A stretch of DNA of 64,000 bases, taken from NCBI RefSeq assembly GCF_000353285.1, contig NZ_KB731325.1, positions 11,006-75,005 on the forward strand, read 5' to 3'. Within the stretch, counting starts at the first letter, position 1. The number at the start of each line of letters is the position of its first letter. This DNA comes from Leptolyngbya boryana PCC 6306. GTDB lineage: Bacteria > Cyanobacteriota > Cyanobacteriia > Leptolyngbyales > Leptolyngbyaceae. The position numbers and the translations under genes are program-made. Under the pieces are notes generated by a model. It saw nothing but the letters and a program-made list of their open reading frames with translations. It ran no database searches and had not been told where the DNA came from. Positions 1 through 64,000 of the stretch are shown piece by piece.

Positions 1-175
1 TGATTTGCGCTTTGACTTCAGGCAGTCGTCCTCGATAGCTAAAGTTCAAGATAAATGATCGTCTCGAACACTCTAAGTTACGGCAACAATACCGTTGTTT
101 TCCAGCAGCACTGCGACCATGCTTAACGACATCCACACTCTGGCAATCGGGACATTGAACAGGTTCTAGGACCAT
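1..175 (-). CDS. IS1-family transposase, N-terminal part (cut by window edge)
   Basis: The first 58 residues of an InsA-like protein, reading leftward off the window. The start MVLEPVQCPDCQS leads into a zinc-finger pattern (CPDC, then CCRNLECS) followed by SFILNFSYRGRLPEVK. This is the hallmark N-terminus of cyanobacterial IS1-family transposases, which bind the element ends through this finger. It begins only 15 bp from the neighbouring coiled-coil gene, so the right end of the IS should lie between about 176 and 190 or inside that gap. The rest of the element is outside the window, so its integrity cannot be judged. Confidence 0.85.
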   Translation of the reverse strand, partial: MVLEPVQCPDCQSVDVVKHGRSAAGKQRYCCRNLECSRRSFILNFSYRGRLPEVKAQI

Positions 176-189
176 CTCGACTCAGCCCT

Positions 190-1467
190 CTAACACATCG
201 TTTTCATTCTGCCATATATCCACATATCTAGAACACTACCAACATAGTCTTCAAATTTCTGGGCAGCTTCAGGCAAAGCAAACAGCATAAGAGCATTTAG
301 ATCGCACTTGCGAATCGCACCCTCGACAGGAGTAGGATGACCAATTTTCTTGAGAATCTCGCTCAGTTGAATTGTTTGACGCGAGTGAATATCAAAGTTC
401 AATCTATCCTCATTTGCAAAGCGTATGTACCAGTCATAATCTGCTAACGTTTTCAGATTAATTTTGGTCTTTTCTATGATTCTTTCGCTATCCTGAACAG
501 CATTAATTACTGCTTTATCGAAAAGGTTGCGAAATTCATCCAAACCGTCATCCCACTTAATTTCATCTTGATAGAACGCAAAATCAAGTTCTGGTTCGCA
601 TCGCAGATGGAGTCCTTTATTAACACCTCGATGTAATAGAGCATATTGATAGATGATCTCAGGCATCTGCACGCCTACAAAGTAAAGACTATGCCCATGA
701 CAAAGAGCATACGCTTCTCGACAAATCTGTGCTTTCAATTTCTGCATCGCTTTATCGGCGGAATCCAAATATTTTCCACCTTTAGCTTCAAACGCATCAA
801 CTTTCGCCCTAACACTGAAAGACAACGCTGTTACTAACGGTAATCGACAAGGTTCGCCCAACGTAATCTGGTTAAGCTCAGCCTGTACCAAGGACTCTAA
901 TCGTTCTGCGCGATCAATTAGGCGATCGGCTTCTACCAAGTCGGGGAGATGATCAACAAATCGCTCATAGACCTCAAGCAGTTCATGAGTGTTCGCGTAG
1001 TATTCTCTTCTCCGCCGATTTGCCTCAGTATCTCGGATCTCCCTAACAACATGCTCAAATTCAGAATGCATTTCCTGACGGAGAATGTCCATTTTCTGAG
1101 AGAGGTTGTATTGATTGCAGGCTAGAACCTCAAGTGTGCGCTGTTGCCCATTCAGTGCTTTTTGAATGCTGCCAAAATAAGATTGAATTTGCTCATGATT
1201 ACGATCGAGCTTTTTGCCAATTTTACGAAGCTTAGAGGCATTGTAGACTCCTACACCTAGATTGAGAACACCCAGCGCAAGATTGGCAATTGGAAGCATA
1301 TCTAAACCAGAAGGTTGAACTACAGTGTCAATTGCCTGGTGAGGTGGTTGAACGCAAGGAATAGATTCACCTGTTGGAATATGTCGAGTATTGTAGGTTC
1401 CGGCTTGCCCAATAAATGTCTCATAATTGGAAATATTGCCACCTTTGAAAGGGTAAGGATTTACCAT
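190..1467 (-). CDS. Hypothetical protein with hydrophobic helix and long coiled coil
   Basis: A 425-residue protein that I do not recognise. Residues about 55-80 form a hydrophobic stretch (LPIANLALGVLNLGVGVY) followed directly by a basic linker. Residues about 85-155 are a heptad-rich coiled coil (KKLDRNHEQIQ, LRQEMHSEFEHVVREIRDTE). The remaining 270 residues are mostly helical, without an obvious enzyme motif. No signal peptide is visible. A membrane-inserting helix next to a coiled coil is seen in some pore-forming or membrane-associated effectors, but that is only an analogy. The gene stands alone, next to a transposase on one side and a 560-bp spacer on the other, so context gives no function. 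Confidence 0.6.
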   Translation of the reverse strand: MVNPYPFKGGNISNYETFIGQAGTYNTRHIPTGESIPCVQPPHQAIDTVVQPSGLDMLPIANLALGVLNLGVGVYNASKLRKIGKKLDRNHEQIQSYFGSIQKALNGQQRTLEVLACNQYNLSQKMDILRQEMHSEFEHVVREIRDTEANRRRREYYANTHELLEVYERFVDHLPDLVEADRLIDRAERLESLVQAELNQITLGEPCRLPLVTALSFSVRAKVDAFEAKGGKYLDSADKAMQKLKAQICREAYALCHGHSLYFVGVQMPEIIYQYALLHRGVNKGLHLRCEPELDFAFYQDEIKWDDGLDEFRNLFDKAVINAVQDSERIIEKTKINLKTLADYDWYIRFANEDRLNFDIHSRQTIQLSEILKKIGHPTPVEGAIRKCDLNALMLFALPEAAQKFEDYVGSVLDMWIYGRMKTMC

Positions 1468-2031
1468 TCAAATGCTCCACATGAATAAACAGGAGTGAAA
1501 TCGTTCAACCTTCTAGAAGGCGTCAATCATAAGATTCCCGAAAATTCAGGGCAACGCGCAGACCAGAACGTGACGACTCACCATTAGAAGCAGCCCTAGC
1601 ACGAGAAATGTAATTGCTATATCTGAGCTTTCTAAGATCTTTTCACCGGAATTGTGTAAGAGTCGATACTCGACGCACAACAAACAGAATTAGATAGCCC
1701 GCACAGCGTCAATAATTCTGGGCTTGTTCATGTTTCCGGTTGGAAGCGCAATTGGACTTATGGCAATTGCCGCTCCAAACTATCTGATTGCAATCTTCAA
1801 CTATGCAAGTGGAAGACGTATAAGTTGACTACTAATCAAAATAGATGACAACTTGAAAACGTGAGAAACAAATTTCTGGTTTCACTCTCCTGTTAATCTC
1901 TGCTCAAACCTCTACTGGGTGTCAATTCGGTTCGATAGGAGTTGGCACCCAGTAGAGGTTTGGGACAATTACAGCAGGAGGGTCAAGGCGATTCTAGCTA
2001 ATCCAATAATGCTACAGTTGATGAGCAACCC
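1468..2031. other. Intergenic region, 564 bp
   Basis: It holds no convincing gene. A short plus-strand frame at 1730-1828 encodes a 32-residue hydrophobic peptide (MFPVGSAIGLMAIAAPNYL...) without a clear ribosome site. It may be a decayed fragment of a membrane protein. The long hairpin at 1903-1964 is listed separately. Confidence 0.5.
1903..1964. repeat. Long near-perfect hairpin
   Basis: AAACCTCTACTGGGTG at 1906-1921 is the exact reverse complement of 1946-1961. Pairing continues outward (C1905-G1962, C1903-G1964) and inward (C1923-G1944 through C1928-G1939), leaving a loop of about 10 nt. It lies about 70 bp past the stop of the zinc-ribbon gene at 2032. It could be a terminator, although no T-tract follows on either strand, or the remnant of a small mobile repeat. 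Confidence 0.7.
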
Positions 2032-2814
2032 TCATCTGATAAATAATGCATCTATCTCTGCTTCCTCAAACAGAAAATCGACTGCATCAGCAATATCGAT
2101 CGCCGCATTACCAAAAACTAGCTGACCGGAGTAAACCGGATAACAACCTTGATATTCTTCGTCGTTGCAGTTGGCAACCGACCCACTAATCTGCAAGGAA
2201 AGCGCCTTTTTTAGATCTGCAAGCGATTGCGGCTTTACAGATTCCGTAGATTCAAGAAAGGCGATTACGACTTTTTGGCATCGCTCGATCGCCTTGCCAA
2301 CCAGAAATTTGTTTGCACCAAACTCAAGCGTCCAGCCATGAGCTGATTTGTAAATTCGCTCTGCGTATCGAGGCGCTCTCACATCTTGTCCCGACGGATG
2401 ATTCAGCCACCATGCTGATCGTCGAACAAACTCTTGAGCTAACTCTAGCGCAATGGTCTCCTCCCGAACAACCCAGTTTCCTCGTGCTCGGATGCGTCTC
2501 ATAACCTTTCGATTATGTTCTGCAAGTTGTTCGTGAAGATCGAGTAACTCCTGAGTCTTCTGCCTATTTTCTTCAGCAAGCTGCTCTCGTAGCCTAGCCA
2601 TCTCATCAAGCAGGCTTTCACTGGTTTCTGCTGTTGGGAATTTGTGCTTGCAGGTCTGACACTCCCGGACTCGTCGAAACCATTGCATGTCGTTATACTT
2701 TGATTTGCACCAACGACGATCTTTGGGCAATCCGATCGTTTGAGGGGGGATTGCTCTACAGATGGATAAGTCCGAGCAGGATGGACAGAAAATCGATAAT
2801 CCTCCTCGTTTCAT
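2032..2814 (-). CDS. NrdR-like zinc-ribbon, coiled-coil protein
   Basis: A 260-residue protein. Residues 10-13 (CPSC) and 52-55 (CQTC), with RRVREC before the second pair and KHKFPTAE after it, closely resemble the four-cysteine zinc ribbon of the NrdR repressor. The NrdR ATP-cone does not follow. Instead, residues about 65-110 form a coiled coil (ARLREQLAEENRQKTQELLDL), and the C-terminal 150 residues match nothing I recognise. The zinc ribbon suggests DNA binding. It diverges from the ABC-3C operon at 3204 across 389 bp, so it may be that operon's regulator, but this is inference from position only. Confidence 0.6.
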   Translation of the reverse strand: MKRGGLSIFCPSCSDLSICRAIPPQTIGLPKDRRWCKSKYNDMQWFRRVRECQTCKHKFPTAETSESLLDEMARLREQLAEENRQKTQELLDLHEQLAEHNRKVMRRIRARGNWVVREETIALELAQEFVRRSAWWLNHPSGQDVRAPRYAERIYKSAHGWTLEFGANKFLVGKAIERCQKVVIAFLESTESVKPQSLADLKKALSLQISGSVANCNDEEYQGCYPVYSGQLVFGNAAIDIADAVDFLFEEAEIDALFIR

Positions 2815-3203
2815 GAGACTCGAATCTCCGCACTTGCATGACTTCAGGGTGTATCACCCTTTTACCTAGATTTCCCTTCATTTATATTGAGGACGACATC
2901 TACGATCGCTGCTCACAGAGCCTTTTTACCTCCTATCGCTCAAAAACTGCCACTTGCGATTGCAGATGCTCTACCTGGAATACTCTACAAGCTCGAAATT
3001 CCTTCGATTGCGATGACTAAAGGTAGCTGATGAAATAATACAGATTTAGTTAATGTTAATAACAATACTTACATCTTTATAGCTACTTAATATTAAGCAG
3101 AGAGAACGCTGAAAGTTCGATACATCTTCTCTGATTAATGAGATAAACTGCTGTATCATTCAGTTCACAACTATAATTCTACATTCAGCAAATATCATTA
3201 CCC
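2815..3203. promoter_or_regulatory. Divergent intergenic region upstream of ABC-3C operon
   Basis: 389 bp between two outward-facing genes. The right half (about 3025-3200) is notably AT-rich, as expected of a promoter region. I found no confident -35/-10 pair and no gene. Confidence 0.4.
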
Positions 3204-4301
3204 TTGATTACTGACGACGACTTAAAGCCAATCATACCGAGGACATCTTCCCCATGTCCGTCGGCACATCATGTTTTGAACGGCAATCCCATTCCCAAAC
3301 CCATCCGCGTGCAATTTTTTTCGCCGTCCGAGTGGGAAGAGTTTATTCAGGAGTGGGCTGTCTCAATAGATAATCAATATGTCAAGGTTAGACGACTTGG
3401 CGGATCTGGGGATTTAGGTGTTGATATCGTTGGGTTCATCACTTCGGGTGGGTGGGATCAAGAATGGGATAATTTTCAATGTAAGCAATATAAAAATCCT
3501 CTTTGTCCAAGTGACATTTGGGTTGAGATTGGAAAGATCACCTATTATTCCTACAAAGGAGAATATTCACCTCCACGCAAGCATTACTTCGTACCATCTA
3601 AGGGTGTCGGCACATCTCTAGAAAAGTTACTCGGAAACCCTAAAAAGTTGAAGGAAGAAGCGAAAGCATGTTGGGATAAATACTGCCGCGATGGAATTAC
3701 AAAAACTACGAGTGTTAAGCTTGAAGGAGATTTCCTTCAATGGTTTAACGCATTCGATTTCTCCATCTTTTCATCAAAATCCTTCGTTGATCTGATTGAA
3801 GACCACAGTCGAACCCACTACCATGCCGTAAGATTTGGCGGAGGTTTACCTGCACGTCCGCAGGCTCCCTTGCCGCCTGACGAGTGTAGCCACGAAGAAA
3901 CTCGTTACGTGCAGCAGTTATTTGCAGCTTACCAGGATCATCTCAAGGCATCCGTGAATGATATTTCAGACCTCTCGCCCGCTCTAGCAAGAGACTTTCA
4001 GAGACAAAGAACACGCTTCTACCATGCTGAATCATTACGTAACTTCGCTCGCGATACCGTACCTGTTGGAACATTTGAAAAATTTCAAGACGAAGTATTT
4101 CATGGGGTGATCGATACCTGCGATAGTGAACATAGCGATGGATTGTCTCGTATGAAAAATACTCTTAATCAAGCGGCAAATCTCTCTATAACATCGAATC
4201 CCCTTACCATTGCCGCTGAAATTCAAGATAAGCAAGGTGTTTGCCATCAACTTGCAAATGACAACAGATTAATTTGGGTTCCCCAGACCGAGGAGGCTTA
4301 A
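3204..4301 (+). CDS. ABC-3C system effector: PD-(D/E)XK nuclease fused to C-terminal ABC-3C domain
   Basis: First gene of a three-gene conflict operon. In this 365-residue protein, residues 41-97 carry a restriction-endonuclease core: an EW-rich helix, then GGSGDLGVDIVGF with acidic residues D70/D74, then FQCKQYK giving the Q92-x-K94 variant of the D-(D/E)xK site found in Mrr-type nucleases. Residues about 210-365 resemble the helical C-terminal component of ABC-three-component systems (RYVQQLFAAYQDHL, FHGVIDTCD). The probable role is DNA cleavage unleashed by the ATPase encoded two genes downstream. The start is TTG, because no nearby in-frame ATG exists. The next gene starts one base after the stop. 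Nuclease and operon assignment are firm; the triggering signal is unknown. Confidence 0.8.
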   Translation: MITDDDLKPIIPRTSSPCPSAHHVLNGNPIPKPIRVQFFSPSEWEEFIQEWAVSIDNQYVKVRRLGGSGDLGVDIVGFITSGGWDQEWDNFQCKQYKNPLCPSDIWVEIGKITYYSYKGEYSPPRKHYFVPSKGVGTSLEKLLGNPKKLKEEAKACWDKYCRDGITKTTSVKLEGDFLQWFNAFDFSIFSSKSFVDLIEDHSRTHYHAVRFGGGLPARPQAPLPPDECSHEETRYVQQLFAAYQDHLKASVNDISDLSPALARDFQRQRTRFYHAESLRNFARDTVPVGTFEKFQDEVFHGVIDTCDSEHSDGLSRMKNTLNQAANLSITSNPLTIAAEIQDKQGVCHQLANDNRLIWVPQTEEA

Positions 4302-4302
4302 A

Positions 4303-4779
4303 ATGGCAGCACCTTTTAATAGCCCAATTGAAACTGGAATTCGATCGCTTGTCATTTTGACAGCAGTTTTTCCACGCCAACTCGATTTGCAATACTTAGT
4401 TTATTTCGACTACTTAACAGTGCATACAGGAGATGTCGGTGGACCAGAGAGTTTGCACGCTTCTCTTCCTTCACGATCTGGGGAACTGTTAGTACGGCGT
4501 AAGTTAGTTGAGCATGGCATTTTATTGATGATGAGTCGGCAATTGATAGAGCGATCTGCTTCGTCCAGCGGCTTTCAGTATGTTGCAACAGACAGCGCTA
4601 GTGCATTTCTGTCCATGCTTACTTCACCATATCTCTTAAAACTTAGAGAACGAGCTAATTGGGTCGCTACAACTTTTAGCACTTCTACGATCGAAGACTT
4701 GCAATCTTTGGAAAGGCAATTCTTTAGAGAATGGTCCTCACAATTTCAGCCTATTGAGCGCGTAGGAGAGGTAAGATGA
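4303..4779 (+). CDS. ABC-3C system middle component
   Basis: A 158-residue, mainly helical protein between the nuclease and ATPase genes. Position, size and sequence style (SLVILTAVFPRQLDLQYLVYFDYL, then PSRSGELLVRR and a helical C-terminus) fit the middle component of ABC-three-component systems, which is thought to bridge ATPase and effector. A strong GAGGAGG ribosome site lies just before the ATG and overlaps the end of the upstream gene. The stop overlaps the downstream start as ATGA (4776-4779), so translation of all three genes is coupled. No catalytic motif is visible, consistent with an adaptor. Confidence 0.75.
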   Translation: MAAPFNSPIETGIRSLVILTAVFPRQLDLQYLVYFDYLTVHTGDVGGPESLHASLPSRSGELLVRRKLVEHGILLMMSRQLIERSASSSGFQYVATDSASAFLSMLTSPYLLKLRERANWVATTFSTSTIEDLQSLERQFFREWSSQFQPIERVGEVR

Positions 4780-6647
4780 CGTGGCAACCTCTTCAGTTAC
4801 GTGGAATCTCATTTATTGGTCGAGAAGGCAAAGAACCTGCTCTACTACGGTTTCGTAGTGGCTTAAATGTGATTTGTGGAGCATCTGACACTGGAAAGTC
4901 ATTTATTGTTGAAGCTATTGATTATCTCTTAGGTGCTAGAGATCCACTCAGAGATATTCCAGAACGGATCGGTTACGATCGAGCAAGACTAAGTCTGGAG
5001 ACTGTAGACGCTGACGGTCAGTTCACTCTTCAAAGAAGTACGACTGGCGGAGATTTCCAGAAATGGGATGGAGACTGGCTCCTAAGCAACCCTAGCTCTA
5101 CTGGAATTATTCTTAAAGCAAAACATTCGGAAAATACTAACTCCCTTTCCAGCTACCTATTGCAGTCCCTTAGATTAGCGGGCAAAAGAGTAAAGAAGAG
5201 TCAAGCTGGAGACACCCAAAATCTCAGCTTCCGAAATCTCTCAAAGTTAGTAGTAGTTCAGGAAAACAGCATTACCAAACGCGGATCTCCATTCTTATCT
5301 GAACAGAGGACTAGCAATACCGCAGATTATTCTGTTTTCAAGCTACTACTTACCGGATTAGATGATAGTGCTCTAATCAGCTATGCTCAACAACAGGCAG
5401 AGGCAACAAACCGTCAACAATCGAACGCTGCCAAGCTTGAAATGCTTAATGAATGGTTAGGTGAACTGCACGAAGAACTCAACCAGATAGGCATCACGCC
5501 TACAGAAGCTCAAAATCAACTCTTAGAACTAGAAGCTACATTTGAGCAACAAGGGCACATTATTAGACAAGCGCAATCCGATTTAAACGAGCGGATGCAA
5601 ATTCGTCGATCGATTTTAGACGAGCAGCAATCATTTCTGGATAGGATAGCAGAGATTAATGGTTTATTGTCTCGTTTCCAGCTTCTGCAAAGACATTACC
5701 AAATTGATATTGAGCGTCTAGAAGCAATACAAGAGTCAGGAACGCTATTTGTTCTTTTAGATCATGCTCCGTGTCCTCTTTGTGGGTCTCCCCCAGAGGA
5801 ACAACACTACCAAGAAGTATGCGATGGCAATGTTGAACAAAACATTGAAGCTGCAAGAGCTGAGATTTCCAAGATTTCCAAGCTTTTGATTGATCTTGAG
5901 GATACTGTAATTGACCTTGAAAATGAGCTAGAAGAGGTAACTGCACGTAAAGAAGAGTTAGACCCTCGAATTCAATCACTTACTCAAGAGATTCAGGACA
6001 TTCTTGCACCTGCGCTCGGTAATGCGGAAGCTAGCCTGAATGAGCTGCTAGGAAGATCCAATCAGTTACAAAAAGTTATTGATGTATCATATCGCATCGA
6101 GCATTTGGAAGAGAAAAGACTCAATCTTCTTGAGACCTCCGAAACTTTAAGTAACCTCGCCGTTCCAACAATAGACTTATCTAAATCTGTACTCGATGCC
6201 TTTTCTCAAAAGGTTCAACATCTGCTGCAAACATGGGGCTTTCCGAATTGCGATCGCGTTCACTTTGACGAATCAGACAAGGATATCGTTATCAATGGTC
6301 AACTTCGTACAAGTCGCGGAAAAGGACTTAGAGCGATTACTCATGCTGCTATGAGCATTGGCTTGATGGAGTTTTGTCGGGAGAGGAATCTACCTCACCC
6401 AGGGTTCGTTGTCCTAGACTCACCTCTATTAGCTTATTACGAACCTGAAGGAGTTGCTGATAGTCTGGAAGGAACTGATCTTAAGATTAGATTCTATGAG
6501 TACTTAGCTAATAATCATAATGATAGTCAGATCATCATTGTTGAAAATGAGCATCCCCCTGAATCGACCACAGAGAAAATTGAGCTAACAATCTTCACGC
6601 GTAATCCTGAGCGAGGACGCTTTGGATTCTTTCCTGTACCCAGTTAG
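4776..6647 (+). CDS. ABC-3C system ATPase, Rad50-like with zinc hook
   Basis: A 623-residue ABC ATPase. Walker A is GASDTGKS (residues 35-42), a signature-like RTSRGKG follows at 511-517, and Walker B FVVLDSP has D548. Two coiled-coil arms (about 205-330 and 350-450) flank a CPLC motif at 333-336, the dimerising hook of Rad50/SMC-like proteins. This is the ATPase architecture of ABC-3C systems, inferred to sense aberrant nucleoprotein and license the partner nuclease. The gene overlaps the middle component by four bases. It ends 6 bp from the convergent HsdS fragment, so that junction has been compacted or rearranged. The family assignment is confident; anti-phage activity is inferred. Confidence 0.85.
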   Translation: MTWQPLQLRGISFIGREGKEPALLRFRSGLNVICGASDTGKSFIVEAIDYLLGARDPLRDIPERIGYDRARLSLETVDADGQFTLQRSTTGGDFQKWDGDWLLSNPSSTGIILKAKHSENTNSLSSYLLQSLRLAGKRVKKSQAGDTQNLSFRNLSKLVVVQENSITKRGSPFLSEQRTSNTADYSVFKLLLTGLDDSALISYAQQQAEATNRQQSNAAKLEMLNEWLGELHEELNQIGITPTEAQNQLLELEATFEQQGHIIRQAQSDLNERMQIRRSILDEQQSFLDRIAEINGLLSRFQLLQRHYQIDIERLEAIQESGTLFVLLDHAPCPLCGSPPEEQHYQEVCDGNVEQNIEAARAEISKISKLLIDLEDTVIDLENELEEVTARKEELDPRIQSLTQEIQDILAPALGNAEASLNELLGRSNQLQKVIDVSYRIEHLEEKRLNLLETSETLSNLAVPTIDLSKSVLDAFSQKVQHLLQTWGFPNCDRVHFDESDKDIVINGQLRTSRGKGLRAITHAAMSIGLMEFCRERNLPHPGFVVLDSPLLAYYEPEGVADSLEGTDLKIRFYEYLANNHNDSQIIIVENEHPPESTTEKIELTIFTRNPERGRFGFFPVPS

Positions 6648-6653
6648 ACCTAG

Positions 6654-7025
6654 CTACTTTACTTTTTTCTTGCTCTTAGATTTTAGCGTTTGGTCTTTCT
6701 TTTCAGCACGGATGCGATCGAGTAAATCACAAGCTGGTTCATCATTAGGATCTTGATCGACTAACTCTCCTCTAAAAGCTTTAGCAAGAATTATTTGCTC
6801 TAGTCGTTCAAGCAGCTTACTTGCTTTACAGTACTCCTCTTCTATAAGATGAATCGATTGAAAAGCTGCTTCCGCTCGCCGCAAAATTTCCTCTTGCTCA
6901 CTCAAAGGAGGAACTAGAATCTCAAAGTTTCTGACAGAGCCTACGTTCAAGTGGATTGACGCTGTACCTGTGGTAAGTTCTTTGACTTGAGAGAGAATCA
7001 CCTCTGAGTTAAGAAGCATTTGCAA
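6654..7025 (-). pseudogene. hsdS: Truncated HsdS (type I restriction specificity subunit), C-terminal fragment
   Basis: 123 residues matching only the distal end of a type I specificity subunit: NFEILVPPLSEQEEI is the conserved end of the second target-recognition domain, followed by the C-terminal helix LLERLEQIILAKAFRGELV, and a lysine-rich tail. An intact HsdS is about 400 residues. The upstream DNA (7026-7180) shows no continuation, and no hsdM or hsdR lies nearby. It cannot by itself specify a methylase. It probably marks the scar where the ABC-3C operon replaced a type I restriction locus, or the reverse. Confidence 0.85.
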
Positions 7026-7187
7026 TTGGTGCAGAGGAATGATGATTTATTTCAGCAATCCTAGCATTCGTAAGCAATGGGAATCTGAAGAGATAAACCA
7101 ATCCTACTACGGTTTCACGCTGTCACGAATTGAGTAATTCTCACAAATAAAACAGAGCTAGTTCGAGCAGATGATCCCAGCATAATT

Positions 7188-7231
7188 CAAAGAGATCGCG
7201 TGATCGTGCAGTATCATCTGCGATCTCTTTG
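7188..7231 (-). terminator. Hairpin after the 63-residue gene
   Basis: CAAAGAGATCGC at 7188-7199 pairs exactly with 7220-7231 (12 bp, 20-nt loop). It lies 9 bp past the stop at 7240. No T-tract follows, so termination strength is uncertain. Confidence 0.5.
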
Positions 7232-7239
7232 GGTTCACA

Positions 7240-7431
7240 TTATTCTTTACCCTTAGATTCACCGATCTTGTTTTGCGGCCCAATCGTTTTATTAACCAAG
7301 ATTACAAAATTGAGAACATCTTGAGCTTGACCGAGAGGTTGGACAAAGCCATCCTGAAGGTAGCTCAAGTAGATGCCTGCGATGACGGAAATTGTTAGCA
7401 AAGCCATTCGAGGAGATAACGCTCTGGTCAT
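7240..7431 (-). CDS. Small membrane protein, unknown
   Basis: A 63-residue protein with one hydrophobic segment near the N-terminus (MALLTISVIAGIYLSYL, residues about 9-25) and a charged C-terminus (KTIGPQNKIGESKGKE). No family is recognised. It lies 120 bp downstream of the NfeD-like gene on the same strand and is followed at once by a 12-bp hairpin, which supports it as the last gene of a short transcript. No clear Shine-Dalgarno sequence is seen. Confidence 0.45.
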   Translation of the reverse strand: MTRALSPRMALLTISVIAGIYLSYLQDGFVQPLGQAQDVLNFVILVNKTIGPQNKIGESKGKE

Positions 7432-7551
7432 AGTTCTAGATCGGTAAAGAGCAAGTGAATCGATATTGAAGGATGAAGTATGACGGCAAATTCAGAAGAA
7501 TCGTTCAGAAGAGATTTAGATTGTTTGATCTCTGCTCTGACTACTCACTAT

Positions 7552-7803
7552 CTAATTTGACCTCGCTTGTACATGAGATGTGATAAGCAAGGTAATGTTC
7601 TTGCGACCTACTACATGTACAATATCTCCCGGTACTAGCACCATCAATTCAATGCTATGAGCTGTCCACCATGAGCCTAAGTACTCAACTCTCCAAGCTT
7701 TCTCCTGTTGGATAACTTCACTAATAACAGCTTCACATTCATAATCTGCGTTGTCTGAGCCATCAATAATGTTGTTAGAAGAACGGAACCAATTCACAGC
7801 CAT
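7552..7803 (-). CDS. NfeD-like OB-fold protein (short)
   Basis: An 83-residue protein whose last 60 residues follow the pattern of the soluble OB-fold domain at the end of NfeD proteins: a beta strand with EAVISEV, then WRVEYLGSWWTAHS, then the VPGDIVHVVGRKNITLLI ending. NfeD domains usually work with SPFH/stomatin membrane scaffolds. Here the membrane segments and protease domain of long NfeD are absent. Ribosome site GGGAGA is 10 nt upstream. The gene is divergent from the HTH-NACHT gene at 8056, with two hairpins between them. A shared regulatory region is possible; a functional link is unproven. Confidence 0.7.
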   Translation of the reverse strand: MAVNWFRSSNNIIDGSDNADYECEAVISEVIQQEKAWRVEYLGSWWTAHSIELMVLVPGDIVHVVGRKNITLLITSHVQARSN

Positions 7804-7868
7804 CTTCTTGTTTCTCCCAATTAGTGAAAGGATTAAATTGGCTGGGCTTTTCCTCGAACAGACGCGAT

Positions 7869-7906
7869 TGAGTAGCCCCTACCTCATTTACGCATGAGGC
7901 TACTCA
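7869..7906. repeat. Hairpin 1 between NfeD-like and NACHT genes
   Basis: TGAGTAGCC at 7869-7877 pairs with GGCTACTCA at 7898-7906. Inside it CCTCAT can pair with ATGAGG in an alternative register. Confidence 0.55.
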
Positions 7907-7936
7907 TTGATCTAAGAGCAAATAGGTTGACTAGTA

Positions 7937-7976
7937 TTGCCCTATTTGCCCGATTGAGATCGGGCAAATAGGGCAA
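7937..7976. promoter_or_regulatory. Perfect 18-bp hairpin with TGAG tetraloop upstream of NACHT gene
   Basis: TTGCCCTATTTGCCCGAT at 7937-7954 is the exact reverse complement of 7959-7976, leaving a four-base loop. It sits 79 bp before the NACHT start, between divergent genes where no terminator is needed. It is therefore more likely an operator or a structured 5' leader than a transcription stop. Confidence 0.7.
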
Positions 7977-8055
7977 GAAAACTGCCCCGTTCTGCTCTAC
8001 TCTCTCAAGTTCAACGTCGCTATAGTGTAAATGTCCATTACAAGGAAAAACTGAA

Positions 8056-10506
8056 ATGGGTCAAGTTGATACAATTCAGCTGAGTGAAGCGGGGCAAAAC
8101 AAACTGAGAATAGCTTATAAATCGGCGGGGTTCACACAGGAGGTCTTAGCAGATAAAGCATATACCTCTGTAGATACGGTTAGACGAGTGCTTGGCACAA
8201 AATCTTGCACAAGTGGAGTGCAACGCTGGATTGTTGAGAATATTGCAGCAGCAGTAGGTCTGACGTTAATGGATTTAGGTATCTCTGACGACAGCAGCTC
8301 GCATTTGTCAGCAAATATTGACATTTTAGTAGAGGATCTTCGTAAGCAAGTGCGAGAAAAGATTTATCACTTGTGCAGCATGATGCGAGTGTTAGACATG
8401 GCTCAGCCACTGACCTTAAATCGTATCTACACAAGAGTTAATATTCTTGAGTCCATAAGATGTAGACAGCGCAGAGAGCTGCGAGATTTATTAGAGAAGA
8501 TTTCCTCAAAAGATTGTGAACGCTTTAACTTAGGAGACGTAGTAGAGGGGCAAGTGCCCGGTATAGAAGCTGTTCAAAAATTTGAGAAGCTGATTATTTT
8601 AGGTAGACCTGGTGCGGGAAAGACAACTTTTCTGAAGTATTTAGCGATGCAGTGCATTGAGGCGCATTGTATTGATAAGCATTGTGCTGAGACTCGTGCC
8701 TCAATCAATGAATGTCTTGATGAATATTGCTCTTCCAAACAAGCGTTGAAACAGTTTGTTCCACTTTTTATTAGGTTAAAAGACTTTGCTGAAACCTCTC
8801 TCCAACCCAATCTACTGACATACATTAGCTCATTGTTTAATATTGAGTTAGCTAATCTTGAATTAGTGTTAAATGAAGGACGTGGTCTAATTCTACTAGA
8901 CGGGCTTGATGAGGTTAGAGAAGATCAAAAGAATCGTGTAAAGCGTGAAATTGAAAATTTCATCAACTATTCCAATTTCTACAAAAGTAGATTCATCATT
9001 ACATGCCGTCTTGCCGCAGCGGAGTACGATTTCACAAATTTTACAGAGGTAGAAATCTCTGAATTTGAAGATGAGCAAATTGCTTATTTTGTGAAGGGAT
9101 GGTTCGACAGCGAAGAGAACTCAATTCAAGGAACGAAATTCCTTCAAAAGTTGAATTCAAAAGAAAGTAAGCCTATTCGAGAGTTGGCAGCAAACCCACT
9201 TTTGCTAACTTTATTATGCTTAGTCTTTGAAGACTCCGGAGATTTTCCAACTCAGCATTCAGACCTGTATCGAGACGGGTTGGAGGTTCTATTGAAGAAA
9301 TGGGATGCAAAGAGATCGATTGAGCGGGCGCAGGTGTACAAAAAGCTTTCCCTCAAGCATAAAGAATACTTACTCAGTCAACTTGCTTATTCAACCTTTA
9401 TCAAAGACAATTGTATTTTCGAGCAAGAAGACGCTGAACGGGAAATTGCAGACTACACCAGCAGATTGTGCAATCACCCTCAAGGCAATCTAGAGTTAGA
9501 TAGTGAAGCCATACTCAAGTCGATCGAAGCGCAACATGGTCTTCTGACAGAGCAAGCGAAGCGCCTCTACTCCTTTTCTCATCTGACATTCCATGAATAC
9601 TTCACCGCAAAGCATATTGTAGCTAATTGCGACCCGCATTCGATGGACAGCCCGATCTTAAAGGAGTTAATGCAGTATCTAACCCATCGTTCTTGGCGAG
9701 AGGTGTTTCTTTTAACAACCGAAATGCTTGTGATTGCTAACAGCCTGCTTAAACTGATGAAGGCAAAAATAGATGAAATGCTAGCAGAGGATCAGGAACT
9801 ACAAGCATTCCTTAAGTGGGTTGATGAAAAAGCTAAGCGTCTATCGGCTTCTTTGGGACATACACACAATCTAGCAGCAATTCGAGCTTGTTATCTGGAT
9901 TTTGATATCGCGATCGATCCAGAACGCTCCCTAGGATGGGTTCTGGATTGTGATTTCACTCGCATTTTTACTTGCTCCTCTTTTTTGGCACGCGCTGCGC
10001 GTTGCGGAGTTTACGACATTCTTAAGAACAGAAGTGACGAGCTTCCTGACCTCACTGATCTTCCTGATCTCGATCCCGCGCTAGCAGTTACTTTCGCTCG
10101 CGCCGAAACAGCAAGACGGGTTTTGGAAAGAGTGGAAGATCCAAAATTACGAAAGAAACTGAGCAAGCTCAATGCAGAAATACCGCTAGAATTTGGATTT
10201 AGTAGTGATATTGATCCAACAATCTTCAGAAACTGGTTAAAAGACAGTGGAAAAGAATGGGGTGACCAACTAAGACGCACTATTGTTCCCTACTACAGTC
10301 AGGGTGAAGTTTGGCGGTATGACTATGCAGAGAGTGATGAACCGCAAAGCTCAAACATTCATCTGTTTTCTGAGAAGCAGCGCAATTTACTGCATCAGTA
10401 TTATCACGCCAATCTGCTTCTCGTTGTCTGTCTCAAAAGCGATTGCCGAATTGATGCCAACGTTCAGCAAGAGATTGAGCAGTCACTATTTCTGCCATCT
10501 CAGTAA
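8056..10506 (+). CDS. HTH-NACHT NTPase (bacterial NLR-like STAND protein)
   Basis: An 816-residue protein. Residues about 10-75 form an XRE-like helix-turn-helix (GFTQEVLADKAYTSVDTVRRV). Residues 95-150 are the helical segment usual before cyanobacterial NACHT domains (RVNILESIRCRQRRELRDLL). The NACHT domain has Walker A GRPGAGKTT (183-191) and the diagnostic Walker B DGLDE (282-286), then the winged-helix part (HLTFHEYFTAKHI). The C-terminal 220 residues are helical. STAND NTPases oligomerise on sensing a ligand, and HTH-NACHT proteins of this shape belong to bacterial NLR-like families with demonstrated anti-phage members. An AAGGAAA ribosome site precedes the ATG. No separate effector is fused, so the N-terminal HTH may bind nucleic acid as either sensor or effector. 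Confidence 0.88.
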   Translation: MGQVDTIQLSEAGQNKLRIAYKSAGFTQEVLADKAYTSVDTVRRVLGTKSCTSGVQRWIVENIAAAVGLTLMDLGISDDSSSHLSANIDILVEDLRKQVREKIYHLCSMMRVLDMAQPLTLNRIYTRVNILESIRCRQRRELRDLLEKISSKDCERFNLGDVVEGQVPGIEAVQKFEKLIILGRPGAGKTTFLKYLAMQCIEAHCIDKHCAETRASINECLDEYCSSKQALKQFVPLFIRLKDFAETSLQPNLLTYISSLFNIELANLELVLNEGRGLILLDGLDEVREDQKNRVKREIENFINYSNFYKSRFIITCRLAAAEYDFTNFTEVEISEFEDEQIAYFVKGWFDSEENSIQGTKFLQKLNSKESKPIRELAANPLLLTLLCLVFEDSGDFPTQHSDLYRDGLEVLLKKWDAKRSIERAQVYKKLSLKHKEYLLSQLAYSTFIKDNCIFEQEDAEREIADYTSRLCNHPQGNLELDSEAILKSIEAQHGLLTEQAKRLYSFSHLTFHEYFTAKHIVANCDPHSMDSPILKELMQYLTHRSWREVFLLTTEMLVIANSLLKLMKAKIDEMLAEDQELQAFLKWVDEKAKRLSASLGHTHNLAAIRACYLDFDIAIDPERSLGWVLDCDFTRIFTCSSFLARAARCGVYDILKNRSDELPDLTDLPDLDPALAVTFARAETARRVLERVEDPKLRKKLSKLNAEIPLEFGFSSDIDPTIFRNWLKDSGKEWGDQLRRTIVPYYSQGEVWRYDYAESDEPQSSNIHLFSEKQRNLLHQYYHANLLLVVCLKSDCRIDANVQQEIEQSLFLPSQ

Positions 10507-10691
10507 AATACACTTTGAACCTATCTGTCAGTCCTTGCCGCAGATACTCATGCTGACTGCAAGCAGTTTGCAAATTCAGGAGAATTAATGATGCAGAAAC
10601 CAGCCATAACAGTAAATCTAGGAAGGTTGAAGTTCTGAAAAGGTAGCCCCCCCTTCAAATTCCAGTCCTGTGCTCAACACAAACTCATCGC

Positions 10692-11783
10692 ATGATTAGA
10701 ACTTTGCTTCACTATCAATTAAAACATCAAATCGTTGATGTTCCTGCTTTTTCCATACCTCAAGCTCCAACAGAAGCCATTACACTCTCACAAAGAGTTG
10801 CCTATCTTCTTTCAGACAATCACGAATCCTTACTGCTATCAGATCGCATTTTAAGAACTTTAGATGTTGATTTAGCTACAGCATTAGATGCAGGATTCAG
10901 ACAAGAAGATCCTCTTGCACTTCTAGAAATTCACAAAACGCTCTACCAAATCTACGAAGTAAGTTTGTGTCACCCTTTATCACCTGTTTGCCAACACGAG
11001 CATAGTCCTTGGTTGTTGAACATTCGTAGACAACTAGAAACGGCATGGATGAATTACGAGCTGCCACGTATCTTGCATCAGCTTCCACACGACCATACAA
11101 TAAATCATCCAGAGTCACTTTCCGTATGGTTTATCGACCAAGCACATAAAGAATCAGAGACAGATCGAGCTGTATTAAACTTCTTCAAGACTCAAGCAAC
11201 TATCGAGAATTTCAAATTATTTCTGCGGTCAGAAGCACCTCTATGCTTCCGCTTCTTTGATGCGCTTGCTTTAGCACAACTGTATTCTTCAGAGATAGTC
11301 AAGGCAGAGATAACTAGCAACATGTGGGATGAATGTGGACATGGGATAGAGCAAAATTCCCACATCAATCTGTTTACAAGAATGCTTAAGGCGTTAAACA
11401 TAGAGCCTCCAAAGTTTCCGATCTGGAATGACTGGCGACCTTATGCAGGCTACAACCTTTACTTTTGCTTTGGTTTCAACCGACAGCACTACTTCAGGAG
11501 CTTGGGAAGTCTTGCAATGCCTGAGCTTTTTGACTCGAATCGTAATCATGCAATTACTACTGGATTAGAGCGTCTCTATCCCGACGCAGCGTTAAGGTGT
11601 AAGTATTTCTATAGTCATTTGGAAGACGAAGACGAACATGGTTCAAACTGGCTATCACGTATCATTCTTCCAATTTCCAAAATTCAACCAGAAGCTGGAA
11701 TGGAGATGGCAATTGGGGGCGCATTCCGAATGGAAGCTATGCGCCGCTATAATGAGTTTCTCGCCTTGAGATTTGGCTTATGA
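10692..11783 (+). CDS. Heme-oxygenase-like diiron oxidase (iron-containing redox enzyme family)
   Basis: A 363-residue protein of the Haem_oxygenas_2 / HDO type. The expected metal ligands are visible in order: E172, then the MWDECGHGIEQNSH block (D213, E214, H224), then YFYSHLEDEDEH with H309, D312/D314 and H316. Such enzymes bind two irons and perform oxidative C-C or C-N cleavage in natural-product and lipid pathways; the substrate here is unknown. It is 185 bp downstream of the NACHT gene on the same strand, with no obvious biosynthetic partners nearby, so co-transcription is possible but not shown. The fold call is firm and the reaction is open. Confidence 0.8.
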   Translation: MIRTLLHYQLKHQIVDVPAFSIPQAPTEAITLSQRVAYLLSDNHESLLLSDRILRTLDVDLATALDAGFRQEDPLALLEIHKTLYQIYEVSLCHPLSPVCQHEHSPWLLNIRRQLETAWMNYELPRILHQLPHDHTINHPESLSVWFIDQAHKESETDRAVLNFFKTQATIENFKLFLRSEAPLCFRFFDALALAQLYSSEIVKAEITSNMWDECGHGIEQNSHINLFTRMLKALNIEPPKFPIWNDWRPYAGYNLYFCFGFNRQHYFRSLGSLAMPELFDSNRNHAITTGLERLYPDAALRCKYFYSHLEDEDEHGSNWLSRIILPISKIQPEAGMEMAIGGAFRMEAMRRYNEFLALRFGL

Positions 11784-12085
11784 ATTGTTTCCGAAGTAAG
11801 GTTGAAAGCGTATTTTCACAATTTTGAGGACTTTCCAATCTTAGTGATTAGACTTCAGCCTGCTCTAAAATCTAATACTTGCATCATCAAACGGTTCGAT
11901 CTCACATCTGCTTCGTCAAAAGTGCTCCTGGTTGAATTGGAAAAGAGAAGGCAATGAAATCCCACGTAGCTTACATCAACTTGAGAACTTGTTCACAAAT
12001 CGCTTTCTTGTATCTTGTATCTAGAAGTGTATTTTCGTCCAACCCATATCAGTCCGTCAATCTTAGCTAACCATTAGAGCTTTGG
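11784..12085. other. Intergenic, 302 bp
   Basis: Between convergent ends of the diiron oxidase and the XRE gene. I see no gene, repeat or clear terminator. Confidence 0.5.
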
Positions 12086-12313
12086 TTATGCAGACCGCTT
12101 AGTTTGCAATCGAAGTTCATTGAGAGGAACGTTAACCGCTTCTGAAAAGGCTTCCCACTGCTCGATCGTCATTGAGGGCTGTACCTTACCCTGTTCCCAA
12201 GTTCTGAGCGTAGAAGACGCAATATTTAATCTCACGGCTAATTGTTCTTGCGTGAGATTTGCTTCTTCACGCAATTGTTTGATCCAAGTGTTAGTGACAC
12301 TTTTTTGTCCCAT
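12086..12313 (-). CDS. Small XRE-family transcriptional regulator
   Basis: 75 residues, nearly all one helix-turn-helix: WIKQLREEANLTQEQLAVRL, then IASSTLRTWEQGKVQPS as the recognition helix and following turn. The protein is little more than a DNA-binding domain, as in many plasmid and phage repressors. It lies 255 bp downstream of the GHKL ATPase on the same strand. Its target is not visible. Confidence 0.85.
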   Translation of the reverse strand: MGQKSVTNTWIKQLREEANLTQEQLAVRLNIASSTLRTWEQGKVQPSMTIEQWEAFSEAVNVPLNELRLQTKRSA

Positions 12314-12568
12314 AGCTGCACAGAAGGACTCGGTAAGTTTGAGCAGTGATTAGATGCTGTGCTTAATTATCCCCTGCTACCCCCGATTCTGGCAAAGATT
12401 CCGTTAAAAAAGTGATCTAATTCCTCTTTTAAAATTACTCCAATGCTCAGTTTTGTTGCGAGATGTGGTTGATCCACCCGCTTCTTGAAAGGATTCTGAG
12501 ATCTAATCGCTGATTTCAAGCGGTGGATCATGGCATTGAATCTCAACGTGCAGCAAAAGCGCTTAGTT

Positions 12569-14353
12569 TCAGCTTTCTGACGTTTCTTCAGGATTGCCGA
12601 TTATTTCAACCGATCGATTAAATAAAGTTCGTTCTGGGTTTTCATCACTTGAAATCGGTGAAACGCGCACCTCAATTTTCATGTTACTCGGCACAATCCA
12701 GCGCAGATATCGATCGACGATCATTTCAATTCGGGTCTTGAGTGCAGCTTCGCTGGAGAGCAGAAGTCGAATCGATTCTTCTTGAGCCGATTCGCGAAAA
12801 TCTTCTCGTTGCGTTTCATACCTATCTGCATCGCTGTCCTCACTCGGAGAAAAGAAAGAAGCTTCCAACAGTTCCGCTAATTCATAGGGATCAAGCGAAT
12901 GGTGACGAGTGATCGCGATTGTCACTTCATCTAGAGATGGGGTGTAGGCAAGTTCATCCATTGCCCCAAATCCGATATCCAACACCAAGCGCATTTCGGT
13001 ATTGGAAAGCCCTGTCTGTTTTCGCGTCACGATCGCGGTGATTTGATCCACGATTCCCTGGGGTGGAAGTTCTTCCAAACCCGCGAATTCTGTAGGTGAA
13101 AGAATACGATCGCCAATTTGAATTTCAATCCGCTCGAAGCTGAGTCTGGGCAATTCATCGTACCAAGGATAACCCTGGTATTTTGATTCCGCAGCGAGAA
13201 AGGTGAAAGGCAAATCGCTCTTCTCTAAAGCCCGTGCAAAAAGCTGCTGTTGTGGGGCTTCTAATTCATCAACTTCAACAACGATGGTCGTTGCATCGAT
13301 TGGCTGTGGTGAGTTCCAACCTTGTCCGGCAAGATGGTCGGCGATTGCTGGTGTGAAGGGTTCAAGCTCGGATCGTGCTAGAGACAAATCGATGCCAAAA
13401 TTGCGGGCTTCGAGCCAATGCGTATGAGACAAATTGTGGGACTCAAGCCGTGCGACTGCTTCGTAAAGCGTTTTGCGAAGTTCGAGCTTGAGCTGCTCAA
13501 AGAATTCAGTCTGAACAATTTCTTTTCTCGCAGGCAGCACTAATTTAAGCTCTGGTGCAAACTCGACATCCACTCGGGTTCTAAGCGTCGTTTCATTACA
13601 ACAGAGGCTCGGCAAATACGCTTGAACCGTGAGACCGTAAAAGTTTAGTGCTCCATCTCTACTGCGCTGTGTCCAGCGGTAATCCCCTGAAACTCCAAGG
13701 CGTAATCCTCGCCATGATTTAATCATCTGTGCTCCAGCGAGAAAATCATGACGAGGGAGGTCTGTTTCGTTGAAGGAGACAGGAATGGGAAAATACTGAG
13801 CAGCATTTTCAATCACCGTCGATAACGATCGCTTCTGTTCTTGAGCTTTCAGGGGAAATTCAATACAGGTGCCGATTCGAGGTTCAGTCGGTTGTACGGT
13901 CGCGATCGCTTGCCCTGAAAAATGCTCTGGCTCAAGTTGAACCTGCCAATTATGTGACGCGATCATTGCGCCACGATTTGCCAAGCTGAAAACGCCCATG
14001 CCTGCGGGATCTTCACTTTCGACAATCTCGCCTTCCCAGTCGCTCTGCCCCAAATTTAGCAGCGTTTGAGCAGATTCAATCCCGCAGCCATTATCCTCGA
14101 TCCGAAGATTTCCTGATTCAATTAGTGAAACCTTAACCTGTGTTGCTCCAGCACGACGAGCGTTTTGAAACAGTTCGTTCACAATGTCTTCTAGTCCTGC
14201 ATTGAACAGTCGTGTGACTTTGGTGAGAATTTGCGAACTGATTGATGCTGAGATTGGAGATAGAGATGTATCTAGATCCTCGTTGAGCTTAAAGGCACCT
14301 GAAAAGCTTGCGTTTGAGAAGTCAGCATTTTGAGCACTCTCTGGCGTTGGCAT
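12569..14353 (-). CDS. GHKL-superfamily (Hsp90/MutL-like) ATPase
   Basis: A 594-residue cytoplasmic protein. The Bergerat ATP-binding fold occupies residues about 45-190: N box GLEDIVNELFQNARRAG (E60, N64), G1 box DNGCG (87-91), G2 box PAGMG (116-120). No histidine-phosphorylation or receiver domain follows, so it is not a sensor kinase. The remaining 400 residues look like a lone Hsp90- or MutL-style transducer region ending in acidic and serine-rich sequence. An AGGA ribosome site lies 7 nt before ATG. A hairpin at 14390-14433 separates it from the membrane protein gene upstream. GHKL ATPases of this kind occur on plasmids and in conflict loci; the function here is unknown. Confidence 0.8.
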   Translation of the reverse strand: MPTPESAQNADFSNASFSGAFKLNEDLDTSLSPISASISSQILTKVTRLFNAGLEDIVNELFQNARRAGATQVKVSLIESGNLRIEDNGCGIESAQTLLNLGQSDWEGEIVESEDPAGMGVFSLANRGAMIASHNWQVQLEPEHFSGQAIATVQPTEPRIGTCIEFPLKAQEQKRSLSTVIENAAQYFPIPVSFNETDLPRHDFLAGAQMIKSWRGLRLGVSGDYRWTQRSRDGALNFYGLTVQAYLPSLCCNETTLRTRVDVEFAPELKLVLPARKEIVQTEFFEQLKLELRKTLYEAVARLESHNLSHTHWLEARNFGIDLSLARSELEPFTPAIADHLAGQGWNSPQPIDATTIVVEVDELEAPQQQLFARALEKSDLPFTFLAAESKYQGYPWYDELPRLSFERIEIQIGDRILSPTEFAGLEELPPQGIVDQITAIVTRKQTGLSNTEMRLVLDIGFGAMDELAYTPSLDEVTIAITRHHSLDPYELAELLEASFFSPSEDSDADRYETQREDFRESAQEESIRLLLSSEAALKTRIEMIVDRYLRWIVPSNMKIEVRVSPISSDENPERTLFNRSVEIIGNPEETSES

Positions 14354-14389
14354 CTTTTATTCCTGACAAAAATTAGCCTTGAGTCTTCT

Positions 14390-14433
14390 GTAGCAGGAGA
14401 ATCAGCTCAGTTCGAGCCTGAGGATTCTGCTAC
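14390..14433 (-). terminator. Hairpin between 14636 gene and GHKL gene
   Basis: GTAGCAG at 14390-14396 pairs with CTGCTAC at 14427-14433, with an inner CTCAG/CTGAG stem. On the minus strand a TTTTT run follows some 15 bases later. It may terminate the upstream gene or form the 5' leader of the GHKL mRNA. The 282-bp gap holds nothing else clear. Confidence 0.5.
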
Positions 14434-14635
14434 AATTCTCGTCTTTTCTCATGGTTCTCAAACTTCCAAGTTCAAGCGAACACGGTTAAAAAATGGAGGG
14501 ATGGGATAAAAAAATTAACCATTGCCATCCTCTCCGATCGTCGATCAACCTTTATCTCTTTTCGCGTCGAAGCGAATGAGTGAATGTCCCTCTCAAAAAT
14601 CCCTCGTGTTGTTCTCAAACTCATTCTGAAAGTGA

Positions 14636-15124
14636 TTAGATGCTCTCGCCTTCAGGCAGAAGAACCTCGAAGACTTTCTGCAAATCCTGAATGTAGAAGC
14701 TTGCATATCCTAGAACACTATGCCGACGTATAGTCTTGGGCACTTGAATCTTCAAAGCATCAAGAGCGCTCACCTTGACTGCAACCTTCTTCGGTGTTCT
14801 GAGAATTTCGATCGTTCTCAAATCAAGCCTTGGCATCTGCTGATCACCTTCCGCGATCGTAGTTTTCTCTTCAACATCTTGCATAACCTTCTGGTTCAAC
14901 CCCTGCGTTCTCTCAATCTCCTTCGTTTCGTTACCTTCTTCCATGCTACTCGTTGCTTTCGGTTCCTCCGATTGGACTGCTTCAACTGTTGCTGATGGCA
15001 TCCATGAAGATGCATCTGTGTTCTTCCAGCAGTAAAGCGGAAATGCGATCGCGAACCAGAGTCCAAACCCAACCTCCATTGCCGTTGCTATCAGGGTCAA
15101 AATGCTCTGAATCTGCTCGTACAT
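14636..15124 (-). CDS. Single-pass membrane protein, unknown
   Basis: 162 residues. One transmembrane segment near the N-terminus (ATAMEVGFGLWFAIAFPLYCW, about 13-33) is followed by a low-complexity acidic linker (about 40-95, rich in E, T, Q) and a C-terminal region of about 65 residues beginning LDLRTIEILRTPKKVAVKVSALDALKIQ. The last segment has the repetitive hydrophobic spacing of a small folded or oligomerising domain. GGAGAAGG lies just before the ATG. No family is recognised. Confidence 0.6.
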   Translation of the reverse strand: MYEQIQSILTLIATAMEVGFGLWFAIAFPLYCWKNTDASSWMPSATVEAVQSEEPKATSSMEEGNETKEIERTQGLNQKVMQDVEEKTTIAEGDQQMPRLDLRTIEILRTPKKVAVKVSALDALKIQVPKTIRRHSVLGYASFYIQDLQKVFEVLLPEGESI

Positions 15125-15180
15125 ACAACCTTCTCCAATTCATCAATGTTTAAGTTGTGAATTCGTAACCTGTACTTAAT

Positions 15181-15223
15181 TCAAGGAAAGCGGCTCTGTA
15201 TCGCTCTTCAACGCTTTCCTTGA
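15181..15223. promoter_or_regulatory. 12-bp inverted repeat in 317-bp intergenic region
   Basis: TCAAGGAAAGCG at 15181-15192 is the exact complement of 15212-15223 (19-nt loop). It lies 57 bp upstream of the 162-residue gene and downstream of the NB-ARC gene. It may be an operator or the NB-ARC terminator. The rest of 15125-15441 shows no gene. Confidence 0.5.
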
Positions 15224-15441
15224 TTGCACTGAGTCGCAGTGCTCAACCCAACCTTTTTCGCTTTTCCAAGCTCAAGCTCGATCGCGACAACGGGCAACTA
15301 TCCCTGCGATCGTCTTTTTACGAACCTGAATGCTTCTACCCAACTTTCAGACTTTTCTTGAACAACAGACATAGGAAAACGATTTATCGTGCCAAATGCA
15401 AGCTTTTTTTAACGGGAGGTTGAGCGGCATTCCCTAGATCG

Positions 15442-18400
15442 TCATTGGTCATGAGCGCCCAATGCTTTTAATGTAGCAAGCTGCGCCTCAGTTAACCCCT
15501 CAAGATTAGTCATTTTCATCGCTTCATAGGGTCGCGGAACCTGGAGCGACGTTAAGCAAGTTTTTGACTGAAGTGCCCAAAGCTGGATTGTCCCATCTAA
15601 ATTACTGCTTAAGTGTAAAGGGGATGAATGTTCTGATTCGACTTCACGATTGGCTAAGAAGAGATGGCTCACCTGCTGAACAAAGAGGACTCCTCCTGCG
15701 CATGTATTCAAAGTGGATAGGCATTCTCCGGTCACGATATCCCAAAGTCTCAGGGTTTGGTCGAATCCCCCACTGACAAGCTGCGAACTTGCGGGATCAA
15801 AGCAGATCGATGTAACGGTTCCTTGATGCCCGACAAAGCTTCTGAGACGGTCTCTTTGACAATCCCAGAGCTTGATGGTTTGATCGTCACCGCAGCTCGC
15901 TAGCATCTTCCCATCTGGGCTAAACACAATCTGCCAAATGCGATCGCGATGTCCCTGAAAGGTTTGAAGGCAAGTTCCTGTCTGAACATTCCATATCCGA
16001 ATTGTGCGATCGTAGCTACTACTCGCGAGTCGCTTTCCATCTGGACTGAAGATCACGTAAGACACGGCATTATCATGTCCTCGCAGTTGATGAATGATTT
16101 CACCTGTCTCAACGCTTCGCAGCGTCACAGATTGGTCGTAGCAACCGGATGCCAGAATTTGACCGGTGAGATCGAAAGCAACTGAGCGCACCCAGTTCGC
16201 ATGGGGAAATGTGTGCAAGCAGTCCCCAGTTTGCCAATTCCATAGCTTAACGGTGCGATCTGAACTCGCACTCGCGAGAATGGCGGGATTTTGCGGTGAA
16301 AAAGCGACAGACCAAACTAAATCAGTATGACCGAGCAGAGTTTGAATGACTTGGTTCGTCTTAAGGTTCCAAAGTCGAATGGATTGATCTTCTTGAGCAC
16401 TGGCAAGAATGCTTTCAGTCGCACAGATTGAGATGGACATCACTGCATTTGTGTAGCCCTGAATCGAGGTTAGACATTGCCCTGTTTGGATGTCCCAGAG
16501 TTTAACGGCATGATCCTCTCCACCACTGACAACACGCTGTCCATCGGGTGTGAACGCAACGGACATGAGATGTTTTTGATGTCCAAGTAATGTTTTAAGA
16601 CAGTCCCCTGTCGTTATATCCCAAATCTTGATAGTGCGATCGAAGCTGCTGCTGGCAAGAAGTTGATCATTCGGACTAAACACAATTTTGCTAATTCCTT
16701 GAGTGTGACCGCGTAATGTTTGCCGTAGTTGCTTTGATGAGATGTCCCACACTTGAATCGTTTGATTGAGGCTCGTACTGGCAAGCAGGGTTCCGTCTGA
16801 ATTAAATGCCAGATACCGGACGAGTTCTGTTCCTTGATCGAAGGTGTATTCACATTCGCCTGTCTGGCGATTCCAAAGCTCGATCGTCTCAGCTTGAGTA
16901 CTCAGCGCGATCGTTTGACCATCGGGGCTGAACGCGATCGTTTTTGCAAGGTAGGGATATCCTTGCATCGCAATAATCTGCTGCTCTGGATGCTCGACAT
17001 TCCAAAAGGTGATTGAGTCATCTGAATAAATCAGCGATCGCTCATCGGTACTAAATGTCATGCTATGGGGCAGATTCGCTGGTCCTTTCAGCGTTTGAAG
17101 ACAATCACCCGTTTCGAGATCCCATAGCTTCACGGTGTAGTCATCACTGGCAGTTGCTAAACTCTGCCCGCTTGGACTAAATTGCATCGAACAAATCCAA
17201 CTGCGGTGTCCTCGTAACGTCATGCGTTTCTTGGTCTCTGCTAAATCCCAAAGATGAATGTTACATCGACTATCACTAGCAGCAAGCTGCTGCCCATTGG
17301 AACTGAATGCTAGATCTACGATGCCTCCAAACGTTTCAGCAAAACTGGAGCGATGAATTGTAGCATTTGTAAAATCAGCTCGATGTAGCGTTGTCTGAGT
17401 AAAATCAGCTTGTGCGATCGCTAAATCCGAAAAATCTGCGTCGTTCAAATCCGAACATAGAACGCTGAGCAGATTAATCAGATTGCCAACCGCATAGCCT
17501 GTGTAGGATAAAGGCTTGCCTCGAAATACATTCAGAAGTTGATCGAGCAAGAATTTCACGCTGGCTTTGTCGTGCAAGGTGATCAGGAGCTTCTCAACTA
17601 AGGGCTGAAGAATCAGCCGAGTTTGAATCGCTCGAATGTAATCCTTCGTCTGCGCTTTGAGTAACGCATACTGTCTCAAATCCTTGAGGGTTTGGTTGAT
17701 GAGTTCATGCTCGATTTGACTCAGCAGTATTTGAGTCACATACTCCATGACTACAGGCTGCTGAGTGAATCCACTGCTGCTCGTTTCAATCAGCGTAGGC
17801 TTCACCTTCTCGATGAGAGACCGTCCTTGGAGCGACTCTAACGCTTCGAGCAGCGCTCTCCTTGAAAGGGTTGGAATCCAATTGGTTTGAAGTGCTTCAA
17901 ACGAAATCGGTTCTCGCTCGATCGCAAGCCAAACCATCACCTGTCGTTCCAGCGGTGAGAGTCGCGCAAATTGCTGATCAAGCAGTTCCCAAACGCCTCC
18001 ATAGGCTGCAATGCCCTGCTGAAGAAAGGCTGGAACATTTCCGCCAAAGGTTGAACGAATCGTTGCAGCAGAAATTTTTAAGGCGAGTGGATTGCCTGTG
18101 TAAGACTCAATTAAGCGATCGAAGTCTTGCTCCTCGGCAATTAGCCCACAGGCGCTGAGAATTTGTTGTCCATCAGTGGTCGGTAATCCTGAGAGTTGCA
18201 GCGATCGGACTGAGCGTGAATCGCTTTCTCGAATCGCAAGACTGCGGGGTTTTTCTCGACTGGTGAGGAGCAGAACGCTTTGATGTCGCCCGTCTGCGAT
18301 TGCACAGAAGAATTCATCATAATCCTCATAGCCTTCTCGATACAGTCCGCCTAGCTCAGCACTCTTTAGAATCGATTCCGCATTATCTAAAACGAGTAAG

Positions 18401-18993
18401 CAGCGGCGTTGCCGTAAGTAGGCTAAAACCTCTAATCGTTGCGCCTCTGGTGATTCTGGAACGCTTGTCACATGCTGCTGAGATAACGCCAGAATTAGAT
18501 CGGACAAAAGCTGATTCAAGGGCGGTGCGTTTCGTAGGCTTCGCCAAATGACTACTTCAAAGCGATCGTAAATTTGCTCTGCAAGTTTGACCGATAAAGC
18601 GGTCTTGCCCACTCCACCCATGCCCAGAATTAAAGTGAGGCGGCATTGAGTTTGAGTAATCCATTGCTCCAGTTCAGATAAGACTTCACTGCGACCATAG
18701 AACGAAGCGACATCTGGGGCATCTCCCCAATCAAATTGCTTTGTCGTTTGCAACTCGTTCGATGCGTCTTGCCAGCTCAAATCCGCAACGTCTTGCCAGT
18801 TGAGCGATAAGCGATCGCAGATTTCTTCAAACACAGCGCGATCAACAGGCTTCCCCGTTAAGAAATTACTTACGGTCGATCGCGCTAGCCCAATAGTTTC
18901 AGCCAAGGCTCTTTGATTGAGAAATCCATTGCGCTTCACCGCCAATTTAACCGTTCCAATGCACGCCTGCTGAACTCGAAGTGACCTTGCCAT
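15442..18993 (-). CDS. HTH-NB-ARC-WD40 STAND protein
   Basis: 1183 residues. Residues 1-72 are an XRE-like HTH (LAETIGLARSTVSNFLTGKPVD). NB-ARC follows with P-loop GMGGVGKT (124-131) and Walker B LLVLDNAE near 200. A winged-helix and helical region runs to about 510, a few pentapeptide-like repeats (ADFTQTTLHRADFTNATIHRSSF) cover about 525-555, and then come 14 WD40 blades ending in xxWD/N, enough for two seven-bladed propellers. The C-terminal tail RPYEAMKMTNLEGLTEAQ is a known signature of this cyanobacterial family. The WD40 part likely binds a signal, NB-ARC oligomerises, and the HTH may act on DNA. The same HTH heads the AAA protein at 25735-26994. Confidence 0.92.
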   Translation of the reverse strand: MARSLRVQQACIGTVKLAVKRNGFLNQRALAETIGLARSTVSNFLTGKPVDRAVFEEICDRLSLNWQDVADLSWQDASNELQTTKQFDWGDAPDVASFYGRSEVLSELEQWITQTQCRLTLILGMGGVGKTALSVKLAEQIYDRFEVVIWRSLRNAPPLNQLLSDLILALSQQHVTSVPESPEAQRLEVLAYLRQRRCLLVLDNAESILKSAELGGLYREGYEDYDEFFCAIADGRHQSVLLLTSREKPRSLAIRESDSRSVRSLQLSGLPTTDGQQILSACGLIAEEQDFDRLIESYTGNPLALKISAATIRSTFGGNVPAFLQQGIAAYGGVWELLDQQFARLSPLERQVMVWLAIEREPISFEALQTNWIPTLSRRALLEALESLQGRSLIEKVKPTLIETSSSGFTQQPVVMEYVTQILLSQIEHELINQTLKDLRQYALLKAQTKDYIRAIQTRLILQPLVEKLLITLHDKASVKFLLDQLLNVFRGKPLSYTGYAVGNLINLLSVLCSDLNDADFSDLAIAQADFTQTTLHRADFTNATIHRSSFAETFGGIVDLAFSSNGQQLAASDSRCNIHLWDLAETKKRMTLRGHRSWICSMQFSPSGQSLATASDDYTVKLWDLETGDCLQTLKGPANLPHSMTFSTDERSLIYSDDSITFWNVEHPEQQIIAMQGYPYLAKTIAFSPDGQTIALSTQAETIELWNRQTGECEYTFDQGTELVRYLAFNSDGTLLASTSLNQTIQVWDISSKQLRQTLRGHTQGISKIVFSPNDQLLASSSFDRTIKIWDITTGDCLKTLLGHQKHLMSVAFTPDGQRVVSGGEDHAVKLWDIQTGQCLTSIQGYTNAVMSISICATESILASAQEDQSIRLWNLKTNQVIQTLLGHTDLVWSVAFSPQNPAILASASSDRTVKLWNWQTGDCLHTFPHANWVRSVAFDLTGQILASGCYDQSVTLRSVETGEIIHQLRGHDNAVSYVIFSPDGKRLASSSYDRTIRIWNVQTGTCLQTFQGHRDRIWQIVFSPDGKMLASCGDDQTIKLWDCQRDRLRSFVGHQGTVTSICFDPASSQLVSGGFDQTLRLWDIVTGECLSTLNTCAGGVLFVQQVSHLFLANREVESEHSSPLHLSSNLDGTIQLWALQSKTCLTSLQVPRPYEAMKMTNLEGLTEAQLATLKALGAHDQ

Positions 18994-19135
18994 TGTTGCT
19001 GCTGCTGACTGATTCAGATTTTACCGAAACTGAATGCAGAACAAAACCCAAAGTCAGTCATTCTCAGACTCGAACTCAGTCAACAGAGGAATTAGATGGA
19101 ATCATTCAGCCCCATTTACGAAAGGAGAAAGACTG

Positions 19136-19885
19136 ATGGCTGCGCGAAAAATGACATTGATTTTCACATCGACCCTGCTGACGCTAACGGCTTTAAGCGC
19201 TCTCCCTGCTCTAAGCCAAACCTCTCATCCTTCCAGTTCGTCTGCTGAACTCGTCGCAATCAATCTGCCTAACTTTCAACCGCGAGCTTCATTCAACAAT
19301 GGAGTTTTGCAGGTCGCAATTCCGGTTTCTCTGCTCGAAGGTCCGATCAATGACATTCTGCGAGCAAATGAAGGACGGTACAAAGAGACCAACTTTCAAC
19401 GTATGGATGTCAGCAGTATGAGAGTTGCCTTTGCGGATGGCGGTTTTACCGTCAATGGCAATTGGCAGTTTCAAGCGCGGGAATATCTTGGGTCAGTATT
19501 TGGCAGAAAGAAATATACGCCTTGGGCTTCGATCAGCGGATCGTTCAGTCAGGGCTTTAATGTCCGCGTCAACAATGGAGTCCTCGTCGCGCAAGCTGGT
19601 AAAACCAATATTCGGGGTGCCAACAAGTGGTACGGAGATATTCTCGATGCTGTGATTTCCAGAATGGGAGTCAATGGTGCGGTGAACAAGCAGGTGAATC
19701 AAACCTTGCAGCGCATTAACGGCATGAACGTGCAGCAACTTCTCGTGTCCACCGGAAGCGCTCAAGCAGCTCAAGCATTGGGGATTAGTCAAGAAGAGGC
19801 AACTCGGCTGATTAATGCTCGTGTGGGTGGAATCAACGCCAATATTGCAGGTGGCAATCTCAATCTGACGGTCAAAGTGCAGTAA
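19136..19885 (+). CDS. Exported protein, unknown
   Basis: 249 residues from the ATG at 19136, which has AAAGGAG nine bases upstream; an earlier in-frame ATG at 19034 lacks this site. A signal peptide is clear: MAARKMTLIFTSTLLTLTAL, then a SALPALSQT cleavage region. The mature part has beta-rich segments (FNNGVLQVAIPVSLLEGPI, DGGFTVNGNWQFQAR) and a helical C-terminus with INGMNVQQLL and SQEEATRLINARVGG. No cysteines or enzyme motif are seen. It is divergent from the NB-ARC gene, with 142 bp between starts. It may be periplasmic or secreted. Confidence 0.7.
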   Translation: MAARKMTLIFTSTLLTLTALSALPALSQTSHPSSSSAELVAINLPNFQPRASFNNGVLQVAIPVSLLEGPINDILRANEGRYKETNFQRMDVSSMRVAFADGGFTVNGNWQFQAREYLGSVFGRKKYTPWASISGSFSQGFNVRVNNGVLVAQAGKTNIRGANKWYGDILDAVISRMGVNGAVNKQVNQTLQRINGMNVQQLLVSTGSAQAAQALGISQEEATRLINARVGGINANIAGGNLNLTVKVQ

Positions 19886-20129
19886 CGCACAACAACGATT
19901 CGGAATTCTTGAAATCAAGCAATCCCAATTGGTCTAGATCGTCAGCAAAACAGGGTGGTCTACTTTACCTTAGAAAAATGACGTTCAAAGTTCAGGTATG
20001 ACGTTGTTTCAACCTCCGAAATTTTGCTCGTTCAAGTGATGTGTCATCACCATACTCATCATTCAAAACGGCGCTTTGCGTCCCTTTCTTACTCCCAAAT
20101 TCATCACATGACATCAGAGGTGTAGCGTC

Positions 20130-20744
20130 ATGAGTTCAAGTTCAGATCACAAAGAAAAATCTTGGGTCAAGATTGCAATTGCGCTGATTGGTATTGTCGG
20201 GACGATTGGCACGTCGCTTGTGGCCAGCGAATTTTTCTGGAAGCAAGTGGGCAATCAGGTTTCTGGAGATGCGTCTAAGTCAGCATCAATCTCTGCAAAA
20301 GTGCCTGGCCCCAATGCTCATCAGAATGCGCTCAAGGACTTCAGCAAACATGCGAACGAATTCGATCGTCTTACAAAAGAAGAGCGCATCAACACTGACC
20401 AGGCGATTCGACAGGTGGCAAAATCGTTGACCCTTGAAGATCTTCAAGAATATGCGCGTGAATCTCGTCGATGGGGATATCGAGCAAGTGCAGGGACAGC
20501 CCTCGCCGGACTACTGGCTGCCTCTCCCAGACTGATCGAGAATCAGTACGATCGCCTGATTGAAATGATCGATTACGGTCTGCATGATCCAATTTCTTAC
20601 GTTCGCTACCGCTATGTAGCAGTGCTGGAGGAGAATCCTAAGTTAGCACAGCACTTTAGGCGAGAACTCCTAGAAATTGTGGCAAAAGATAACAACGAGG
20701 CAGTTCAAGAAAAAGCTCGCAGAACCCTTAAGCACCAATCGTGA
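20130..20744 (+). CDS. Membrane-anchored helical (HEAT-like) protein
   Basis: 204 residues. A transmembrane segment at about 13-33 (VKIAIALIGIVGTIGTSLVA) is followed by a linker rich in S and A and then four or five alpha-helical hairpins resembling HEAT repeats (YRASAGTALAGLLAASPRLIE, DPISYVRYRYVAVLEENP, NNEAVQEKARRTLK). HEAT repeats mediate protein contacts. Ribosome site GAGGTG lies 7 nt before ATG. Its stop overlaps the GTG start of the next gene by four bases, so it is translated together with the exported hydrolase downstream. Confidence 0.65.
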   Translation: MSSSSDHKEKSWVKIAIALIGIVGTIGTSLVASEFFWKQVGNQVSGDASKSASISAKVPGPNAHQNALKDFSKHANEFDRLTKEERINTDQAIRQVAKSLTLEDLQEYARESRRWGYRASAGTALAGLLAASPRLIENQYDRLIEMIDYGLHDPISYVRYRYVAVLEENPKLAQHFRRELLEIVAKDNNEAVQEKARRTLKHQS

Positions 20745-21541
20745 AAAGCATGAGCACCATCTATTCAACTCAAACCGTAGCACAACGATTCTTCGCGATC
20801 GCACTCGTTGCATTAGGACTGACATTGGTGGAGTTTGTTTTCAAGGGGAACTCTGCCTGGGGTGCAGATCATTTTGATTGTTTTGATGCCGCTCGGTGTG
20901 GCAGTCGCTCGCTTTCGAGTTCAGCAGTGTGTTTGAGAAACAGAGACTATACCATCACAAGCACTCCCCGCAATTCGCAAGTCGTTGTGCTTTCAATTCA
21001 TGGCGGCGCGATCGAACCCATGACGAGCACAATTACCCAGATGCTTACTCAACAGTATGGCTGGAGTCGTTATGATTTTAATGCACATGGAACAGCGCAG
21101 TGCTTAGGACAGCGCAGTAACTTTGAAACGCTGCATATCACCGCCGCTCAGTTTGATGACCCCGATGCGATCGCGCTTGTCAATCGTCATCTAAAGGCGA
21201 TCTCCATTCATGGAGCTGGAGATTTACTACGAGAAACCATTTGTGTTGGCGGACGCGACCAGGCGCAAATTCAAGCCTTTATTAAATTTATTCAGCATCA
21301 TCAGGACAAATCACCCTATTTGATTCAGCCGATCAATGCTCCAAAGTCTGACGACAAAGCATGTACCGCACTAAGAGGAATAGACCTGCTCAACATTGTC
21401 AACCGCAATGCTCATCGTGCAGGACTACAGCTTGAGTTGAGCCGATCCATGCGTCAGGATTTAGTGAAGCAGACTGCTGAAGCTCAGGCGTTGCGTCAAG
21501 TTGTTTACGGCGCGATCAATGCAGCTATAAGCATTCAGTAA
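20741..21541 (+). CDS. Exported poly-gamma-glutamate hydrolase family protein
   Basis: 266 residues of the PghP-like zinc peptidase family, known from phages that strip the poly-gamma-glutamate capsule. Family motifs are in order: SIHGGAIE (about 85-92), LHITAAQFDD (about 128-137), AISIHGAGD and CVGGRD (about 150-172), and GLQLELS near the C-terminus. The SxHG and LELS histidine/acidic residues are the metal site. A signal peptide (FFAIALVALGLTLVEFVF...SAWGA) predicts export, and paired cysteines suit the periplasm. The GTG start overlaps the upstream stop. In a cyanobacterium the substrate may be a gamma-glutamyl polymer or an amide-linked wall component; this is not determinable here. Confidence 0.8.
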   Translation: MKSMSTIYSTQTVAQRFFAIALVALGLTLVEFVFKGNSAWGADHFDCFDAARCGSRSLSSSAVCLRNRDYTITSTPRNSQVVVLSIHGGAIEPMTSTITQMLTQQYGWSRYDFNAHGTAQCLGQRSNFETLHITAAQFDDPDAIALVNRHLKAISIHGAGDLLRETICVGGRDQAQIQAFIKFIQHHQDKSPYLIQPINAPKSDDKACTALRGIDLLNIVNRNAHRAGLQLELSRSMRQDLVKQTAEAQALRQVVYGAINAAISIQ

Positions 21542-22222
21542 CCTGCTCTCAATCTTCCTGAACAAGCTTGGTTATCACTAAGAGATGTAGAGACAACAGT
21601 CATGTGGAAGTAATCTCAAAGCGTGTGCTATTTCGGACATTTTTAGGCTAGAGGTCAAGGTATAGGCTTTCTTATCGATTTCTTTGCGTAGAAATCGGAG
21701 ACTCGGATATCAGCACGCGGCTGAAGGGTGGAAAATTGGATTATGTCGCAGAGACTTTAAAGTGACAAACAACGGGTCTCACTCATATTGCTTTAAGCCC
21801 TCGCTCCAAGATCGCATTGATAAATTCTGCTTGAGTTGTACCTTCCCTTGAAACTCAGTTAAGAGATTTGAAAGATGAGAAGTATGTAGCATCGAATTGA
21901 AGTTAATGATTGATCGTTTAGAGGAGTTTGTCGCGAAGGTAGCTGACGGGTTAGAGACGTTAGATTGGTTCGCTCGGCGAGAGGTGATTAGAACCCTGGT
22001 TAAGCGCGTAGAAGTTTATCCAGATAGATCAAAGTTGTATTTAATGGGCGCTGGGCTACGAGTATCCAAGGCTGTCTCCGACACCCAAAATTTGCCACAT
22101 TATTGCGAATGTATAAGTTTCATTCACCTGCCACGAATCGTTCTTTTCAAGTGCGAGCTTTGTGTGTACCGCAGCGCAAATTCGCTGCGGTACATTGAGC
22201 ACTGTCTTATCCCGAACTCAGG
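21542..22222. other. Intergenic region with recombinase remnant
   Basis: 681 bp. It contains the degraded recombinase tail (21897 onward) and a strong hairpin at 22165-22194. The first 350 bp hold no intact frame that I can identify and are probably more of the same decayed gene. Confidence 0.5.
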
Positions 22223-22229
22223 TTACTGA
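21897..22229 (+). pseudogene. Remnant of a large serine recombinase (C-terminal fragment)
   Basis: Only residues about 5-48 are recognisable: LEEFVAKVADGLETLDWFA then RREVIRTLVKRVEVYPD. This is the closing segment of cyanobacterial recombinase-family (resolvase/invertase type) proteins, in which the (L/F)xxRRxxIRxLVxRVE pattern is conserved. The catalytic serine domain, recombinase domain and zinc ribbon are missing, and the frame runs on into unrelated sequence to 22229. It cannot be active. It marks a former excision or integration site beside the STAND gene cluster. Confidence 0.7.
22165..22194 (-). terminator. Perfect 12-bp hairpin after AAA-WD40 gene
   Basis: TGTACCGCAGCG at 22165-22176 pairs exactly with 22183-22194 around a CAAATT loop. 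An outer AGTGC/GCACT stem may extend it. It begins 29 bp past the stop at 22223. It is GC-rich, without a U-tract. Confidence 0.55.
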
Positions 22230-25200
22230 GCGCGTACGCAAAGATTACGATCGTGGTCTTTTGCATCAAAGCTGTACATCAGATAACTGTGCAATCGATC
22301 GCAGCCCTGTTTCAACAGTTGATCTAGATTCTCAATTTTACGCCATTGGGCTTTTGCATCACCCGAAGCAGATGCGAGTCTTGATCCATCTCGACTGAAT
22401 CGAAGACTATAAACGCGATCGCGATGATCCGCAAAAGCTTGCAACCGTTGGCCCTTGGTCGTCCAGAGTTGAACTGTACCATCATCCGAAGCAGTCGCTA
22501 ACTGAGAACCATCTGGACTGAATTGCACATCGCGAACCGCTCCAGTACTCCCTTGTAGTTTTAGAATCTCTTTGCCGTTGAGATTCCACAAGAGGGCTGT
22601 ACCATCGGCAGAAGCGGTCGCGACCGTCTGACCATCCGGGCTAAAACTTGCGCTGAGAACAAGCTGTTGATGGCCCAGAAATGCTTGAAGCGGTCGCCCT
22701 TGCGAAGTCCAACTGCGAGCTGTTCTGTCATAAGAAGCCGTCACAAGTTGGGTTCCCGTTGGATTGAAATTTAAGCTAGATACAGTCTTACTGTGAGCTT
22801 GCCATTCCTGGAGAAGGTGACCGTCTAATCCTCGAATCTGAACTCGACCATCTTTTAGCGCGATCGCAATTTTGTCTTCAGTTGGACTAAAACGAACACA
22901 ATGCACAGGAATACCAATCTGAAGCATCCTAACTTCACCATTAAGCTGCCAGATCCCTACCCTGCCATCTTTTGAGGCTGTTGCGACTCGCAAACCGTCG
23001 GGATGGAAATCTGTACTATAAACCTCAGCTTGATGACCTTTGAGCAAGCGGAGCACCTGTCCATTGAGCTGCCATATCCGGGCAGTATTATCCGATGCAG
23101 CCGTAGCTAAAAGCTGTCCGTTTGGACTAAATGTAATGCTGCGTATCCGTCCTTGATGACCTTTCAGTTCTTCACGAGTAACCCATTTGGCGGCAGGGTT
23201 CACAGCCCATAGAGAGGTCATTTCATTACTGCCGAGCGCAAAGCGGTTTCCGTCAGGATGTAATGCGATTGTAAAAATATCGCTCGGTCGGGTTTTCACC
23301 CGTTGAATTACCATACCTTCTAAGCTTCGGATCTCAGTAATGCCATTGTTCATTCCAAGGATCAAGTTTTGATCATCAAGGCTGAACTCTACGGCGTAAA
23401 CCCAGGGCGGGTCAACTTTAAACGATTTCAAAACCGTTCCATTCAAATCGCGCAATTGCACAATACCATTGTTCCAAGCGGTGATTAGCGTTTTTTTCTT
23501 TCGACTGAATCGTACGACTGTACCTGCTGCGTCAGATTGTTTGAATGCTGAAATCTTTTGCTGATCGAGGTTCCAGAGTTTGATGGTGCCATCTTCTGAA
23601 GCCGTCGCGAATCGTGTACCGTCTTGACTAAAATCAATGCTGTAAATGTATCTTTGATGTGCCTTGAATGATTGTGATTGATTCGTCTTGAGATTCCAAA
23701 CGGTCACCGCTCCTGATTCGGTTCCGACAGCGATCGTCGTTTCTGAGGAGCTGATTGCCGTTGGTTTTGATATGTCTTGAGTGAGCGATCGTAAAACTTT
23801 TCCCTGTCTATCCCAAATCTGTAATTCGCCATCTTCTAAGCCGACAACAATCCTTGTTGCATCGATACGACAGGTCGGCACATTCTTCGGCTGAGGTTGA
23901 AGCTGCTGAAGTTTTTGCCCATTTTGGTTCCATACCATTAAGCGACTATCCCTAGTGACTGTGATTAGATTCGTTGAGCTAAAACTTGCGCATCTGATCT
24001 TTGGGATATCTAGTCGATTGACCTCAATGTAAGGGCGTTCAGGGCGATCAAGAATTTGCTGGAGGGTAAAGATTGGAATCGCAGAAAAATAAGCTTTAGA
24101 AGATTTGAACTTTTCTGCGGCTTTGATTGCACGAATGACACTGTCAATTTCAGCGATCTCGTTTTGATCAAATTGTCTGAGCATTGTACTCGAATCCTGC
24201 ACAATCTCAGCCGCTTGACGGGCACTCTCTGCCTCTTGGCGAGCATGTTGAATCACCAGAAATCCGACTCCGATCGCCACTGTCAAGATCGCACCCGCAA
24301 TCATGGATGTCATCCCTCTGATTTTGCGTCCTTGCTGGATAATGTTCTCGGTTTGTTGCTGAACGTGAATCAACCGCTCATTTGCGATCGAGAGTTCTGT
24401 TTCAATGCTCTCCTGGGCCGTGAGTAACTGCTGTTTCGTTTCGGCTTCGACTTGTAGCTGATCTTGAAGTTCACGACGCTCTAAATCTAAGCTCATGCCT
24501 AAAAAACGATAGTCTTCATCACTCAGACTTTTATTCTGAGACCATCGCATTGCACTTCGCAAAGCGCTGCCCCGCAATAATTGAAATTCATCCTGCATTC
24601 CGGAGGCGACCCAAGCCTGAAGCTGAACCTCATAAGGGCGGAGTTTTGCCAGCGCCTGCGTTAGCCAGTTGAGGTCAAAGACCGTTTGATAGATTCGATT
24701 GTAGATTCTGAGATGGTGATTTTGGCGAACAACTAGCCCAGTTAAGCGCAACTCAATCTGCTCCGTGCTGCCATCCGCAGGAATGCCTCCTTGTCGAATG
24801 ATTTGCTGGCAGAGTCCGAGTAAGCGCCCCGCCCGCTGTTCGCCCAGGTAAAGTAAGCGATCTCGAATCGTTCTAAGATGCTCCGGATCGTCCTGTGCTT
24901 CCCAGTTTTGCAAAATATAGTGATTCACCAGCTGATAAATGACTTGTGCTTCTTGTCCAGGCGCAATTTCTGAACAGTGTTGCACGACAAGCTGACAGAT
25001 TTTTTGAGTTAGAAAGGGCTGTCCACCCGTCCAAGCTAGAATTTCCTGAATCACAGTCTGCGGAGAGACAGCGATCGCGCTTAATCCGACTTCTAAAGGC
25101 TGCGATTCTTCGAGTTGAAATCCTCGCAGATCAATTGCTTGACCGATATTGAAAGGGGTGCGAATTCGATCTTGAATGAGTTCACTGGGAGTTGTGACAC

Positions 25201-25738
25201 CGAGCAGGCAAAAGGTTAATCGATCGTAGATTGGGTGATCAGCACGACGATTGTAGAAGGCTCGAATCAGTGCGAAAAAGTCATCTTTAAATTCAAGACT
25301 GAGAATACTATCGATTTCATCAATAAAAACGACGATCGATTGGTTGATCTGTCTCAGCACAACTTGATCGATAAACTCACTAAAACACTGCATTTCTGGT
25401 AGTTCACTGCGATCAAGCCACCATTGACGCAGATTCAGTTCACCGAGTTCTAAATCATTCGCCAAACTCCGCATCAGACTGCCATACCACTGGCGAGCGG
25501 TTACGTGCTGCTCTTTCACCAGCGTAATGTCGATCGAGACACAGGCAAAGCCTTCGTGTTTAAGCTGCTGCATAACCCGGACTCGCAGACTCGATTTTCC
25601 CATTTGGCGGGCATTGAGCACATAGCAAAACTCTCCAGTTCTCAGCGCTTCATACAAGACTCGATCGGCTTGTCGAACCACATAGCTTGTCGCATCTGTG
25701 CGAAGGCTGCCGCCAACTTGGTAAGCCTTTTCGCTCAT
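22223..25738 (-). CDS. AAA-like NTPase with transmembrane helix and WD40 propellers
   Basis: 1171 residues. The AAA-like ATPase at the N-terminus (Walker A variant [10 protein letters not shown], 42-51; Walker [12 protein letters not shown] near 135) is of the AAA_35 type common in cyanobacteria. A coiled coil (about 420-475) precedes a transmembrane segment ([18 protein letters not shown], about 480-500), then 14 WD40 blades, mostly ending in xxW/R, fill the rest. This topology puts ATPase and propellers on opposite sides of a membrane unless the helix is buried. It has no HTH of its own. Its start overlaps by four bases (ATGA) the stop of the HTH-AAA gene at 25735, so the two are likely made as a sensor pair. 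Confidence 0.9.
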
Positions 25739-26994
25739 AGCAGTTCACTCAAGCGATCGCAGAAATATCGCTGATACAATGCACAGCGCGGAACTGCAAA
25801 ATTTCCTTGAAGCTGAATGAGTCCTAAACTGTGCAGTTGATAGCTGAGATCGGTGGATAATCGCACAGGCTGAGATGCCTGCATTACTGTTCTCATGCCT
25901 TCGAGTAGTTCTGTCCGCTGATGCACCATCCGCCATAGATGGCGCAATTCGCCCCGATATAATCCCGATTCCAAGGCAGCCGTTTGTAATAGCTGCTCGA
26001 AAGGCATTTCTTTCGATTTCAGCGATCGTAGTGCTTTACTGATCCATTCTGGATGTCCGCCGACAATTGCCATCAGCTGTTGAGTTTGCGATTCCGTCCA
26101 CTCTAAGGTGTACTGTTGAGCTAGGCTCGTAATCTGCTCAGCCGTGAATTCATGGAGTTCGATCAGCTGACCGACATTAAACGGTGATTCATGAAGATTG
26201 AGCGGGATATAAACTTCAGTTGCATACACGATGATTAATCGCAGTTGTTGCCAGATTTTTAGGGTCTTTGTTTTTTCATACCAAGCCCGCAGCAAACTGA
26301 GAAAATCTGCCGCCAGTTCTGGATAAACAAATAAGCGATCGACTTCGTCTAAACTCAGGATTAAAGGCTGCGGATTGTTGGAGAGTAAGTATTTCTCAAA
26401 ATATTCGGTGCAACTAATCTTATTCGTTGAAAATTCTTCATCCCAGTACTGTGCTAATCGATTTGGAAGTTGGAGTTGCTGTGTCACACTTGCACAGAAC
26501 CATTGTAAAAACGCGCTTAAGCTCCGAAAATCCGCCTGATTTGCAAGATGAAAGTTTAAGTGGACTGTACGATATCCCTGATGTGCAGCTTGACGTAGAA
26601 GATGCGCCACGAGCGAAGTTTTCCCCATTAGTCGCGGTGCTTTAATCCGAAGTAGACAGCTTGGGTGCAAGAGTGCTTCATAGCAAATGCGGTCAATTGG
26701 AGGGCGTTCAATATAGATGAATGACTCGATCGAACAAGACGTTTCGATCGGGAGTGATTCCGGCTCTGATGTAGTGGGTAAATCTGCGATCGCTTGCCAA
26801 TCTAGTCCTAAACAATTGCTGATCTCAGTGAAATTCACATAATCGACCGGGCGACCATTGAGATAGTTACTGAGCGTTGACAGAGCGATTCCAAGTTCTT
26901 CAGCTAAATCTTTCTGCCGAGCATAGCCGTTACGTCGCAGTCCAGCCTTGACTTTACAAACTGCATCAGCGCGAACTTGCAGCGATCGACCCAT
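25735..26994 (-). CDS. HTH-AAA-like NTPase without WD40
   Basis: 419 residues from the ATG at 26994, chosen because GAGGAA sits at the right distance and [12 protein letters not shown] aligns with the start of the NB-ARC protein; an upstream ATG would add 10 residues. HTH at 1-70 ([22 protein letters not shown]), then an AAA-like domain with a relaxed P-loop [11 protein letters not shown] and Walker [12 protein letters not shown]. It stops with no sensor repeats, whereas its coupled partner downstream has WD40 but no HTH. Together they equal one HTH-AAA-WD40 protein plus an extra AAA domain. It diverges from the cell-wall operon at 27187. Confidence 0.88.
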
Positions 26995-27186
26995 TGCAAC
27001 TTCCTCGAACTCTACCCGCATCATACTGGCATTCGGGTAGCCCGCTCAAGAAGTCAGGCATAAGTCAGTGCTCGTGCTCTTATGCCTCAAAATAACTCAG
27101 GTGTTCTCAGGTCTGATCTCAGTCACCCAACGGATTTGATGGATATATCAGTCAAGCAGACTGCATCTGAAGCCAGGAGAACAATT

Positions 27187-27354
27187 ATGAGAGCCATTGT
27201 GATTGTATCGAGGCTGATTGTTTCTGCATTATCACTTGCTCCACTCTATGCCGCATCTTTGAGTTCTCCCTTATCTAATAAGGCGGGGCTTGAAGCTCCT
27301 CAAGACGGCAGCATCGTTATCAATTTCTCACGCGGATCAAAGCCACAACCATAA
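27187..27354 (+). CDS. Small exported peptide
   Basis: 55 residues from the ATG at 27187, which has AGGAG eight bases upstream; the longer frame from 27082 has none. The first 25 residues are a signal peptide or transmembrane helix (MRAIVIVSRLIVSALSLAPL, then YAASL). The rest is short and polar, ending FSRGSKPQP. It heads a four-gene same-strand cluster ending in two wall-active proteins, a position where lysis cassettes often carry a small membrane protein. A holin-like role is only a guess. Confidence 0.5.
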   Translation: MRAIVIVSRLIVSALSLAPLYAASLSSPLSNKAGLEAPQDGSIVINFSRGSKPQP

Positions 27355-27385
27355 CTCACTTTTTACCAAAACTGGAGCCATTCTC

Positions 27386-27724
27386 ATGACCGTTGCAACC
27401 TCAATTACGATTGTTGATAGCTTACTCAAAGCGTTAGCCGATTCGCGTCAAACGATCGAGCAAATCAATGCCGCCTGTGCAGCGAAAGGACTTCCGCCTG
27501 CCCTGAAAGACAGTGATACTTCAGCGATTGGAATAGTTGGTAATCCTGACTATCGATTTGAAGGCTTCGGAGTCATGGTTATCCGACCCTTTCCCCCTAA
27601 GTTTGCTCTTTCGTTCTGGGTTCATTACAAACCCGATAGTGCTCAACATACTGAATTAGGACGCTTCACCGTACCGATTAGCATCTTGGATGTCGTGAAG
27701 TTTAAATCCTTATCCCAAGTCTAA
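27386..27724 (+). CDS. Hypothetical protein, 112 residues
   Basis: The start at 27386 is preceded by GGAG with 8 nt spacing; an upstream start at 27290 would overlap the preceding gene out of frame. The N-terminal half is helical (VDSLLKALADSRQTIEQINA) and the C-terminal half beta-rich (GFGVMVIRPFPPKFALSFWV), ending TVPISILDVVKFKSL. No family recognised. It lies 31 bp after the small peptide gene and 85 bp before the peptidoglycan-binding gene. Confidence 0.55.
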   Translation: MTVATSITIVDSLLKALADSRQTIEQINAACAAKGLPPALKDSDTSAIGIVGNPDYRFEGFGVMVIRPFPPKFALSFWVHYKPDSAQHTELGRFTVPISILDVVKFKSLSQV

Positions 27725-27809
27725 TCGCTCAACCCAGACCGAGTCGCGAACATTTTCCTCTCGTGACTCAAATTTACCTTCTTACTTTACTTTAAATAGG
27801 TCTTATCCC

Positions 27810-28784
27810 ATGCGCCTTGAAAATTTCTATCAAGCTAGCCAGCAAGCGAAAGCACTTGGAAAAGCATTGAACTATGGAATAGAAGCCATTGCTGCTGACA
27901 AAGAACTCGCAACGCACATTCAGCAAGCTCTCGTCTGGCTCAAATTTCTTGATCCGCCTGTTGATGGTAAGTTCGGACCCATTTCGACAGATGCCCTAGT
28001 CGAATTTCAATCAACTATGAGCACAATTTACCCAGATCTTTTAGAAGAAAAGGGCTTTCTGGGGTTGAAGACTGCTCAAGTGCTGATCGAAACGAGTCCA
28101 GATGAGGTGCCAAGTCCTAAAATCGACTTTTCACGCGCTGACTTAGCATCTCGACTGATTCAATACATGGCGCGAATGAACTATCGGATTTCAGTCGGCG
28201 ACAAAAGATATAACATCATCTATGTCGAAGGCATGAACGCAGATGGCAGCACAAACTCTGACGTGATAAATGAATTCAACGATCGACGAATGGTGATCGA
28301 AATTCCCAGCGCTGATCTTGTCCCTGTCATCCGAGGAAACTGGGAAGCGACAACAGAACCAGGGACTCACTACACGTTCAACCCGATGGGAAGAGGAATC
28401 GAATATGGAGCTGCTCGAATTGCGTTTGGTCAGTTCAAGGCTTGGAAAGTCGGAACACACTATGGCAGTGGAGCAGAACCGCATGAAGCGTTAGTGCAAG
28501 AAACCGCCATTTCGGTCTATCGAGACAAAGATAGAAACGGAATTAGAACCGGAGACTTTCTCGATACCGGAAATTTCGACATCAATCAACATTGGGGCTA
28601 CGACTATCCTCACAATGATATTGGTATGGCAGGTGCAGGATGTTTGGTTGGACGCTCTAGAGCAGAACACAGAACATTCATGGCCTTGATCAAGCAGGAC
28701 AACCGCTATCAGCGAAATCAGAACTACCTGTTTTACACGACGATTATTCCGGCGGATGACTTCATCGCAAAATTTCCGGGCTGA
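27810..28784 (+). CDS. Peptidoglycan-binding protein with putative L,D-peptidase/transpeptidase-like domain
   Basis: 324 residues. Residues about 30-85 are a PG_binding_1 domain (IQQALVWLKFL, VDGKFGPISTDALVEFQ). The C-terminal half contains NQHWGYDYPHNDIGMAGAGC followed by LVGRSRAEHRTFM. The His followed by a GC motif resembles the H...GxxC site of YkuD-like and phage VanY-like wall enzymes, but I would not assign catalysis on this alone. No signal peptide is visible, which is typical of proteins released by a holin or lysis. It sits 39 bp before the GH19 gene and likely acts with it on peptidoglycan. Confidence 0.7.
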   Translation: MRLENFYQASQQAKALGKALNYGIEAIAADKELATHIQQALVWLKFLDPPVDGKFGPISTDALVEFQSTMSTIYPDLLEEKGFLGLKTAQVLIETSPDEVPSPKIDFSRADLASRLIQYMARMNYRISVGDKRYNIIYVEGMNADGSTNSDVINEFNDRRMVIEIPSADLVPVIRGNWEATTEPGTHYTFNPMGRGIEYGAARIAFGQFKAWKVGTHYGSGAEPHEALVQETAISVYRDKDRNGIRTGDFLDTGNFDINQHWGYDYPHNDIGMAGAGCLVGRSRAEHRTFMALIKQDNRYQRNQNYLFYTTIIPADDFIAKFPG

Positions 28785-28823
28785 ACGAGATCGAATTGCT
28801 CAACTCACAAAGAAGACGAAACC

Positions 28824-29720
28824 ATGAGTGGAATCATTGAAGATAATCTCAATAGTGTCGGTTCTGTCGCAGCTTGGCAGAATATTCTCAACGGCTGCGG
28901 CTACATGCCCATCCTCAAGATTACTGGCAAGATGGATGAAGCGACGATCTCAACAACGAAGCGATTTCAAACCGATCTCGGTCTTGCTCAAACCGGAACC
29001 GTGACCCTGGAGACTTGGAGAGCGGGCTTGAGACATTCTAAGCTACCGGGTTGGTCTAACATCACGCCGCCAATTCAACAGGTTGTCATCGTTTCTGTCG
29101 ATCAAATTCTGGCACTTGCGCCTGGTGCTAAAAGTAGCTATGTCGAAGCCTTTAAGAATGGGCAAGCTGTGTTTGATCGCTATGACATCTCAAAGTCATC
29201 GATCCGAGTGGCACATTTTGTCGCGCAGATCATGCATGAATGCGGTGCATTGACGATTCAATTTGAGAATCTCAACTACAGTGCGTCACGATTACCAGAA
29301 GTCTGGCCCAGAGTCTTTCAACCGACAGGCCCGCTTGATCCCAGTGAGTATGCTCGTAATCCTGAGAAGCTTGCGAATGAGGTCTATGGTAAGCGGATGG
29401 GAAATGACAATCCAGGAGATGGGTTCCGGTATCGAGGACGGGGTTTGCTGCAATTGACCGGTAAAGAGAGCTATGCGGAGGCAACCCAAATCTTACGAAG
29501 AACGAATCCGCTTGCTCCAGATTTTGTCGCTCAACCTGATGAAGTGATTGATGCTGCTTGGTGTCTAGAGATTGCAGCAGCAGAGTGGGCATCCAAAGGC
29601 TGTAATGCTCTTGCCGACAAAGACGATATCAAAGCGATTACAAGGAGGATCAACGGGGGACAGATTGGAATTAGCGATCGCATTGAGTGGGTGAAGAAAA
29701 CAAAATTAGTCTGGCCTTGA
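28824..29720 (+). CDS. Endolysin-like protein: peptidoglycan-binding domain plus GH19 muramidase/chitinase
   Basis: 298 residues. A PG_binding_1 domain at about 15-65 (WQNILNGCGYMPILKITGK, TKRFQTDLGLAQTGTV) is followed by a GH19-type domain: FVAQIMHECGALTIQFENLN carries the catalytic glutamate, RGRGLLQLTGKESY and ITRRINGGQIGISDRI are the conserved downstream blocks. GH19 proteins of this layout are phage endolysins and bacteriocin-like wall hydrolases. No signal peptide is seen. It is last in its operon; a 13-bp hairpin follows. Prophage remnant, lysis module or self-lysis effector are all possible. Confidence 0.88.
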   Translation: MSGIIEDNLNSVGSVAAWQNILNGCGYMPILKITGKMDEATISTTKRFQTDLGLAQTGTVTLETWRAGLRHSKLPGWSNITPPIQQVVIVSVDQILALAPGAKSSYVEAFKNGQAVFDRYDISKSSIRVAHFVAQIMHECGALTIQFENLNYSASRLPEVWPRVFQPTGPLDPSEYARNPEKLANEVYGKRMGNDNPGDGFRYRGRGLLQLTGKESYAEATQILRRTNPLAPDFVAQPDEVIDAAWCLEIAAAEWASKGCNALADKDDIKAITRRINGGQIGISDRIEWVKKTKLVWP

Positions 29721-29733
29721 TTAAATGAGTGCA

Positions 29734-29764
29734 AAATGGCTACAGCACTCAGCTGTAGCCATTT
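29734..29764 (+). terminator. Hairpin after GH19 gene
   Basis: AAATGGCTACAGC at 29734-29746 pairs exactly with 29752-29764, loop ACTCA. It is 14 bp past the stop. No long T-run follows. The remaining 287 bp to 30051 hold nothing recognisable. Confidence 0.7.
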
Positions 29765-30051
29765 GAATTAAGACGTGAACTGAAAGAGTTTTACATCTTC
29801 CTCAACTCCCTTTCCTAAATGGTCGTACCACTAAAAAACCAGCAGTAAAGGCAACGATGAGAGCAGGTGATCCATTGCTGTGCTGATACAGGATTGAATT
29901 GCTGATCGATGGGTGTGAGTGCGATCAATTGTGGTTAGCATAGTGCAGAAAAAATGACCATTTGGGTGAAAGCGGTGTGGCAAATTTAGCCAATTTAGTC
30001 AGGATGGTGTATCTGCTGGCTATTGTGGTCACGCGCTTCACACCGCCCCTT

Positions 30052-30963
30052 CTACTGCGAGGGTTCAGCTGTTTTAGTCTTCTCGCCACACTTGCGACAC
30101 TCAAGGTCGCGCTGTCGTGTTTTGCCATCTTTCGATTTACGCGATCGCACAATTTTGTAGTCATGTTCGCAAGCAACTTCCGGCTCATTTTGAGACACCG
30201 ATGATTGAGTCAACGGATTCGTGAATTGTCCAGGTGCGGGATTGTAGAGAATAATCGGTTTTAATCCGCCCTTCGATGGCACGATCAACGAGTAATAGCG
30301 TTCGGGACATTTTGCGATCGCAATTCGTGGATCTGCTCCATTTTTCTGTGCCTCTGACTGGGCTTTTTCCACTGCTTTTCGAGAAGCCTCTTTGAACAGA
30401 GAAAGCTCTTTTTTCAACCGCTCCAAATCTTCTTTATCGAGTCCATGATTGTCCTCGTCTGAGTTGAGAAACAGCCGGATGTTTTTCTCGCCAACGATGA
30501 TCAGACAACAATTTGCCAAATCTGGTCGAAATAGCCCTAATTGAGAAACATAGGGATTCTGAGCAATAAAGGTCACTTGAATCCCTTTACCATTTTCAGA
30601 GGAAAGACCCGCTCCGACTTGCAACGATGAAATCAGAACCATTTTGGTCACTTCTCTCATGCCCCCAATACGGTAATGTTCACCGTATTCGTCCCACTGA
30701 TGAATCGATCGCGGATAACGATGATTCGGATTCACTGCCAAGATTTGCTTGCGTGACTCAATTTCTTCTAAAACTCCTGCCTGGGCTTCAAAGTAGTCTT
30801 TGCTGGATGATTTGAAGACAGGAGCCACAAATCGTCTAGCTTTTTCGGCATCGCGGTTGCCATCGGTTTTGAGCGTGATGGCATGGAATTCCACCTCTCC
30901 TTTAAGCTGCTGATAAAGCAGTGCGTTGAGTTCATCAACCAGCGTTGTTTTACCGCTTTGAGT
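30052..30963 (-). pseudogene. 3' part of a large coiled-coil ATPase gene split by IS21
   Basis: Continuation of the gene at 33628-35142, separated from it by the IS. Read from the insertion point it begins TQSGKTTLVDELNALLYQQL, which completes a P-loop with the AAA left on the other side. Later come HQWDEYGEHYRIGG (Walker B-like), TFIAQNPYVSQLGLFRP (a sensor segment as in HerA/FtsK-type ATPases) and a C-terminal zinc ribbon (CEHDY...CRKCGE). About 303 residues remain. It has no own ribosome site, although a GTG at 30894 could start a P-loop-less fragment. The intact protein would have been about 813 residues. Confidence 0.8.
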
Positions 30964-30969
30964 CGCGGC
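30964..30969. repeat. Target-site duplication, left copy
   Basis: CGCGGC directly before the IS end TGTTAG. It is identical to 33634-33639. Confidence 0.9.
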
Positions 30970-31179
30970 TGTTAGATGTCAAGCACAAGTTCGAGTCGCG
31001 ACAGTGACAAAGACGGGCTAGTAAGAACTAAGAACATTCTTGGTTAGTCGCGAGATCAAGAACAGTAATCGCTAAAGAATGACAGATTAAAGTTGTGCAG
31101 AATGCTCAAGGTAACTGCACGACAATGATGATCAAAATGACAACGAAGATCGAGACGACAATTAAGATCGAAACGACAG

Positions 31180-32004
31180 CTAGGAACGTTTCGGTTGAAC
31201 GGTCTCTTTCTTGGCGGTCTTCGATGCTTCAGAACGAGACACTGCCGATTGTTTGCGGTAGCTCTCGGTCTGAATTTCAACAATCAAAGCATGATGCACC
31301 AAACGGTCAACGGCTGCGACTGTCATCATCGAATCGGTGAAGATAGCATCCCATTGGCTGAAGGGCTGGTTGGCAGTAATCAGTAAGCTTTTGCGCTCAT
31401 ATCGATGAGCAATTAGCTCAAACAGCACGGAGGTTTCCGCCTCAGTCTTTTTGACATAGCCCAAATCATCAAGCACGAGTAGGTCAAAGCGGTCTAGCTT
31501 CTTCAGCATTGCTTGCAATTGCAGTTGCAGCTTTGCTTGCTGTAATTGCTGGACTAGAGCTAAGGCAGAAAAGAACCTGACTCGCTTACCAAACTCCACC
31601 ATGCGGCGCGAGACAGCGCTTGCTAAATGTGACTTTCCAACGCCTGAAGCTCCGAACAACAAAAGGTTTTCGGCGCGTCCGAGCCAAGTAGGATCATCCG
31701 CCATCTGCATCAAGGGAGCAGGGTTGAAGCTCGGACAATGGGAAAAGTCAAAGTTGGAAACCGTTTTTCCGCTTGGCAGTTGGGCTTCTCTCAGAGCGCG
31801 TTGGATACGGTTGCTCCATCGGTGTTGGACTTCCGATTCGCACAGAACCAGCAAGAACTGTGCGTAAGACCAGCCTTCCTGCATCGCTTGTTGTTCGAGT
31901 GTTTCCCAGTGATGCAGCATGTGAGGTAGGTGCAGTCGTTTGAGGTGGAGGCTGAGATTCTGATACGGACTGGTGGGCGGGTTCTCGGTGCAAGAGTTGG
32001 TCAT
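31180..32004 (-). CDS. istB: IS21 helper ATPase IstB
   Basis: 274 residues. AAA+ helper of the IS21 transposase: Walker A GASGVGKSH, Walker B LLVLDDLGYVKK, ITANQPFSQWD as the sensor region. IstB loads on DNA and directs IstA to targets. Full length compared with the family (about 250-270), with an additional Lys/Gln-rich tail. It starts inside the istA reading frame (257-base overlap), far more than the usual few bases. Confidence 0.93.
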   Translation of the reverse strand: MTNSCTENPPTSPYQNLSLHLKRLHLPHMLHHWETLEQQAMQEGWSYAQFLLVLCESEVQHRWSNRIQRALREAQLPSGKTVSNFDFSHCPSFNPAPLMQMADDPTWLGRAENLLLFGASGVGKSHLASAVSRRMVEFGKRVRFFSALALVQQLQQAKLQLQLQAMLKKLDRFDLLVLDDLGYVKKTEAETSVLFELIAHRYERKSLLITANQPFSQWDAIFTDSMMTVAAVDRLVHHALIVEIQTESYRKQSAVSRSEASKTAKKETVQPKRS

Positions 32005-33493
32005 AGTGTTCTAAATTGTGTTGAGTCGTCGTGAGATTGGGCAGGCTTAGATCGCTCAAGAGTTGAAACTGCTTGCGGAGTGTAGCCAGGGTCAGGCTAT
32101 TTGCATTGAGTTGTGCTTGCAGGTAGCTTGCTACTGCGATTTCTTTGTCTTGCGTGGTCGCAATGTACAGAGCTTCTACCATCAGCACCGCAGCACTGTC
32201 GAGGTCGAACCGGCATTTGAGTTGCGACCAAAGCTCCCGCCATATCTGATTTGGCAGAAGTTCTTGTTGCCAGGTACAGTACAAGAAAGCTCTGGGCTTG
32301 AGACGTAGCCCTTCTGCAATATGCCGATAGTTGATGCACCGAGCGCGCCGTTTTGCTTTATCACTGACTCGAATGCGAGGGAGCTCCACGACTGAGTGAC
32401 GATTGAGGTAGCCGATAATCCGGTCATGGTAGAGATGCAGTTCGAGTGACTGTCCAATCAGTCGAGATGGAACCGTGTAGAGCACACAGCGCACATCAAT
32501 CGTACTGCGGCAACTGACCGTTGCGGTGAGCACCTCATAGTCAGGCACTCGATACTTAGGCAAGGGTTGCAAATATTGTTTCTCCTCCTCAATTTTTCTG
32601 GGATGGAGATCGTTCAATTTGGCAATCGCTCGATTGATCAGGTCTTGATAGTCAGCGATGCTGTCAAAGTCATGACTGCCTCTAAGTAAGAGCATTTGCT
32701 TGATGCGATTCTTTAAATGTCCGTGCGGTGACTCTATCCCTCCATTCTCATGAGCGATACCAGTATTGTTGCGCGTTGGTTGCATTCGGTAATGACTGCA
32801 TAGGTCATCATACAAGCGCGTCAAGGGCTTATTTCGCGCTCCACCCATGTTGCGATAAGCCGCACTGAGACTATCGGTACGATGTTGCTTCGGGACTCCT
32901 CCACAAGCAAACAGCGCATTCTGTAATCCTTCCGACAATGCAATAAAGCTCTCACCGCCCTGAATGATCTGAGCGTACTGCCAGCCACTGTAAGCCAGTC
33001 GGTAATGATACAACAAATGCTCAAATGGCTTGCCCGCAATCCTGATCTCAATTCCTTTGAGTTCGGTGAAATCCGATAAGCCCATCATCCCCGGTTCATG
33101 CCGTAGCTCGAACATGATCTCTTTCGGTTCGCCATGCAAGGCTTTCCAGGCGGCAACTCGTCGTTGCACCGTGCGAAGCACTTGGGGATACTTGCCGGGA
33201 TAGCGCTCTTGCAGCCATTCAAATAGCGTTGTCGGCTGAAGACCAGGATTTGCTTTGAGCATGGGTTCAAGTTCAGATTCCCAAACTTCTGCTAACGGAT
33301 CAGGGGTGCTGCGCCAGTCACGGATGCGTCCTCGATTCGGTTGATGGTCGCCTGCTTCGATGCGCTGTCCGGTTCGGGCAGAAAAGCCAGCCAGTTCTGC
33401 GGCTTCTACTTGCGTGAAGCCTTTTTCTCGTGCGGTCATATACACTTGGACTTGATATATTTTGACTTTTCCAGACACTCTTCGCGTCTCCAT
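31748..33493 (-). CDS. istA: IS21 transposase IstA
   Basis: 581 residues. N-terminal HTH (FTQVEAAELAGFSARTGQRI) and an rve-type DDE core with D141 (LSDFTELKG), D207 (HRTDSLSAAY) and E249 (IAHENGGIESPHGH). The usual IstA is about 400-520 residues. Here the frame continues about 85 residues past the istB start, with a low-complexity proline/threonine tail that looks like a by-product of the overlapping istB frame. The triad is complete, so activity is plausible. Confidence 0.93.
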   Translation of the reverse strand: METRRVSGKVKIYQVQVYMTAREKGFTQVEAAELAGFSARTGQRIEAGDHQPNRGRIRDWRSTPDPLAEVWESELEPMLKANPGLQPTTLFEWLQERYPGKYPQVLRTVQRRVAAWKALHGEPKEIMFELRHEPGMMGLSDFTELKGIEIRIAGKPFEHLLYHYRLAYSGWQYAQIIQGGESFIALSEGLQNALFACGGVPKQHRTDSLSAAYRNMGGARNKPLTRLYDDLCSHYRMQPTRNNTGIAHENGGIESPHGHLKNRIKQMLLLRGSHDFDSIADYQDLINRAIAKLNDLHPRKIEEEKQYLQPLPKYRVPDYEVLTATVSCRSTIDVRCVLYTVPSRLIGQSLELHLYHDRIIGYLNRHSVVELPRIRVSDKAKRRARCINYRHIAEGLRLKPRAFLYCTWQQELLPNQIWRELWSQLKCRFDLDSAAVLMVEALYIATTQDKEIAVASYLQAQLNANSLTLATLRKQFQLLSDLSLPNLTTTQHNLEHYDQLLHREPAHQSVSESQPPPQTTAPTSHAASLGNTRTTSDAGRLVLRTVLAGSVRIGSPTPMEQPYPTRSERSPTAKRKNGFQL

Positions 33494-33627
33494 GTATCGA
33501 TGGAACTCTCTCAGAGTGTCTTTTTCTTGCTCGGCACTTGACTCGTCGAGTCAAGCAGTACGCAATCGTCCGGAGAAAGGTTTAGCTCGCCAATACCCTG
33601 ACGTTCGTTCGCCAGTTGTATTGTCAC

Positions 33628-35142
33628 CTAACACGCGGCTGCAATGAACCAGTGATACTCTGCTGCCAAGTACAGATCCCAGTCGCTGATCGGTCGATCG
33701 AGCACGGCTTCTGGCTTTGTTTTTGCGATCGCACGATTTGCGTACTGAACGGTTACCTTTACGACGCGCCCAGTCAGAGTCAAGCTGACGTGGCTCCACC
33801 CTTTTGCTGCTGCCATGCCTTTCTCGAACTCTTTGCCGTCTTTGGCAAGCATTCGTAAGCCGGCCTCGGTGCGACAATTCAGCGCGATCGTCAAATGGCT
33901 ATCGGTCGGGGAAAAGTCAAGTGGCAATGCATCACAAGGAATGTTCTCTGACATTAGGTAATCGATCACTTGATTGCCGATATCAGCCCCCCACCCCCAA
34001 GCTCCCGGATCAAATTTCTTCAATGCCGATAGCGATGCCACCTGCTCTTTGAGTTGATGGTTATCGTGTTCAAGTTTTGCCAGCTGATCGATATAGCCCC
34101 GCACGATCCGATCGTCTTCGAGCGTTTGGGCTTCATAATCGTTGGCGATCGCAACCACGCTCTCTTGATGCTGGACGGCATCGAGTTCATACTCTTGCAG
34201 TCGGAGTTTGAGGTTTTTGACGAGCTGTTCGAGCTGGGCTTTGGGAACGAGGTCTGCCGCTTGATAGGCTTGAATGGTTGTCTGTAGCTCTCGGATAGTC
34301 TTGGCTTTAAGCGCATTGATCACTTTGACCTTGATGCTGGTGTAGTCATCCATCAGGTGATACAGAATCGAAAGGGCTTCATCGCTGCAATCGAGAATGT
34401 TCTCAGCATCCAAGAAGTGAGAGAGATTGAGGATTTGCGCCACGTAGGTTTGGTGCAAGTCGGTCACTTCTTCAGACAGCTGCTGTAATCGCTCAGCAAA
34501 GGTCGCATCACGGGTTTCAGGTTCGAGATGGCTGAGTTTACGGAGATTGTCCATGACCAGATCAGAGATGCGATCGTGAAAGCTGGTTAATGCTTCAGAC
34601 AGCGTTTCTTGAGCGCGATCGAGAAACCGCTGCTCGAATTCGTGAATCCGAGTATCGGCTGCAACCATTTCAGACCGTAGGCGATCGAGTTCTGTTTGAT
34701 GCTGCGATCGCGCTTCGGTTTTGACGCGCTCAACTTCTGCTCGATATCGCGCTTGCAAGGTGTTGAGCTTCTCTTGGTACTGCGCCACGATGTGTGAAGT
34801 TCGGTCAACCGAAATCGGTGCGCTTTTCAGGTGATCAACGAATGCCATCACCCGATTCAGTTCAGCCGTTAGATTGACGATGCGATCGTCTTTTGCAGCT
34901 AATGTGAGATCGCGATCGCTCAACCGTTGCGTGAGAGCTTCAACCTCCTCACGGGTTTGATTAGTGCGATCGGATAAGGCACAGGCCACAATTCCACCTG
35001 TACTCGTGGCGAGTCCAAGTAGACTCAACGATTGAGCGATGCGCGATTGCTGAGCGATGGCGGCGAGAAAGAGGATGAAGCTGACGATTCCACCCAGAAA
35101 GGACATCAGCTCGATCCAGTCGTTCGACTTGGTGTTGGGCAT
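33628..35142 (-). pseudogene. 5' part of a large membrane coiled-coil ATPase gene split by IS21
   Basis: About 503 residues before the insertion point; the stop at 33628 lies inside the IS. ATG at 35142 (MPNTKSNDW) is preferred over an upstream TTG. Two adjacent hydrophobic segments (MSFLGGIVSFILFLAAIA, LSLLGLATSTGGIVACAL) form a membrane hairpin; residues about 65-370 are long coiled coil (VEALTQRLSDRDL, YQEKLNTLQARYRAEVERV); then a compact domain ending LYLAAEYHWFIAAA. Joined to 30052-30963 it restores AAATQSGKTT. Architecture suggests a membrane-tethered DNA- or protein-moving ATPase, perhaps for plasmid transfer or maintenance; not identified further. Confidence 0.8.
33634..33639. repeat. 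Target-site duplication, right copy
   Basis: CGCGGC directly after the IS end CTAACA. On the coding strand it reads GCCGCG, Ala-Ala, just before the P-loop. Confidence 0.9.
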
Positions 35143-35203
35143 CGGGAACACCCTGAGAAACAACAGAGAAAGCCTGTCTGAATCGAGGCAGGCTTGGAAC
35201 GTT

Positions 35204-35989
35204 CTAGATGGTCTGGAACTCGACGTTGAACATCGCCTCTAATTCTTGTCGCTTAGAGGCTAGACGGGCATTAGCGTTGAGCGTTTGTTCACGTAGCCCG
35301 TTGATTTTCGCCCGACGCAACTCGAGGCGTTCGTTCCACTCTTCTTGGATTAGGGGAGTCATTTGGCGCAGTCCATCCAGCGCGATCGTTTCTTGTGTGA
35401 ATTGCTCTTGAGATTGAGACAGTTTCACCGCTGCAATCTGCTGCTTCACGCCTGCATCGGTGTACTTCACGAATTTGGTCTGATTGTTCACGAGTTCCGT
35501 GCTGTATTGAATGACAGCGCCTAGCAGTTGTTGATGCTCGGTTGCAGCCCCAACAATGTCACGATTCAAGCCGATATTCTCACGCACAATTCTGAGGGTT
35601 TGCCGCTTCCGTGCGATCGATAACACAGCTTGATCAGCTTCGGCTTGTGAGGTTTCGGGCAGTGGCGAGGAATTGGTGAACAAATCCTTTGCCATCCATT
35701 GATTGGGTTGAAATTCAGGAATGTCTAAACCGTGGTTGACCTGAGTCAGATCTTTACGGTGAATCGCAGTCGAGCTTCCGCCTGATAGGGTCATAGGCGG
35801 AGTTGTTCTAAATGGAATGTTTGGAAGCGGCAGCGCGATCGTCGGCAGAATCCCTGTTGGAGCCGTAGTGGGTTTTGGAGTCTTCGTTGGCTCAGTCGCT
35901 GAAGGCGTTTCAGCTTTAGCTTTTTTAGATTTGGATTTGAGGGCGCTATTCGGGTCTTGAGCCGTTTTTGATTTTCCACGAATGGGCAT
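35204..35989 (-). CDS. Hypothetical proline-rich, coiled-coil protein
   Basis: 261 residues from the ATG at 35989, with GAGG about 10 nt upstream; the longer frame to 36160 lacks support. Residues 1-45 are Lys/Thr/Pro-rich and look disordered (KSKKAKAETPSATEPTKTPK). Residues about 130-261 are helical, with coiled-coil character (QAEADQAVLSIARKRQTLRI, RAKINGLREQTLNANARLAS). It is 61 bp upstream of the split ATPase gene on the same strand, and coiled coils in both suggest they worked together. No known family. Confidence 0.6.
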   Translation of the reverse strand: MPIRGKSKTAQDPNSALKSKSKKAKAETPSATEPTKTPKPTTAPTGILPTIALPLPNIPFRTTPPMTLSGGSSTAIHRKDLTQVNHGLDIPEFQPNQWMAKDLFTNSSPLPETSQAEADQAVLSIARKRQTLRIVRENIGLNRDIVGAATEHQQLLGAVIQYSTELVNNQTKFVKYTDAGVKQQIAAVKLSQSQEQFTQETIALDGLRQMTPLIQEEWNERLELRRAKINGLREQTLNANARLASKRQELEAMFNVEFQTI

Positions 35990-36190
35990 GGACTTTACCT
36001 CGTGTGAGTAGAATGGATGATTTTGCTGCAATGCTTGATTGCGGTTGAGCATTGCGTTGAGAAACGATCTAGCGTGGCGGTTTTGGACCGAACCGACAGG
36101 CAATAGAAACGGAATGTGAAGGACAGGCTTGAGCAATGAATCGGTTATGCAGCAATACAAGCAGGACTGCTGTGATGAATAGCAACAGGA

Positions 36191-36895
36191 TTACGGCTGC
36201 ACCTCGGAAGATGCGGTTGCCTCGGTGCGACGTGCGAAAAAATCCCGCATTTGAACGACTTGTGTTTGTGCTTCGGAACGACGCTGATCCCGATACCCCT
36301 GCTCGATCGAGGTCCGCCGATCCTCTCGCCTGAGACAATCTGCATGAACCTGTAGTTCAAAAGCGGCATCTTCAAGTTGCGTCACTTGTTGTGTGTCTAC
36401 TGTGGTCTGCGATCGCTGAACGGAGAGAACATAGCCGACCAACTGGCGGGTCTGCTGAACGACCTCTAGTGCCATCTCGATTTCGGATTGCCCTTGCATA
36501 AGACGGTCACGTTGCCCGTTCAGATCAGCGATCGTGCTGACTTTGCTGGTGGGGATCACCTCAACAGTCTGGGAGTGAGAAGGCACAAGTGAATGCAGAG
36601 GAACCAGATTGAGCGGTTGCAGAAGATGAGATGCGCTCTTGTTTGCAGTCATGGTTGAGTCTGTAAATTCAGGCTCTGCAACGGTTGTAGAAATTAGAGA
36701 TTCCAGAATGGCGGGATGCAAAACTTCCCATTGAGTCGAGTTGATACGACGGGTAAATTCGCCACCAGGATATTGACGTTTGGCTTTTCTCACTAAGCGT
36801 TTGAAGGCGGAATCGGAGAGATCGTGCTGTTCCTTAAATGCTTTGGTCGTGATCATGGCAATGTCACCTACCGAGTTGAATAAAGGGTCGTTCAT
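36191..36895 (-). CDS. Hypothetical protein with N-terminal HTH-like region
   Basis: 234 residues from the ATG at 36895; a GTG at 36940 would add 15, but lies within an inverted repeat. Residues about 15-65 (TTKAFKEQHDLSDSAFKRLV, then RKAKRQYPGGEFTRRINSTQ) look like a small DNA-binding or excisionase-like domain. The C-terminal half is helical and glutamine-rich (DRLMQGQSEIEMALEVVQQT). It is the first gene of the minus-strand cluster that includes the split ATPase. Confidence 0.5.
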   Translation of the reverse strand: MNDPLFNSVGDIAMITTKAFKEQHDLSDSAFKRLVRKAKRQYPGGEFTRRINSTQWEVLHPAILESLISTTVAEPEFTDSTMTANKSASHLLQPLNLVPLHSLVPSHSQTVEVIPTSKVSTIADLNGQRDRLMQGQSEIEMALEVVQQTRQLVGYVLSVQRSQTTVDTQQVTQLEDAAFELQVHADCLRREDRRTSIEQGYRDQRRSEAQTQVVQMRDFFARRTEATASSEVQP

Positions 36896-36940
36896 GTGAA
36901 CGGTCAGAGTGTAATTAGGGGTCGGTCTCTGTCCGTTCAC
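36896..36940. promoter_or_regulatory. Inverted repeat at the start of the 234-residue gene
   Basis: GTGAACGGTCAGAG at 36896-36909 pairs with CTCTGTCCGTTCAC at 36927-36940 with one mismatch, 17-nt spacer. It directly abuts the ATG at 36895. It is a candidate operator or mRNA hairpin controlling the cluster. Confidence 0.5.
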
Positions 36941-36980
36941 ATTTCGCTGTGAGAGATGTTAGCATATTTTTTATAAACTA

Positions 36981-37002
36981 TTAGCTACTAATCAGTAGCT
37001 AA
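36981..37002. promoter_or_regulatory. Palindrome in divergent promoter region
   Basis: TTAGCTACT at 36981-36989 and AGTAGCTAA at 36994-37002 are exact complements, spacer AATC. It lies in AT-rich DNA between the minus-strand cluster and the RHH gene, so it could be an operator for that RHH protein. Confidence 0.5.
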
Positions 37003-37033
37003 CTGAGAGAAATTAAAGATCTCTACATTTGGG

Positions 37034-37070
37034 CGTAGCACCCTCCACTAGAATGAGGCGTGGAGCTACG
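37034..37070 (+). promoter_or_regulatory. Hairpin just upstream of RHH gene
   Basis: CGTAGC plus CTCCAC (37034-37048, three-base bulge) pair with GTGGAG and GCTACG (37060-37070). It ends 12 bp before the GTG start, where a ribosome site would be expected. It could mask translation initiation. Confidence 0.45.
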
Positions 37071-37082
37071 TCCTAAAATGCG

Positions 37083-37466
37083 GTGAGTAAACGAGTCTTT
37101 CTAACGCTTCCAGATGGAATTGCTGATGACCTTGAACGGTGGGCGGCAAGTGAGAAAAATAAAGCTGCCACCCTCGCAGGATTTCTTGTTGAGGAAGCGG
37201 TTCGGCGCGCCAAGGAACAGGGGAAAATTCCTCCTGATGACGGCTCGTTCCCGCATTACGACACACTTGCAGAATTAGTGAGGCATAATCGCAATAAACT
37301 TGCTGAATCAGAAAAGTTTTCCTCTGCTCGACTGAAGGCTTTGTCTAGTGGGGATAAGCCAACGGAAGTCGAAATTCTGCGTCTTGCCCTCATCCTTGGC
37401 AGGACAGAAGAGTATGTTCTCAGTCTTAAAACGAATCCTGACGTTAGTGAAGGCAGTACGAATTGA
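37083..37466 (+). CDS. Ribbon-helix-helix (CopG/Arc-type) protein
   Basis: 127 residues, GTG start. Residues 1-45 fit an RHH DNA-binding domain: beta strand KRVFLTLP, helix DGIADDLERWAASE, helix KAATLAGFLVEEAVRRAKEQ. The remaining 80 residues are helical, without homology that I recognise. Such proteins are common plasmid and toxin-antitoxin regulators, but no toxin gene is adjacent. Palindromes immediately upstream suggest self-regulation. A short ATG-CGG-TGA minigene sits at 37078-37086, directly before the start. Confidence 0.75.
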   Translation: MSKRVFLTLPDGIADDLERWAASEKNKAATLAGFLVEEAVRRAKEQGKIPPDDGSFPHYDTLAELVRHNRNKLAESEKFSSARLKALSSGDKPTEVEILRLALILGRTEEYVLSLKTNPDVSEGSTN

Positions 37467-37494
37467 ACCCTCTTTGATTGTAATGTTCAACCAC

Positions 37495-37534
37495 CTTGTG
37501 TAATAAACGGATGATTTGTCCCCTATTACACAAG
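37495..37534 (+). terminator. 11-bp inverted repeat after RHH gene
   Basis: CTTGTGTAATA at 37495-37505 pairs exactly with 37524-37534, 18-nt loop, 29 bp past the stop. The rest of 37467-37768 holds nothing I can call. Confidence 0.45.
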
Positions 37535-37768
37535 ATAAACTCATGCATCAAGCTACGCCGCTGATGCACGATCGCTCATGGTGTTGGAACAGCATTACTC
37601 CTGATCGCTCGACAGCGTAGTGTCGCTCTAGGATACAAAGGGCGCGTCGGACTTTATGCTTTACCATCATCAGTATGATTGATTGCGGACAAGACTCAGA
37701 CAGAGAAGATCTCAGATACTTTGAGTATGGGGAATTACTGCGATCGTTAAATGATTGAGGGTCGGATC

Positions 37769-38287
37769 ATGGATGAAGAGATGCTGCGGCAACAATATGA
37801 GCAAACGGGCAACTTGCTAGATATATTGAAGAACCCCGCAGTGATGGAAGAAATAATTCGCCTCGAATCCGAATATGGTGAGATCGGAGCGGGGTTTCCG
37901 GCTTATTCCAAGAATCCGCAGCCTGTTACACCGAATCAGGCAAACGCTGTCATGCGGAAAGTGCGATTGCAGTCGATGGTATTAATCGACTTGGCAGAAC
38001 TCATCCAATCTGTAAATTTGGGGGTAGGAACTGAAGCAGCGATTACGGAAGGGAGACGGCGTATTCGTGAGCATCTCGCTCATCTTACGGATGAACAGCA
38101 GGCTTACTTCGACGCTTTAGTTGATGAAGATCAGCTTCAATTGTTAGATAAGCCCCTTCGCGCACGACTGAAATCGGTTGTCCACTTACTACTATCAGAT
38201 TCAGATTGGAATGCGATCGGGCAGGCAGCAACTAATGCACTTCAAAATCAATGGAACGAGTTTATTAGAAACTCTAAAACTGCTTAG
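37769..38287 (+). CDS. Hypothetical protein, 172 residues
   Basis: ATG at 37769 is preferred to 37751, because GAGG (37757-37760) is correctly spaced for it. The protein is helical and acidic (MDEEMLRQQYEQTGNLLDIL; AHLTDEQQAYFDALVDEDQL). No signal, membrane segment or catalytic motif. It is followed 166 bp later by another small gene on the same strand. Confidence 0.55.
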   Translation: MDEEMLRQQYEQTGNLLDILKNPAVMEEIIRLESEYGEIGAGFPAYSKNPQPVTPNQANAVMRKVRLQSMVLIDLAELIQSVNLGVGTEAAITEGRRRIREHLAHLTDEQQAYFDALVDEDQLQLLDKPLRARLKSVVHLLLSDSDWNAIGQAATNALQNQWNEFIRNSKTA

Positions 38288-38453
38288 ATCTGCTCTTTGC
38301 CGAATGATGATCAGTCTCGGCAAAAGAAGCTGAGATTGTGTCATTTGTCGCTGCTATCTACATCCTTCCAGCGTTATGAGCACGAATCCACGATCGCATT
38401 ATTCAAACTGTGCAAAGCTATCAATCAAGAATTAACGATCGCGGAGGATCGCA

Positions 38454-38759
38454 ATGAGTTCTGATTCAGGTTCGATCGAGGGAAACAAAACGCCACGAAT
38501 TGACGATTTTGGAGTCACCGTAGAAGAATATTTAGAGGGATTGGCGAAAGGCATTGATATTTTAGAAGTGAGAAGTCTGGAGCGATGGGGAATTCCAAGC
38601 GAATTAGTGATGGAATTGATTGAAATCAACAAGCGAGTTAGCAATGGGACGGCTAAGCCTGAAGAAGTCGTTCGAGGGTTACAAATCATGTCCCCACCGA
38701 TTCGGCGACAACGAATTAATGAACAAGATGCTGAGTTAATTGAGAGCGATAGCCCTTAG
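38454..38759 (+). CDS. Hypothetical protein, 101 residues
   Basis: A good GGAGG ribosome site precedes the ATG. Acidic, helical protein (VTVEEYLEGLAKGIDILEVR; SERWGIPSELVMELIEINKR-like pattern). Not recognised. It is part of a run of small same-strand genes before the CRISPR locus. Confidence 0.55.
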   Translation: MSSDSGSIEGNKTPRIDDFGVTVEEYLEGLAKGIDILEVRSLERWGIPSELVMELIEINKRVSNGTAKPEEVVRGLQIMSPPIRRQRINEQDAELIESDSP

Positions 38760-38910
38760 CGTAGGCTTTCCTCTGAACGTTAAGAGTTCAGGCAACATCT
38801 TCGGATTAAGACGATCGCAATCTTTGGATTAAAAAACAGAGTATTACTGGACGGGATCGATTGCTGCGGGATGTTAGCATAAAGCACAGCCATAATAGTC
38901 AGATACCCCA

Positions 38911-39531
38911 ATGGCCACTCTCGGTATAACTAAAGCGATTACTAACCTTAGTGAAGCTCATTCAAGACTGGGCGTTTCGCCAAGCTTGGACGCGCTAACT
39001 TTCTTCACGGAGTGGAAAGGGACACTACCTGCTTTGACTGATACCGAACGAGCAAGGCTTGATCATCTCAAGCAGCGTTATCTTTACTATGCTGACAGCG
39101 GAGCAATTACAGAAGGCACAGTGAACCTTATCCTGCTGTCTCCCTTACTGGAGACCCTCAACTTCATCGATCCGCCTTACCAAGTTCGCAGCGAAAAATA
39201 TGTTCGGTTTGAGATTGAGGATGGAGACACCCAACTGGATGGATTGATCGATGCCTTAATTCTTCAGGATCGTCTCTGGCTCATTCTCATCGAGAGTAAG
39301 CGGTACGGGTTTAGCGTCAGGCAAGCACTCCCACAAACGCTTGCCTATATGGTAAGTGCACCAACTTCTCCGGTGTTCGCGCTTATCACGACTGGAGAAG
39401 ACTATTTATTCGTGAAGTTCGATCGTGACTCTTCCCGCTACGCTCTATCAGATAAACTCACTCTGAGTACCGTCGAAGGCAATGAGCTGCATGTTGTTGC
39501 ACAGATCTTAAAGCGATTGATCAACTCATGA
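38911..39531 (+). CDS. Orphan HsdR-N-like PD-(D/E)XK nuclease
   Basis: 206 residues with the fold of the N-terminal nuclease domain of type I restriction R subunits: QVRSEKYVRFEIEDGDTQLD (D110), GLIDALILQDRLWLILIESK (D114, E128, K130), followed by ALPQTLAYM. The helicase/translocase of HsdR is absent. Stand-alone versions are frequent in cyanobacteria and usually annotated as restriction endonuclease subunit R. No methylase partner is nearby. It lies 430 bp from the distal end of CRISPR array 1. Confidence 0.75.
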   Translation: MATLGITKAITNLSEAHSRLGVSPSLDALTFFTEWKGTLPALTDTERARLDHLKQRYLYYADSGAITEGTVNLILLSPLLETLNFIDPPYQVRSEKYVRFEIEDGDTQLDGLIDALILQDRLWLILIESKRYGFSVRQALPQTLAYMVSAPTSPVFALITTGEDYLFVKFDRDSSRYALSDKLTLSTVEGNELHVVAQILKRLINS

Positions 39532-39689
39532 CTCAAGTTCGATCAAGCTTTTGAGGAGAAAGTGCCAAGGTCTAAGGCAGACTGTACTGCCTCAGCTGGT
39601 TCTGGGAAATATTCGGAAGTTAAATAGCTAGAGCGATCGCTGAATTCTCAGAGCGGGTTGAACCTGCGATCGTTTATTTAAAAGATTAG

Positions 39690-39947
39690 CAAAAGCCGCG
39701 CACGATTCAGAATCTAGTTGGCTACCTTTATCGAGCAATCGTAGAGGGTTGGAATTTATCAGTTGCACCACGATCGTCTTCTGTGATCCCTGATGGCTTC
39801 AGCCGTCGGTTTGATTGGACGAAAGCAAGCGGTTTAGTTGTTGCTGCAACAGTGATGGAAGGGGTGCATCAAACATTGCAGGTTGAGGGAGGTTGGCTCC
39901 TGGCTGACTTGATGATGCAACAGTATTCAGGAATGAGATCGAACTAA
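39690..39947 (+). pseudogene. Unidentified open frame without start
   Basis: A frame from 39690 to the stop at 39947 reads IQNLVGYLYRAIVEGWNLSV... and EGGWLLADLMMQQYSG. The amino-acid composition looks protein-like, but no start codon or ribosome site is near the beginning, so it is most likely the tail of a decayed gene. The rest of 39532-39958 shows nothing. Confidence 0.35.
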
Positions 39948-39958
39948 GCTGTCCGGTT

Positions 39959-40357
39959 TTTTCCACTCAATTGTGGTTCCCAACGAGTGAGAACGATATC
40001 GCGGATCCACTGATGGATATCATTGAGGGCACTGCGGTTTCCATTCAATTGTGGTTCCCAACGAGTGAGAACCATTACCGACCCTAATTCGGGAGAAGGA
40101 ATCAACATCGTTTCCATTCAATTGTGGTTCCCAACGAGTGAGAACTCGAACCTATAACCCTGCTAATGGAAAATGGCGTATGTTTCCATTCAATTGTGGT
40201 TCCCAACGAGTGAGAACAAGTGCATTTGGCTTGCCTATTAAAGGTGCAATGAGTTTCCATTCAATTGTGGTTCCCAACGAGTGAGAACTTGATGCAATCG
40301 CGACCGTGGCGCAACTGGAAGGTTTCCATTCAATTGTGGTTCCCAACGAGTGAGAAC
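39959..40357 (-). CRISPR. CRISPR array 1 (6 repeats, 5 spacers)
   Basis: 36-bp repeats beginning GTTTCCATTCAATTGTGG and ending CCCAACGAGTGAGAAC on the plus strand, at 39959, 40037, 40110, 40182, 40253 and 40322. The leftmost is degenerate (two mismatches), which marks the leader-distal end, so transcription runs right to left. On the transcript the repeat ends AATGGAAAC, and its 5' part folds as GTTCTCA/TGGGAAC. Spacers are 33-42 bp, none repeated that I can see. Confidence 0.95.
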
Positions 40358-40560
40358 GGTCGGAGTCTGAAACGCTCTATGTGAAAGCATCTCAGACCTA
40401 TATTTTCGCAGGGGTCTGATTCATCTGTCAATTATTGATATTCAATATCAATAATTCAAACAAAAAACGGCTGAAACTTCCTCCTAGCAAGCTATTTGGG
40501 AGGGTCAACGAAAGAATCAAGCTTTCAGCGATTGTCTGACCCTCCCAACTTTTGAAATAA
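40358..40560 (-). promoter_or_regulatory. Leader of CRISPR array 1
   Basis: Conserved with the leaders of arrays 2 and 3. A TGAAAC motif lies about 10 bp from the last repeat, a CAAAAAACGGCTGAAAC block follows, then a 12-bp inverted repeat (40496-40507 with 40537-40548) whose loop begins CAACGAAA. The remaining DNA to 40762 has no gene. Confidence 0.75.
40430..40456. repeat. 27-bp palindrome in leader 1
   Basis: AATTATTGATATT (40430-40442) and its exact complement (40444-40456) around a single C. It is absent from leaders 2 and 3. Confidence 0.8.
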
Positions 40561-40762
40561 TCTATGGTCTTATGCTCGAGAGCATTCTTACTAAGCGATC
40601 GTTAGGATACATAGTTAAGACACTTACTTAGAAAAGGCGCTAGAACACAATACAGCTTCAAACATTACATGACAAAAGTGCCTGTTAGCTGCCAGTAAGT
40701 CACTCCTAATCAAAACGGTTCATAGAATTTATAGCGCGGCATCAATGTTGATATTAGGCAGA

Positions 40763-42286
40763 GCTTTCATTCAATTGTTTGCCCCCATCAATGGAGACCT
40801 GAGTCAAGAGGCTAGGAAAGTTGCTTCAAGAATTATGGTCGAGTGTTTCCATTCAATTGTTTGCCCCCATCAATGGAGACAATTTCGTAATCATCCGACG
40901 ATTCGACGCACGATCGATGGTTTCCATTCAATTGTTTGCCCCCATCAATGGAGACAACAGAAATCTTGGCGGACTTGATGACTTGTTTGGGTAGGGGTTT
41001 CCATTCAATTGTTTGCCCCCATCAATGGAGACTTGCAATTGGACAGCTCATCAAAAATCTCAGTTTATTCAGCAAATTATTCAAGTTTCCATTCAATTGT
41101 TTGCCCCCATCAATGGAGACTTGAGCAACGATTAGAAGCCACCCGGATGTTGATTGAAGGTTTCCATTCAATTGTTTGCCCCCATCAATGGAGACCGGAA
41201 GACATCCAACATCTTACGCTCATGCGTAACCAGTTAAAGTTTCCATTCAATTGTTTGCCCCCATCAATGGAGACCCACTGCGATCACTACGGGATTGTCC
41301 CCGGAGGTAAGTGTCTGTGCGTTTCCATTCAATTGTTTGCCCCCATCAATGGAGACGTACCACAAGAAAAACGCTAGAGATCCATGTATACAGCAAGTTT
41401 CCATTCAATTGTTTGCCCCCATCAATGGAGACTCAGAAATCGAAGCTTTGATTGGCTCCTCTCGTAAAGAGGTGGAAAGTTTCCATTCAATTGTTTGCCC
41501 CCATCAATGGAGACGCGTATTATGAGGGATTGACAGAGAAGAGGGGCGATCGTGTGTTTCCATTCAATTGTTTGCCCCCATCAATGGAGACCTCACATTT
41601 TGAGCAGCTTCCTTATATTTCTCAACAGGAATACAAGTGAGTTTCCATTCAATTGTTTGCCCCCATCAATGGAGACCACCGTATGTTGCTGCTGGCGCAG
41701 CTTACCCCCCAAATTATGTTTCCATTCAATTGTTTGCCCCCATCAATGGAGACGTGGAGAGAATATCTTGGTGCGTATGGTATCAACCCTGACGTTTCCA
41801 TTCAATTGTTTGCCCCCATCAATGGAGACAGCCAGTGAAATTGGAGTTGTTTGGCTGGGATTAATCCCGGGTTTCCATTCAATTGTTTGCCCCCATCAAT
41901 GGAGACTTAGGTAATAAATATCAGCTTTCTTTTGTGGGTGATCTTATGTTTCCATTCAATTGTTTGCCCCCATCAATGGAGACAACCCTTCGAACCTGTT
42001 CCTTCTACTTTAGAAGAAATGGTTTCCATTCAATTGTTTGCCCCCATCAATGGAGACAAGCTAATAAGCATTATCACGATAATGCAAATCCAAACCTTGT
42101 TTCCATTCAATTGTTTGCCCCCATCAATGGAGACACTGTAGAAGGAATTCAATGGGCTGGTAAAGTATGCTCGTTTCCATTCAATTGTTTGCCCCCATCA
42201 ATGGAGACGAAGCTGAGCTTAATGCTTTCTTTACTAAAGAAGCGACTCTTGTTTCCATTCAATTGTTTGCCCCCATCAATGGAGAC
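40763..42286 (-). CRISPR. CRISPR array 2 (20 repeats, 19 spacers)
   Basis: 36-bp repeats beginning GTTTCCATTCAATTGTTTGC and ending CCCATCAATGGAGAC on the plus strand, from 40763 to 42286. The first copy (40763-40798) differs at two positions, marking the old end. The leader is at the right, so the array is read from the minus strand. On the transcript the repeat starts with a GTCTCCAT/ATGGGGGC stem and ends AATTGAATGGAAAC. cas2 lies just beyond the leader. Apparent open frames inside are translations of the repeat. Confidence 0.97.
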
Positions 42287-42477
42287 CCCTCCTATTGAAA
42301 CCTATACCCTGCTTGATGTCTAGGCTCGGTTTGCGAGGGTCAAGCAAAAAACAAAAAAAATGCGCTCTCTGACTTCCTAAAAAAACGCTGAAACTCTTAT
42401 TACAAAAGGCTGCGAGGCTCCCAACGAAATAATGAATCTTCCAAGCAAATCTCCTGAGCCTCGCAGCAAATACGACA
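42287..42477 (-). promoter_or_regulatory. Leader of CRISPR array 2
   Basis: Starts with CCCCTCCTATTGAAAC next to the last repeat, then CGGTTTGCGAGGGTCAAGC, an A-rich stretch, and a perfect 12-bp inverted repeat GCTGCGAGGCTC (42409-42420) / GAGCCTCGCAGC (42456-42467), 35-nt loop. It abuts the end of cas2. Confidence 0.75.
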
Positions 42478-42756
42478 CTAGACGATCGTTGATCCCGGCG
42501 GTTCCACGATTTCCACTCCACCCCAAACCTCAACCTGCTGCAACATTTGCTGCGAAATCGGATACATCCGCACACTATCCTCCTCGATCTTAATGCGCTG
42601 CTGCAATCGCTTCCGAAGCTCTTTGAACTTCACAGCCGAAAGTGCACATTCAAACACACTATATTGCACCCGCTGCCCATATCCTTCCAACAAATCCGCT
42701 ATCTTCTTCCGCCGCTTATCAGACGGAATATCATAGGTCACTACATAAATTAGCAT
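42478..42756 (-). CDS. cas2: CRISPR adaptation protein Cas2
   Basis: 92 residues. The ferredoxin-like fold begins MLIYVVTYDIPSDKRR, with catalytic-position D9, and continues GYGQRVQYSVFEC, the standard Cas2 block. It forms the Cas1-Cas2 integrase that inserts spacers at the leader end. It lies 16 bp after cas1 on the same strand and ends next to leader 2. Length is normal. Confidence 0.97.
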   Translation of the reverse strand: MLIYVVTYDIPSDKRRKKIADLLEGYGQRVQYSVFECALSAVKFKELRKRLQQRIKIEEDSVRMYPISQQMLQQVEVWGGVEIVEPPGSTIV

Positions 42757-42772
42757 CTATCCCGCTTCCACT

Positions 42773-43750
42773 TCACCGAATCAGATAAGGCGAATACAAA
42801 CAACTCGGATCATACACAAACTGCTTATAAGCCCTCACCTGCTGCGATAGTAAATTCCAACGCGGCTGCTCCTCGACAGACTCTTCCATCCGTTGCACAA
42901 AAGCCTGTAAAAACTTCCGCCGCCCCGATTGATTCAAATAGCATCCGCCGTCATGGTACTCAAAATCATCATCTGCACTTACCAGCCCACGATTCACCAA
43001 ATACAGCACTAGCGAATCCACGATCGACGATCGAAATTCCTCAATCAAATCTGATGCGAGTGCTGCATGACGATCATGCCCCTGATGCAAACAGCCCCAG
43101 TAAGGATCTAATCCTTGAAGCTCAATCAACGTCAGCAAATGATTCCATAACACCTGATATCCAAAACTCAGCATCGCATTGACCGGATTGCCTGGTGGAC
43201 GGCGCGATCGCGCTAAAAATACAAATCCCGCTCCACTCAAACATTCACCAAATGCAGAAAAATAGCTTGCTGCTCCTGCTCCCTCTAATCCCATCAATCG
43301 CGCGATCGATACCGCTTCCCCTGCTTGCTGTACTAAATATGCCAAGCTTTCGATCGCCAAAGCTGTTTGTTCAGAAGCTCGTCGCCGTTGCTGCCGCATC
43401 AAAATTACTCGGCTATTTTTCAACTTTGCTTGCACAATAATTCGGGCTGTTTGCAGCTGAAGCTCTGGTGATAGTAATTGCTGATATCGTGATAATTGCC
43501 GATAGCCTTGAGTAATTGATAGGACTCGTCCATAGCACTTTCCCATGCGAGACAGATATGCGATCGCAATGTTTCGCTGCAAGCAAGCACGAATAACCTG
43601 AGTTGTGACTTGGGATTGACCAAAAATTAGAATCTGCTCTAGCAGTGGCAACTGAACTTGATCCAGAATCGTTTCACCTCGTTTGATCAAGACTGATTCT
43701 TGTCGCAGTGATAGATAGCAACCCTGGTGAGAAACATAGAGCGTTTTCAC
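42773..43750 (-). CDS. cas1: CRISPR integrase Cas1
   Basis: 325 residues. Metal-binding active-site residues are present: E156 in LMGLEGAGAA, H222 in GCLHQGHDRH, and D234/E237 in LASDLIEEFR. No reverse-transcriptase or Cas6 fusion is present. It is flanked by csx18 (12 bp upstream) and cas2 (16 bp downstream), the usual cyanobacterial order. As the only cas1 in the window it probably serves all three arrays, whose leaders are alike. Confidence 0.97.
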   Translation of the reverse strand: MKTLYVSHQGCYLSLRQESVLIKRGETILDQVQLPLLEQILIFGQSQVTTQVIRACLQRNIAIAYLSRMGKCYGRVLSITQGYRQLSRYQQLLSPELQLQTARIIVQAKLKNSRVILMRQQRRRASEQTALAIESLAYLVQQAGEAVSIARLMGLEGAGAASYFSAFGECLSGAGFVFLARSRRPPGNPVNAMLSFGYQVLWNHLLTLIELQGLDPYWGCLHQGHDRHAALASDLIEEFRSSIVDSLVLYLVNRGLVSADDDFEYHDGGCYLNQSGRRKFLQAFVQRMEESVEEQPRWNLLSQQVRAYKQFVYDPSCLYSPYLIR

Positions 43751-43762
43751 GACTGCGTCCTA

Positions 43763-44023
43763 CTACCGATATCGATCCACATTGCTGCTTTCTCGTCTGC
43801 GAAGGTCAGCAGTTGGAGGTAAATTACGATCGCGCTGCATTGAAATGACGACACGATCGACGACAGTTCCGGTGGCAAAAGTTGCGATCGTGACAAGCAG
43901 GGTGTTGATGATGACGGCTGCTAATCCTAATGGAGCAATCAGCAGAATAACTAAGGTTAAGGCTCCGCTGATTCCGGCAATCGAGGCATTGCGAACTTGT
44001 AGGGCGCGATTTGAAAGATACAT
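43763..44023 (-). CDS. csx18: CRISPR-associated membrane protein Csx18
   Basis: 86 residues, two hydrophobic segments (ISGALTLVILLIAPLGLAAV and NTLLVTIATFATGTVV) and a basic tail. The sequence pattern NRALQVRNASIAG...LIAPLGLAAVI matches Csx18, a small membrane protein encoded beside cas1 in cyanobacterial type III loci; its role is unknown. It is first of the csx18-cas1-cas2 transcript. The membrane location suggests a tie between type III signalling or adaptation and the membrane. Confidence 0.8.
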   Translation of the reverse strand: MYLSNRALQVRNASIAGISGALTLVILLIAPLGLAAVIINTLLVTIATFATGTVVDRVVISMQRDRNLPPTADLRRRESSNVDRYR

Positions 44024-44407
44024 GAGGTTTTTCTGTAGATGATCATTGTCTGTGCTCCCTGATCAAATTGCGAAAGATAGAGTGATGCGATCGCGGGTGG
44101 GAAAAATTGTTGTACAGCGATCGAACTAACTGGCGCAGGTTCTAGTCAATGAGGTGTTTGTATTGAGAGAGACCCTGATCGTTCTAACTGCGCTTTCGCC
44201 AAAGGTATTGTAGTGGCAATGCGGGAAACTGGATAAATTTGTTACATCAATGTTACTTAGATCTGGTTTGGCTGATTGTGACTGAAAGGACGCCTTGTAA
44301 GGGCTTGATTAGAGAATGGGCTGGTAGATGAAAATGCTGGCTCAGACGTTTTTGAGAATCAGTATCGCTACCATTCATTTGATCTATAGAGTAATTCTCA
44401 ATGCTCA
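44024..44407. promoter_or_regulatory. Region between array 3 and csx18
   Basis: 384 bp, no gene. It must contain the promoter of csx18-cas1-cas2 unless they are read from array 3. I see no confident promoter motif. Confidence 0.4.
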
Positions 44408-47400
44408 GTTTCCATTCAATTAATTGCCTCTATTAAAAGAGACTCTTATGACCATCGAAAGGCAGAATTACATCAATTCGATTCGTTTCCATTCAATTAA
44501 TTGCCTCTATTAAAAGAGACCAACATTGAACAGGATGCAGACACAATCCTGTTTATCTAGTTTCCATTCAATTAATTGCCTCTATTAAAAGAGACATCAA
44601 AGAAATTAGATCAAGCTAGAAAAGATACAGGTTTCCATTCAATTAATTGCCTCTATTAAAAGAGACGCATCAATTTTATTGGCTCTGGTAATAGCAATGA
44701 TCGTGGTTTCCATTCAATTAATTGCCTCTATTAAAAGAGACTGTAGCTTTACTTTCAGAGCATCCATTATTTAATATTTCAGTTTCCATTCAATTAATTG
44801 CCTCTATTAAAAGAGACTGGAGGTAGATATTAAATGCCAGTAATTAACAATAATGTACTTCTAGAGTTTCCATTCAATTAATTGCCTCTATTAAAAGAGA
44901 CCTCGTATGGTGGAGCGTTTGACTACTACCTTCTTAGGTTTCCATTCAATTAATTGCCTCTATTAAAAGAGACCTCAGATCTTAATTCAGATTCTTGATC
45001 TTAGATTCAGATCTAGTTTCCATTCAATTAATTGCCTCTATTAAAAGAGACACTCACGGCACCGAAGATCAACTTCGAGCAATACAAGTAGTTTCCATTC
45101 AATTAATTGCCTCTATTAAAAGAGACATTCGCTCTGCGTTTGTGTCCAGTGAGCAATTTGCGCGGGTTTCCATTCAATTAATTGCCTCTATTAAAAGAGA
45201 CTTGTGATGCAATCTTGGCACTCATAATCTGCACATCTTTCATGTTTCCATTCAATTAATTGCCTCTATTAAAAGAGACACTAAAACAATTAGATTTTGC
45301 GTTCTGTTCTTGGAGTTTCCATTCAATTAATTGCCTCTATTAAAAGAGACCTCCCCACGTTTGAGGCTAAGACATGTGTGCTGTGCTGGCGTTTCCATTC
45401 AATTAATTGCCTCTATTAAAAGAGACTGAAAGACTAATTAGTATTGCTGCTGATACAAATTTGGTTTCCATTCAATTAATTGCCTCTATTAAAAGAGACC
45501 AGATAAGCCTTTATCACCCAATCTATTCGATAAAAACCCATAAAGTTTCCATTCAATTAATTGCCTCTATTAAAAGAGACCGGGTACACCTTCTATTGGA
45601 TACAAGCTTGTGATGTTTCCATTCAATTAATTGCCTCTATTAAAAGAGACGTCGCAATTCGCCGCAAGCTTCGTTGCCTGAACTGTGTTTCCATTCAATT
45701 AATTGCCTCTATTAAAAGAGACAAAACACTCGAACAAGTTGGACTCGCTTTGAACTTCAGTTTCCATTCAATTAATTGCCTCTATTAAAAGAGACCCAGG
45801 AATTAGCCGAAATCAAAGCGGCTGCAAGTGAGTTTCCATTCAATTAATTGCCTCTATTAAAAGAGACACCGCCGCAAGTAAGAAGTCTTTCGCTGATTAA
45901 TGAGTTTCCATTCAATTAATTGCCTCTATTAAAAGAGACCTAGAGATGGGACATGCAGGGGATGAGGTATTTGACGAGCAGTTTGAAGTTTCCATTCAAT
46001 TAATTGCCTCTATTAAAAGAGACATGCCTATTTGGAAAATCTTTGGTAAGCAGAACGCTAACCGTGTTTCCATTCAATTAATTGCCTCTATTAAAAGAGA
46101 CTTGATCCTATCTATTTGGATGCAAATGGCAACTTTGATCCATTCCGTTTCCATTCAATTAATTGCCTCTATTAAAAGAGACTACATATAGGTGGAGCGC
46201 CCGTCCCCCCGTGTGGGTGGGTTTCCATTCAATTAATTGCCTCTATTAAAAGAGACTACAGTCGATTCAAACGCCCGATCAGCTCCCTTTACCCAAGTTT
46301 CCATTCAATTAATTGCCTCTATTAAAAGAGACTCACGCTCGAAGTGATCACCACTTACTGAACTGCGACCTACGAATGCATCAAGTTTCCATTCAATTAA
46401 TTGCCTCTATTAAAAGAGACTTGCTAGCGGATTAGAAACAACGGTCACGAACATAGACAGAACTGTTTCCATTCAATTAATTGCCTCTATTAAAAGAGAC
46501 AACAATGGTTATGGTTTAGAATCTGACACCGCAGTTGATGGTTTCCATTCAATTAATTGCCTCTATTAAAAGAGACTTTCCAGCTAGGCTTCTAATTCCA
46601 GGTCGAGAAAAACAGCGTTTCCATTCAATTAATTGCCTCTATTAAAAGAGACGCAAATCCCCTGACACCTTGTCTGTCAGTTATGGCAAGGTTTCCATTC
46701 AATTAATTGCCTCTATTAAAAGAGACATCGAGAGCGATGTATCAATTGCCAAATCGCTACAAACCAACGTTTCCATTCAATTAATTGCCTCTATTAAAAG
46801 AGACTCCATGACCACCGGAATGCCCTCAAAGACGGGGAACATCCGCGGTTTCCATTCAATTAATTGCCTCTATTAAAAGAGACAAGTTATTGAGTCAAAA
46901 ATGATTCTTTCTGAAGGGCGTAAAATGTTTCCATTCAATTAATTGCCTCTATTAAAAGAGACCATTCTTGAAGTTTCAAAGCAAAGGCACTAAGCGCTTC
47001 ATGTTTCCATTCAATTAATTGCCTCTATTAAAAGAGACCCGACCTTCAGTAAAGGATTTGAAGCTATGAAAGAGCTTTACAGTTTCCATTCAATTAATTG
47101 CCTCTATTAAAAGAGACTAGAATATGGGGGGTGCACTAATGCAGATGGCATTCTCTGGTGAGTTTCCATTCAATTAATTGCCTCTATTAAAAGAGACATC
47201 GAGACGTTGCAGCGGAACGGAAGACAGGGAAGAGGTTTCCATTCAATTAATTGCCTCTATTAAAAGAGACCTTAAAATAAGAATTAAAAAGTAGCTGAGT
47301 AAGTTACAAATGGTTCAGGTTTCCATTCAATTAATTGCCTCTATTAAAAGAGACCCCGATCACGCCACAATCACGCCACAATCGTAAACTGAGAAGTTTC

Positions 47401-47578
47401 CATTCAATTAATTGCCTCTATTAAAAGAGACTTGCTGCGCGTTGGGGTTAGTAGTCAGCCGGATCGTAGGTTTCCATTCAATTAATTGCCTCTATTAAAA
47501 GAGACCTGGCTCTATGTCCGTTGCTTCTCGTTACGTTCTCGAGTTTCCATTCAATTAATTGCCTCTATTAAAAGAGAC
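44408..47578 (-). CRISPR. CRISPR array 3 (42 repeats, 41 spacers by count)
   Basis: 36-bp repeats beginning GTTTCCATTCAATTAATTGC and ending CTATTAAAAGAGAC on the plus strand, very uniform from 44408 to 47578. The leader is at the right, so it is transcribed leftward. On the transcript the repeat starts with a GTCTCT/AGAGGC stem and ends AATTAATTGAATGGAAAC, very like the Synechocystis CRISPR3 (III-Bv) repeat. It is the longest and most homogeneous array, hence probably the most actively expanding. It lies directly downstream of the cmr operon. Confidence 0.97.
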
Positions 47579-47800
47579 CCCTTCCATTGAAACTCAATCC
47601 CCGCTTAACGTCCAGCAGCGGTTTGCGAGGCTCAGTCCAAAAACAAATAATTTCATCAACTTTAACCCCAAACAATGCGGCAAAACCCTTATCCCATAAG
47701 GCATCGAGGCTCCCAACGAAACAATCACCCTTTCAGCCAAATCGCCCCAGCCTCGCACCCCCTCCATCTCAAAACTTATCCCCATCAAACTAAACGATCG
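47579..47800 (-). promoter_or_regulatory. Leader of CRISPR array 3
   Basis: Starts CCCCTTCCATTGAAAC by the last repeat, then CGGTTTGCGAGGCTCAGTCC and an inverted repeat CGAGGCT (47705-47711) / AGCCTCG (47749-47755) whose 37-nt loop contains CCAACGAAACAAT. Layout is shared with leaders 1 and 2. It separates the array from the CARF-HEPN gene. Confidence 0.75.
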
Positions 47801-47855
47801 AGCAGTTGAAAAATCTGTCGATTTAAGCGATCGAACTCATCAGAACGGAACAACA

Positions 47856-49307
47856 TTATAGTTGAGAGATCGCCCTTTCTATTTTCTGATGCACCTTCAC
47901 AAGTAAACTGGCTTCTTCAAGAGAGCTAAAGTTTTCTCCACAGATGAAGTTTAAACACTTCAACACCCTCAGCTTCCAATGACCTTCAGGATCTTGTTTC
48001 CATTTTGGCTCATTCGGTGACTGCCAGTTCTCAAATACTTTTTCTTGTCCTTCTAAACCTTTCAACTGATGAAACAAGTCGTTTCTTTTTTTAAAGACTA
48101 GGTTTCCAAATATGAAAATGTCAGGAGTTGTATTTTGCTTGAGGTTTTTAGTCACATCCACGCTCTTCTTCACGGTTAGAAACCAATAGAGATCCTCTCC
48201 ATAAGCATTGAGATTTCTATCCCACCTCTGATTTTCCTCGGATCTAGGATGTTTGGTCTGCTTGATTTCATCACCATAGAGTACATTACTCCATTGCCGG
48301 AGCAGACCTTCTACTGACCGAAAGCTGTGAAACATTGCCTCAACAGTATTGCCCTGCTTGAGACGAACAAATCCTAAGTAAGCTGATTCATAAGCTGTCC
48401 ACCACCAGTTTTCTAAAGTTGTACGCGATTTAGCAAATTCAGCAAGCTCTATATCTGCTGCTTGCTGGAGGTGTTCAGCAAACCTGTCGAACTTGGCGTA
48501 GTTCCATTGAATCGCAGCTTCTAACAAATTCGCGACTTCAGCTTGTAAATAAGGTGCTAGTAGAGCTTTCACTCCAGAGTAGTCATACCTTTCTAGCAAA
48601 GCTTTTGCTTCCTGAGTCTGAAGTCCGCGCAGGTAAGTGGAGCGAGAAATCATACGAGTCTGTTCAGGACAGTACTCATTGCTCACCACAAACTCTACAT
48701 TTGCCCTAAATCGAGCAAGGCTACAAAACTGAACCGCTGAAGAGATCGCTGGTGTTCCTGCCTGATGACTAATATAAACTGCCGTTGGTTCACCTGAAAG
48801 CTCTTTGAGCGTAGAACGAACTAGATCTAACACAAAGTTCCAGTCATCTAGCCCGAACTCACCCTTCTGTGGGGCAAGCACTTTCAAAACCACCTCCACG
48901 GCAGGAAAATGCTGCTGAAAGTAACGCTCAAGAATAGGCTGTAATTCGCTTGTATCTTGCCAATAAGGGCATTTATAATCATCACGCTGGTTCTCATCAA
49001 AAATATAACTTTGATCAGTTGTCAGTAAAATGATCTGATCGATTGCCTCATCCTTGAGTTTGATCGAGAACTCCTTTAAGAGCGGAAATTCTAGCGCATT
49101 CCAAATTTCGTCAGGATATGCTTGGTAAGCTATCCCTAGCACCCTTGGTGCAATCCGATAAGGCTCTGCCGAATCCCGAATAACTTGTGCAGGCTCAAAA
49201 GGTAAATTATGACAGTCTTTCCTAATCACACGATACCAATCGCCCCAATCATCATTCGTTCTAAGTTGAACATCACTACTCCCAATCGTGACAAGCCAGA
49301 TTTTCAT
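47856..49307 (-). CDS. CARF-HEPN ribonuclease (Csx1/Csm6-type)
   Basis: 483 residues. The N-terminal half is a CARF domain (MKIWLVTIGSSDVQLR as strand 1; YISHQAGTPAISSAVQF as the ligand-binding motif at about 178-194). The C-terminal half is helical with the HEPN RNase motif RNDLFH (R408 and H413). Proteins of this family are activated by cyclic oligoadenylate made by Cas10 and then degrade RNA nonspecifically. It is the last gene of the cmr operon, 12 bp after the preceding gene, so signal producer and receiver are co-expressed. Confidence 0.88.
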   Translation of the reverse strand: MKIWLVTIGSSDVQLRTNDDWGDWYRVIRKDCHNLPFEPAQVIRDSAEPYRIAPRVLGIAYQAYPDEIWNALEFPLLKEFSIKLKDEAIDQIILLTTDQSYIFDENQRDDYKCPYWQDTSELQPILERYFQQHFPAVEVVLKVLAPQKGEFGLDDWNFVLDLVRSTLKELSGEPTAVYISHQAGTPAISSAVQFCSLARFRANVEFVVSNEYCPEQTRMISRSTYLRGLQTQEAKALLERYDYSGVKALLAPYLQAEVANLLEAAIQWNYAKFDRFAEHLQQAADIELAEFAKSRTTLENWWWTAYESAYLGFVRLKQGNTVEAMFHSFRSVEGLLRQWSNVLYGDEIKQTKHPRSEENQRWDRNLNAYGEDLYWFLTVKKSVDVTKNLKQNTTPDIFIFGNLVFKKRNDLFHQLKGLEGQEKVFENWQSPNEPKWKQDPEGHWKLRVLKCLNFICGENFSSLEEASLLVKVHQKIERAISQL

Positions 49308-49319
49308 GTTTACTATCGA

Positions 49320-51017
49320 TTACCAAAGTTGCTTGAAGTCTGTAAAGTCTTGAAGAAATTTTAGAAAATTAGCCGTTTTTTGAATCTCATCTTTGTCGCC
49401 TGATCGATTCGGGAAAATTGTCAGCAGCTCGATATATTCTTGAGTCTCAATCCATTCCTCACCGCGCTTGAGATAGCGCGGATACATCCGATGCCAGAGC
49501 CGCCCAATCTGTTTCATGCTGCCTGTGAGTTCCGATTGTTTAATCGAACTCCCTCTTTTATAATCCTGATGCAGCCACTTGATCGCTATACTATCCTCTT
49601 CCCCATCTGCAATTCTGCCCCAGACTTGGACATTATCTTTACACCAAGCCTCTCGACAAGAATGGTCTGGAGTCTTGCGATTCTCGATCTCGTTTAGCCA
49701 AGAAAACTCTTGCGCTTTTTGATAAAATAGGTCTAGAAAGCGAGTAATACTTACCAACTTATCATCGCTAACTGGAATATACAGCTTTCGAGAAGGCTTC
49801 GTAAATGTCCAATGGCACCCGATCATCTGCCGTTTGTAGCGTGGTAAAAACAGTCGATGATCGCTTCGTCGCCAAGATCGACCAAATCCACCTAGTAACA
49901 TCGAAAACTTAACTAACCGAATCACAAAGTTCTTCAGTTCATCTCGCTGCTCCTGCCGTAAGCCATCTTTCATCACGAGTACATTCAAGATTGCGTCACC
50001 AGTCTCGTAAACAGGCACATGATTGTTCGGATTGCCTGCTGCTACCCATTCATCTAGCTCCAACTCAGGCGCACTGAAGGCAACTCCCAATAGCCCCACC
50101 GTTGCACTTTCCCCTTTGCCAATTCCTCCCCAAAGCTGCTTGATCAAGTGATTAACCGTTTTATGATCAGTGATGCCATGAAATAGACGATGCGTGTGTC
50201 CGCGTAGGGCAGCTTTGAAACCGTTCGGGCGAAACTCGCCTTCGAGATCAAGCCGTCGAGAAGCAATTCCCTGTCCTGATAGACCTACAGAGATAAGTTT
50301 ACTTTCTCCATGCGTTTTGACTTGTCCATACCCTGCACTAACGCGAGAACCAATCCCTCGCTCTAGGGCTTTTTCCCAAATCTTCCAAATCTCTGTCCAC
50401 TCTGATTCGAGTACTGGCTCTGTACTAGAAATTCCAAACACAAAGGTTGGTTGATGGAGAGAAATTAGCACTTTGGGAGTCTCATGGCTTAACTTCGATC
50501 CACTGACCTGCCAATTTGCTTGAGGATGAACGATATCTACCATCGAATTCTTGAGCCAAGCACCATCTTTAGGATAGCCGCCATGAAACCTCAAAATACC
50601 AGGATGAACTTCGCCTTCTTGAGCGCTGCCGCCACAATATCGGTTAACACGATCAGGATGAAGTTGGCGACAAGCTCGTAGAAATGCGCCCTTCATACTG
50701 GAGCCTGGAAAGTATGCCCAACCACGTTCCCCAATTACAGGGCGAATGACTCCTTCATCCTGTCCGCTATTCGTCACCATTCGCCAAGTAAAGATGTATT
50801 CCTTGGACTTGCGAACGTCATTGCCAAAATTGGGGACTGTATCAACATCGCAGGACTCTTGCCATTGTTCTGCCCAGTCGTAGGCTTGTTGGCGTAGAGT
50901 CTCTTTCCTAACTGCAAGTCTCTCTGCTTCTTTCTTGAGATCTTTCACCTGATGAATTAGAGATCGACCTTGTACCTGAGCCTGAAACATCAACGGCACA
51001 TAATCGCTATCGGGCAT
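49320..51017 (-). CDS. Cmr6/Cmr1-type double RAMP protein
   Basis: 565 residues, roughly twice a normal RAMP. The N-terminal half has Cmr6 features: FPGSSMKGAFLRACRQL, then GILRFHGGYP and the glycine-rich GIGSRVSAGYGQV near 240. The C-terminal half starts a second RAMP-like unit (FKAALRGHTHRLFHGITD, LWGGIGKGESATVGLLGV, MLLGGFGRSWRRSDHRLF) resembling Cmr1. There is no separate cmr1 in the operon, so a fusion is the simplest reading. It would cap the 3' end of the crRNA complex and control target RNA entry. Overlaps cmr5 by 11 bases. Confidence 0.75.
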   Translation of the reverse strand: MPDSDYVPLMFQAQVQGRSLIHQVKDLKKEAERLAVRKETLRQQAYDWAEQWQESCDVDTVPNFGNDVRKSKEYIFTWRMVTNSGQDEGVIRPVIGERGWAYFPGSSMKGAFLRACRQLHPDRVNRYCGGSAQEGEVHPGILRFHGGYPKDGAWLKNSMVDIVHPQANWQVSGSKLSHETPKVLISLHQPTFVFGISSTEPVLESEWTEIWKIWEKALERGIGSRVSAGYGQVKTHGESKLISVGLSGQGIASRRLDLEGEFRPNGFKAALRGHTHRLFHGITDHKTVNHLIKQLWGGIGKGESATVGLLGVAFSAPELELDEWVAAGNPNNHVPVYETGDAILNVLVMKDGLRQEQRDELKNFVIRLVKFSMLLGGFGRSWRRSDHRLFLPRYKRQMIGCHWTFTKPSRKLYIPVSDDKLVSITRFLDLFYQKAQEFSWLNEIENRKTPDHSCREAWCKDNVQVWGRIADGEEDSIAIKWLHQDYKRGSSIKQSELTGSMKQIGRLWHRMYPRYLKRGEEWIETQEYIELLTIFPNRSGDKDEIQKTANFLKFLQDFTDFKQLW

Positions 51018-51435
51018 CGGTTTTGCCTCCCACTCCTTGCTTAGGCTTCTTGTACCGCTGTGTCCACCAGATTAAGCTATCGCAGAGTTCGATTAGAATA
51101 GCTAATGCAATTTTGCGCTGTTCTTGGTCAAAGTTCCAAAGTTTATCCGTCATTGTTTTGATTGCAGCTGAATTTTCTGTGCTGACGGGATCGTTAGGAA
51201 TTTGAATTCCAGCTTGTCTTAGGATTCGACACAATTCATCCCAAGTTTCTTTCCAATAGTCTGCTTTGTCTTGATTTTCTCGCTGTAGGCGCAGATGTTC
51301 ACCCCAGAACCGCTCCAGTCCGTAGGCTGTGGTAACGCGCATCTTGTGACTTTCGTTGAGTACATCCTTTTTATCTCGAAATTTCAGCACCAGATCATGA
51401 GCGCAACGATCAATTTCATACATTTTCCAACTCAT
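51007..51435 (-). CDS. cmr5: Cmr5, small subunit of type III-B complex
   Basis: 142 residues from the ATG at 51435, which has AGGAGG upstream and overlaps the cmr4 stop as ATGA; the frame upstream of it is not coding. All-helical protein (MSWKMYEIDRCAHDLVLKFR; AIKTMTDKLWNFDQEQRKIA). Size and position fit the filament-lining small subunit Cmr5. Sequence conservation of this subunit is always weak, so position carries much of the call. Confidence 0.8.
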   Translation of the reverse strand: MSWKMYEIDRCAHDLVLKFRDKKDVLNESHKMRVTTAYGLERFWGEHLRLQRENQDKADYWKETWDELCRILRQAGIQIPNDPVSTENSAAIKTMTDKLWNFDQEQRKIALAILIELCDSLIWWTQRYKKPKQGVGGKTDAR

Positions 51436-52298
51436 GCAGCCACCTCCTGAGAATGAGCAACCGTGTTGAGATTTTTTAGCGTAATTTGACAATTACCAAA
51501 ACCGATCGACTCTAAACCACCGAGGTAGATCTCACTGGTTTCAATACCGTCCCCAAAAGGCTGCCAAGGTGTTGTAGCTGTATTGCGAATCGCGATCGGA
51601 AAGACCATAATTGTTCCTTCAGGTAACGCTTCCGTATTGAAGAACCCGCCTTTATCAACTCGTTTCTCCCTGTCCATCAGACGAACTCGACTTTGCCGAT
51701 ATAGCGCCATGTCGTGAATCATGCCAATTTCATCATCTCCAACCACGACCGCAGGTAACTGCTCGCCGTTGGGGAACCAAATTGATAGGTCTTCGGTTTT
51801 ATCTAGTGTCAAAAAGCCAAAATTAAAAAAGAGCTTTTTCTTACCTTCAACGTTCAGGGTTTTTAGTGTTGACGAACCCACATACTTTAAGCGATCGATT
51901 GCTGAGGTTTTAATGCTTTTAAGACCATCAACAGAATTGCCAGCAATGCGTTGATAGCGTTTCAATAACTTGGGACTGCTCACCCACACAATTGGTTGCC
52001 CCGGACAAAATACAGGCAGCCACAACAAGGAAGCATACTCGAACTTAACGATTGATTCACTTGTTGTATCTGATTCACCGGTCTCTGCTGGACTCCCATA
52101 CCAATAGTTTGCATCCCCCGACTGATCACGTCGCATCTCAGAGCGGAATCGTCCCCGAATTGAGCTGCCTGGAAGAATTCCAGTCTGAGTAAACTGATCT
52201 CGAAAAATCAGGTTCAAATTTCCGCTTTCTTCACCAGCTGTTGCACCCACATGTAGCGGAGCCAATGTTTCAATGATGCCGTAGGTCTTTTTATACAT
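51432..52298 (-). CDS. cmr4: Cmr4/Cas7 RAMP, backbone and target RNA cleavage
   Basis: 288 residues from the ATG at 52298, which overlaps the cmr3 stop as TAATG. The start MYKKTYGIIETLAPLHVGA and ILPGSSIRGRFRSEMRR are the classic Cas7-type RAMP opening. FGFLTLDK, then LYRQSRVRLMDREKRVDKGG, then GLESIGFGNCQ ends with the glycine-rich loop. Cmr4 forms the helical backbone and cuts bound RNA with an acidic loop; D's in RRDQSGDANYW could serve. Four-base overlap with cmr5. Confidence 0.88.
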   Translation of the reverse strand: MYKKTYGIIETLAPLHVGATAGEESGNLNLIFRDQFTQTGILPGSSIRGRFRSEMRRDQSGDANYWYGSPAETGESDTTSESIVKFEYASLLWLPVFCPGQPIVWVSSPKLLKRYQRIAGNSVDGLKSIKTSAIDRLKYVGSSTLKTLNVEGKKKLFFNFGFLTLDKTEDLSIWFPNGEQLPAVVVGDDEIGMIHDMALYRQSRVRLMDREKRVDKGGFFNTEALPEGTIMVFPIAIRNTATTPWQPFGDGIETSEIYLGGLESIGFGNCQITLKNLNTVAHSQEVAA

Positions 52299-53320
52299 TA
52301 TGCAACTCCTTGAATCTGAATCGGTAAACACAATCCACTGCCTAACTTCTTCATCAATCCTTTGTCCGGAAACCAATCATCGGGAAAATCCCACCAGCAT
52401 CTATTGAGCGGATGCTTGAAGACATAGACTGTTCCGACTGGCACTGCGTAGCGTCCCCGGCTCAATCGTCCTCGTTCTGTTGTGCGATTCCCTAATCGAT
52501 AACGGCAAGGGGTCGCTTTATCTGTTAGCATCTGCATTCCTTCTCTCGGAAACTCAGGATGCCGAGGATAGCGGTAAGACAAATTATGAGACCCCCAAAC
52601 CCCAGGCGTAATTAGTGCACAGGCACGATCAATTGGAGTTTGTAGCAATTGATGAATAATGCTAGACGGTGATAAAGACTGGCTGTTTATCTCCACCATA
52701 TGCCCCTCTCCCCCAAAGCGATACCAGCCCTCTGGGAAAGCATGAGTAGAAAGATATACCAAGCAATAATCTTCATCCATCTGCACTGCATTTTCTAGAA
52801 ATAATCCATCTTGATCCAACACATGCCGCTCCTCCGCTTTCATCTGAGGATGCAAAAACGAAACATATTTCCAAGGTGCTTGAGCTGCTTCTCGATTCGT
52901 CCGAATTTGGCGCGTCTCTCGATTCCAAGCATCAATGCTTTGCCAGGTGTAGAAGGCTTCTATATCTTCTTTTTGTAAATCTCTCTGCCATCGGTGTTTT
53001 TCTAACCGCCATTCATCTTCCTGTTCTTCTGCAATAATGCGGTGTCGAGGAACAGGAACATAAAAAACTTCTGGTTGATCGCGCTTTGCCCAGAAGGGAC
53101 CAGCGATATGGAGATTGTGCTTAAGTGTGTCATGAGGTGCGATCGCACCTTTCAGCGAATGATTGGCGCTAAAAAATAATCCTGCTACAGTCGATGCATC
53201 AGGAGGAAACTTTGCTCCTGAGCGTCCGACCAGATTCTCAGGTGACAGGAATGCTCCAGCGCTGCCATACATTAAACCTAATGGCGCAATCGTAATCAGA
53301 TGTTGGAACATAGTTGCCAT
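52298..53320 (-). CDS. cmr3: Cmr3/Cas5-type RAMP
   Basis: 340 residues. HLITIAPLGLMYGSAGAFLS and FPPDASTVAGLFFSANHSLK form the first RAMP unit, and GWYRFGGEGHMVEI with the later LGSGLCLPIQIQG the second. Cmr3 binds the 8-nt 5' handle of crRNA next to Cas10. The gene overlaps cas10 by 25 bases; the second ATG (MFQHL, 53311) is an alternative start. Length is normal for Cmr3. Confidence 0.85.
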   Translation of the reverse strand: MATMFQHLITIAPLGLMYGSAGAFLSPENLVGRSGAKFPPDASTVAGLFFSANHSLKGAIAPHDTLKHNLHIAGPFWAKRDQPEVFYVPVPRHRIIAEEQEDEWRLEKHRWQRDLQKEDIEAFYTWQSIDAWNRETRQIRTNREAAQAPWKYVSFLHPQMKAEERHVLDQDGLFLENAVQMDEDYCLVYLSTHAFPEGWYRFGGEGHMVEINSQSLSPSSIIHQLLQTPIDRACALITPGVWGSHNLSYRYPRHPEFPREGMQMLTDKATPCRYRLGNRTTERGRLSRGRYAVPVGTVYVFKHPLNRCWWDFPDDWFPDKGLMKKLGSGLCLPIQIQGVA

Positions 53321-54924
53321 CCTATTTGAATTAAACTATCAATCCATTGCACGATAGCAAGTTCAGAATTGCTCCCTACTAGATACTTCCATCGCTTGTC
53401 TTGCGGGTTTTTCTGAATTGCTTTTCCGGCATCGTCGAAATAGAAGTTAAACAACTGAAGCGCAAGATAAGAATCTGCATGGTATTGATCTGTCTCGGTT
53501 AGCCGAATTGCATGACGGGCTTTAAGCTGTTCCCAGTCGCTGTAAAGATGCGTCCAGTTGAGCTTTGCATCTCCCCAAGTTCGACCTTCGCGATCTTGGT
53601 ACTTCGTTAAGATCGATAAGTAACTCCAGGGGCAAGTCCATTGGATAAATTGACCGTTGTTGAAAACAATGCGAATCGTAACTCGATCGCGCCCTAAGCT
53701 CTTCGCTTGCTTCTCAGCTTCTCGACAGTGCTGCAAGATGTCCCGCTGTGGCACACTATGTCCTGCCCAAACGAATCCAACACTGTAAGTGTGCTCAATC
53801 TCTAAGTCATGCCACAATTCAGTTTTCAGAGTTTGCCATTGGTCTGGCAGCTGCATTAGCCAATTTAGCGCATCAATCGGCTTTACCTGTTCTGGTGCTG
53901 GTTCACCCGATTGATTTTGTTCGCTATAAATGACACCTAGAAAATCATCGCCCCCAGCATAAATTACCCGACCTTTGCCTTGAGGAAATTGAGTTGAATC
54001 GTCTTGAAAAGTTTGCCCCCAACTCCGCATCTTATGGCTAAATACTTCAAGTTTTTCATCTCCGTAGCGTTGAACAATGTCTTTCAGCTTGTTCCCAATT
54101 TGATCGCCATCTCCCATAAACCAGCCTGTCCAATATCCTGGTTCGCGGTAGATGTCTTTGAATCCCTCTGCTAAATCCTCGAGTCCAATTTTCTTAGCAA
54201 GTTTAGGTAAGGTTACTAACCGCTTGATTAACTCAGGTAGGCTTAGTCTCTCGTTTGCAGCAATGAATTTTCCTTCTGGTTCTACACCTGCATCAACAAT
54301 CTTGCCACACCGTTGATGGGGATCATCAAGTACCCAAGCTAATTGCCGATAAAATTCTTTGAGTTCCCGCTTCTCGGCTTCACTAAGTAGATGCTTTGGA
54401 TCACGAACTTCTCCTAAGCGATGCCACGCGATCGCATCTGTTCCCGTCAAGCTTGAACTTTCTCCTGTCCAATTGATGCCGACCCAATCTCGCTTGAGCT
54501 TGCGCCGTTCCAAATCATTCATTGCTGCGCTGGGATCATCTCCCTTTCCCCAAAAAATCTCCCAAGTGTACTGTTTCCAGCGCAACCATTCTGCGTCCCA
54601 ATGATAGAGATCGTGCACGGGAACATTCGTCTCGATCCATTCCCGACACGGCTGTAATACCTTGTCCCAGGCTTGAATTAAGACCTTTTCAACCTCGTTG
54701 CGCGGAAACAGTCCCTGAATCAAAATTCGATTCGGCATTCCTTCCTGAACGTGGATTAATGCAGGTGAAATGACTTTTAGTTCTGGTGTTTGATCAGCCG
54801 CATTTGCCAGACTTTGGCTGAGATAAGACAAAATCAACGAAGCTCCAAACAAATCTCGCAGTTTCCGGGACTTTTCGATAAACCCTTGAACGGGAGCGAA
54901 GCTAATTGCAGTGTAAATCGGCAT
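53296..54924 (-). CDS. cas10: Cas10 (Cmr2), short form without HD domain
   Basis: 542 residues from the ATG at 54924 (MPIYTAISFAPVQGFIEKSR, the normal Cmr2 opening); a longer TTG start at 54981 is less likely. Palm motifs: GWFMGDGDQIGNKL (D272, D274) and YAGGDDFLGV with GGDD at 324-327. The latter is the cyclic-oligoadenylate synthase site and is intact. No N-terminal HD nuclease motif exists, and the protein is much shorter than usual Cmr2 (800-1000). The complex probably cannot cut DNA itself and should act through cOA and the CARF-HEPN nuclease. Confidence 0.9.
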   Translation of the reverse strand: MPIYTAISFAPVQGFIEKSRKLRDLFGASLILSYLSQSLANAADQTPELKVISPALIHVQEGMPNRILIQGLFPRNEVEKVLIQAWDKVLQPCREWIETNVPVHDLYHWDAEWLRWKQYTWEIFWGKGDDPSAAMNDLERRKLKRDWVGINWTGESSSLTGTDAIAWHRLGEVRDPKHLLSEAEKRELKEFYRQLAWVLDDPHQRCGKIVDAGVEPEGKFIAANERLSLPELIKRLVTLPKLAKKIGLEDLAEGFKDIYREPGYWTGWFMGDGDQIGNKLKDIVQRYGDEKLEVFSHKMRSWGQTFQDDSTQFPQGKGRVIYAGGDDFLGVIYSEQNQSGEPAPEQVKPIDALNWLMQLPDQWQTLKTELWHDLEIEHTYSVGFVWAGHSVPQRDILQHCREAEKQAKSLGRDRVTIRIVFNNGQFIQWTCPWSYLSILTKYQDREGRTWGDAKLNWTHLYSDWEQLKARHAIRLTETDQYHADSYLALQLFNFYFDDAGKAIQKNPQDKRWKYLVGSNSELAIVQWIDSLIQIGWQLCSNI

Positions 54925-55148
54925 GACAGTGCTGAAGCAATTCTCCGTGATATTACAGACATAGTCCTGTAACTTTAACAAAGATTCTCAAGGCCGTTCC
55001 ACAAATAGCTAATATTTATACTAACTTCATCAAACTGGCTGAAACCTAGAAAAATAGAGGAATCCAACAACTAAATATATTTGATATAGAATACTTTCTT
55101 TAGATTGACAGCGAAAACTATCCGTATAGATAAGTTAAATTGAGCTAC
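54925..55148. promoter_or_regulatory. Divergent promoter region cas10 / WYL regulator
   Basis: AT-rich. On the plus strand TTGACA (55105-55110) is followed 16 bases later by TAGATA (55127-55132), a fair promoter for the WYL gene. The cas10 promoter must lie here too. A WYL repressor would naturally act on this region. Confidence 0.5.
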
Positions 55149-56288
55149 ATGAAGCTACATCCCTACAGCGAAAGTGATACATTTATTCGGCTAATGTTAT
55201 TGATTGCAACATTCGTACACCATCCTGGTGTAGGCGCTACACCTGCAATCGGAGCAAACGGGACTCATGATGCCATGCAGCTTGTGTTGGCTCAGATGCA
55301 ACACGTTGCTCATACGCTTGGTTTTGCGCTACCTGACTATTCAGTTCATACCCTGCGAAAAGATCTCAAGACACTGCGACAGTACGGAATTTTAGATCAG
55401 CGCATGTATCGCTGGGGCTATTACTTGGGCACGGGAGCCTTGACTCAATCAGAATTGTCGATCGCACTTCAGGCGTTAGCCGCTCAAGCCCAAGGAGACG
55501 CTGCCTTAAAGCAAACCTATGAAACGTTAGAACGCCGACTGCGCGGCTTAAATCTCGAACTCGAAGGTCAGTTGCTTTATCCCGTGCGAACTCAGCTTCA
55601 GCGATCGATTATCTATACCGATCCCGTAGAAATGATGCAGCAGGGGCACTATCGTCAGACCTTATTTGATCATATTGAGCGATTGCAGTCCGCAATTCTT
55701 CAAGGACTCCCGATCGAGCTATGTCAACGCAGCAACCCTTATGTCCCTGAAGAAACAGGACAACGCCTGCGAGTCTATGGCCTACAGCTTGTGTATGCAG
55801 ATATTGCTTGGTACTTGCTATGCGAACACTTAGACAACGAGCATCTCTCGATCGTGCGCCTGGATCGGCTCAGCGACCATTTTCAAATTCTCAATCCCCA
55901 AGGTCGAGGACTAGAGCAACAATTTCAAAGCTTGCAGATCGCCCATCAACTCCTCACTACAGGATGGGGATTATATCTAGGAAGCGTCGAAGCCCAACAA
56001 CAAGAACGGCTTGCACAACTCGAACCCATTGCAGTTCTTGTGCGATTTTTTCCGCCGGTCGTTGACTTCATTCTCGAAGGAGAACGGCGACATCCGACTC
56101 AGAAAGTGCGGCGCGGCAAACACGGAAGCTATGTAGATTATCATGTGACATTACCAGAGCGATCGCTGAGTGAATTTCTGCACTGGGTAAATCGGTTTAT
56201 GGGGGCAGCAGAAATCCTAGCTCCTGCGTCTTTACAAGAGCGCCATTATCAATCCGCGATCGCTTTGGTACAAAGATATGAAACTTGA
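55149..56288 (+). CDS. CRISPR-associated WYL-domain regulator
   Basis: 379 residues from the ATG at 55149 (TTG at 55140 possible). An N-terminal winged-helix segment (YSVHTLRKDLKTLRQYGIL) is followed by a WYL-like region with GLQLVYADIAWYLLCEHLDN and a C-terminal RRGKHGSYVDYHVTLP extension. WYL proteins sense nucleic acid or nucleotide ligands and repress several cyanobacterial CRISPR operons. Its divergent position beside cas10 makes it the obvious candidate regulator of the cmr operon. Confidence 0.85.
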   Translation: MKLHPYSESDTFIRLMLLIATFVHHPGVGATPAIGANGTHDAMQLVLAQMQHVAHTLGFALPDYSVHTLRKDLKTLRQYGILDQRMYRWGYYLGTGALTQSELSIALQALAAQAQGDAALKQTYETLERRLRGLNLELEGQLLYPVRTQLQRSIIYTDPVEMMQQGHYRQTLFDHIERLQSAILQGLPIELCQRSNPYVPEETGQRLRVYGLQLVYADIAWYLLCEHLDNEHLSIVRLDRLSDHFQILNPQGRGLEQQFQSLQIAHQLLTTGWGLYLGSVEAQQQERLAQLEPIAVLVRFFPPVVDFILEGERRHPTQKVRRGKHGSYVDYHVTLPERSLSEFLHWVNRFMGAAEILAPASLQERHYQSAIALVQRYET

Positions 56289-56473
56289 TCGATGCTTCGC
56301 CAATCTCGACTTCACCCAACCTCGATAAAATAGCGCTTTGCTGATCTCTTGCGAGGGAACAGTGAACGATTGAGGAATTACCGTGCTTGATTTTGAATCT
56401 TTTCGATTCAGTTGGCGATACCATAGAAAGGCATAGACAGAACGGCTCAACAGTCTCATCCGATCCACTTTCG

Positions 56474-57523
56474 ATGGTTAGCATAAATTCCAATCTCAAT
56501 CCTCATTGGAGATTTCAAAGTGAGGCGCACTTGGAAGACTTCGTTTGGAATAATTTGAGCGCGCTGTTTAATTTGAAGGGTTTAGCGCGTCAGTACTCGC
56601 TTCATCATCAAGTCTGTGACATTCTAGCGATTGACCAATCTGGTCAAATAACGATTATTGAATTGAAAAATTCAATTGATCGGTACATCATTCAACAGTT
56701 AACTCGCTACTTCAATGCAGTAGTAAGCCAAAGACCGTTTCTCGATCAAATTGATTACCAACAACCAGTTCGCCTGATTGCGATCGCCCCCTCTTTTCAT
56801 GCTCACAATTTAGTCGATCAAGCCTACCATCAGCTTTCCTTTGAGTTGTACACCTTCGCCATTTCAAGCTGTAATCACGGCAAGTTATACTTTGAATTAC
56901 GAGATTCAGGTGCAGAACAGCTCATCCGATTAGAGATCCCAGAACCGTTTCACCCTCTCATTGATCGCGTTGAGCAGCACAACACAGCTCAACTGGCGAT
57001 TGCACCTGCGCCACCCAAATCCTTGGCGAACCTACTCAATGCTCTGACACAAGAACAACAAGCGTATGTCTTGTCGATTCGTGAGCAATTGCTGGAATTT
57101 GATCCTGCAATGATAGAAGTGGGGAAAACAACTCGCACGATATATGGGTTACGCAAAAACAAGAAGGATATTTACCAAACGAAGCTCTGTGCTGAGATAA
57201 TTCCCGTTGCTTTGGGAGTGATGCGTCCTCGGCTGCGATTGCAATTACCTTATCTCAAACGCACACTCAGTCGAGTCAGCAGCGACAATTCACAGAAACT
57301 CGTCAAAGGATTAACTTGGGTTGAAGTTAGACATCGCCGCGAGTGGGACAAAACAACTGCCATTCAGCTCTTGTTCTACTTCGGTAAAGGTTGCAGCCAT
57401 CATAGCTACTCACTCAGTCTAGACGAATATTCAAAGGTGTATCAGCAGTTAGCTGGACAATATTGCTCCTTACAATCATTAGAGGATGTGATGATTGTAG
57501 CCCTAGAAGAATGGAAAGCCTAG
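56474..57523 (+). CDS. NucS/DUF91-like PD-(D/E)XK nuclease
   Basis: 349 residues from the ATG at 56474; an earlier ATG (56387) would add 29 residues. Conserved block: SEAHLEDFVWNNLSALF, LARQYSLHHQVCDILAID, ITIIELKNSIDRYIIQQLTR, with D49, E63 and K65 (from this start) as the D-ExK catalytic set of EndoMS/NucS C-terminal domains. The DNA-binding N-terminal domain of true NucS is missing; instead a 200-residue C-terminal part of unknown fold follows. Function could be repair or defence. It lies just after the WYL gene on the same strand but 185 bp away. Confidence 0.8.
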   Translation: MVSINSNLNPHWRFQSEAHLEDFVWNNLSALFNLKGLARQYSLHHQVCDILAIDQSGQITIIELKNSIDRYIIQQLTRYFNAVVSQRPFLDQIDYQQPVRLIAIAPSFHAHNLVDQAYHQLSFELYTFAISSCNHGKLYFELRDSGAEQLIRLEIPEPFHPLIDRVEQHNTAQLAIAPAPPKSLANLLNALTQEQQAYVLSIREQLLEFDPAMIEVGKTTRTIYGLRKNKKDIYQTKLCAEIIPVALGVMRPRLRLQLPYLKRTLSRVSSDNSQKLVKGLTWVEVRHRREWDKTTAIQLLFYFGKGCSHHSYSLSLDEYSKVYQQLAGQYCSLQSLEDVMIVALEEWKA

Positions 57524-57569
57524 GTTTCAATACAGAAACTTGAGCTTAATTGTGAAAACAAGCAGGAAC

Positions 57570-57815
57570 ATGAAACCTGAGCAAATTGTAAAAGCTTTCG
57601 GCGTTGCTAAATCTTGGGATGAATGCCGAGGTCTTCAAATTCCCAGCTTTTTCAAAAAACCAAGACTTTCGCCTTATCAACCACATCAAGGAACTCACTT
57701 CATCCAAAAATACAGGGTATTGGTTGCCAGCATTAAATTAGCCCAAGCATATCAAGTAGAACAATCACAGATCATTCATACTCTAGATAAGCTAGATGCG
57801 TTTATTTTGTCTTAG
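57570..57815 (+). CDS. Small hypothetical protein
   Basis: 81 residues from the ATG at 57570 (AGGA very close upstream; a TTG at 57540 is an alternative). Begins MKPEQIVKAFGVAKSWDEC and has basic and helical segments (YRVLVASIKLAQAYQVEQSQ). Not recognised. It lies 47 bp downstream of the NucS-like gene and 42 bp before the HNH gene, so the three may form one transcript. Confidence 0.5.
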   Translation: MKPEQIVKAFGVAKSWDECRGLQIPSFFKKPRLSPYQPHQGTHFIQKYRVLVASIKLAQAYQVEQSQIIHTLDKLDAFILS

Positions 57816-57856
57816 CAGTCCATCATTAATGAAGCTCTTCTCATACACTCTTCCTC

Positions 57857-59011
57857 ATGAGCTTGATTCCAGCAGGCAGCGTTATCAGTACGATTCTGAA
57901 GCATGACTCGAAGCAGACAAGTTACAAGATTGCCCTGCTGCGAGCGATTAATGACATCGTGCTGATGTTCCCCGATCTTCGCAATTCCAATCAAGCGGTT
58001 GCCATTCCACTGCGAATGTTGGCGGAACGCTGGGTTGCTTATTACTGGCCGTTTGTGCAGCGAGATTGCTCAATCTGGCAAGGACCGCGATCGTTTCGAG
58101 ATGGCGTACTTCGCAGTGATCTATCATTTCGCGCCTCGCTGACCATACTCCGAGAACAGTGGGAGCACTTGAATCGAGGATTGGGCAAACCCAGCGATGG
58201 GTTCTTTATCGTCAACGAACTGCGCGTTCCCAGAAAGCGACAAACGTATCCGGTCTCATTGCTAGAGGCTTACGATATTACAATCTCCGCTATCCGCAGA
58301 ACGATCGAGCAACCGATCCGGTACGCTGGAGCGGGCGAATGGAGTGTGTTTGATCGTCCTACTCGCCTTGATCGCTTAGAGGCAACCGTTGTTGCTGTCC
58401 CAAGTAGCCGACCCCATGAGCGCTGTGTGGTTGTCTCAGCCGAGTTATGGCAGACGTTTCAATCGATGTCTTTGTGGGTCGAAGCACTGTGTATCCATGA
58501 GTGGTGTTTGTTTAGCGAAACGGTCGATGAGCAGGCAGAACGAGGACACATTTATTCGCTGCTCACGGATCGCCCTGATAACCGTCGTCCGCTGACCTGG
58601 GAGCGCAACAAAATTGACTTACTGATCCTCGAAGGTCATACCTTTATTTGCCCCTGGACACACCGCGAAATTACTCCAGGTGTTGCCTATGATCTAGACC
58701 ATCTGATGCCTGTTTCCATTTACCCGATCAACGAGCTGTGGAATCTCGTTCCTGCCGATCCAAAATTCAATTCCCATGTCAAACGCGATCGCTTACCCAC
58801 CATTGAACGGCTCCAGCAAGCGCAGCCCTATTTTGAACTGGCATACAGTCAATACAGCGCTTCAGAATCCTTGTCCGATGTGCTTCGGGAGGACGCAGAA
58901 ATCCGGTTCTCGCAGCTACAACAAGACCTTTTTGCTGCATCCTTAGCTCATGCAGTCGCTGATTTCATTGAACAAGTTGCGGAAACTCGAAATTTGAGTC
59001 GATTTGGATAA
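57857..59011 (+). CDS. HNH endonuclease-domain protein
   Basis: 384 residues. The HNH site lies at about 264-310: FICPWTHREITPG, then DLDHLMPVSIYP (D281-H282), ELWNLVPADPKFNSHVK (N296, H307). The N-terminal 250 residues are a helical domain (IALLRAINDIVLMFPDLRNS) seen in predicted defence-linked HNH proteins, probably for target recognition. Cytoplasmic. With the NucS-like gene it forms a small nuclease group beside the CRISPR locus, but no methylase or immunity gene is visible. Confidence 0.8.
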   Translation: MSLIPAGSVISTILKHDSKQTSYKIALLRAINDIVLMFPDLRNSNQAVAIPLRMLAERWVAYYWPFVQRDCSIWQGPRSFRDGVLRSDLSFRASLTILREQWEHLNRGLGKPSDGFFIVNELRVPRKRQTYPVSLLEAYDITISAIRRTIEQPIRYAGAGEWSVFDRPTRLDRLEATVVAVPSSRPHERCVVVSAELWQTFQSMSLWVEALCIHEWCLFSETVDEQAERGHIYSLLTDRPDNRRPLTWERNKIDLLILEGHTFICPWTHREITPGVAYDLDHLMPVSIYPINELWNLVPADPKFNSHVKRDRLPTIERLQQAQPYFELAYSQYSASESLSDVLREDAEIRFSQLQQDLFAASLAHAVADFIEQVAETRNLSRFG

Positions 59012-59029
59012 AGGCTGAACCCAGCAGTC

Positions 59030-59740
59030 TCATCGACGCAATGATTCGCAAGCAACACCATCGCGATCGCGATCCAGCCTAAACGGATCATTTGGAAAAG
59101 CCTGAAGTACCCGTTGAGCCTCTTCCCAACTGGAGAAGTCCCCACAATCACAGTCTGAATTGACGCAAGCTGGTAGTGAAGTCGGCTGTTGAACTGGTTT
59201 TGAAGACGACTGAGCAGGCTGCGATCGTCCTGCACGAAAATCAGCAGGCATCACGGGATTTGGCTGATTCCAGAACCCTCGCTTATTTTGCCGAGCAGCA
59301 TTTTCGGCCTGGAGATACTGAGATTGGGTCTCCGAGCAGCCGTTCAAATACTCGCGGTAAACAACGGCTTGTCCTTCTTGAACGAGTGCCAGGTTAATCG
59401 ATTTTCCATCTACATAAACCTCAGCTACCATGCGTCCGTAGCGATCGGTGGTCACTGGGCGTAGCTGCACCGCTTTTCCTGGAGGCAGCAACTGCTTGAG
59501 GCGATTCGCTGCCTGCCGCCCATAAGGAGCCTGCTTTATTTCTGGAGCGTCCACACAGGCTAATCTGACGGTTGATATGCGATGACCTTGCTGCACTCGC
59601 ATCGTATCACCATCACCCACTGAGACCACTTTGCCAGGTGAACGAACCTGAGCGGTTTCTCTGGAGTTCCGCTCTGCGCTCATTGCGGGTAGACCCATCA
59701 TCAGCAGAAGTGCGATCGTCGAAATCAATACCTTCTTCAT
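59030..59740 (-). CDS. Exported thermonuclease (SNase) with Excalibur domain
   Basis: 236 residues. Signal peptide MKKVLISTIALLLMMGLPAM-SA. SNase domain at about 35-165: VVSVGDGDTMRV, VRLACVDAPEIKQAPYG, TDRYGRMVAEVYVDG, YREYLNGC, with the catalytic Arg/Asp/Glu positions present. A linker leads to a C-terminal Excalibur calcium-binding motif (DCDCGDFSSWEEAQRVLQAF, DPFRLDRDRDGVACESL). It is a calcium-dependent extracellular nuclease that would degrade environmental DNA or RNA, for nutrition or exclusion. Convergent with the HNH gene. Confidence 0.92.
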   Translation of the reverse strand: MKKVLISTIALLLMMGLPAMSAERNSRETAQVRSPGKVVSVGDGDTMRVQQGHRISTVRLACVDAPEIKQAPYGRQAANRLKQLLPPGKAVQLRPVTTDRYGRMVAEVYVDGKSINLALVQEGQAVVYREYLNGCSETQSQYLQAENAARQNKRGFWNQPNPVMPADFRAGRSQPAQSSSKPVQQPTSLPACVNSDCDCGDFSSWEEAQRVLQAFPNDPFRLDRDRDGVACESLRR

Positions 59741-59780
59741 TCATCAATCCAAAACGCCACTCATTCCAGGAATTCCCCAA

Positions 59781-59921
59781 TCAGCGAAGTTTGTCACAGG
59801 GGATACCATCCTGATCCCGATTCAGCCCAAACGGAGCATTGGGGTAAGTGTTAAAGCCGCGCTCTGCTTCGACACAGTATGAGAAATCGCTGCAATTACA
59901 GTCGCTGTTGATGCAGCTTGA
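59781..59921 (-). pseudogene. Excalibur-domain remnant
   Basis: A 46-codon frame without a start reads SCINSDCNCSDFSYCVEAER, then FNTYPNAPFGLNRDQDGIPC and DKLR before the stop. It is clearly related to the C-terminus of the thermonuclease beside it. An in-frame TGA immediately precedes it. It is a leftover of a tandem duplication or of a former paralogue. Confidence 0.75.
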
Positions 59922-60276
59922 TCAGTCATCTGCTAGCTAGTTTAGAGCAAGTGAAGACTCTTAGGTTCAGAATCATTCGGCGTAGAAGTTGAAATGTTAC
60001 CAAGTGTAACCAAATCACTCCTCTCCAGGAGATTCGCGATCGTTGATTTGAGCAGCGCGATGAAGATTGTGCTGGGTCGGTTGGAGAAGAAGCCTCTATG
60101 CTTGGAGTTGAGATCGACCTAGAGGTAGCGTTGGGGATTGGAGAAACTAACGGAATCGAAGCATCTGAGGGCGTTGCTTGGACAACATAAAAAAATTGAT
60201 TGGTTCGTTGTCGAAAACTCTCAAATTCCTACTGTAGTCTTTACCAAAAGCTCCATAGATCGACCGGGTGAATGCA
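59922..60276. other. Intergenic
   Basis: No gene seen. It contains HIP1-like GCGATC sites and the upstream region of the GUN4 gene. Confidence 0.4.
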
Positions 60277-60885
60277 ATGCTCAATAAAATTTCCAGCCAG
60301 TATTGGTTAATTGCTGGACTCAGCTTAGTGGGATTAGGCGGCTTATTTGCTCCACGTCTGCTTGCTTCCTCTGTTCCCGTGGGGGTGCCAAAACTGTCAA
60401 AGCAACCGTCAGTCGCTGCAAACACCTTGCGATCGCAGCAAGGGATTGACTACGCACCGCTTCAGCAGCTTCTACAGGATAGAAAATGGCAAGAAGCAAA
60501 TCAATTGACTTCGATTCTCATCCTGAAAGCTGCCCGTCAGGAGCACCAAGGCTACTTGAGAGCCACAGACATCCAGAGCTTAGCTTGTTCAGATTTACAG
60601 ATTGTTGATCGCCTTTGGAAAAGTACCAGCAATGGGCGTTTTGGATTAAGTACTCAAGCAACTGTTTGGCGAAACCTCAAGGGAGCCAGCTACGAGGATT
60701 CCCTACGATTTGAGCAGCAGGTTGGTTGGAACTCTGATCAACCAACGCTGATTAATGATCCTAGCACTGTCCCAGTTGGGTATTTTCCCTTTCGACCCGC
60801 AGGTAAGACGGGAATCAAGAATGCGTTCGGCGGCTGGTGGATTCGAGAAATGCCAATCCGATTGCAACAGTGCAACATTAAATAA
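60277..60885 (+). CDS. Membrane-anchored GUN4-domain protein
   Basis: 202 residues from ATG 60277 (GTG 60268 possible). One N-terminal transmembrane segment (YWLIAGLSLVGLGGLFAPRL). GUN4 domain at about 55-195: YAPLQQLLQDRKWQEANQLT, LACSDLQIVDRLWKSTSNGR, FGLSTQATVWRNLKG. GUN4 binds tetrapyrroles and stimulates Mg-chelatase; cyanobacteria also have many GUN4-domain proteins fused to signalling modules. This version is membrane-tethered and lone, so a direct role in chlorophyll synthesis is not implied. Confidence 0.85.
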   Translation: MLNKISSQYWLIAGLSLVGLGGLFAPRLLASSVPVGVPKLSKQPSVAANTLRSQQGIDYAPLQQLLQDRKWQEANQLTSILILKAARQEHQGYLRATDIQSLACSDLQIVDRLWKSTSNGRFGLSTQATVWRNLKGASYEDSLRFEQQVGWNSDQPTLINDPSTVPVGYFPFRPAGKTGIKNAFGGWWIREMPIRLQQCNIK

Positions 60886-61170
60886 CTGGATGAATGTGGC
60901 CGAAGCTTGAAGTCTCCACCAGTTCTCAACAATTCTATGAGCACGCAATTTTACGAGCGTGATTTCCTCCAAAGTAGCCTCTTGCGGACAGCGATCGCGT
61001 GTTGATGTCAGCCAGAACATTGTGCAAACGCAGTCGGCTTGCGCTGCGGATAGCAACATTCCTAACGGTGTGATGATGTTACGAGAAGAAGGCTTCACTC
61101 AAGACGGGCGAAGATTTGAGAACAAGTTACAATGATAGATTGAGTTCAAAAGTATGACAGAGCGACTGGT
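60886..61170. other. Intergenic with open stretch of unknown origin
   Basis: A plus-strand frame ending at 61135 reads QNIVQTQSACAADSNIPNGV and MMLREEGFTQDGRRFENKL without a start. It may be the tail of a lost gene. Confidence 0.35.
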
Positions 61171-61770
61171 ATGATTCAGGCACTTGAGAAATTCAGAGCG
61201 TCAGAAGACAAGATCACGGTCTACCACGATCGTTCTTGGGAACAGTTCAAACATATTCAGAAAGGACTAGAAGGGTCTCCGGGTGTGAGACTGGCATTTC
61301 TCGAAGGAGTGGTTGAGATCTTCATGCCTGGACAACCGCACGAAATTTTCAAGACGATCATCGGTTCTTTGCTTGAGGCGTTCTTTTTGCACTGGAGAAT
61401 TAGAGTCATTCCAACTGGATCTGTGACTCAGGAGCAGGAAGGGGTTGCCTCTGCTCAAGCCGATGAGTCTTACTGCTTCGGTAGTGTGAAACCGATTCCT
61501 GACTTGTCGATCGAGGTAATTTTCACTAGCGGCTCCGCGACGAAGTTGAAACGGTATCAGGCATTAGGTGTCCCGGAAGTGTGGTTTTGGGAAGATGGGC
61601 TGTTCACCCTGTATCGGTTGGGAGAGAACGGCTACATTCGGATCTATAAAAGCCAAATTCCTGAATTAGCAGAGCTTGACTTTGAATTACTAACGCAATG
61701 CGTTTTAGCAGGTGAAACGGGCTGGTTAGAAGCAGTTATAAGATTTAGAGACGCACTTTCTAAAAACTAA
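61171..61770 (+). CDS. Uma2-family (DUF820) putative nuclease
   Basis: 199 residues of the PD-(D/E)XK-like Uma2 family that is hugely expanded in cyanobacteria. Family blocks: VRLAFLEGVVEIFMPGQPHE, KPIPDLSIEVIFTSGSATKL (acidic residue plus lysine of the site), KRYQALGVPEVWFWEDGLFT. Function is not established; mobile-element association has been suggested. It lies 270 bp before the TnpB-like gene. Confidence 0.88.
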   Translation: MIQALEKFRASEDKITVYHDRSWEQFKHIQKGLEGSPGVRLAFLEGVVEIFMPGQPHEIFKTIIGSLLEAFFLHWRIRVIPTGSVTQEQEGVASAQADESYCFGSVKPIPDLSIEVIFTSGSATKLKRYQALGVPEVWFWEDGLFTLYRLGENGYIRIYKSQIPELAELDFELLTQCVLAGETGWLEAVIRFRDALSKN

Positions 61771-61889
61771 ACGAAGGTTATGTGCTGGAAGCTGCTACTA
61801 CGCCGTATTCATACATGTCGATCGAATATTTTCAGCTTGAAACATCAGCCTAAACTTACTGTGGCTGTCGTTTCGCATGAGTCAGTAAA

Positions 61890-61964
61890 AGATAGTGTTG
61901 ACAGCCCCGTGTCTTGAGACCGGGGTGGAAAACGCAACAGGCGGCTTTAGCCGCAGCACTATCT
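61890..61964 (+). ncRNA. Three-way-junction structure upstream of tnpB-like gene
   Basis: An outer stem AGATAGTGTTG (61890-61900) pairs with CAGCACTATCT (61954-61964) with one G-U. It encloses hairpin A (CCCCG plus GTCT, 61905-61914, with AGAC plus CGGGG, 61917-61925) and hairpin B (GCGGC-TTTA-GCCGC, 61941-61954). It begins about 150 bp before the ATG. It is either a structured RNA or the folded single-strand end recognised in IS200/IS605-type mobility. Confidence 0.6.
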
Positions 61965-62042
61965 GATTATGCTGACAATGCACACTAAGATAAATGGTAC
62001 ATTTGAATTATTCACTTCTCGACTCAAGGGCGAATTTTCGCT

Positions 62043-63548
62043 ATGGCTAGAAGCAAGACACCATCATTTATCTTGGAACTGCCGTTAGTGGTTGATTCGC
62101 AGGCGGATGCTGAATTGTTGCGTCGCTTCCAAGCTGGACGGCAACTTTACAACGGTTGCTTGACTGAAGCAATCAAACGCATGGAGGAGCTTCGCAATTC
62201 AGTTGAGTATCAAGCTGCAAAACAACTTCCCCTCAAGTCAAAGCAGCGCTCAGAAGCGTTTAGCAGTGCTCGCAAACAATATCGCTTCACCGATTATGAG
62301 ATGCAGGCATTTGCTACCGTAATGGGGAATCGCGCTGTTTGGATCGCCCAAAAGATTGATAGTAACTCTGTTCAAACGTTAGCGACTCGCGCCTTTAGAG
62401 CGGCGGAACGAGTGTTATTTGGCAAGGCAAAGAAGGTGCGATTCAAAGTCCCAAATCGGTTCAACTCCATTGAAGGGAAGGGGAACACTCACCCTCTGAA
62501 GTGGAAAAACAATCGATTACATTGGGGCAAGGGCTTTGAGTTAGAGCCAATCATCGACTGGAAAAATCCAGTTCACCAACATGGGTTGTCGAGCAAAGTG
62601 AAGTACTGCCGCATCCTTAAGCGCCAACTCAACGGTAAACGTCGTTGGTTCGTTCAACTTATTCTAGAAGGGCATCCGTTCCAGAAACCCTCTAATTCTA
62701 TCAGTGAGGGCATCATCGGTTTGGATCTCAACGTGAGTAACGTGGCATTTGTGGCAGATGCACAAGCAGGACTACTACCCTTTGCAAAAAATGTTCCCAC
62801 CTTCGAGCAGGAGATTGCCGAGATCCAACGCCAAATGCAGCGCTCTCAGCGAGTTGCTAATCCTAACAACTATGAGCCTGACTTTGAGGTACGTCGCGGT
62901 CGCAAGATAGTGAAGAAGAAAGGCAAGGTGAGAAAGGGAGCACGAAACTGGGAGCAGTCAAAGACCTACCAGAAGCTTGCTAAGAAAAAGCGCAATCTAC
63001 AACAGCGTAAAGCTGCTTACACCAAATCCCAAAATCGCAGCTTGGTGAATGAAATTTTGCGGCATGGCAAGGATATCAAAACCGAAAAGGTTTCGGTGAA
63101 GGGATGGCAGAAGCGATATGGCAAAGCGATCGCTGTAAAGTCTCCCGGATTTTTCCAGTCTGAATTGAAGCGCAAGGCTGAAAGTGCTGGCGGTTCATTC
63201 GTTATGTTTTCGACTCAAACGACGGCACTATCGCAAACGCATCTCAACGGAGACCGAATCAAGAAGTCTCTATCAGAGCGGGTACATCACGATCAAACCG
63301 GGGTAGTGATGCATCGCGATTTGTTCTCAGCGTATCTGAGTCGATTTGTCACTGACAACAGACTTGACATGCCAGTAGCGAGAGAAAGCTACGCAGGGTC
63401 GGAACCGATCCTGGTTGCCGCATGGCAAGTGTATGAATCCTCGAAACGAGTAGGCGAGTCCGAAAGTCCGCAGCGTCAGTCTCCGGCAGAGAGGATGGCA
63501 ACAAAGCTAGGAACAGTCAGCCAGGTAAAGCGGAAGCTTAGAAGCTGA
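62043..63548 (+). CDS. TnpB-like RuvC protein lacking zinc-finger cysteines
   Basis: 501 residues. RuvC triad positions are present: D228 (GIIGLDLNVSNVAF), E348 (DIKTEKVSVKGW) and D426 (VVMHRDLFSAYLSR). The intervening arginine/lysine-rich helical part (about 255-340) is as in TnpB. Where TnpB has its four-cysteine finger this protein reads TALSQTHLNGDRIKKSLSE and VHHDQTG, with no cysteines. No tnpA is next to it. TnpB proteins are RNA-guided nucleases; whether this branch still is one is unknown. An antisense small gene overlaps its 3' end, where a TnpB guide RNA would normally lie. Confidence 0.85.
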   Translation: MARSKTPSFILELPLVVDSQADAELLRRFQAGRQLYNGCLTEAIKRMEELRNSVEYQAAKQLPLKSKQRSEAFSSARKQYRFTDYEMQAFATVMGNRAVWIAQKIDSNSVQTLATRAFRAAERVLFGKAKKVRFKVPNRFNSIEGKGNTHPLKWKNNRLHWGKGFELEPIIDWKNPVHQHGLSSKVKYCRILKRQLNGKRRWFVQLILEGHPFQKPSNSISEGIIGLDLNVSNVAFVADAQAGLLPFAKNVPTFEQEIAEIQRQMQRSQRVANPNNYEPDFEVRRGRKIVKKKGKVRKGARNWEQSKTYQKLAKKKRNLQQRKAAYTKSQNRSLVNEILRHGKDIKTEKVSVKGWQKRYGKAIAVKSPGFFQSELKRKAESAGGSFVMFSTQTTALSQTHLNGDRIKKSLSERVHHDQTGVVMHRDLFSAYLSRFVTDNRLDMPVARESYAGSEPILVAAWQVYESSKRVGESESPQRQSPAERMATKLGTVSQVKRKLRS

Positions 63549-63708
63549 TTCCAACTCCTAGCCAGAATCTGCCTCGCTTCGGCGGGTGGAGGGGTTCAAG
63601 CCGTTCTTTCCCTTTCCGAATGATGTCTTTTGCAGATGCGTTGGAAAATTTTCCGCTGTCTGCCTGAGCTTCTGCTACGGCAAGTCGCTGTCGCAATTCT
63701 TCCAGCAT
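63538..63708 (-). CDS. Small protein, 56 residues
   Basis: Starts MLEELRQRLAVAEAQADSGK, then KDIIRKGKERLEPLHPPKRG. An AGGAGA ribosome site stands 7 nt before the ATG. An acidic, helical start and basic end are typical of small DNA-associated or antitoxin-like proteins; no toxin is adjacent. Its 3' end overlaps tnpB antisense by 11 bases. Confidence 0.55.
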   Translation of the reverse strand: MLEELRQRLAVAEAQADSGKFSNASAKDIIRKGKERLEPLHPPKRGRFWLGVGISF

Positions 63709-63936
63709 AAGAAGTCTCCTGCCTAAAGGCTTACAGTCAGCTATCTTAGCCAGCTTATACAGAATTGAATACCGTATTCTTGGAAAGAGGCATGATTCAA
63801 TACGTGTTCACCCTGTTTTTGATAGAATGCGCCCCTTGGTCTAGATCCTCTTCCCTCAAGACCTAACGCTAGGGCTATGATTAAGAGCAAGATGGTTGAA
63901 ACCAGATTCTTCCCTTCTCTCAAAGGCGCGATCGCA

Positions 63937-64000
63937 ATGACTGCAACCTTATCAAAACTGTTTACATTTGAGGAATGGCTTGCTTATGAAGATGGCACCG
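63937..64000 (+). CDS. Uma2-family protein, N-terminal part (cut by window edge)
   Basis: The 21 codons present encode MTATLSKLFTFEEWLAYEDG and T. The TFEEWLAYEDGT block is the typical N-terminus of Uma2 (DUF820) proteins, different from the copy at 61171. The remainder is beyond the window. The 228 bp upstream contain no other gene that I trust. Confidence 0.75.
   Translation, partial: MTATLSKLFTFEEWLAYEDGT

Follow-up and report, generated by a model that had tools for sequence, protein, structure and literature searches.

How Cas1-Cas2 chooses the leader-proximal repeat without IHF is an open question for many CRISPR types. In types I-E and I-F, an integrase anchoring site and upstream motifs are described as positioning Cas1-Cas2 together with IHF. 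A further parallel is found in cyanobacterial type I-D, in whose leaders three conserved motifs (I, II, and III) that raise spacer uptake have already been published (Kieper et al. 2019, as reviewed in PMC10212523). The review likens one of these motifs to an integrase anchoring site and describes Synechocystis as devoid of an IHF homologue. In type II-A, motifs at the leader end are reported to cluster with Cas1 (PMC5382924), and in the type I-A system of Sulfolobus, Cas1 is described as binding a leader-proximal stem-loop, with Csa3a at a distal motif (PMC9456107).

We analyzed a stretch of 64,000 nucleotides from Leptolyngbya boryana PCC 6306 (the window, to which all positions refer) that contains three CRISPR arrays on the minus strand: array 1 (6 repeats of 36 nt, 39959..40357), array 2 (20 repeats, 40763..42286), and array 3 (42 repeats, 44408..47578). 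Since the minus-strand repeats end in GAAAC, the three are read toward lower coordinates. A first-pass annotation had noticed an inverted repeat in all three leaders, and the arms were located exactly as described there, at 40496-40507/40537-40548 in leader 1 (loop of 29 nt), 42409-42420/42456-42467 in leader 2 (35 nt), and 47705-47711/47749-47755 in leader 3 (37 nt). The differences in loop length depend on how far the pairing happens to run. When the longest perfect arm was compared with 300 dinucleotide shuffles, the 12-bp arm of leaders 1 and 2 was never matched, and the 7-bp arm of leader 3 was matched in 7% of them, which is not significant alone; this last arm gains weight only because homologues carry it.

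Read in the array direction (minus strand), each leader contains three copies of a motif of about 11 nt, S1 (inverted), S2 (direct), and S3 (direct and array proximal). The left and right arms given above are S2 and S1, respectively (only their cores in leader 3), while S3 had been overlooked in the first-pass annotation. The latter is found on the same strand at 40403..40419 in leader 1, as a diverged copy, at 42331..42343 in leader 2, and at 47622..47636 in leader 3. The conserved unit is a repeated short DNA word and not a hairpin, and the hairpin-like look arises because one of the copies is inverted.

A BLAST search with leader 2 across 291 cyanobacterial genomes gave matches in just four, its own included, so leaders were gathered beside Cas1 genes. 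From a first collection of 66 leaders, 62 were used, after dropping three that were array internal by eye (L067_11848, L092_15038, and L107_12843) and L033, which duplicates L038. By eye, L107_12843 is also without the sites. A larger set started from 161 sources, 107 of which had a Cas1 of at least 300 amino acids and an array (39 had no array and 15 were short), and came to 90 leaders after duplicate removal; this set does not include window leaders 1 and 3.

The spacing of the copies was nearly rigid. S1 and S2 were 43 to 45 nt apart from center to center in all 62 aligned leaders (window leader 1 being imperfectly registered there), and the two outliers among the 90, at 3 and 58, are explained by truncation of the leader or by doubtful alignment. 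S2 and S3 were separated by 79 to 81 nt in 90/90 cas1-adjacent leaders; window leader 1, outside that set, departs from the usual 79/80 with a spacing of 91. S3 lay 51 to 53 nt from the first repeat in 88 of the 90, the fixed distance expected of a leader adaptation motif or integrase anchoring site, and summing the commonest spacings places S1 about 174 nt from that repeat. The S2-S3 spacings fell into classes of about 79, 90, 101, and 113 bp, each roughly 11 above the last, with a single leader in the 90 class. Helical phasing of these four classes gave a P value of 0.022 with classes chosen after the data had been seen, so that a shared helical face of the copies is suggestive only.

In leader 2, S1 begins 10 nt past the stop codon of cas2 (42478..42756, minus strand, 92 amino acids) and is followed by TTTT, and many homologues also lie directly 3' of cas2. 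The inverted repeat might accordingly be a terminator or stabilizer that ends the cas1-cas2 mRNA, but window leaders 1 and 3 are not behind cas2, and their arms are not followed by a T-run. As this idea also leaves S3, the fixed spacing, and the match to Cas1 described below unexplained, we give it hardly any credence.

The first-pass annotation had also claimed that the arms covary, and this was borne out: in an alignment of 48 hand-chosen leaders, the S1-S2 pairing scored 0.410, whereas shuffles averaged 0.138 (none of 500 reached the observed score) and slid pairings did not exceed 0.144. The covariation was, however, not limited to columns able to pair, as it would be in an RNA hairpin. 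S1-S3 scored higher than S1-S2 (0.508, with 86.9% versus 78.6% of cells paired), and when 22,791 column pairs of the 62 leaders were ranked by covariation, the first 18 fell without exception among S1, S2, and S3, nine of them with E < 0.1 against a tree-based null and some misregistered by one or two columns. The strongest covariation in these 62 was that of S2 with S3, which have the same sense and are unable to pair, while in the 90 leaders the hairpin pair S1-S2 showed the least agreement of all site pairs.

Selection on pairing, in the form of an RNA hairpin or cruciform made by S1 and S2, had been among the structural interpretations first offered, with homologous leaders carrying unpaired arms named as evidence that would tell against them. 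Such leaders do occur, as 21 of the 90 had no more than 6 of 10 complementary positions between S1 and S2, although four of these (L070, L203, L204, and L253) contain gaps or are doubtfully aligned. In two Microcystis leaders (L082 and L083) the identity of S1 and S3 was kept and S2 was not, and in L092 the resemblance of S2 and S3 was kept and S1 was not. On the side of pairing, the compensatory changes between S1 and S2 exceed shuffles and slides, and G.U-type mismatches outnumbered A.C-type ones by 57:25 in S1-S2 and by 48:17 in S1-S3 (window leader 1 left out). With a leader composition outside the sites of T 0.326, A 0.234, G 0.262, and C 0.178, this excess is a hint of either pairing or strand-biased mutation. 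A search of 39500-48000 against Rfam gave no match at gathering score. An H-type pseudoknot between the loop GCTGAAA and a downstream TTTCAGC, seen by eye, was absent among the covarying pairs listed.

The position of the array promoter bears on the same question. In the homologous array CRISPR3 of Synechocystis 6803, whose leader carries the sites, the published transcription start precedes the first repeat by 1 nt (PMC3575380). Because this start adjoins the first repeat, the sites are upstream of the 6803 array promoter and the inverted repeat is outside the 6803 pre-crRNA; going by that start site, the inverted repeat would not be transcribed with the 6803 array, unless by read-through from the cas genes. 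Boxes resembling a -10 element were found at the first repeat in 42/62 leaders, compared to 48/558 control windows. In array 2, the predicted -10-like element at 42294..42301, reading GTTTCAAT in minus-strand orientation, adjoins the first repeat, and that of array 3 is placed at 47586..47593 (minus strand), both assignments following from position, the class-level test, and the 6803 start. Pairing selection is unsupported because the same-sense S3 covaries as strongly, with S2-S3 on top, because 21 of the 90 leaders have poorly paired arms, because the 6803 array starts downstream of the inverted repeat, and because the motif covaries with Cas1 residues (see below), and we regard a hairpin or cruciform as very improbable. 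The alternative of a dimeric protein site, offered together with it, pointed in the right direction.

The cas1 gene of the window (42773..43750, minus strand) encodes 325 amino acids and scores above the cut-off of TIGR00287. One Cas1 alignment covered 45 proteins. Covariation between Cas1 and the motif was ranked over 10,404 pairs, and the top six were all residue 254 with motif position 4 or residue 325 with motif position 11, each recurring in all three sites (254 in the order S3, S2, S1; 325 in the order S3, S1, S2). By ORF coordinates, the codon of R254, which follows an invariant Asn253, is at 42989..42991 and that of R325, the last residue, at 42776..42778, both on the minus strand. Both residues had also led in the first 59 leader-Cas1 pairs, which left out window leaders 1 (poor register) and 3 and L068_2169. 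Cas2 was considered as the reader of the motif and rejected, its best pair ranking just 11th in those 59. CRISPR repeats were likewise rejected as the covariation partner, with raw G values of at most 36 and 31 for residues 254 and 325, compared to 136 and 82 for the motif.

Against the tree null, single Cas1-motif pairs were not significant alone (E of 0.17 to 4.5 for the top six of 10,404 and of 0.75 to 8 for the top seven in the first 59), so the case for Cas1 is built on the same pairs returning at all three sites, on shared branches, and on hold-out genomes. Residue 325 changed on the same branch as the motif in 6/6 cases (random mean, 0.72; maximum of 4 in 10,000) and residue 254, scored against the consensus motif base, in 14.8/22 (random mean, 6.7; maximum of 14), both residues having been chosen post hoc; when shared branches were simply counted, residue 256 was slightly above 254 (13.2 versus 12.6). 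Arg at residue 254 went with A or T at motif position 4, Lys with T, and Ser with C, while at residue 325 Arg went with C and Asp with G at position 11. These rules were fixed before the hold-out genomes were collected, and where they apply they were right in 20/22 (residue 254) and 29/30 (residue 325) hold-out leaders. The 32 hold-out leaders, 10 of which carry other residues at 254 and fall outside the rule, are not all independent, as L190 (the locus of the window) had already served for discovery and the members of the pairs L240/L241 and L242/L243 closely resemble each other.

We consider it probable (roughly 0.7) that the Cas1 integrase reads the three sites as DNA and is thereby guided in spacer insertion. 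Each leader holds one DNA word three times, at near-fixed spacing and upstream of the predicted array promoter; the Cas1 of the adjoining adaptation module would read it, residue 254 contacting motif position 4 and the C-terminal residue 325 motif position 11. A shift in Cas1 specificity would carry all three copies along, which we propose as the cause of the arm covariation. The copies, perhaps occupied simultaneously, might dock the leader on the Cas1-Cas2 integrase or wrap it around, so that new spacers enter beside the first repeat. In type I-E, the C-terminal tail of Cas1 senses the PAM, according to a passage in a review, so the tail could do another job here.

The sites might instead belong to another DNA-binding protein, such as a host bending factor, a nucleoid protein, or a promoter regulator, with an indirect match to Cas1. 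Their location upstream of the array promoter would suit such a protein, and for type I-D a DNA-binding host factor at motif II has been postulated on the model of IHF in type I-E (PMC10212523). However, a factor serving the whole host would not be expected to change its specificity from leader to leader alongside two Cas1 residues, and between the two Cas proteins compared, Cas1 and Cas2, the columns of the latter ranked lower. We therefore find this explanation unlikely, if clearly less so than a hairpin.

As in types I-E and I-F, leader DNA sites lie upstream of the first repeat, but here they are three copies of a word that changes quickly and in step with Cas1 residues, with S1 far from the repeat. 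Type II-A leader groups also mirror Cas1 groups, through a single junction motif and a clade-level correlation (PMC5382924), whereas here the sites are distal and triple, with a residue-to-base match and recurrent changes. As in Sulfolobus, a leader structure or motif and Cas1 binding, here predicted from covariation, would govern acquisition; that Cas1 is reported to bind its stem-loop without sequence specificity in vitro (PMC9456107), while here sequence and not pairing is conserved. A long leader, three conserved motifs, and the Cas1-Cas2 context are shared with type I-D (PMC10212523). The present case concerns type III modules, with a single word present three times, inverted and direct, and matched to Cas1 residues; the published motifs I to III may correspond to these copies.

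A cyanobacterial Cas1 of this kind would itself read the DNA address, through a correspondence of bases and residues that can be seen in sequence data; arrays could be assigned to an adaptation module by the leader alone, and orthogonal recording arrays would become possible. It would also be a warning that covariation of DNA arms can stem from repeated protein sites and not from structure. More tentatively, and with somewhat less than even odds, a Cas1-leader code may extend over cyanobacterial types III and I-D, in which residue 254 and the C-terminal residue would read positions 4 and 11 of the thrice-present word, one copy being inverted; the copies would sit on one helical face, held by Cas1 subunits of one integrase, and a leader could be retargeted by one or two residues plus the matching bases.

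For type I-D, 71 sources provided 62 with an array, of which 58 leaders were used (L140, L145, L151, and L175 were dropped). They were compared by window matching in place of a MAFFT alignment, which had 3584 columns, and spacings were listed for the 55 whose match reached at least 8. In the covariation with Cas1d (n = 45), the equivalent of residue 254 was part of the top-ranked pair, with an E value of 5.15 that is not significant. As a group, the 58 leaders contained direct copies at S2 and S3 and an inverted copy at S1 above permutation, the same layout as in the window.

The three CRISPR arrays of the window, with 6 (array 1), 20 (array 2) and 42 (array 3) repeats of 36 nt, lie on the minus strand, where the repeats end in GAAAC, which places the leaders on the high-coordinate side. 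The cas1 (42773-43750) and cas2 (42478-42756) genes adjoin leader 2 on its upstream side; its arm begins 10 nt after cas2 and is followed by TTTT. Over the 250 nt around this leader, four Leptolyngbya boryana plasmid records (of five matched records) carry the identical sequence. The genes at 47856-54981 are predicted to encode a type III-B-like system, as judged from matches to Cmr4 (just above the cut-off), Cas10/Cmr2 (under its cut-off) and, for the protein at 47856-49307 beside the Cmr-type genes, the Csm6 CARF family (weak, 2.1e-05, under the cut-off). Besides the window cas1, the only match to the Pfam Cas1 family in the genome was a broken remnant outside the window (G000:C1:861134-861576; L271 and L272), split into two pieces, of which one contains an internal TGA. 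On another contig (G000:C1:1141394-1141407; L001), apart from the three arrays, the repeat-end sequence AATTGAATGGAAAC occurs on its own.

The inverted-repeat arms of the three leaders were found where the first-pass annotation had placed them. The 12-bp arms of leaders 1 and 2 were reached by none of 300 shuffles, while the 7-bp core of leader 3 was matched by 7% of them. The covariation between arms also proved real: over 48 leaders, of which the window supplied two, S1-S2 scored 0.410, whereas shuffles averaged 0.138 and slid pairings gave ≤0.144. Leaders gathered beside relatives of the window Cas1 in named cyanobacteria (79 loci, yielding 66 leaders, of which 62 were aligned) carry the word of the arms a third time, some 50 nt ahead of the first repeat. 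Read in the sense of the array, an inverted copy (S1) is followed by two direct ones (S2 and S3), the arms being S1 and S2. The S3 word reads, for example, GAGCCTCGC, GACCCCCTCGC, GACCTTCGG, GATCGGTCGC or TATCCGTCGC, and each leader's own version tends to recur at all three sites.

Column pairs were scanned with our own R-scape-like procedure (G-test with average-product correction), the null being Fitch substitutions dropped randomly on the leader tree in 40 replicates. The top 18 of 22,791 pairs all fell among S1, S2 and S3, with S2-S3 first, nine E-values below 0.1 and the 18th at 0.85, some of these pairs being shifted by one or two columns. Because S2 and S3 run in the same orientation, base pairing between them cannot account for their covariation. 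The first-pass interpretation stands only in part: the arms do covary, but selection on their pairing is not supported. S1-S3, never proposed as a stem, scored higher than S1-S2 (0.508, 86.9% paired), and over 886 cells in 90 leaders agreement was 717 for S1=S3, 686 for S2=S3 and 657 for S1=S2, so that the two sites of the hairpin agree least often. Twenty-one leaders were poorly paired (four with gaps or doubtful alignment), and the excess of G.U-type mismatches could tentatively be ascribed to strand-biased mutation. The best account of the three sites is that they are copies of a putative Cas1 recognition word, which would direct the integrase to the junction of leader and repeat.

The geometry was very regular, with spacings of 79 to 81 nt for S2-S3 in 90/90 leaders, 42 to 44 nt for S1-S2 in 88/90 and 52 to 53 nt from S3 to the repeat in 86/90. 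Window leader 1, which is not among the 90, has an S2-S3 spacing of 91, about 11 bp above the other 61 leaders, and a diverged S3; the first part of its word, TGACCC, fits, and it departs at TCCCAA in both arms. This leader (40403-40548), with its short array of 6 repeats, carries the variant word TGACCCTCCCAA, mirrored perfectly in both arms. In Synechocystis 6803, transcription of CRISPR3, an array with the same repeat family as those of the window, was reported to begin 1 nt ahead of its first repeat (Scholz et al. 2013, PMC3575380). The leader of that array (L117) has S1, S2 and S3. TATAAT-like boxes (≥5/6) were present in the last 24 nt of 42/62 leaders compared to 48/558 control windows. 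Together, these data place the three sites upstream of the array promoter in this one mapped case and probably in general, and read-through from the cas genes over the sites may also occur. By eye, many type III leaders have a stretch like CTTGCTGGGTAAGGGTTT twice, once after S2 and once more before the repeat, where it is probably the promoter region; the pattern resembles a duplication of a 40- to 50-nt unit.

We then compared Cas1 and Cas2 columns with motif columns in 59 pairs, and Cas1 columns only in a rerun with 90. The top 7 of 11,517 combinations linked Cas1 residue 254 to word position 4 and its neighbour, and the last residue, 325, to position 11 (numbered 5 and 12 in the 59-pair script), recurring in S1, S2 and S3; the same two links made up the top 6 of 10,404 in the rerun. 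By S3 base, residue 254 gave R-A 37, R-T 14, S-C 16, K-T 8, N-G 5, T-C 4 and six singles, and residue 325 R-C 74, D-G 12, and one each of Q-G, S-A, H-C and R-A. Single pairs were weak against the tree null (E of 0.17 to 4.5 with 90 pairs, 0.75 to 8 with 59) because motif classes follow clades. On the tree, all six changes at residue 325 fell on branches with a motif base change (of seven such changes; at random, 0.72 on average and at most 4 in 10,000), and with an Asp/not Asp label 4/4 changes, which are not counted as gains, coincided with changes of G/not G (five). Of the 22 changes at residue 254, 14.8 shared a branch with a change of the consensus base (at random, 6.7 on average and at most 14); for the S3 base the shared number was 12.5 (6.9 and at most 13). 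Under a score penalizing variable columns, 254 was the top residue for position 4 and 325 the top one for position 11; the raw count of shared branches placed residue 256 slightly above 254.

Rules (R to A/T, S to C and K to T for 254; R to C and D to G for 325) were set down before new genomes were fetched. In 32 hold-out leaders with Cas1 identity of <90% to the 53 training loci, including the window's own pair (L190), already in the discovery set, and two couples of near twins, they held in 20/22 leaders with those residues at 254 (label permutation, 0/5000) and 29/30 at 325 (0.0078), other residues being present in 10/32 and 2/32. Post hoc residue choice, phylogenetic clustering, these exceptions and the G.U-type excess are the weak points of the proposed Cas1 reading. 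In an AlphaFold model of Cas1 (mean pLDDT of 88), residue 254 directly follows helix 240-253 and 325 ends a coil tail; the fold agrees with Cas1 structures, among them those of type I-C and Synechocystis Cas1-Cas2 complexes. No residue-to-base match between Cas1 and leader was found in the literature searched, mostly without subscription papers. In type II-A, leader and Cas1 agree at the clade level (PMC5382924), whereas a residue-to-base match is proposed for the cyanobacterial leaders analyzed here.

Functional evidence in the literature is confined to type I-D, where, according to a review, spacer uptake is raised by three conserved motifs of the leader, one of which was compared to the integrase anchoring site (PMC10212523). 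Leaders taken beside Cas1d (NCBIfam TIGR04093) plus 6803 CRISPR1 show, as a group, the same three-copy design as those of type III. The mean best 10-mer match within the own leader versus other leaders was 8.83 versus 7.73 for S3-S2 in direct sense (5000 permutations, ≤8.19), 8.48 versus 7.84 for S3-S1 inverted (≤8.19) and 8.55 versus 8.20 for S2-S1 (≤8.53), these being group means, with an unconvincing distal S1 match in some single leaders; wrong-orientation controls stayed near background (7.71 versus 7.51; 7.22 versus 7.15). The I-D S2-S3 spacings formed groups of 78 to 79 (8 leaders), 99 to 103 (44) and 112 to 113 (3), and with the type III classes (79 to 81, and 91 in window leader 1) the steps approximate one helical turn (post hoc p of 0.022). 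The top of 1428 Cas1d-motif pairs was the residue after a conserved Asn, equivalent to 254, without significance (E of 5.15), and the Cas1d C-terminal residue was Lys or Arg among the leaders listed. By eye, most of the I-D leaders seen (L118, L120-L189) have a further element, like ACCTTGAAAAC, after S3; in a Synechocystis/Leptolyngbya-like subgroup it comes after S2 instead.
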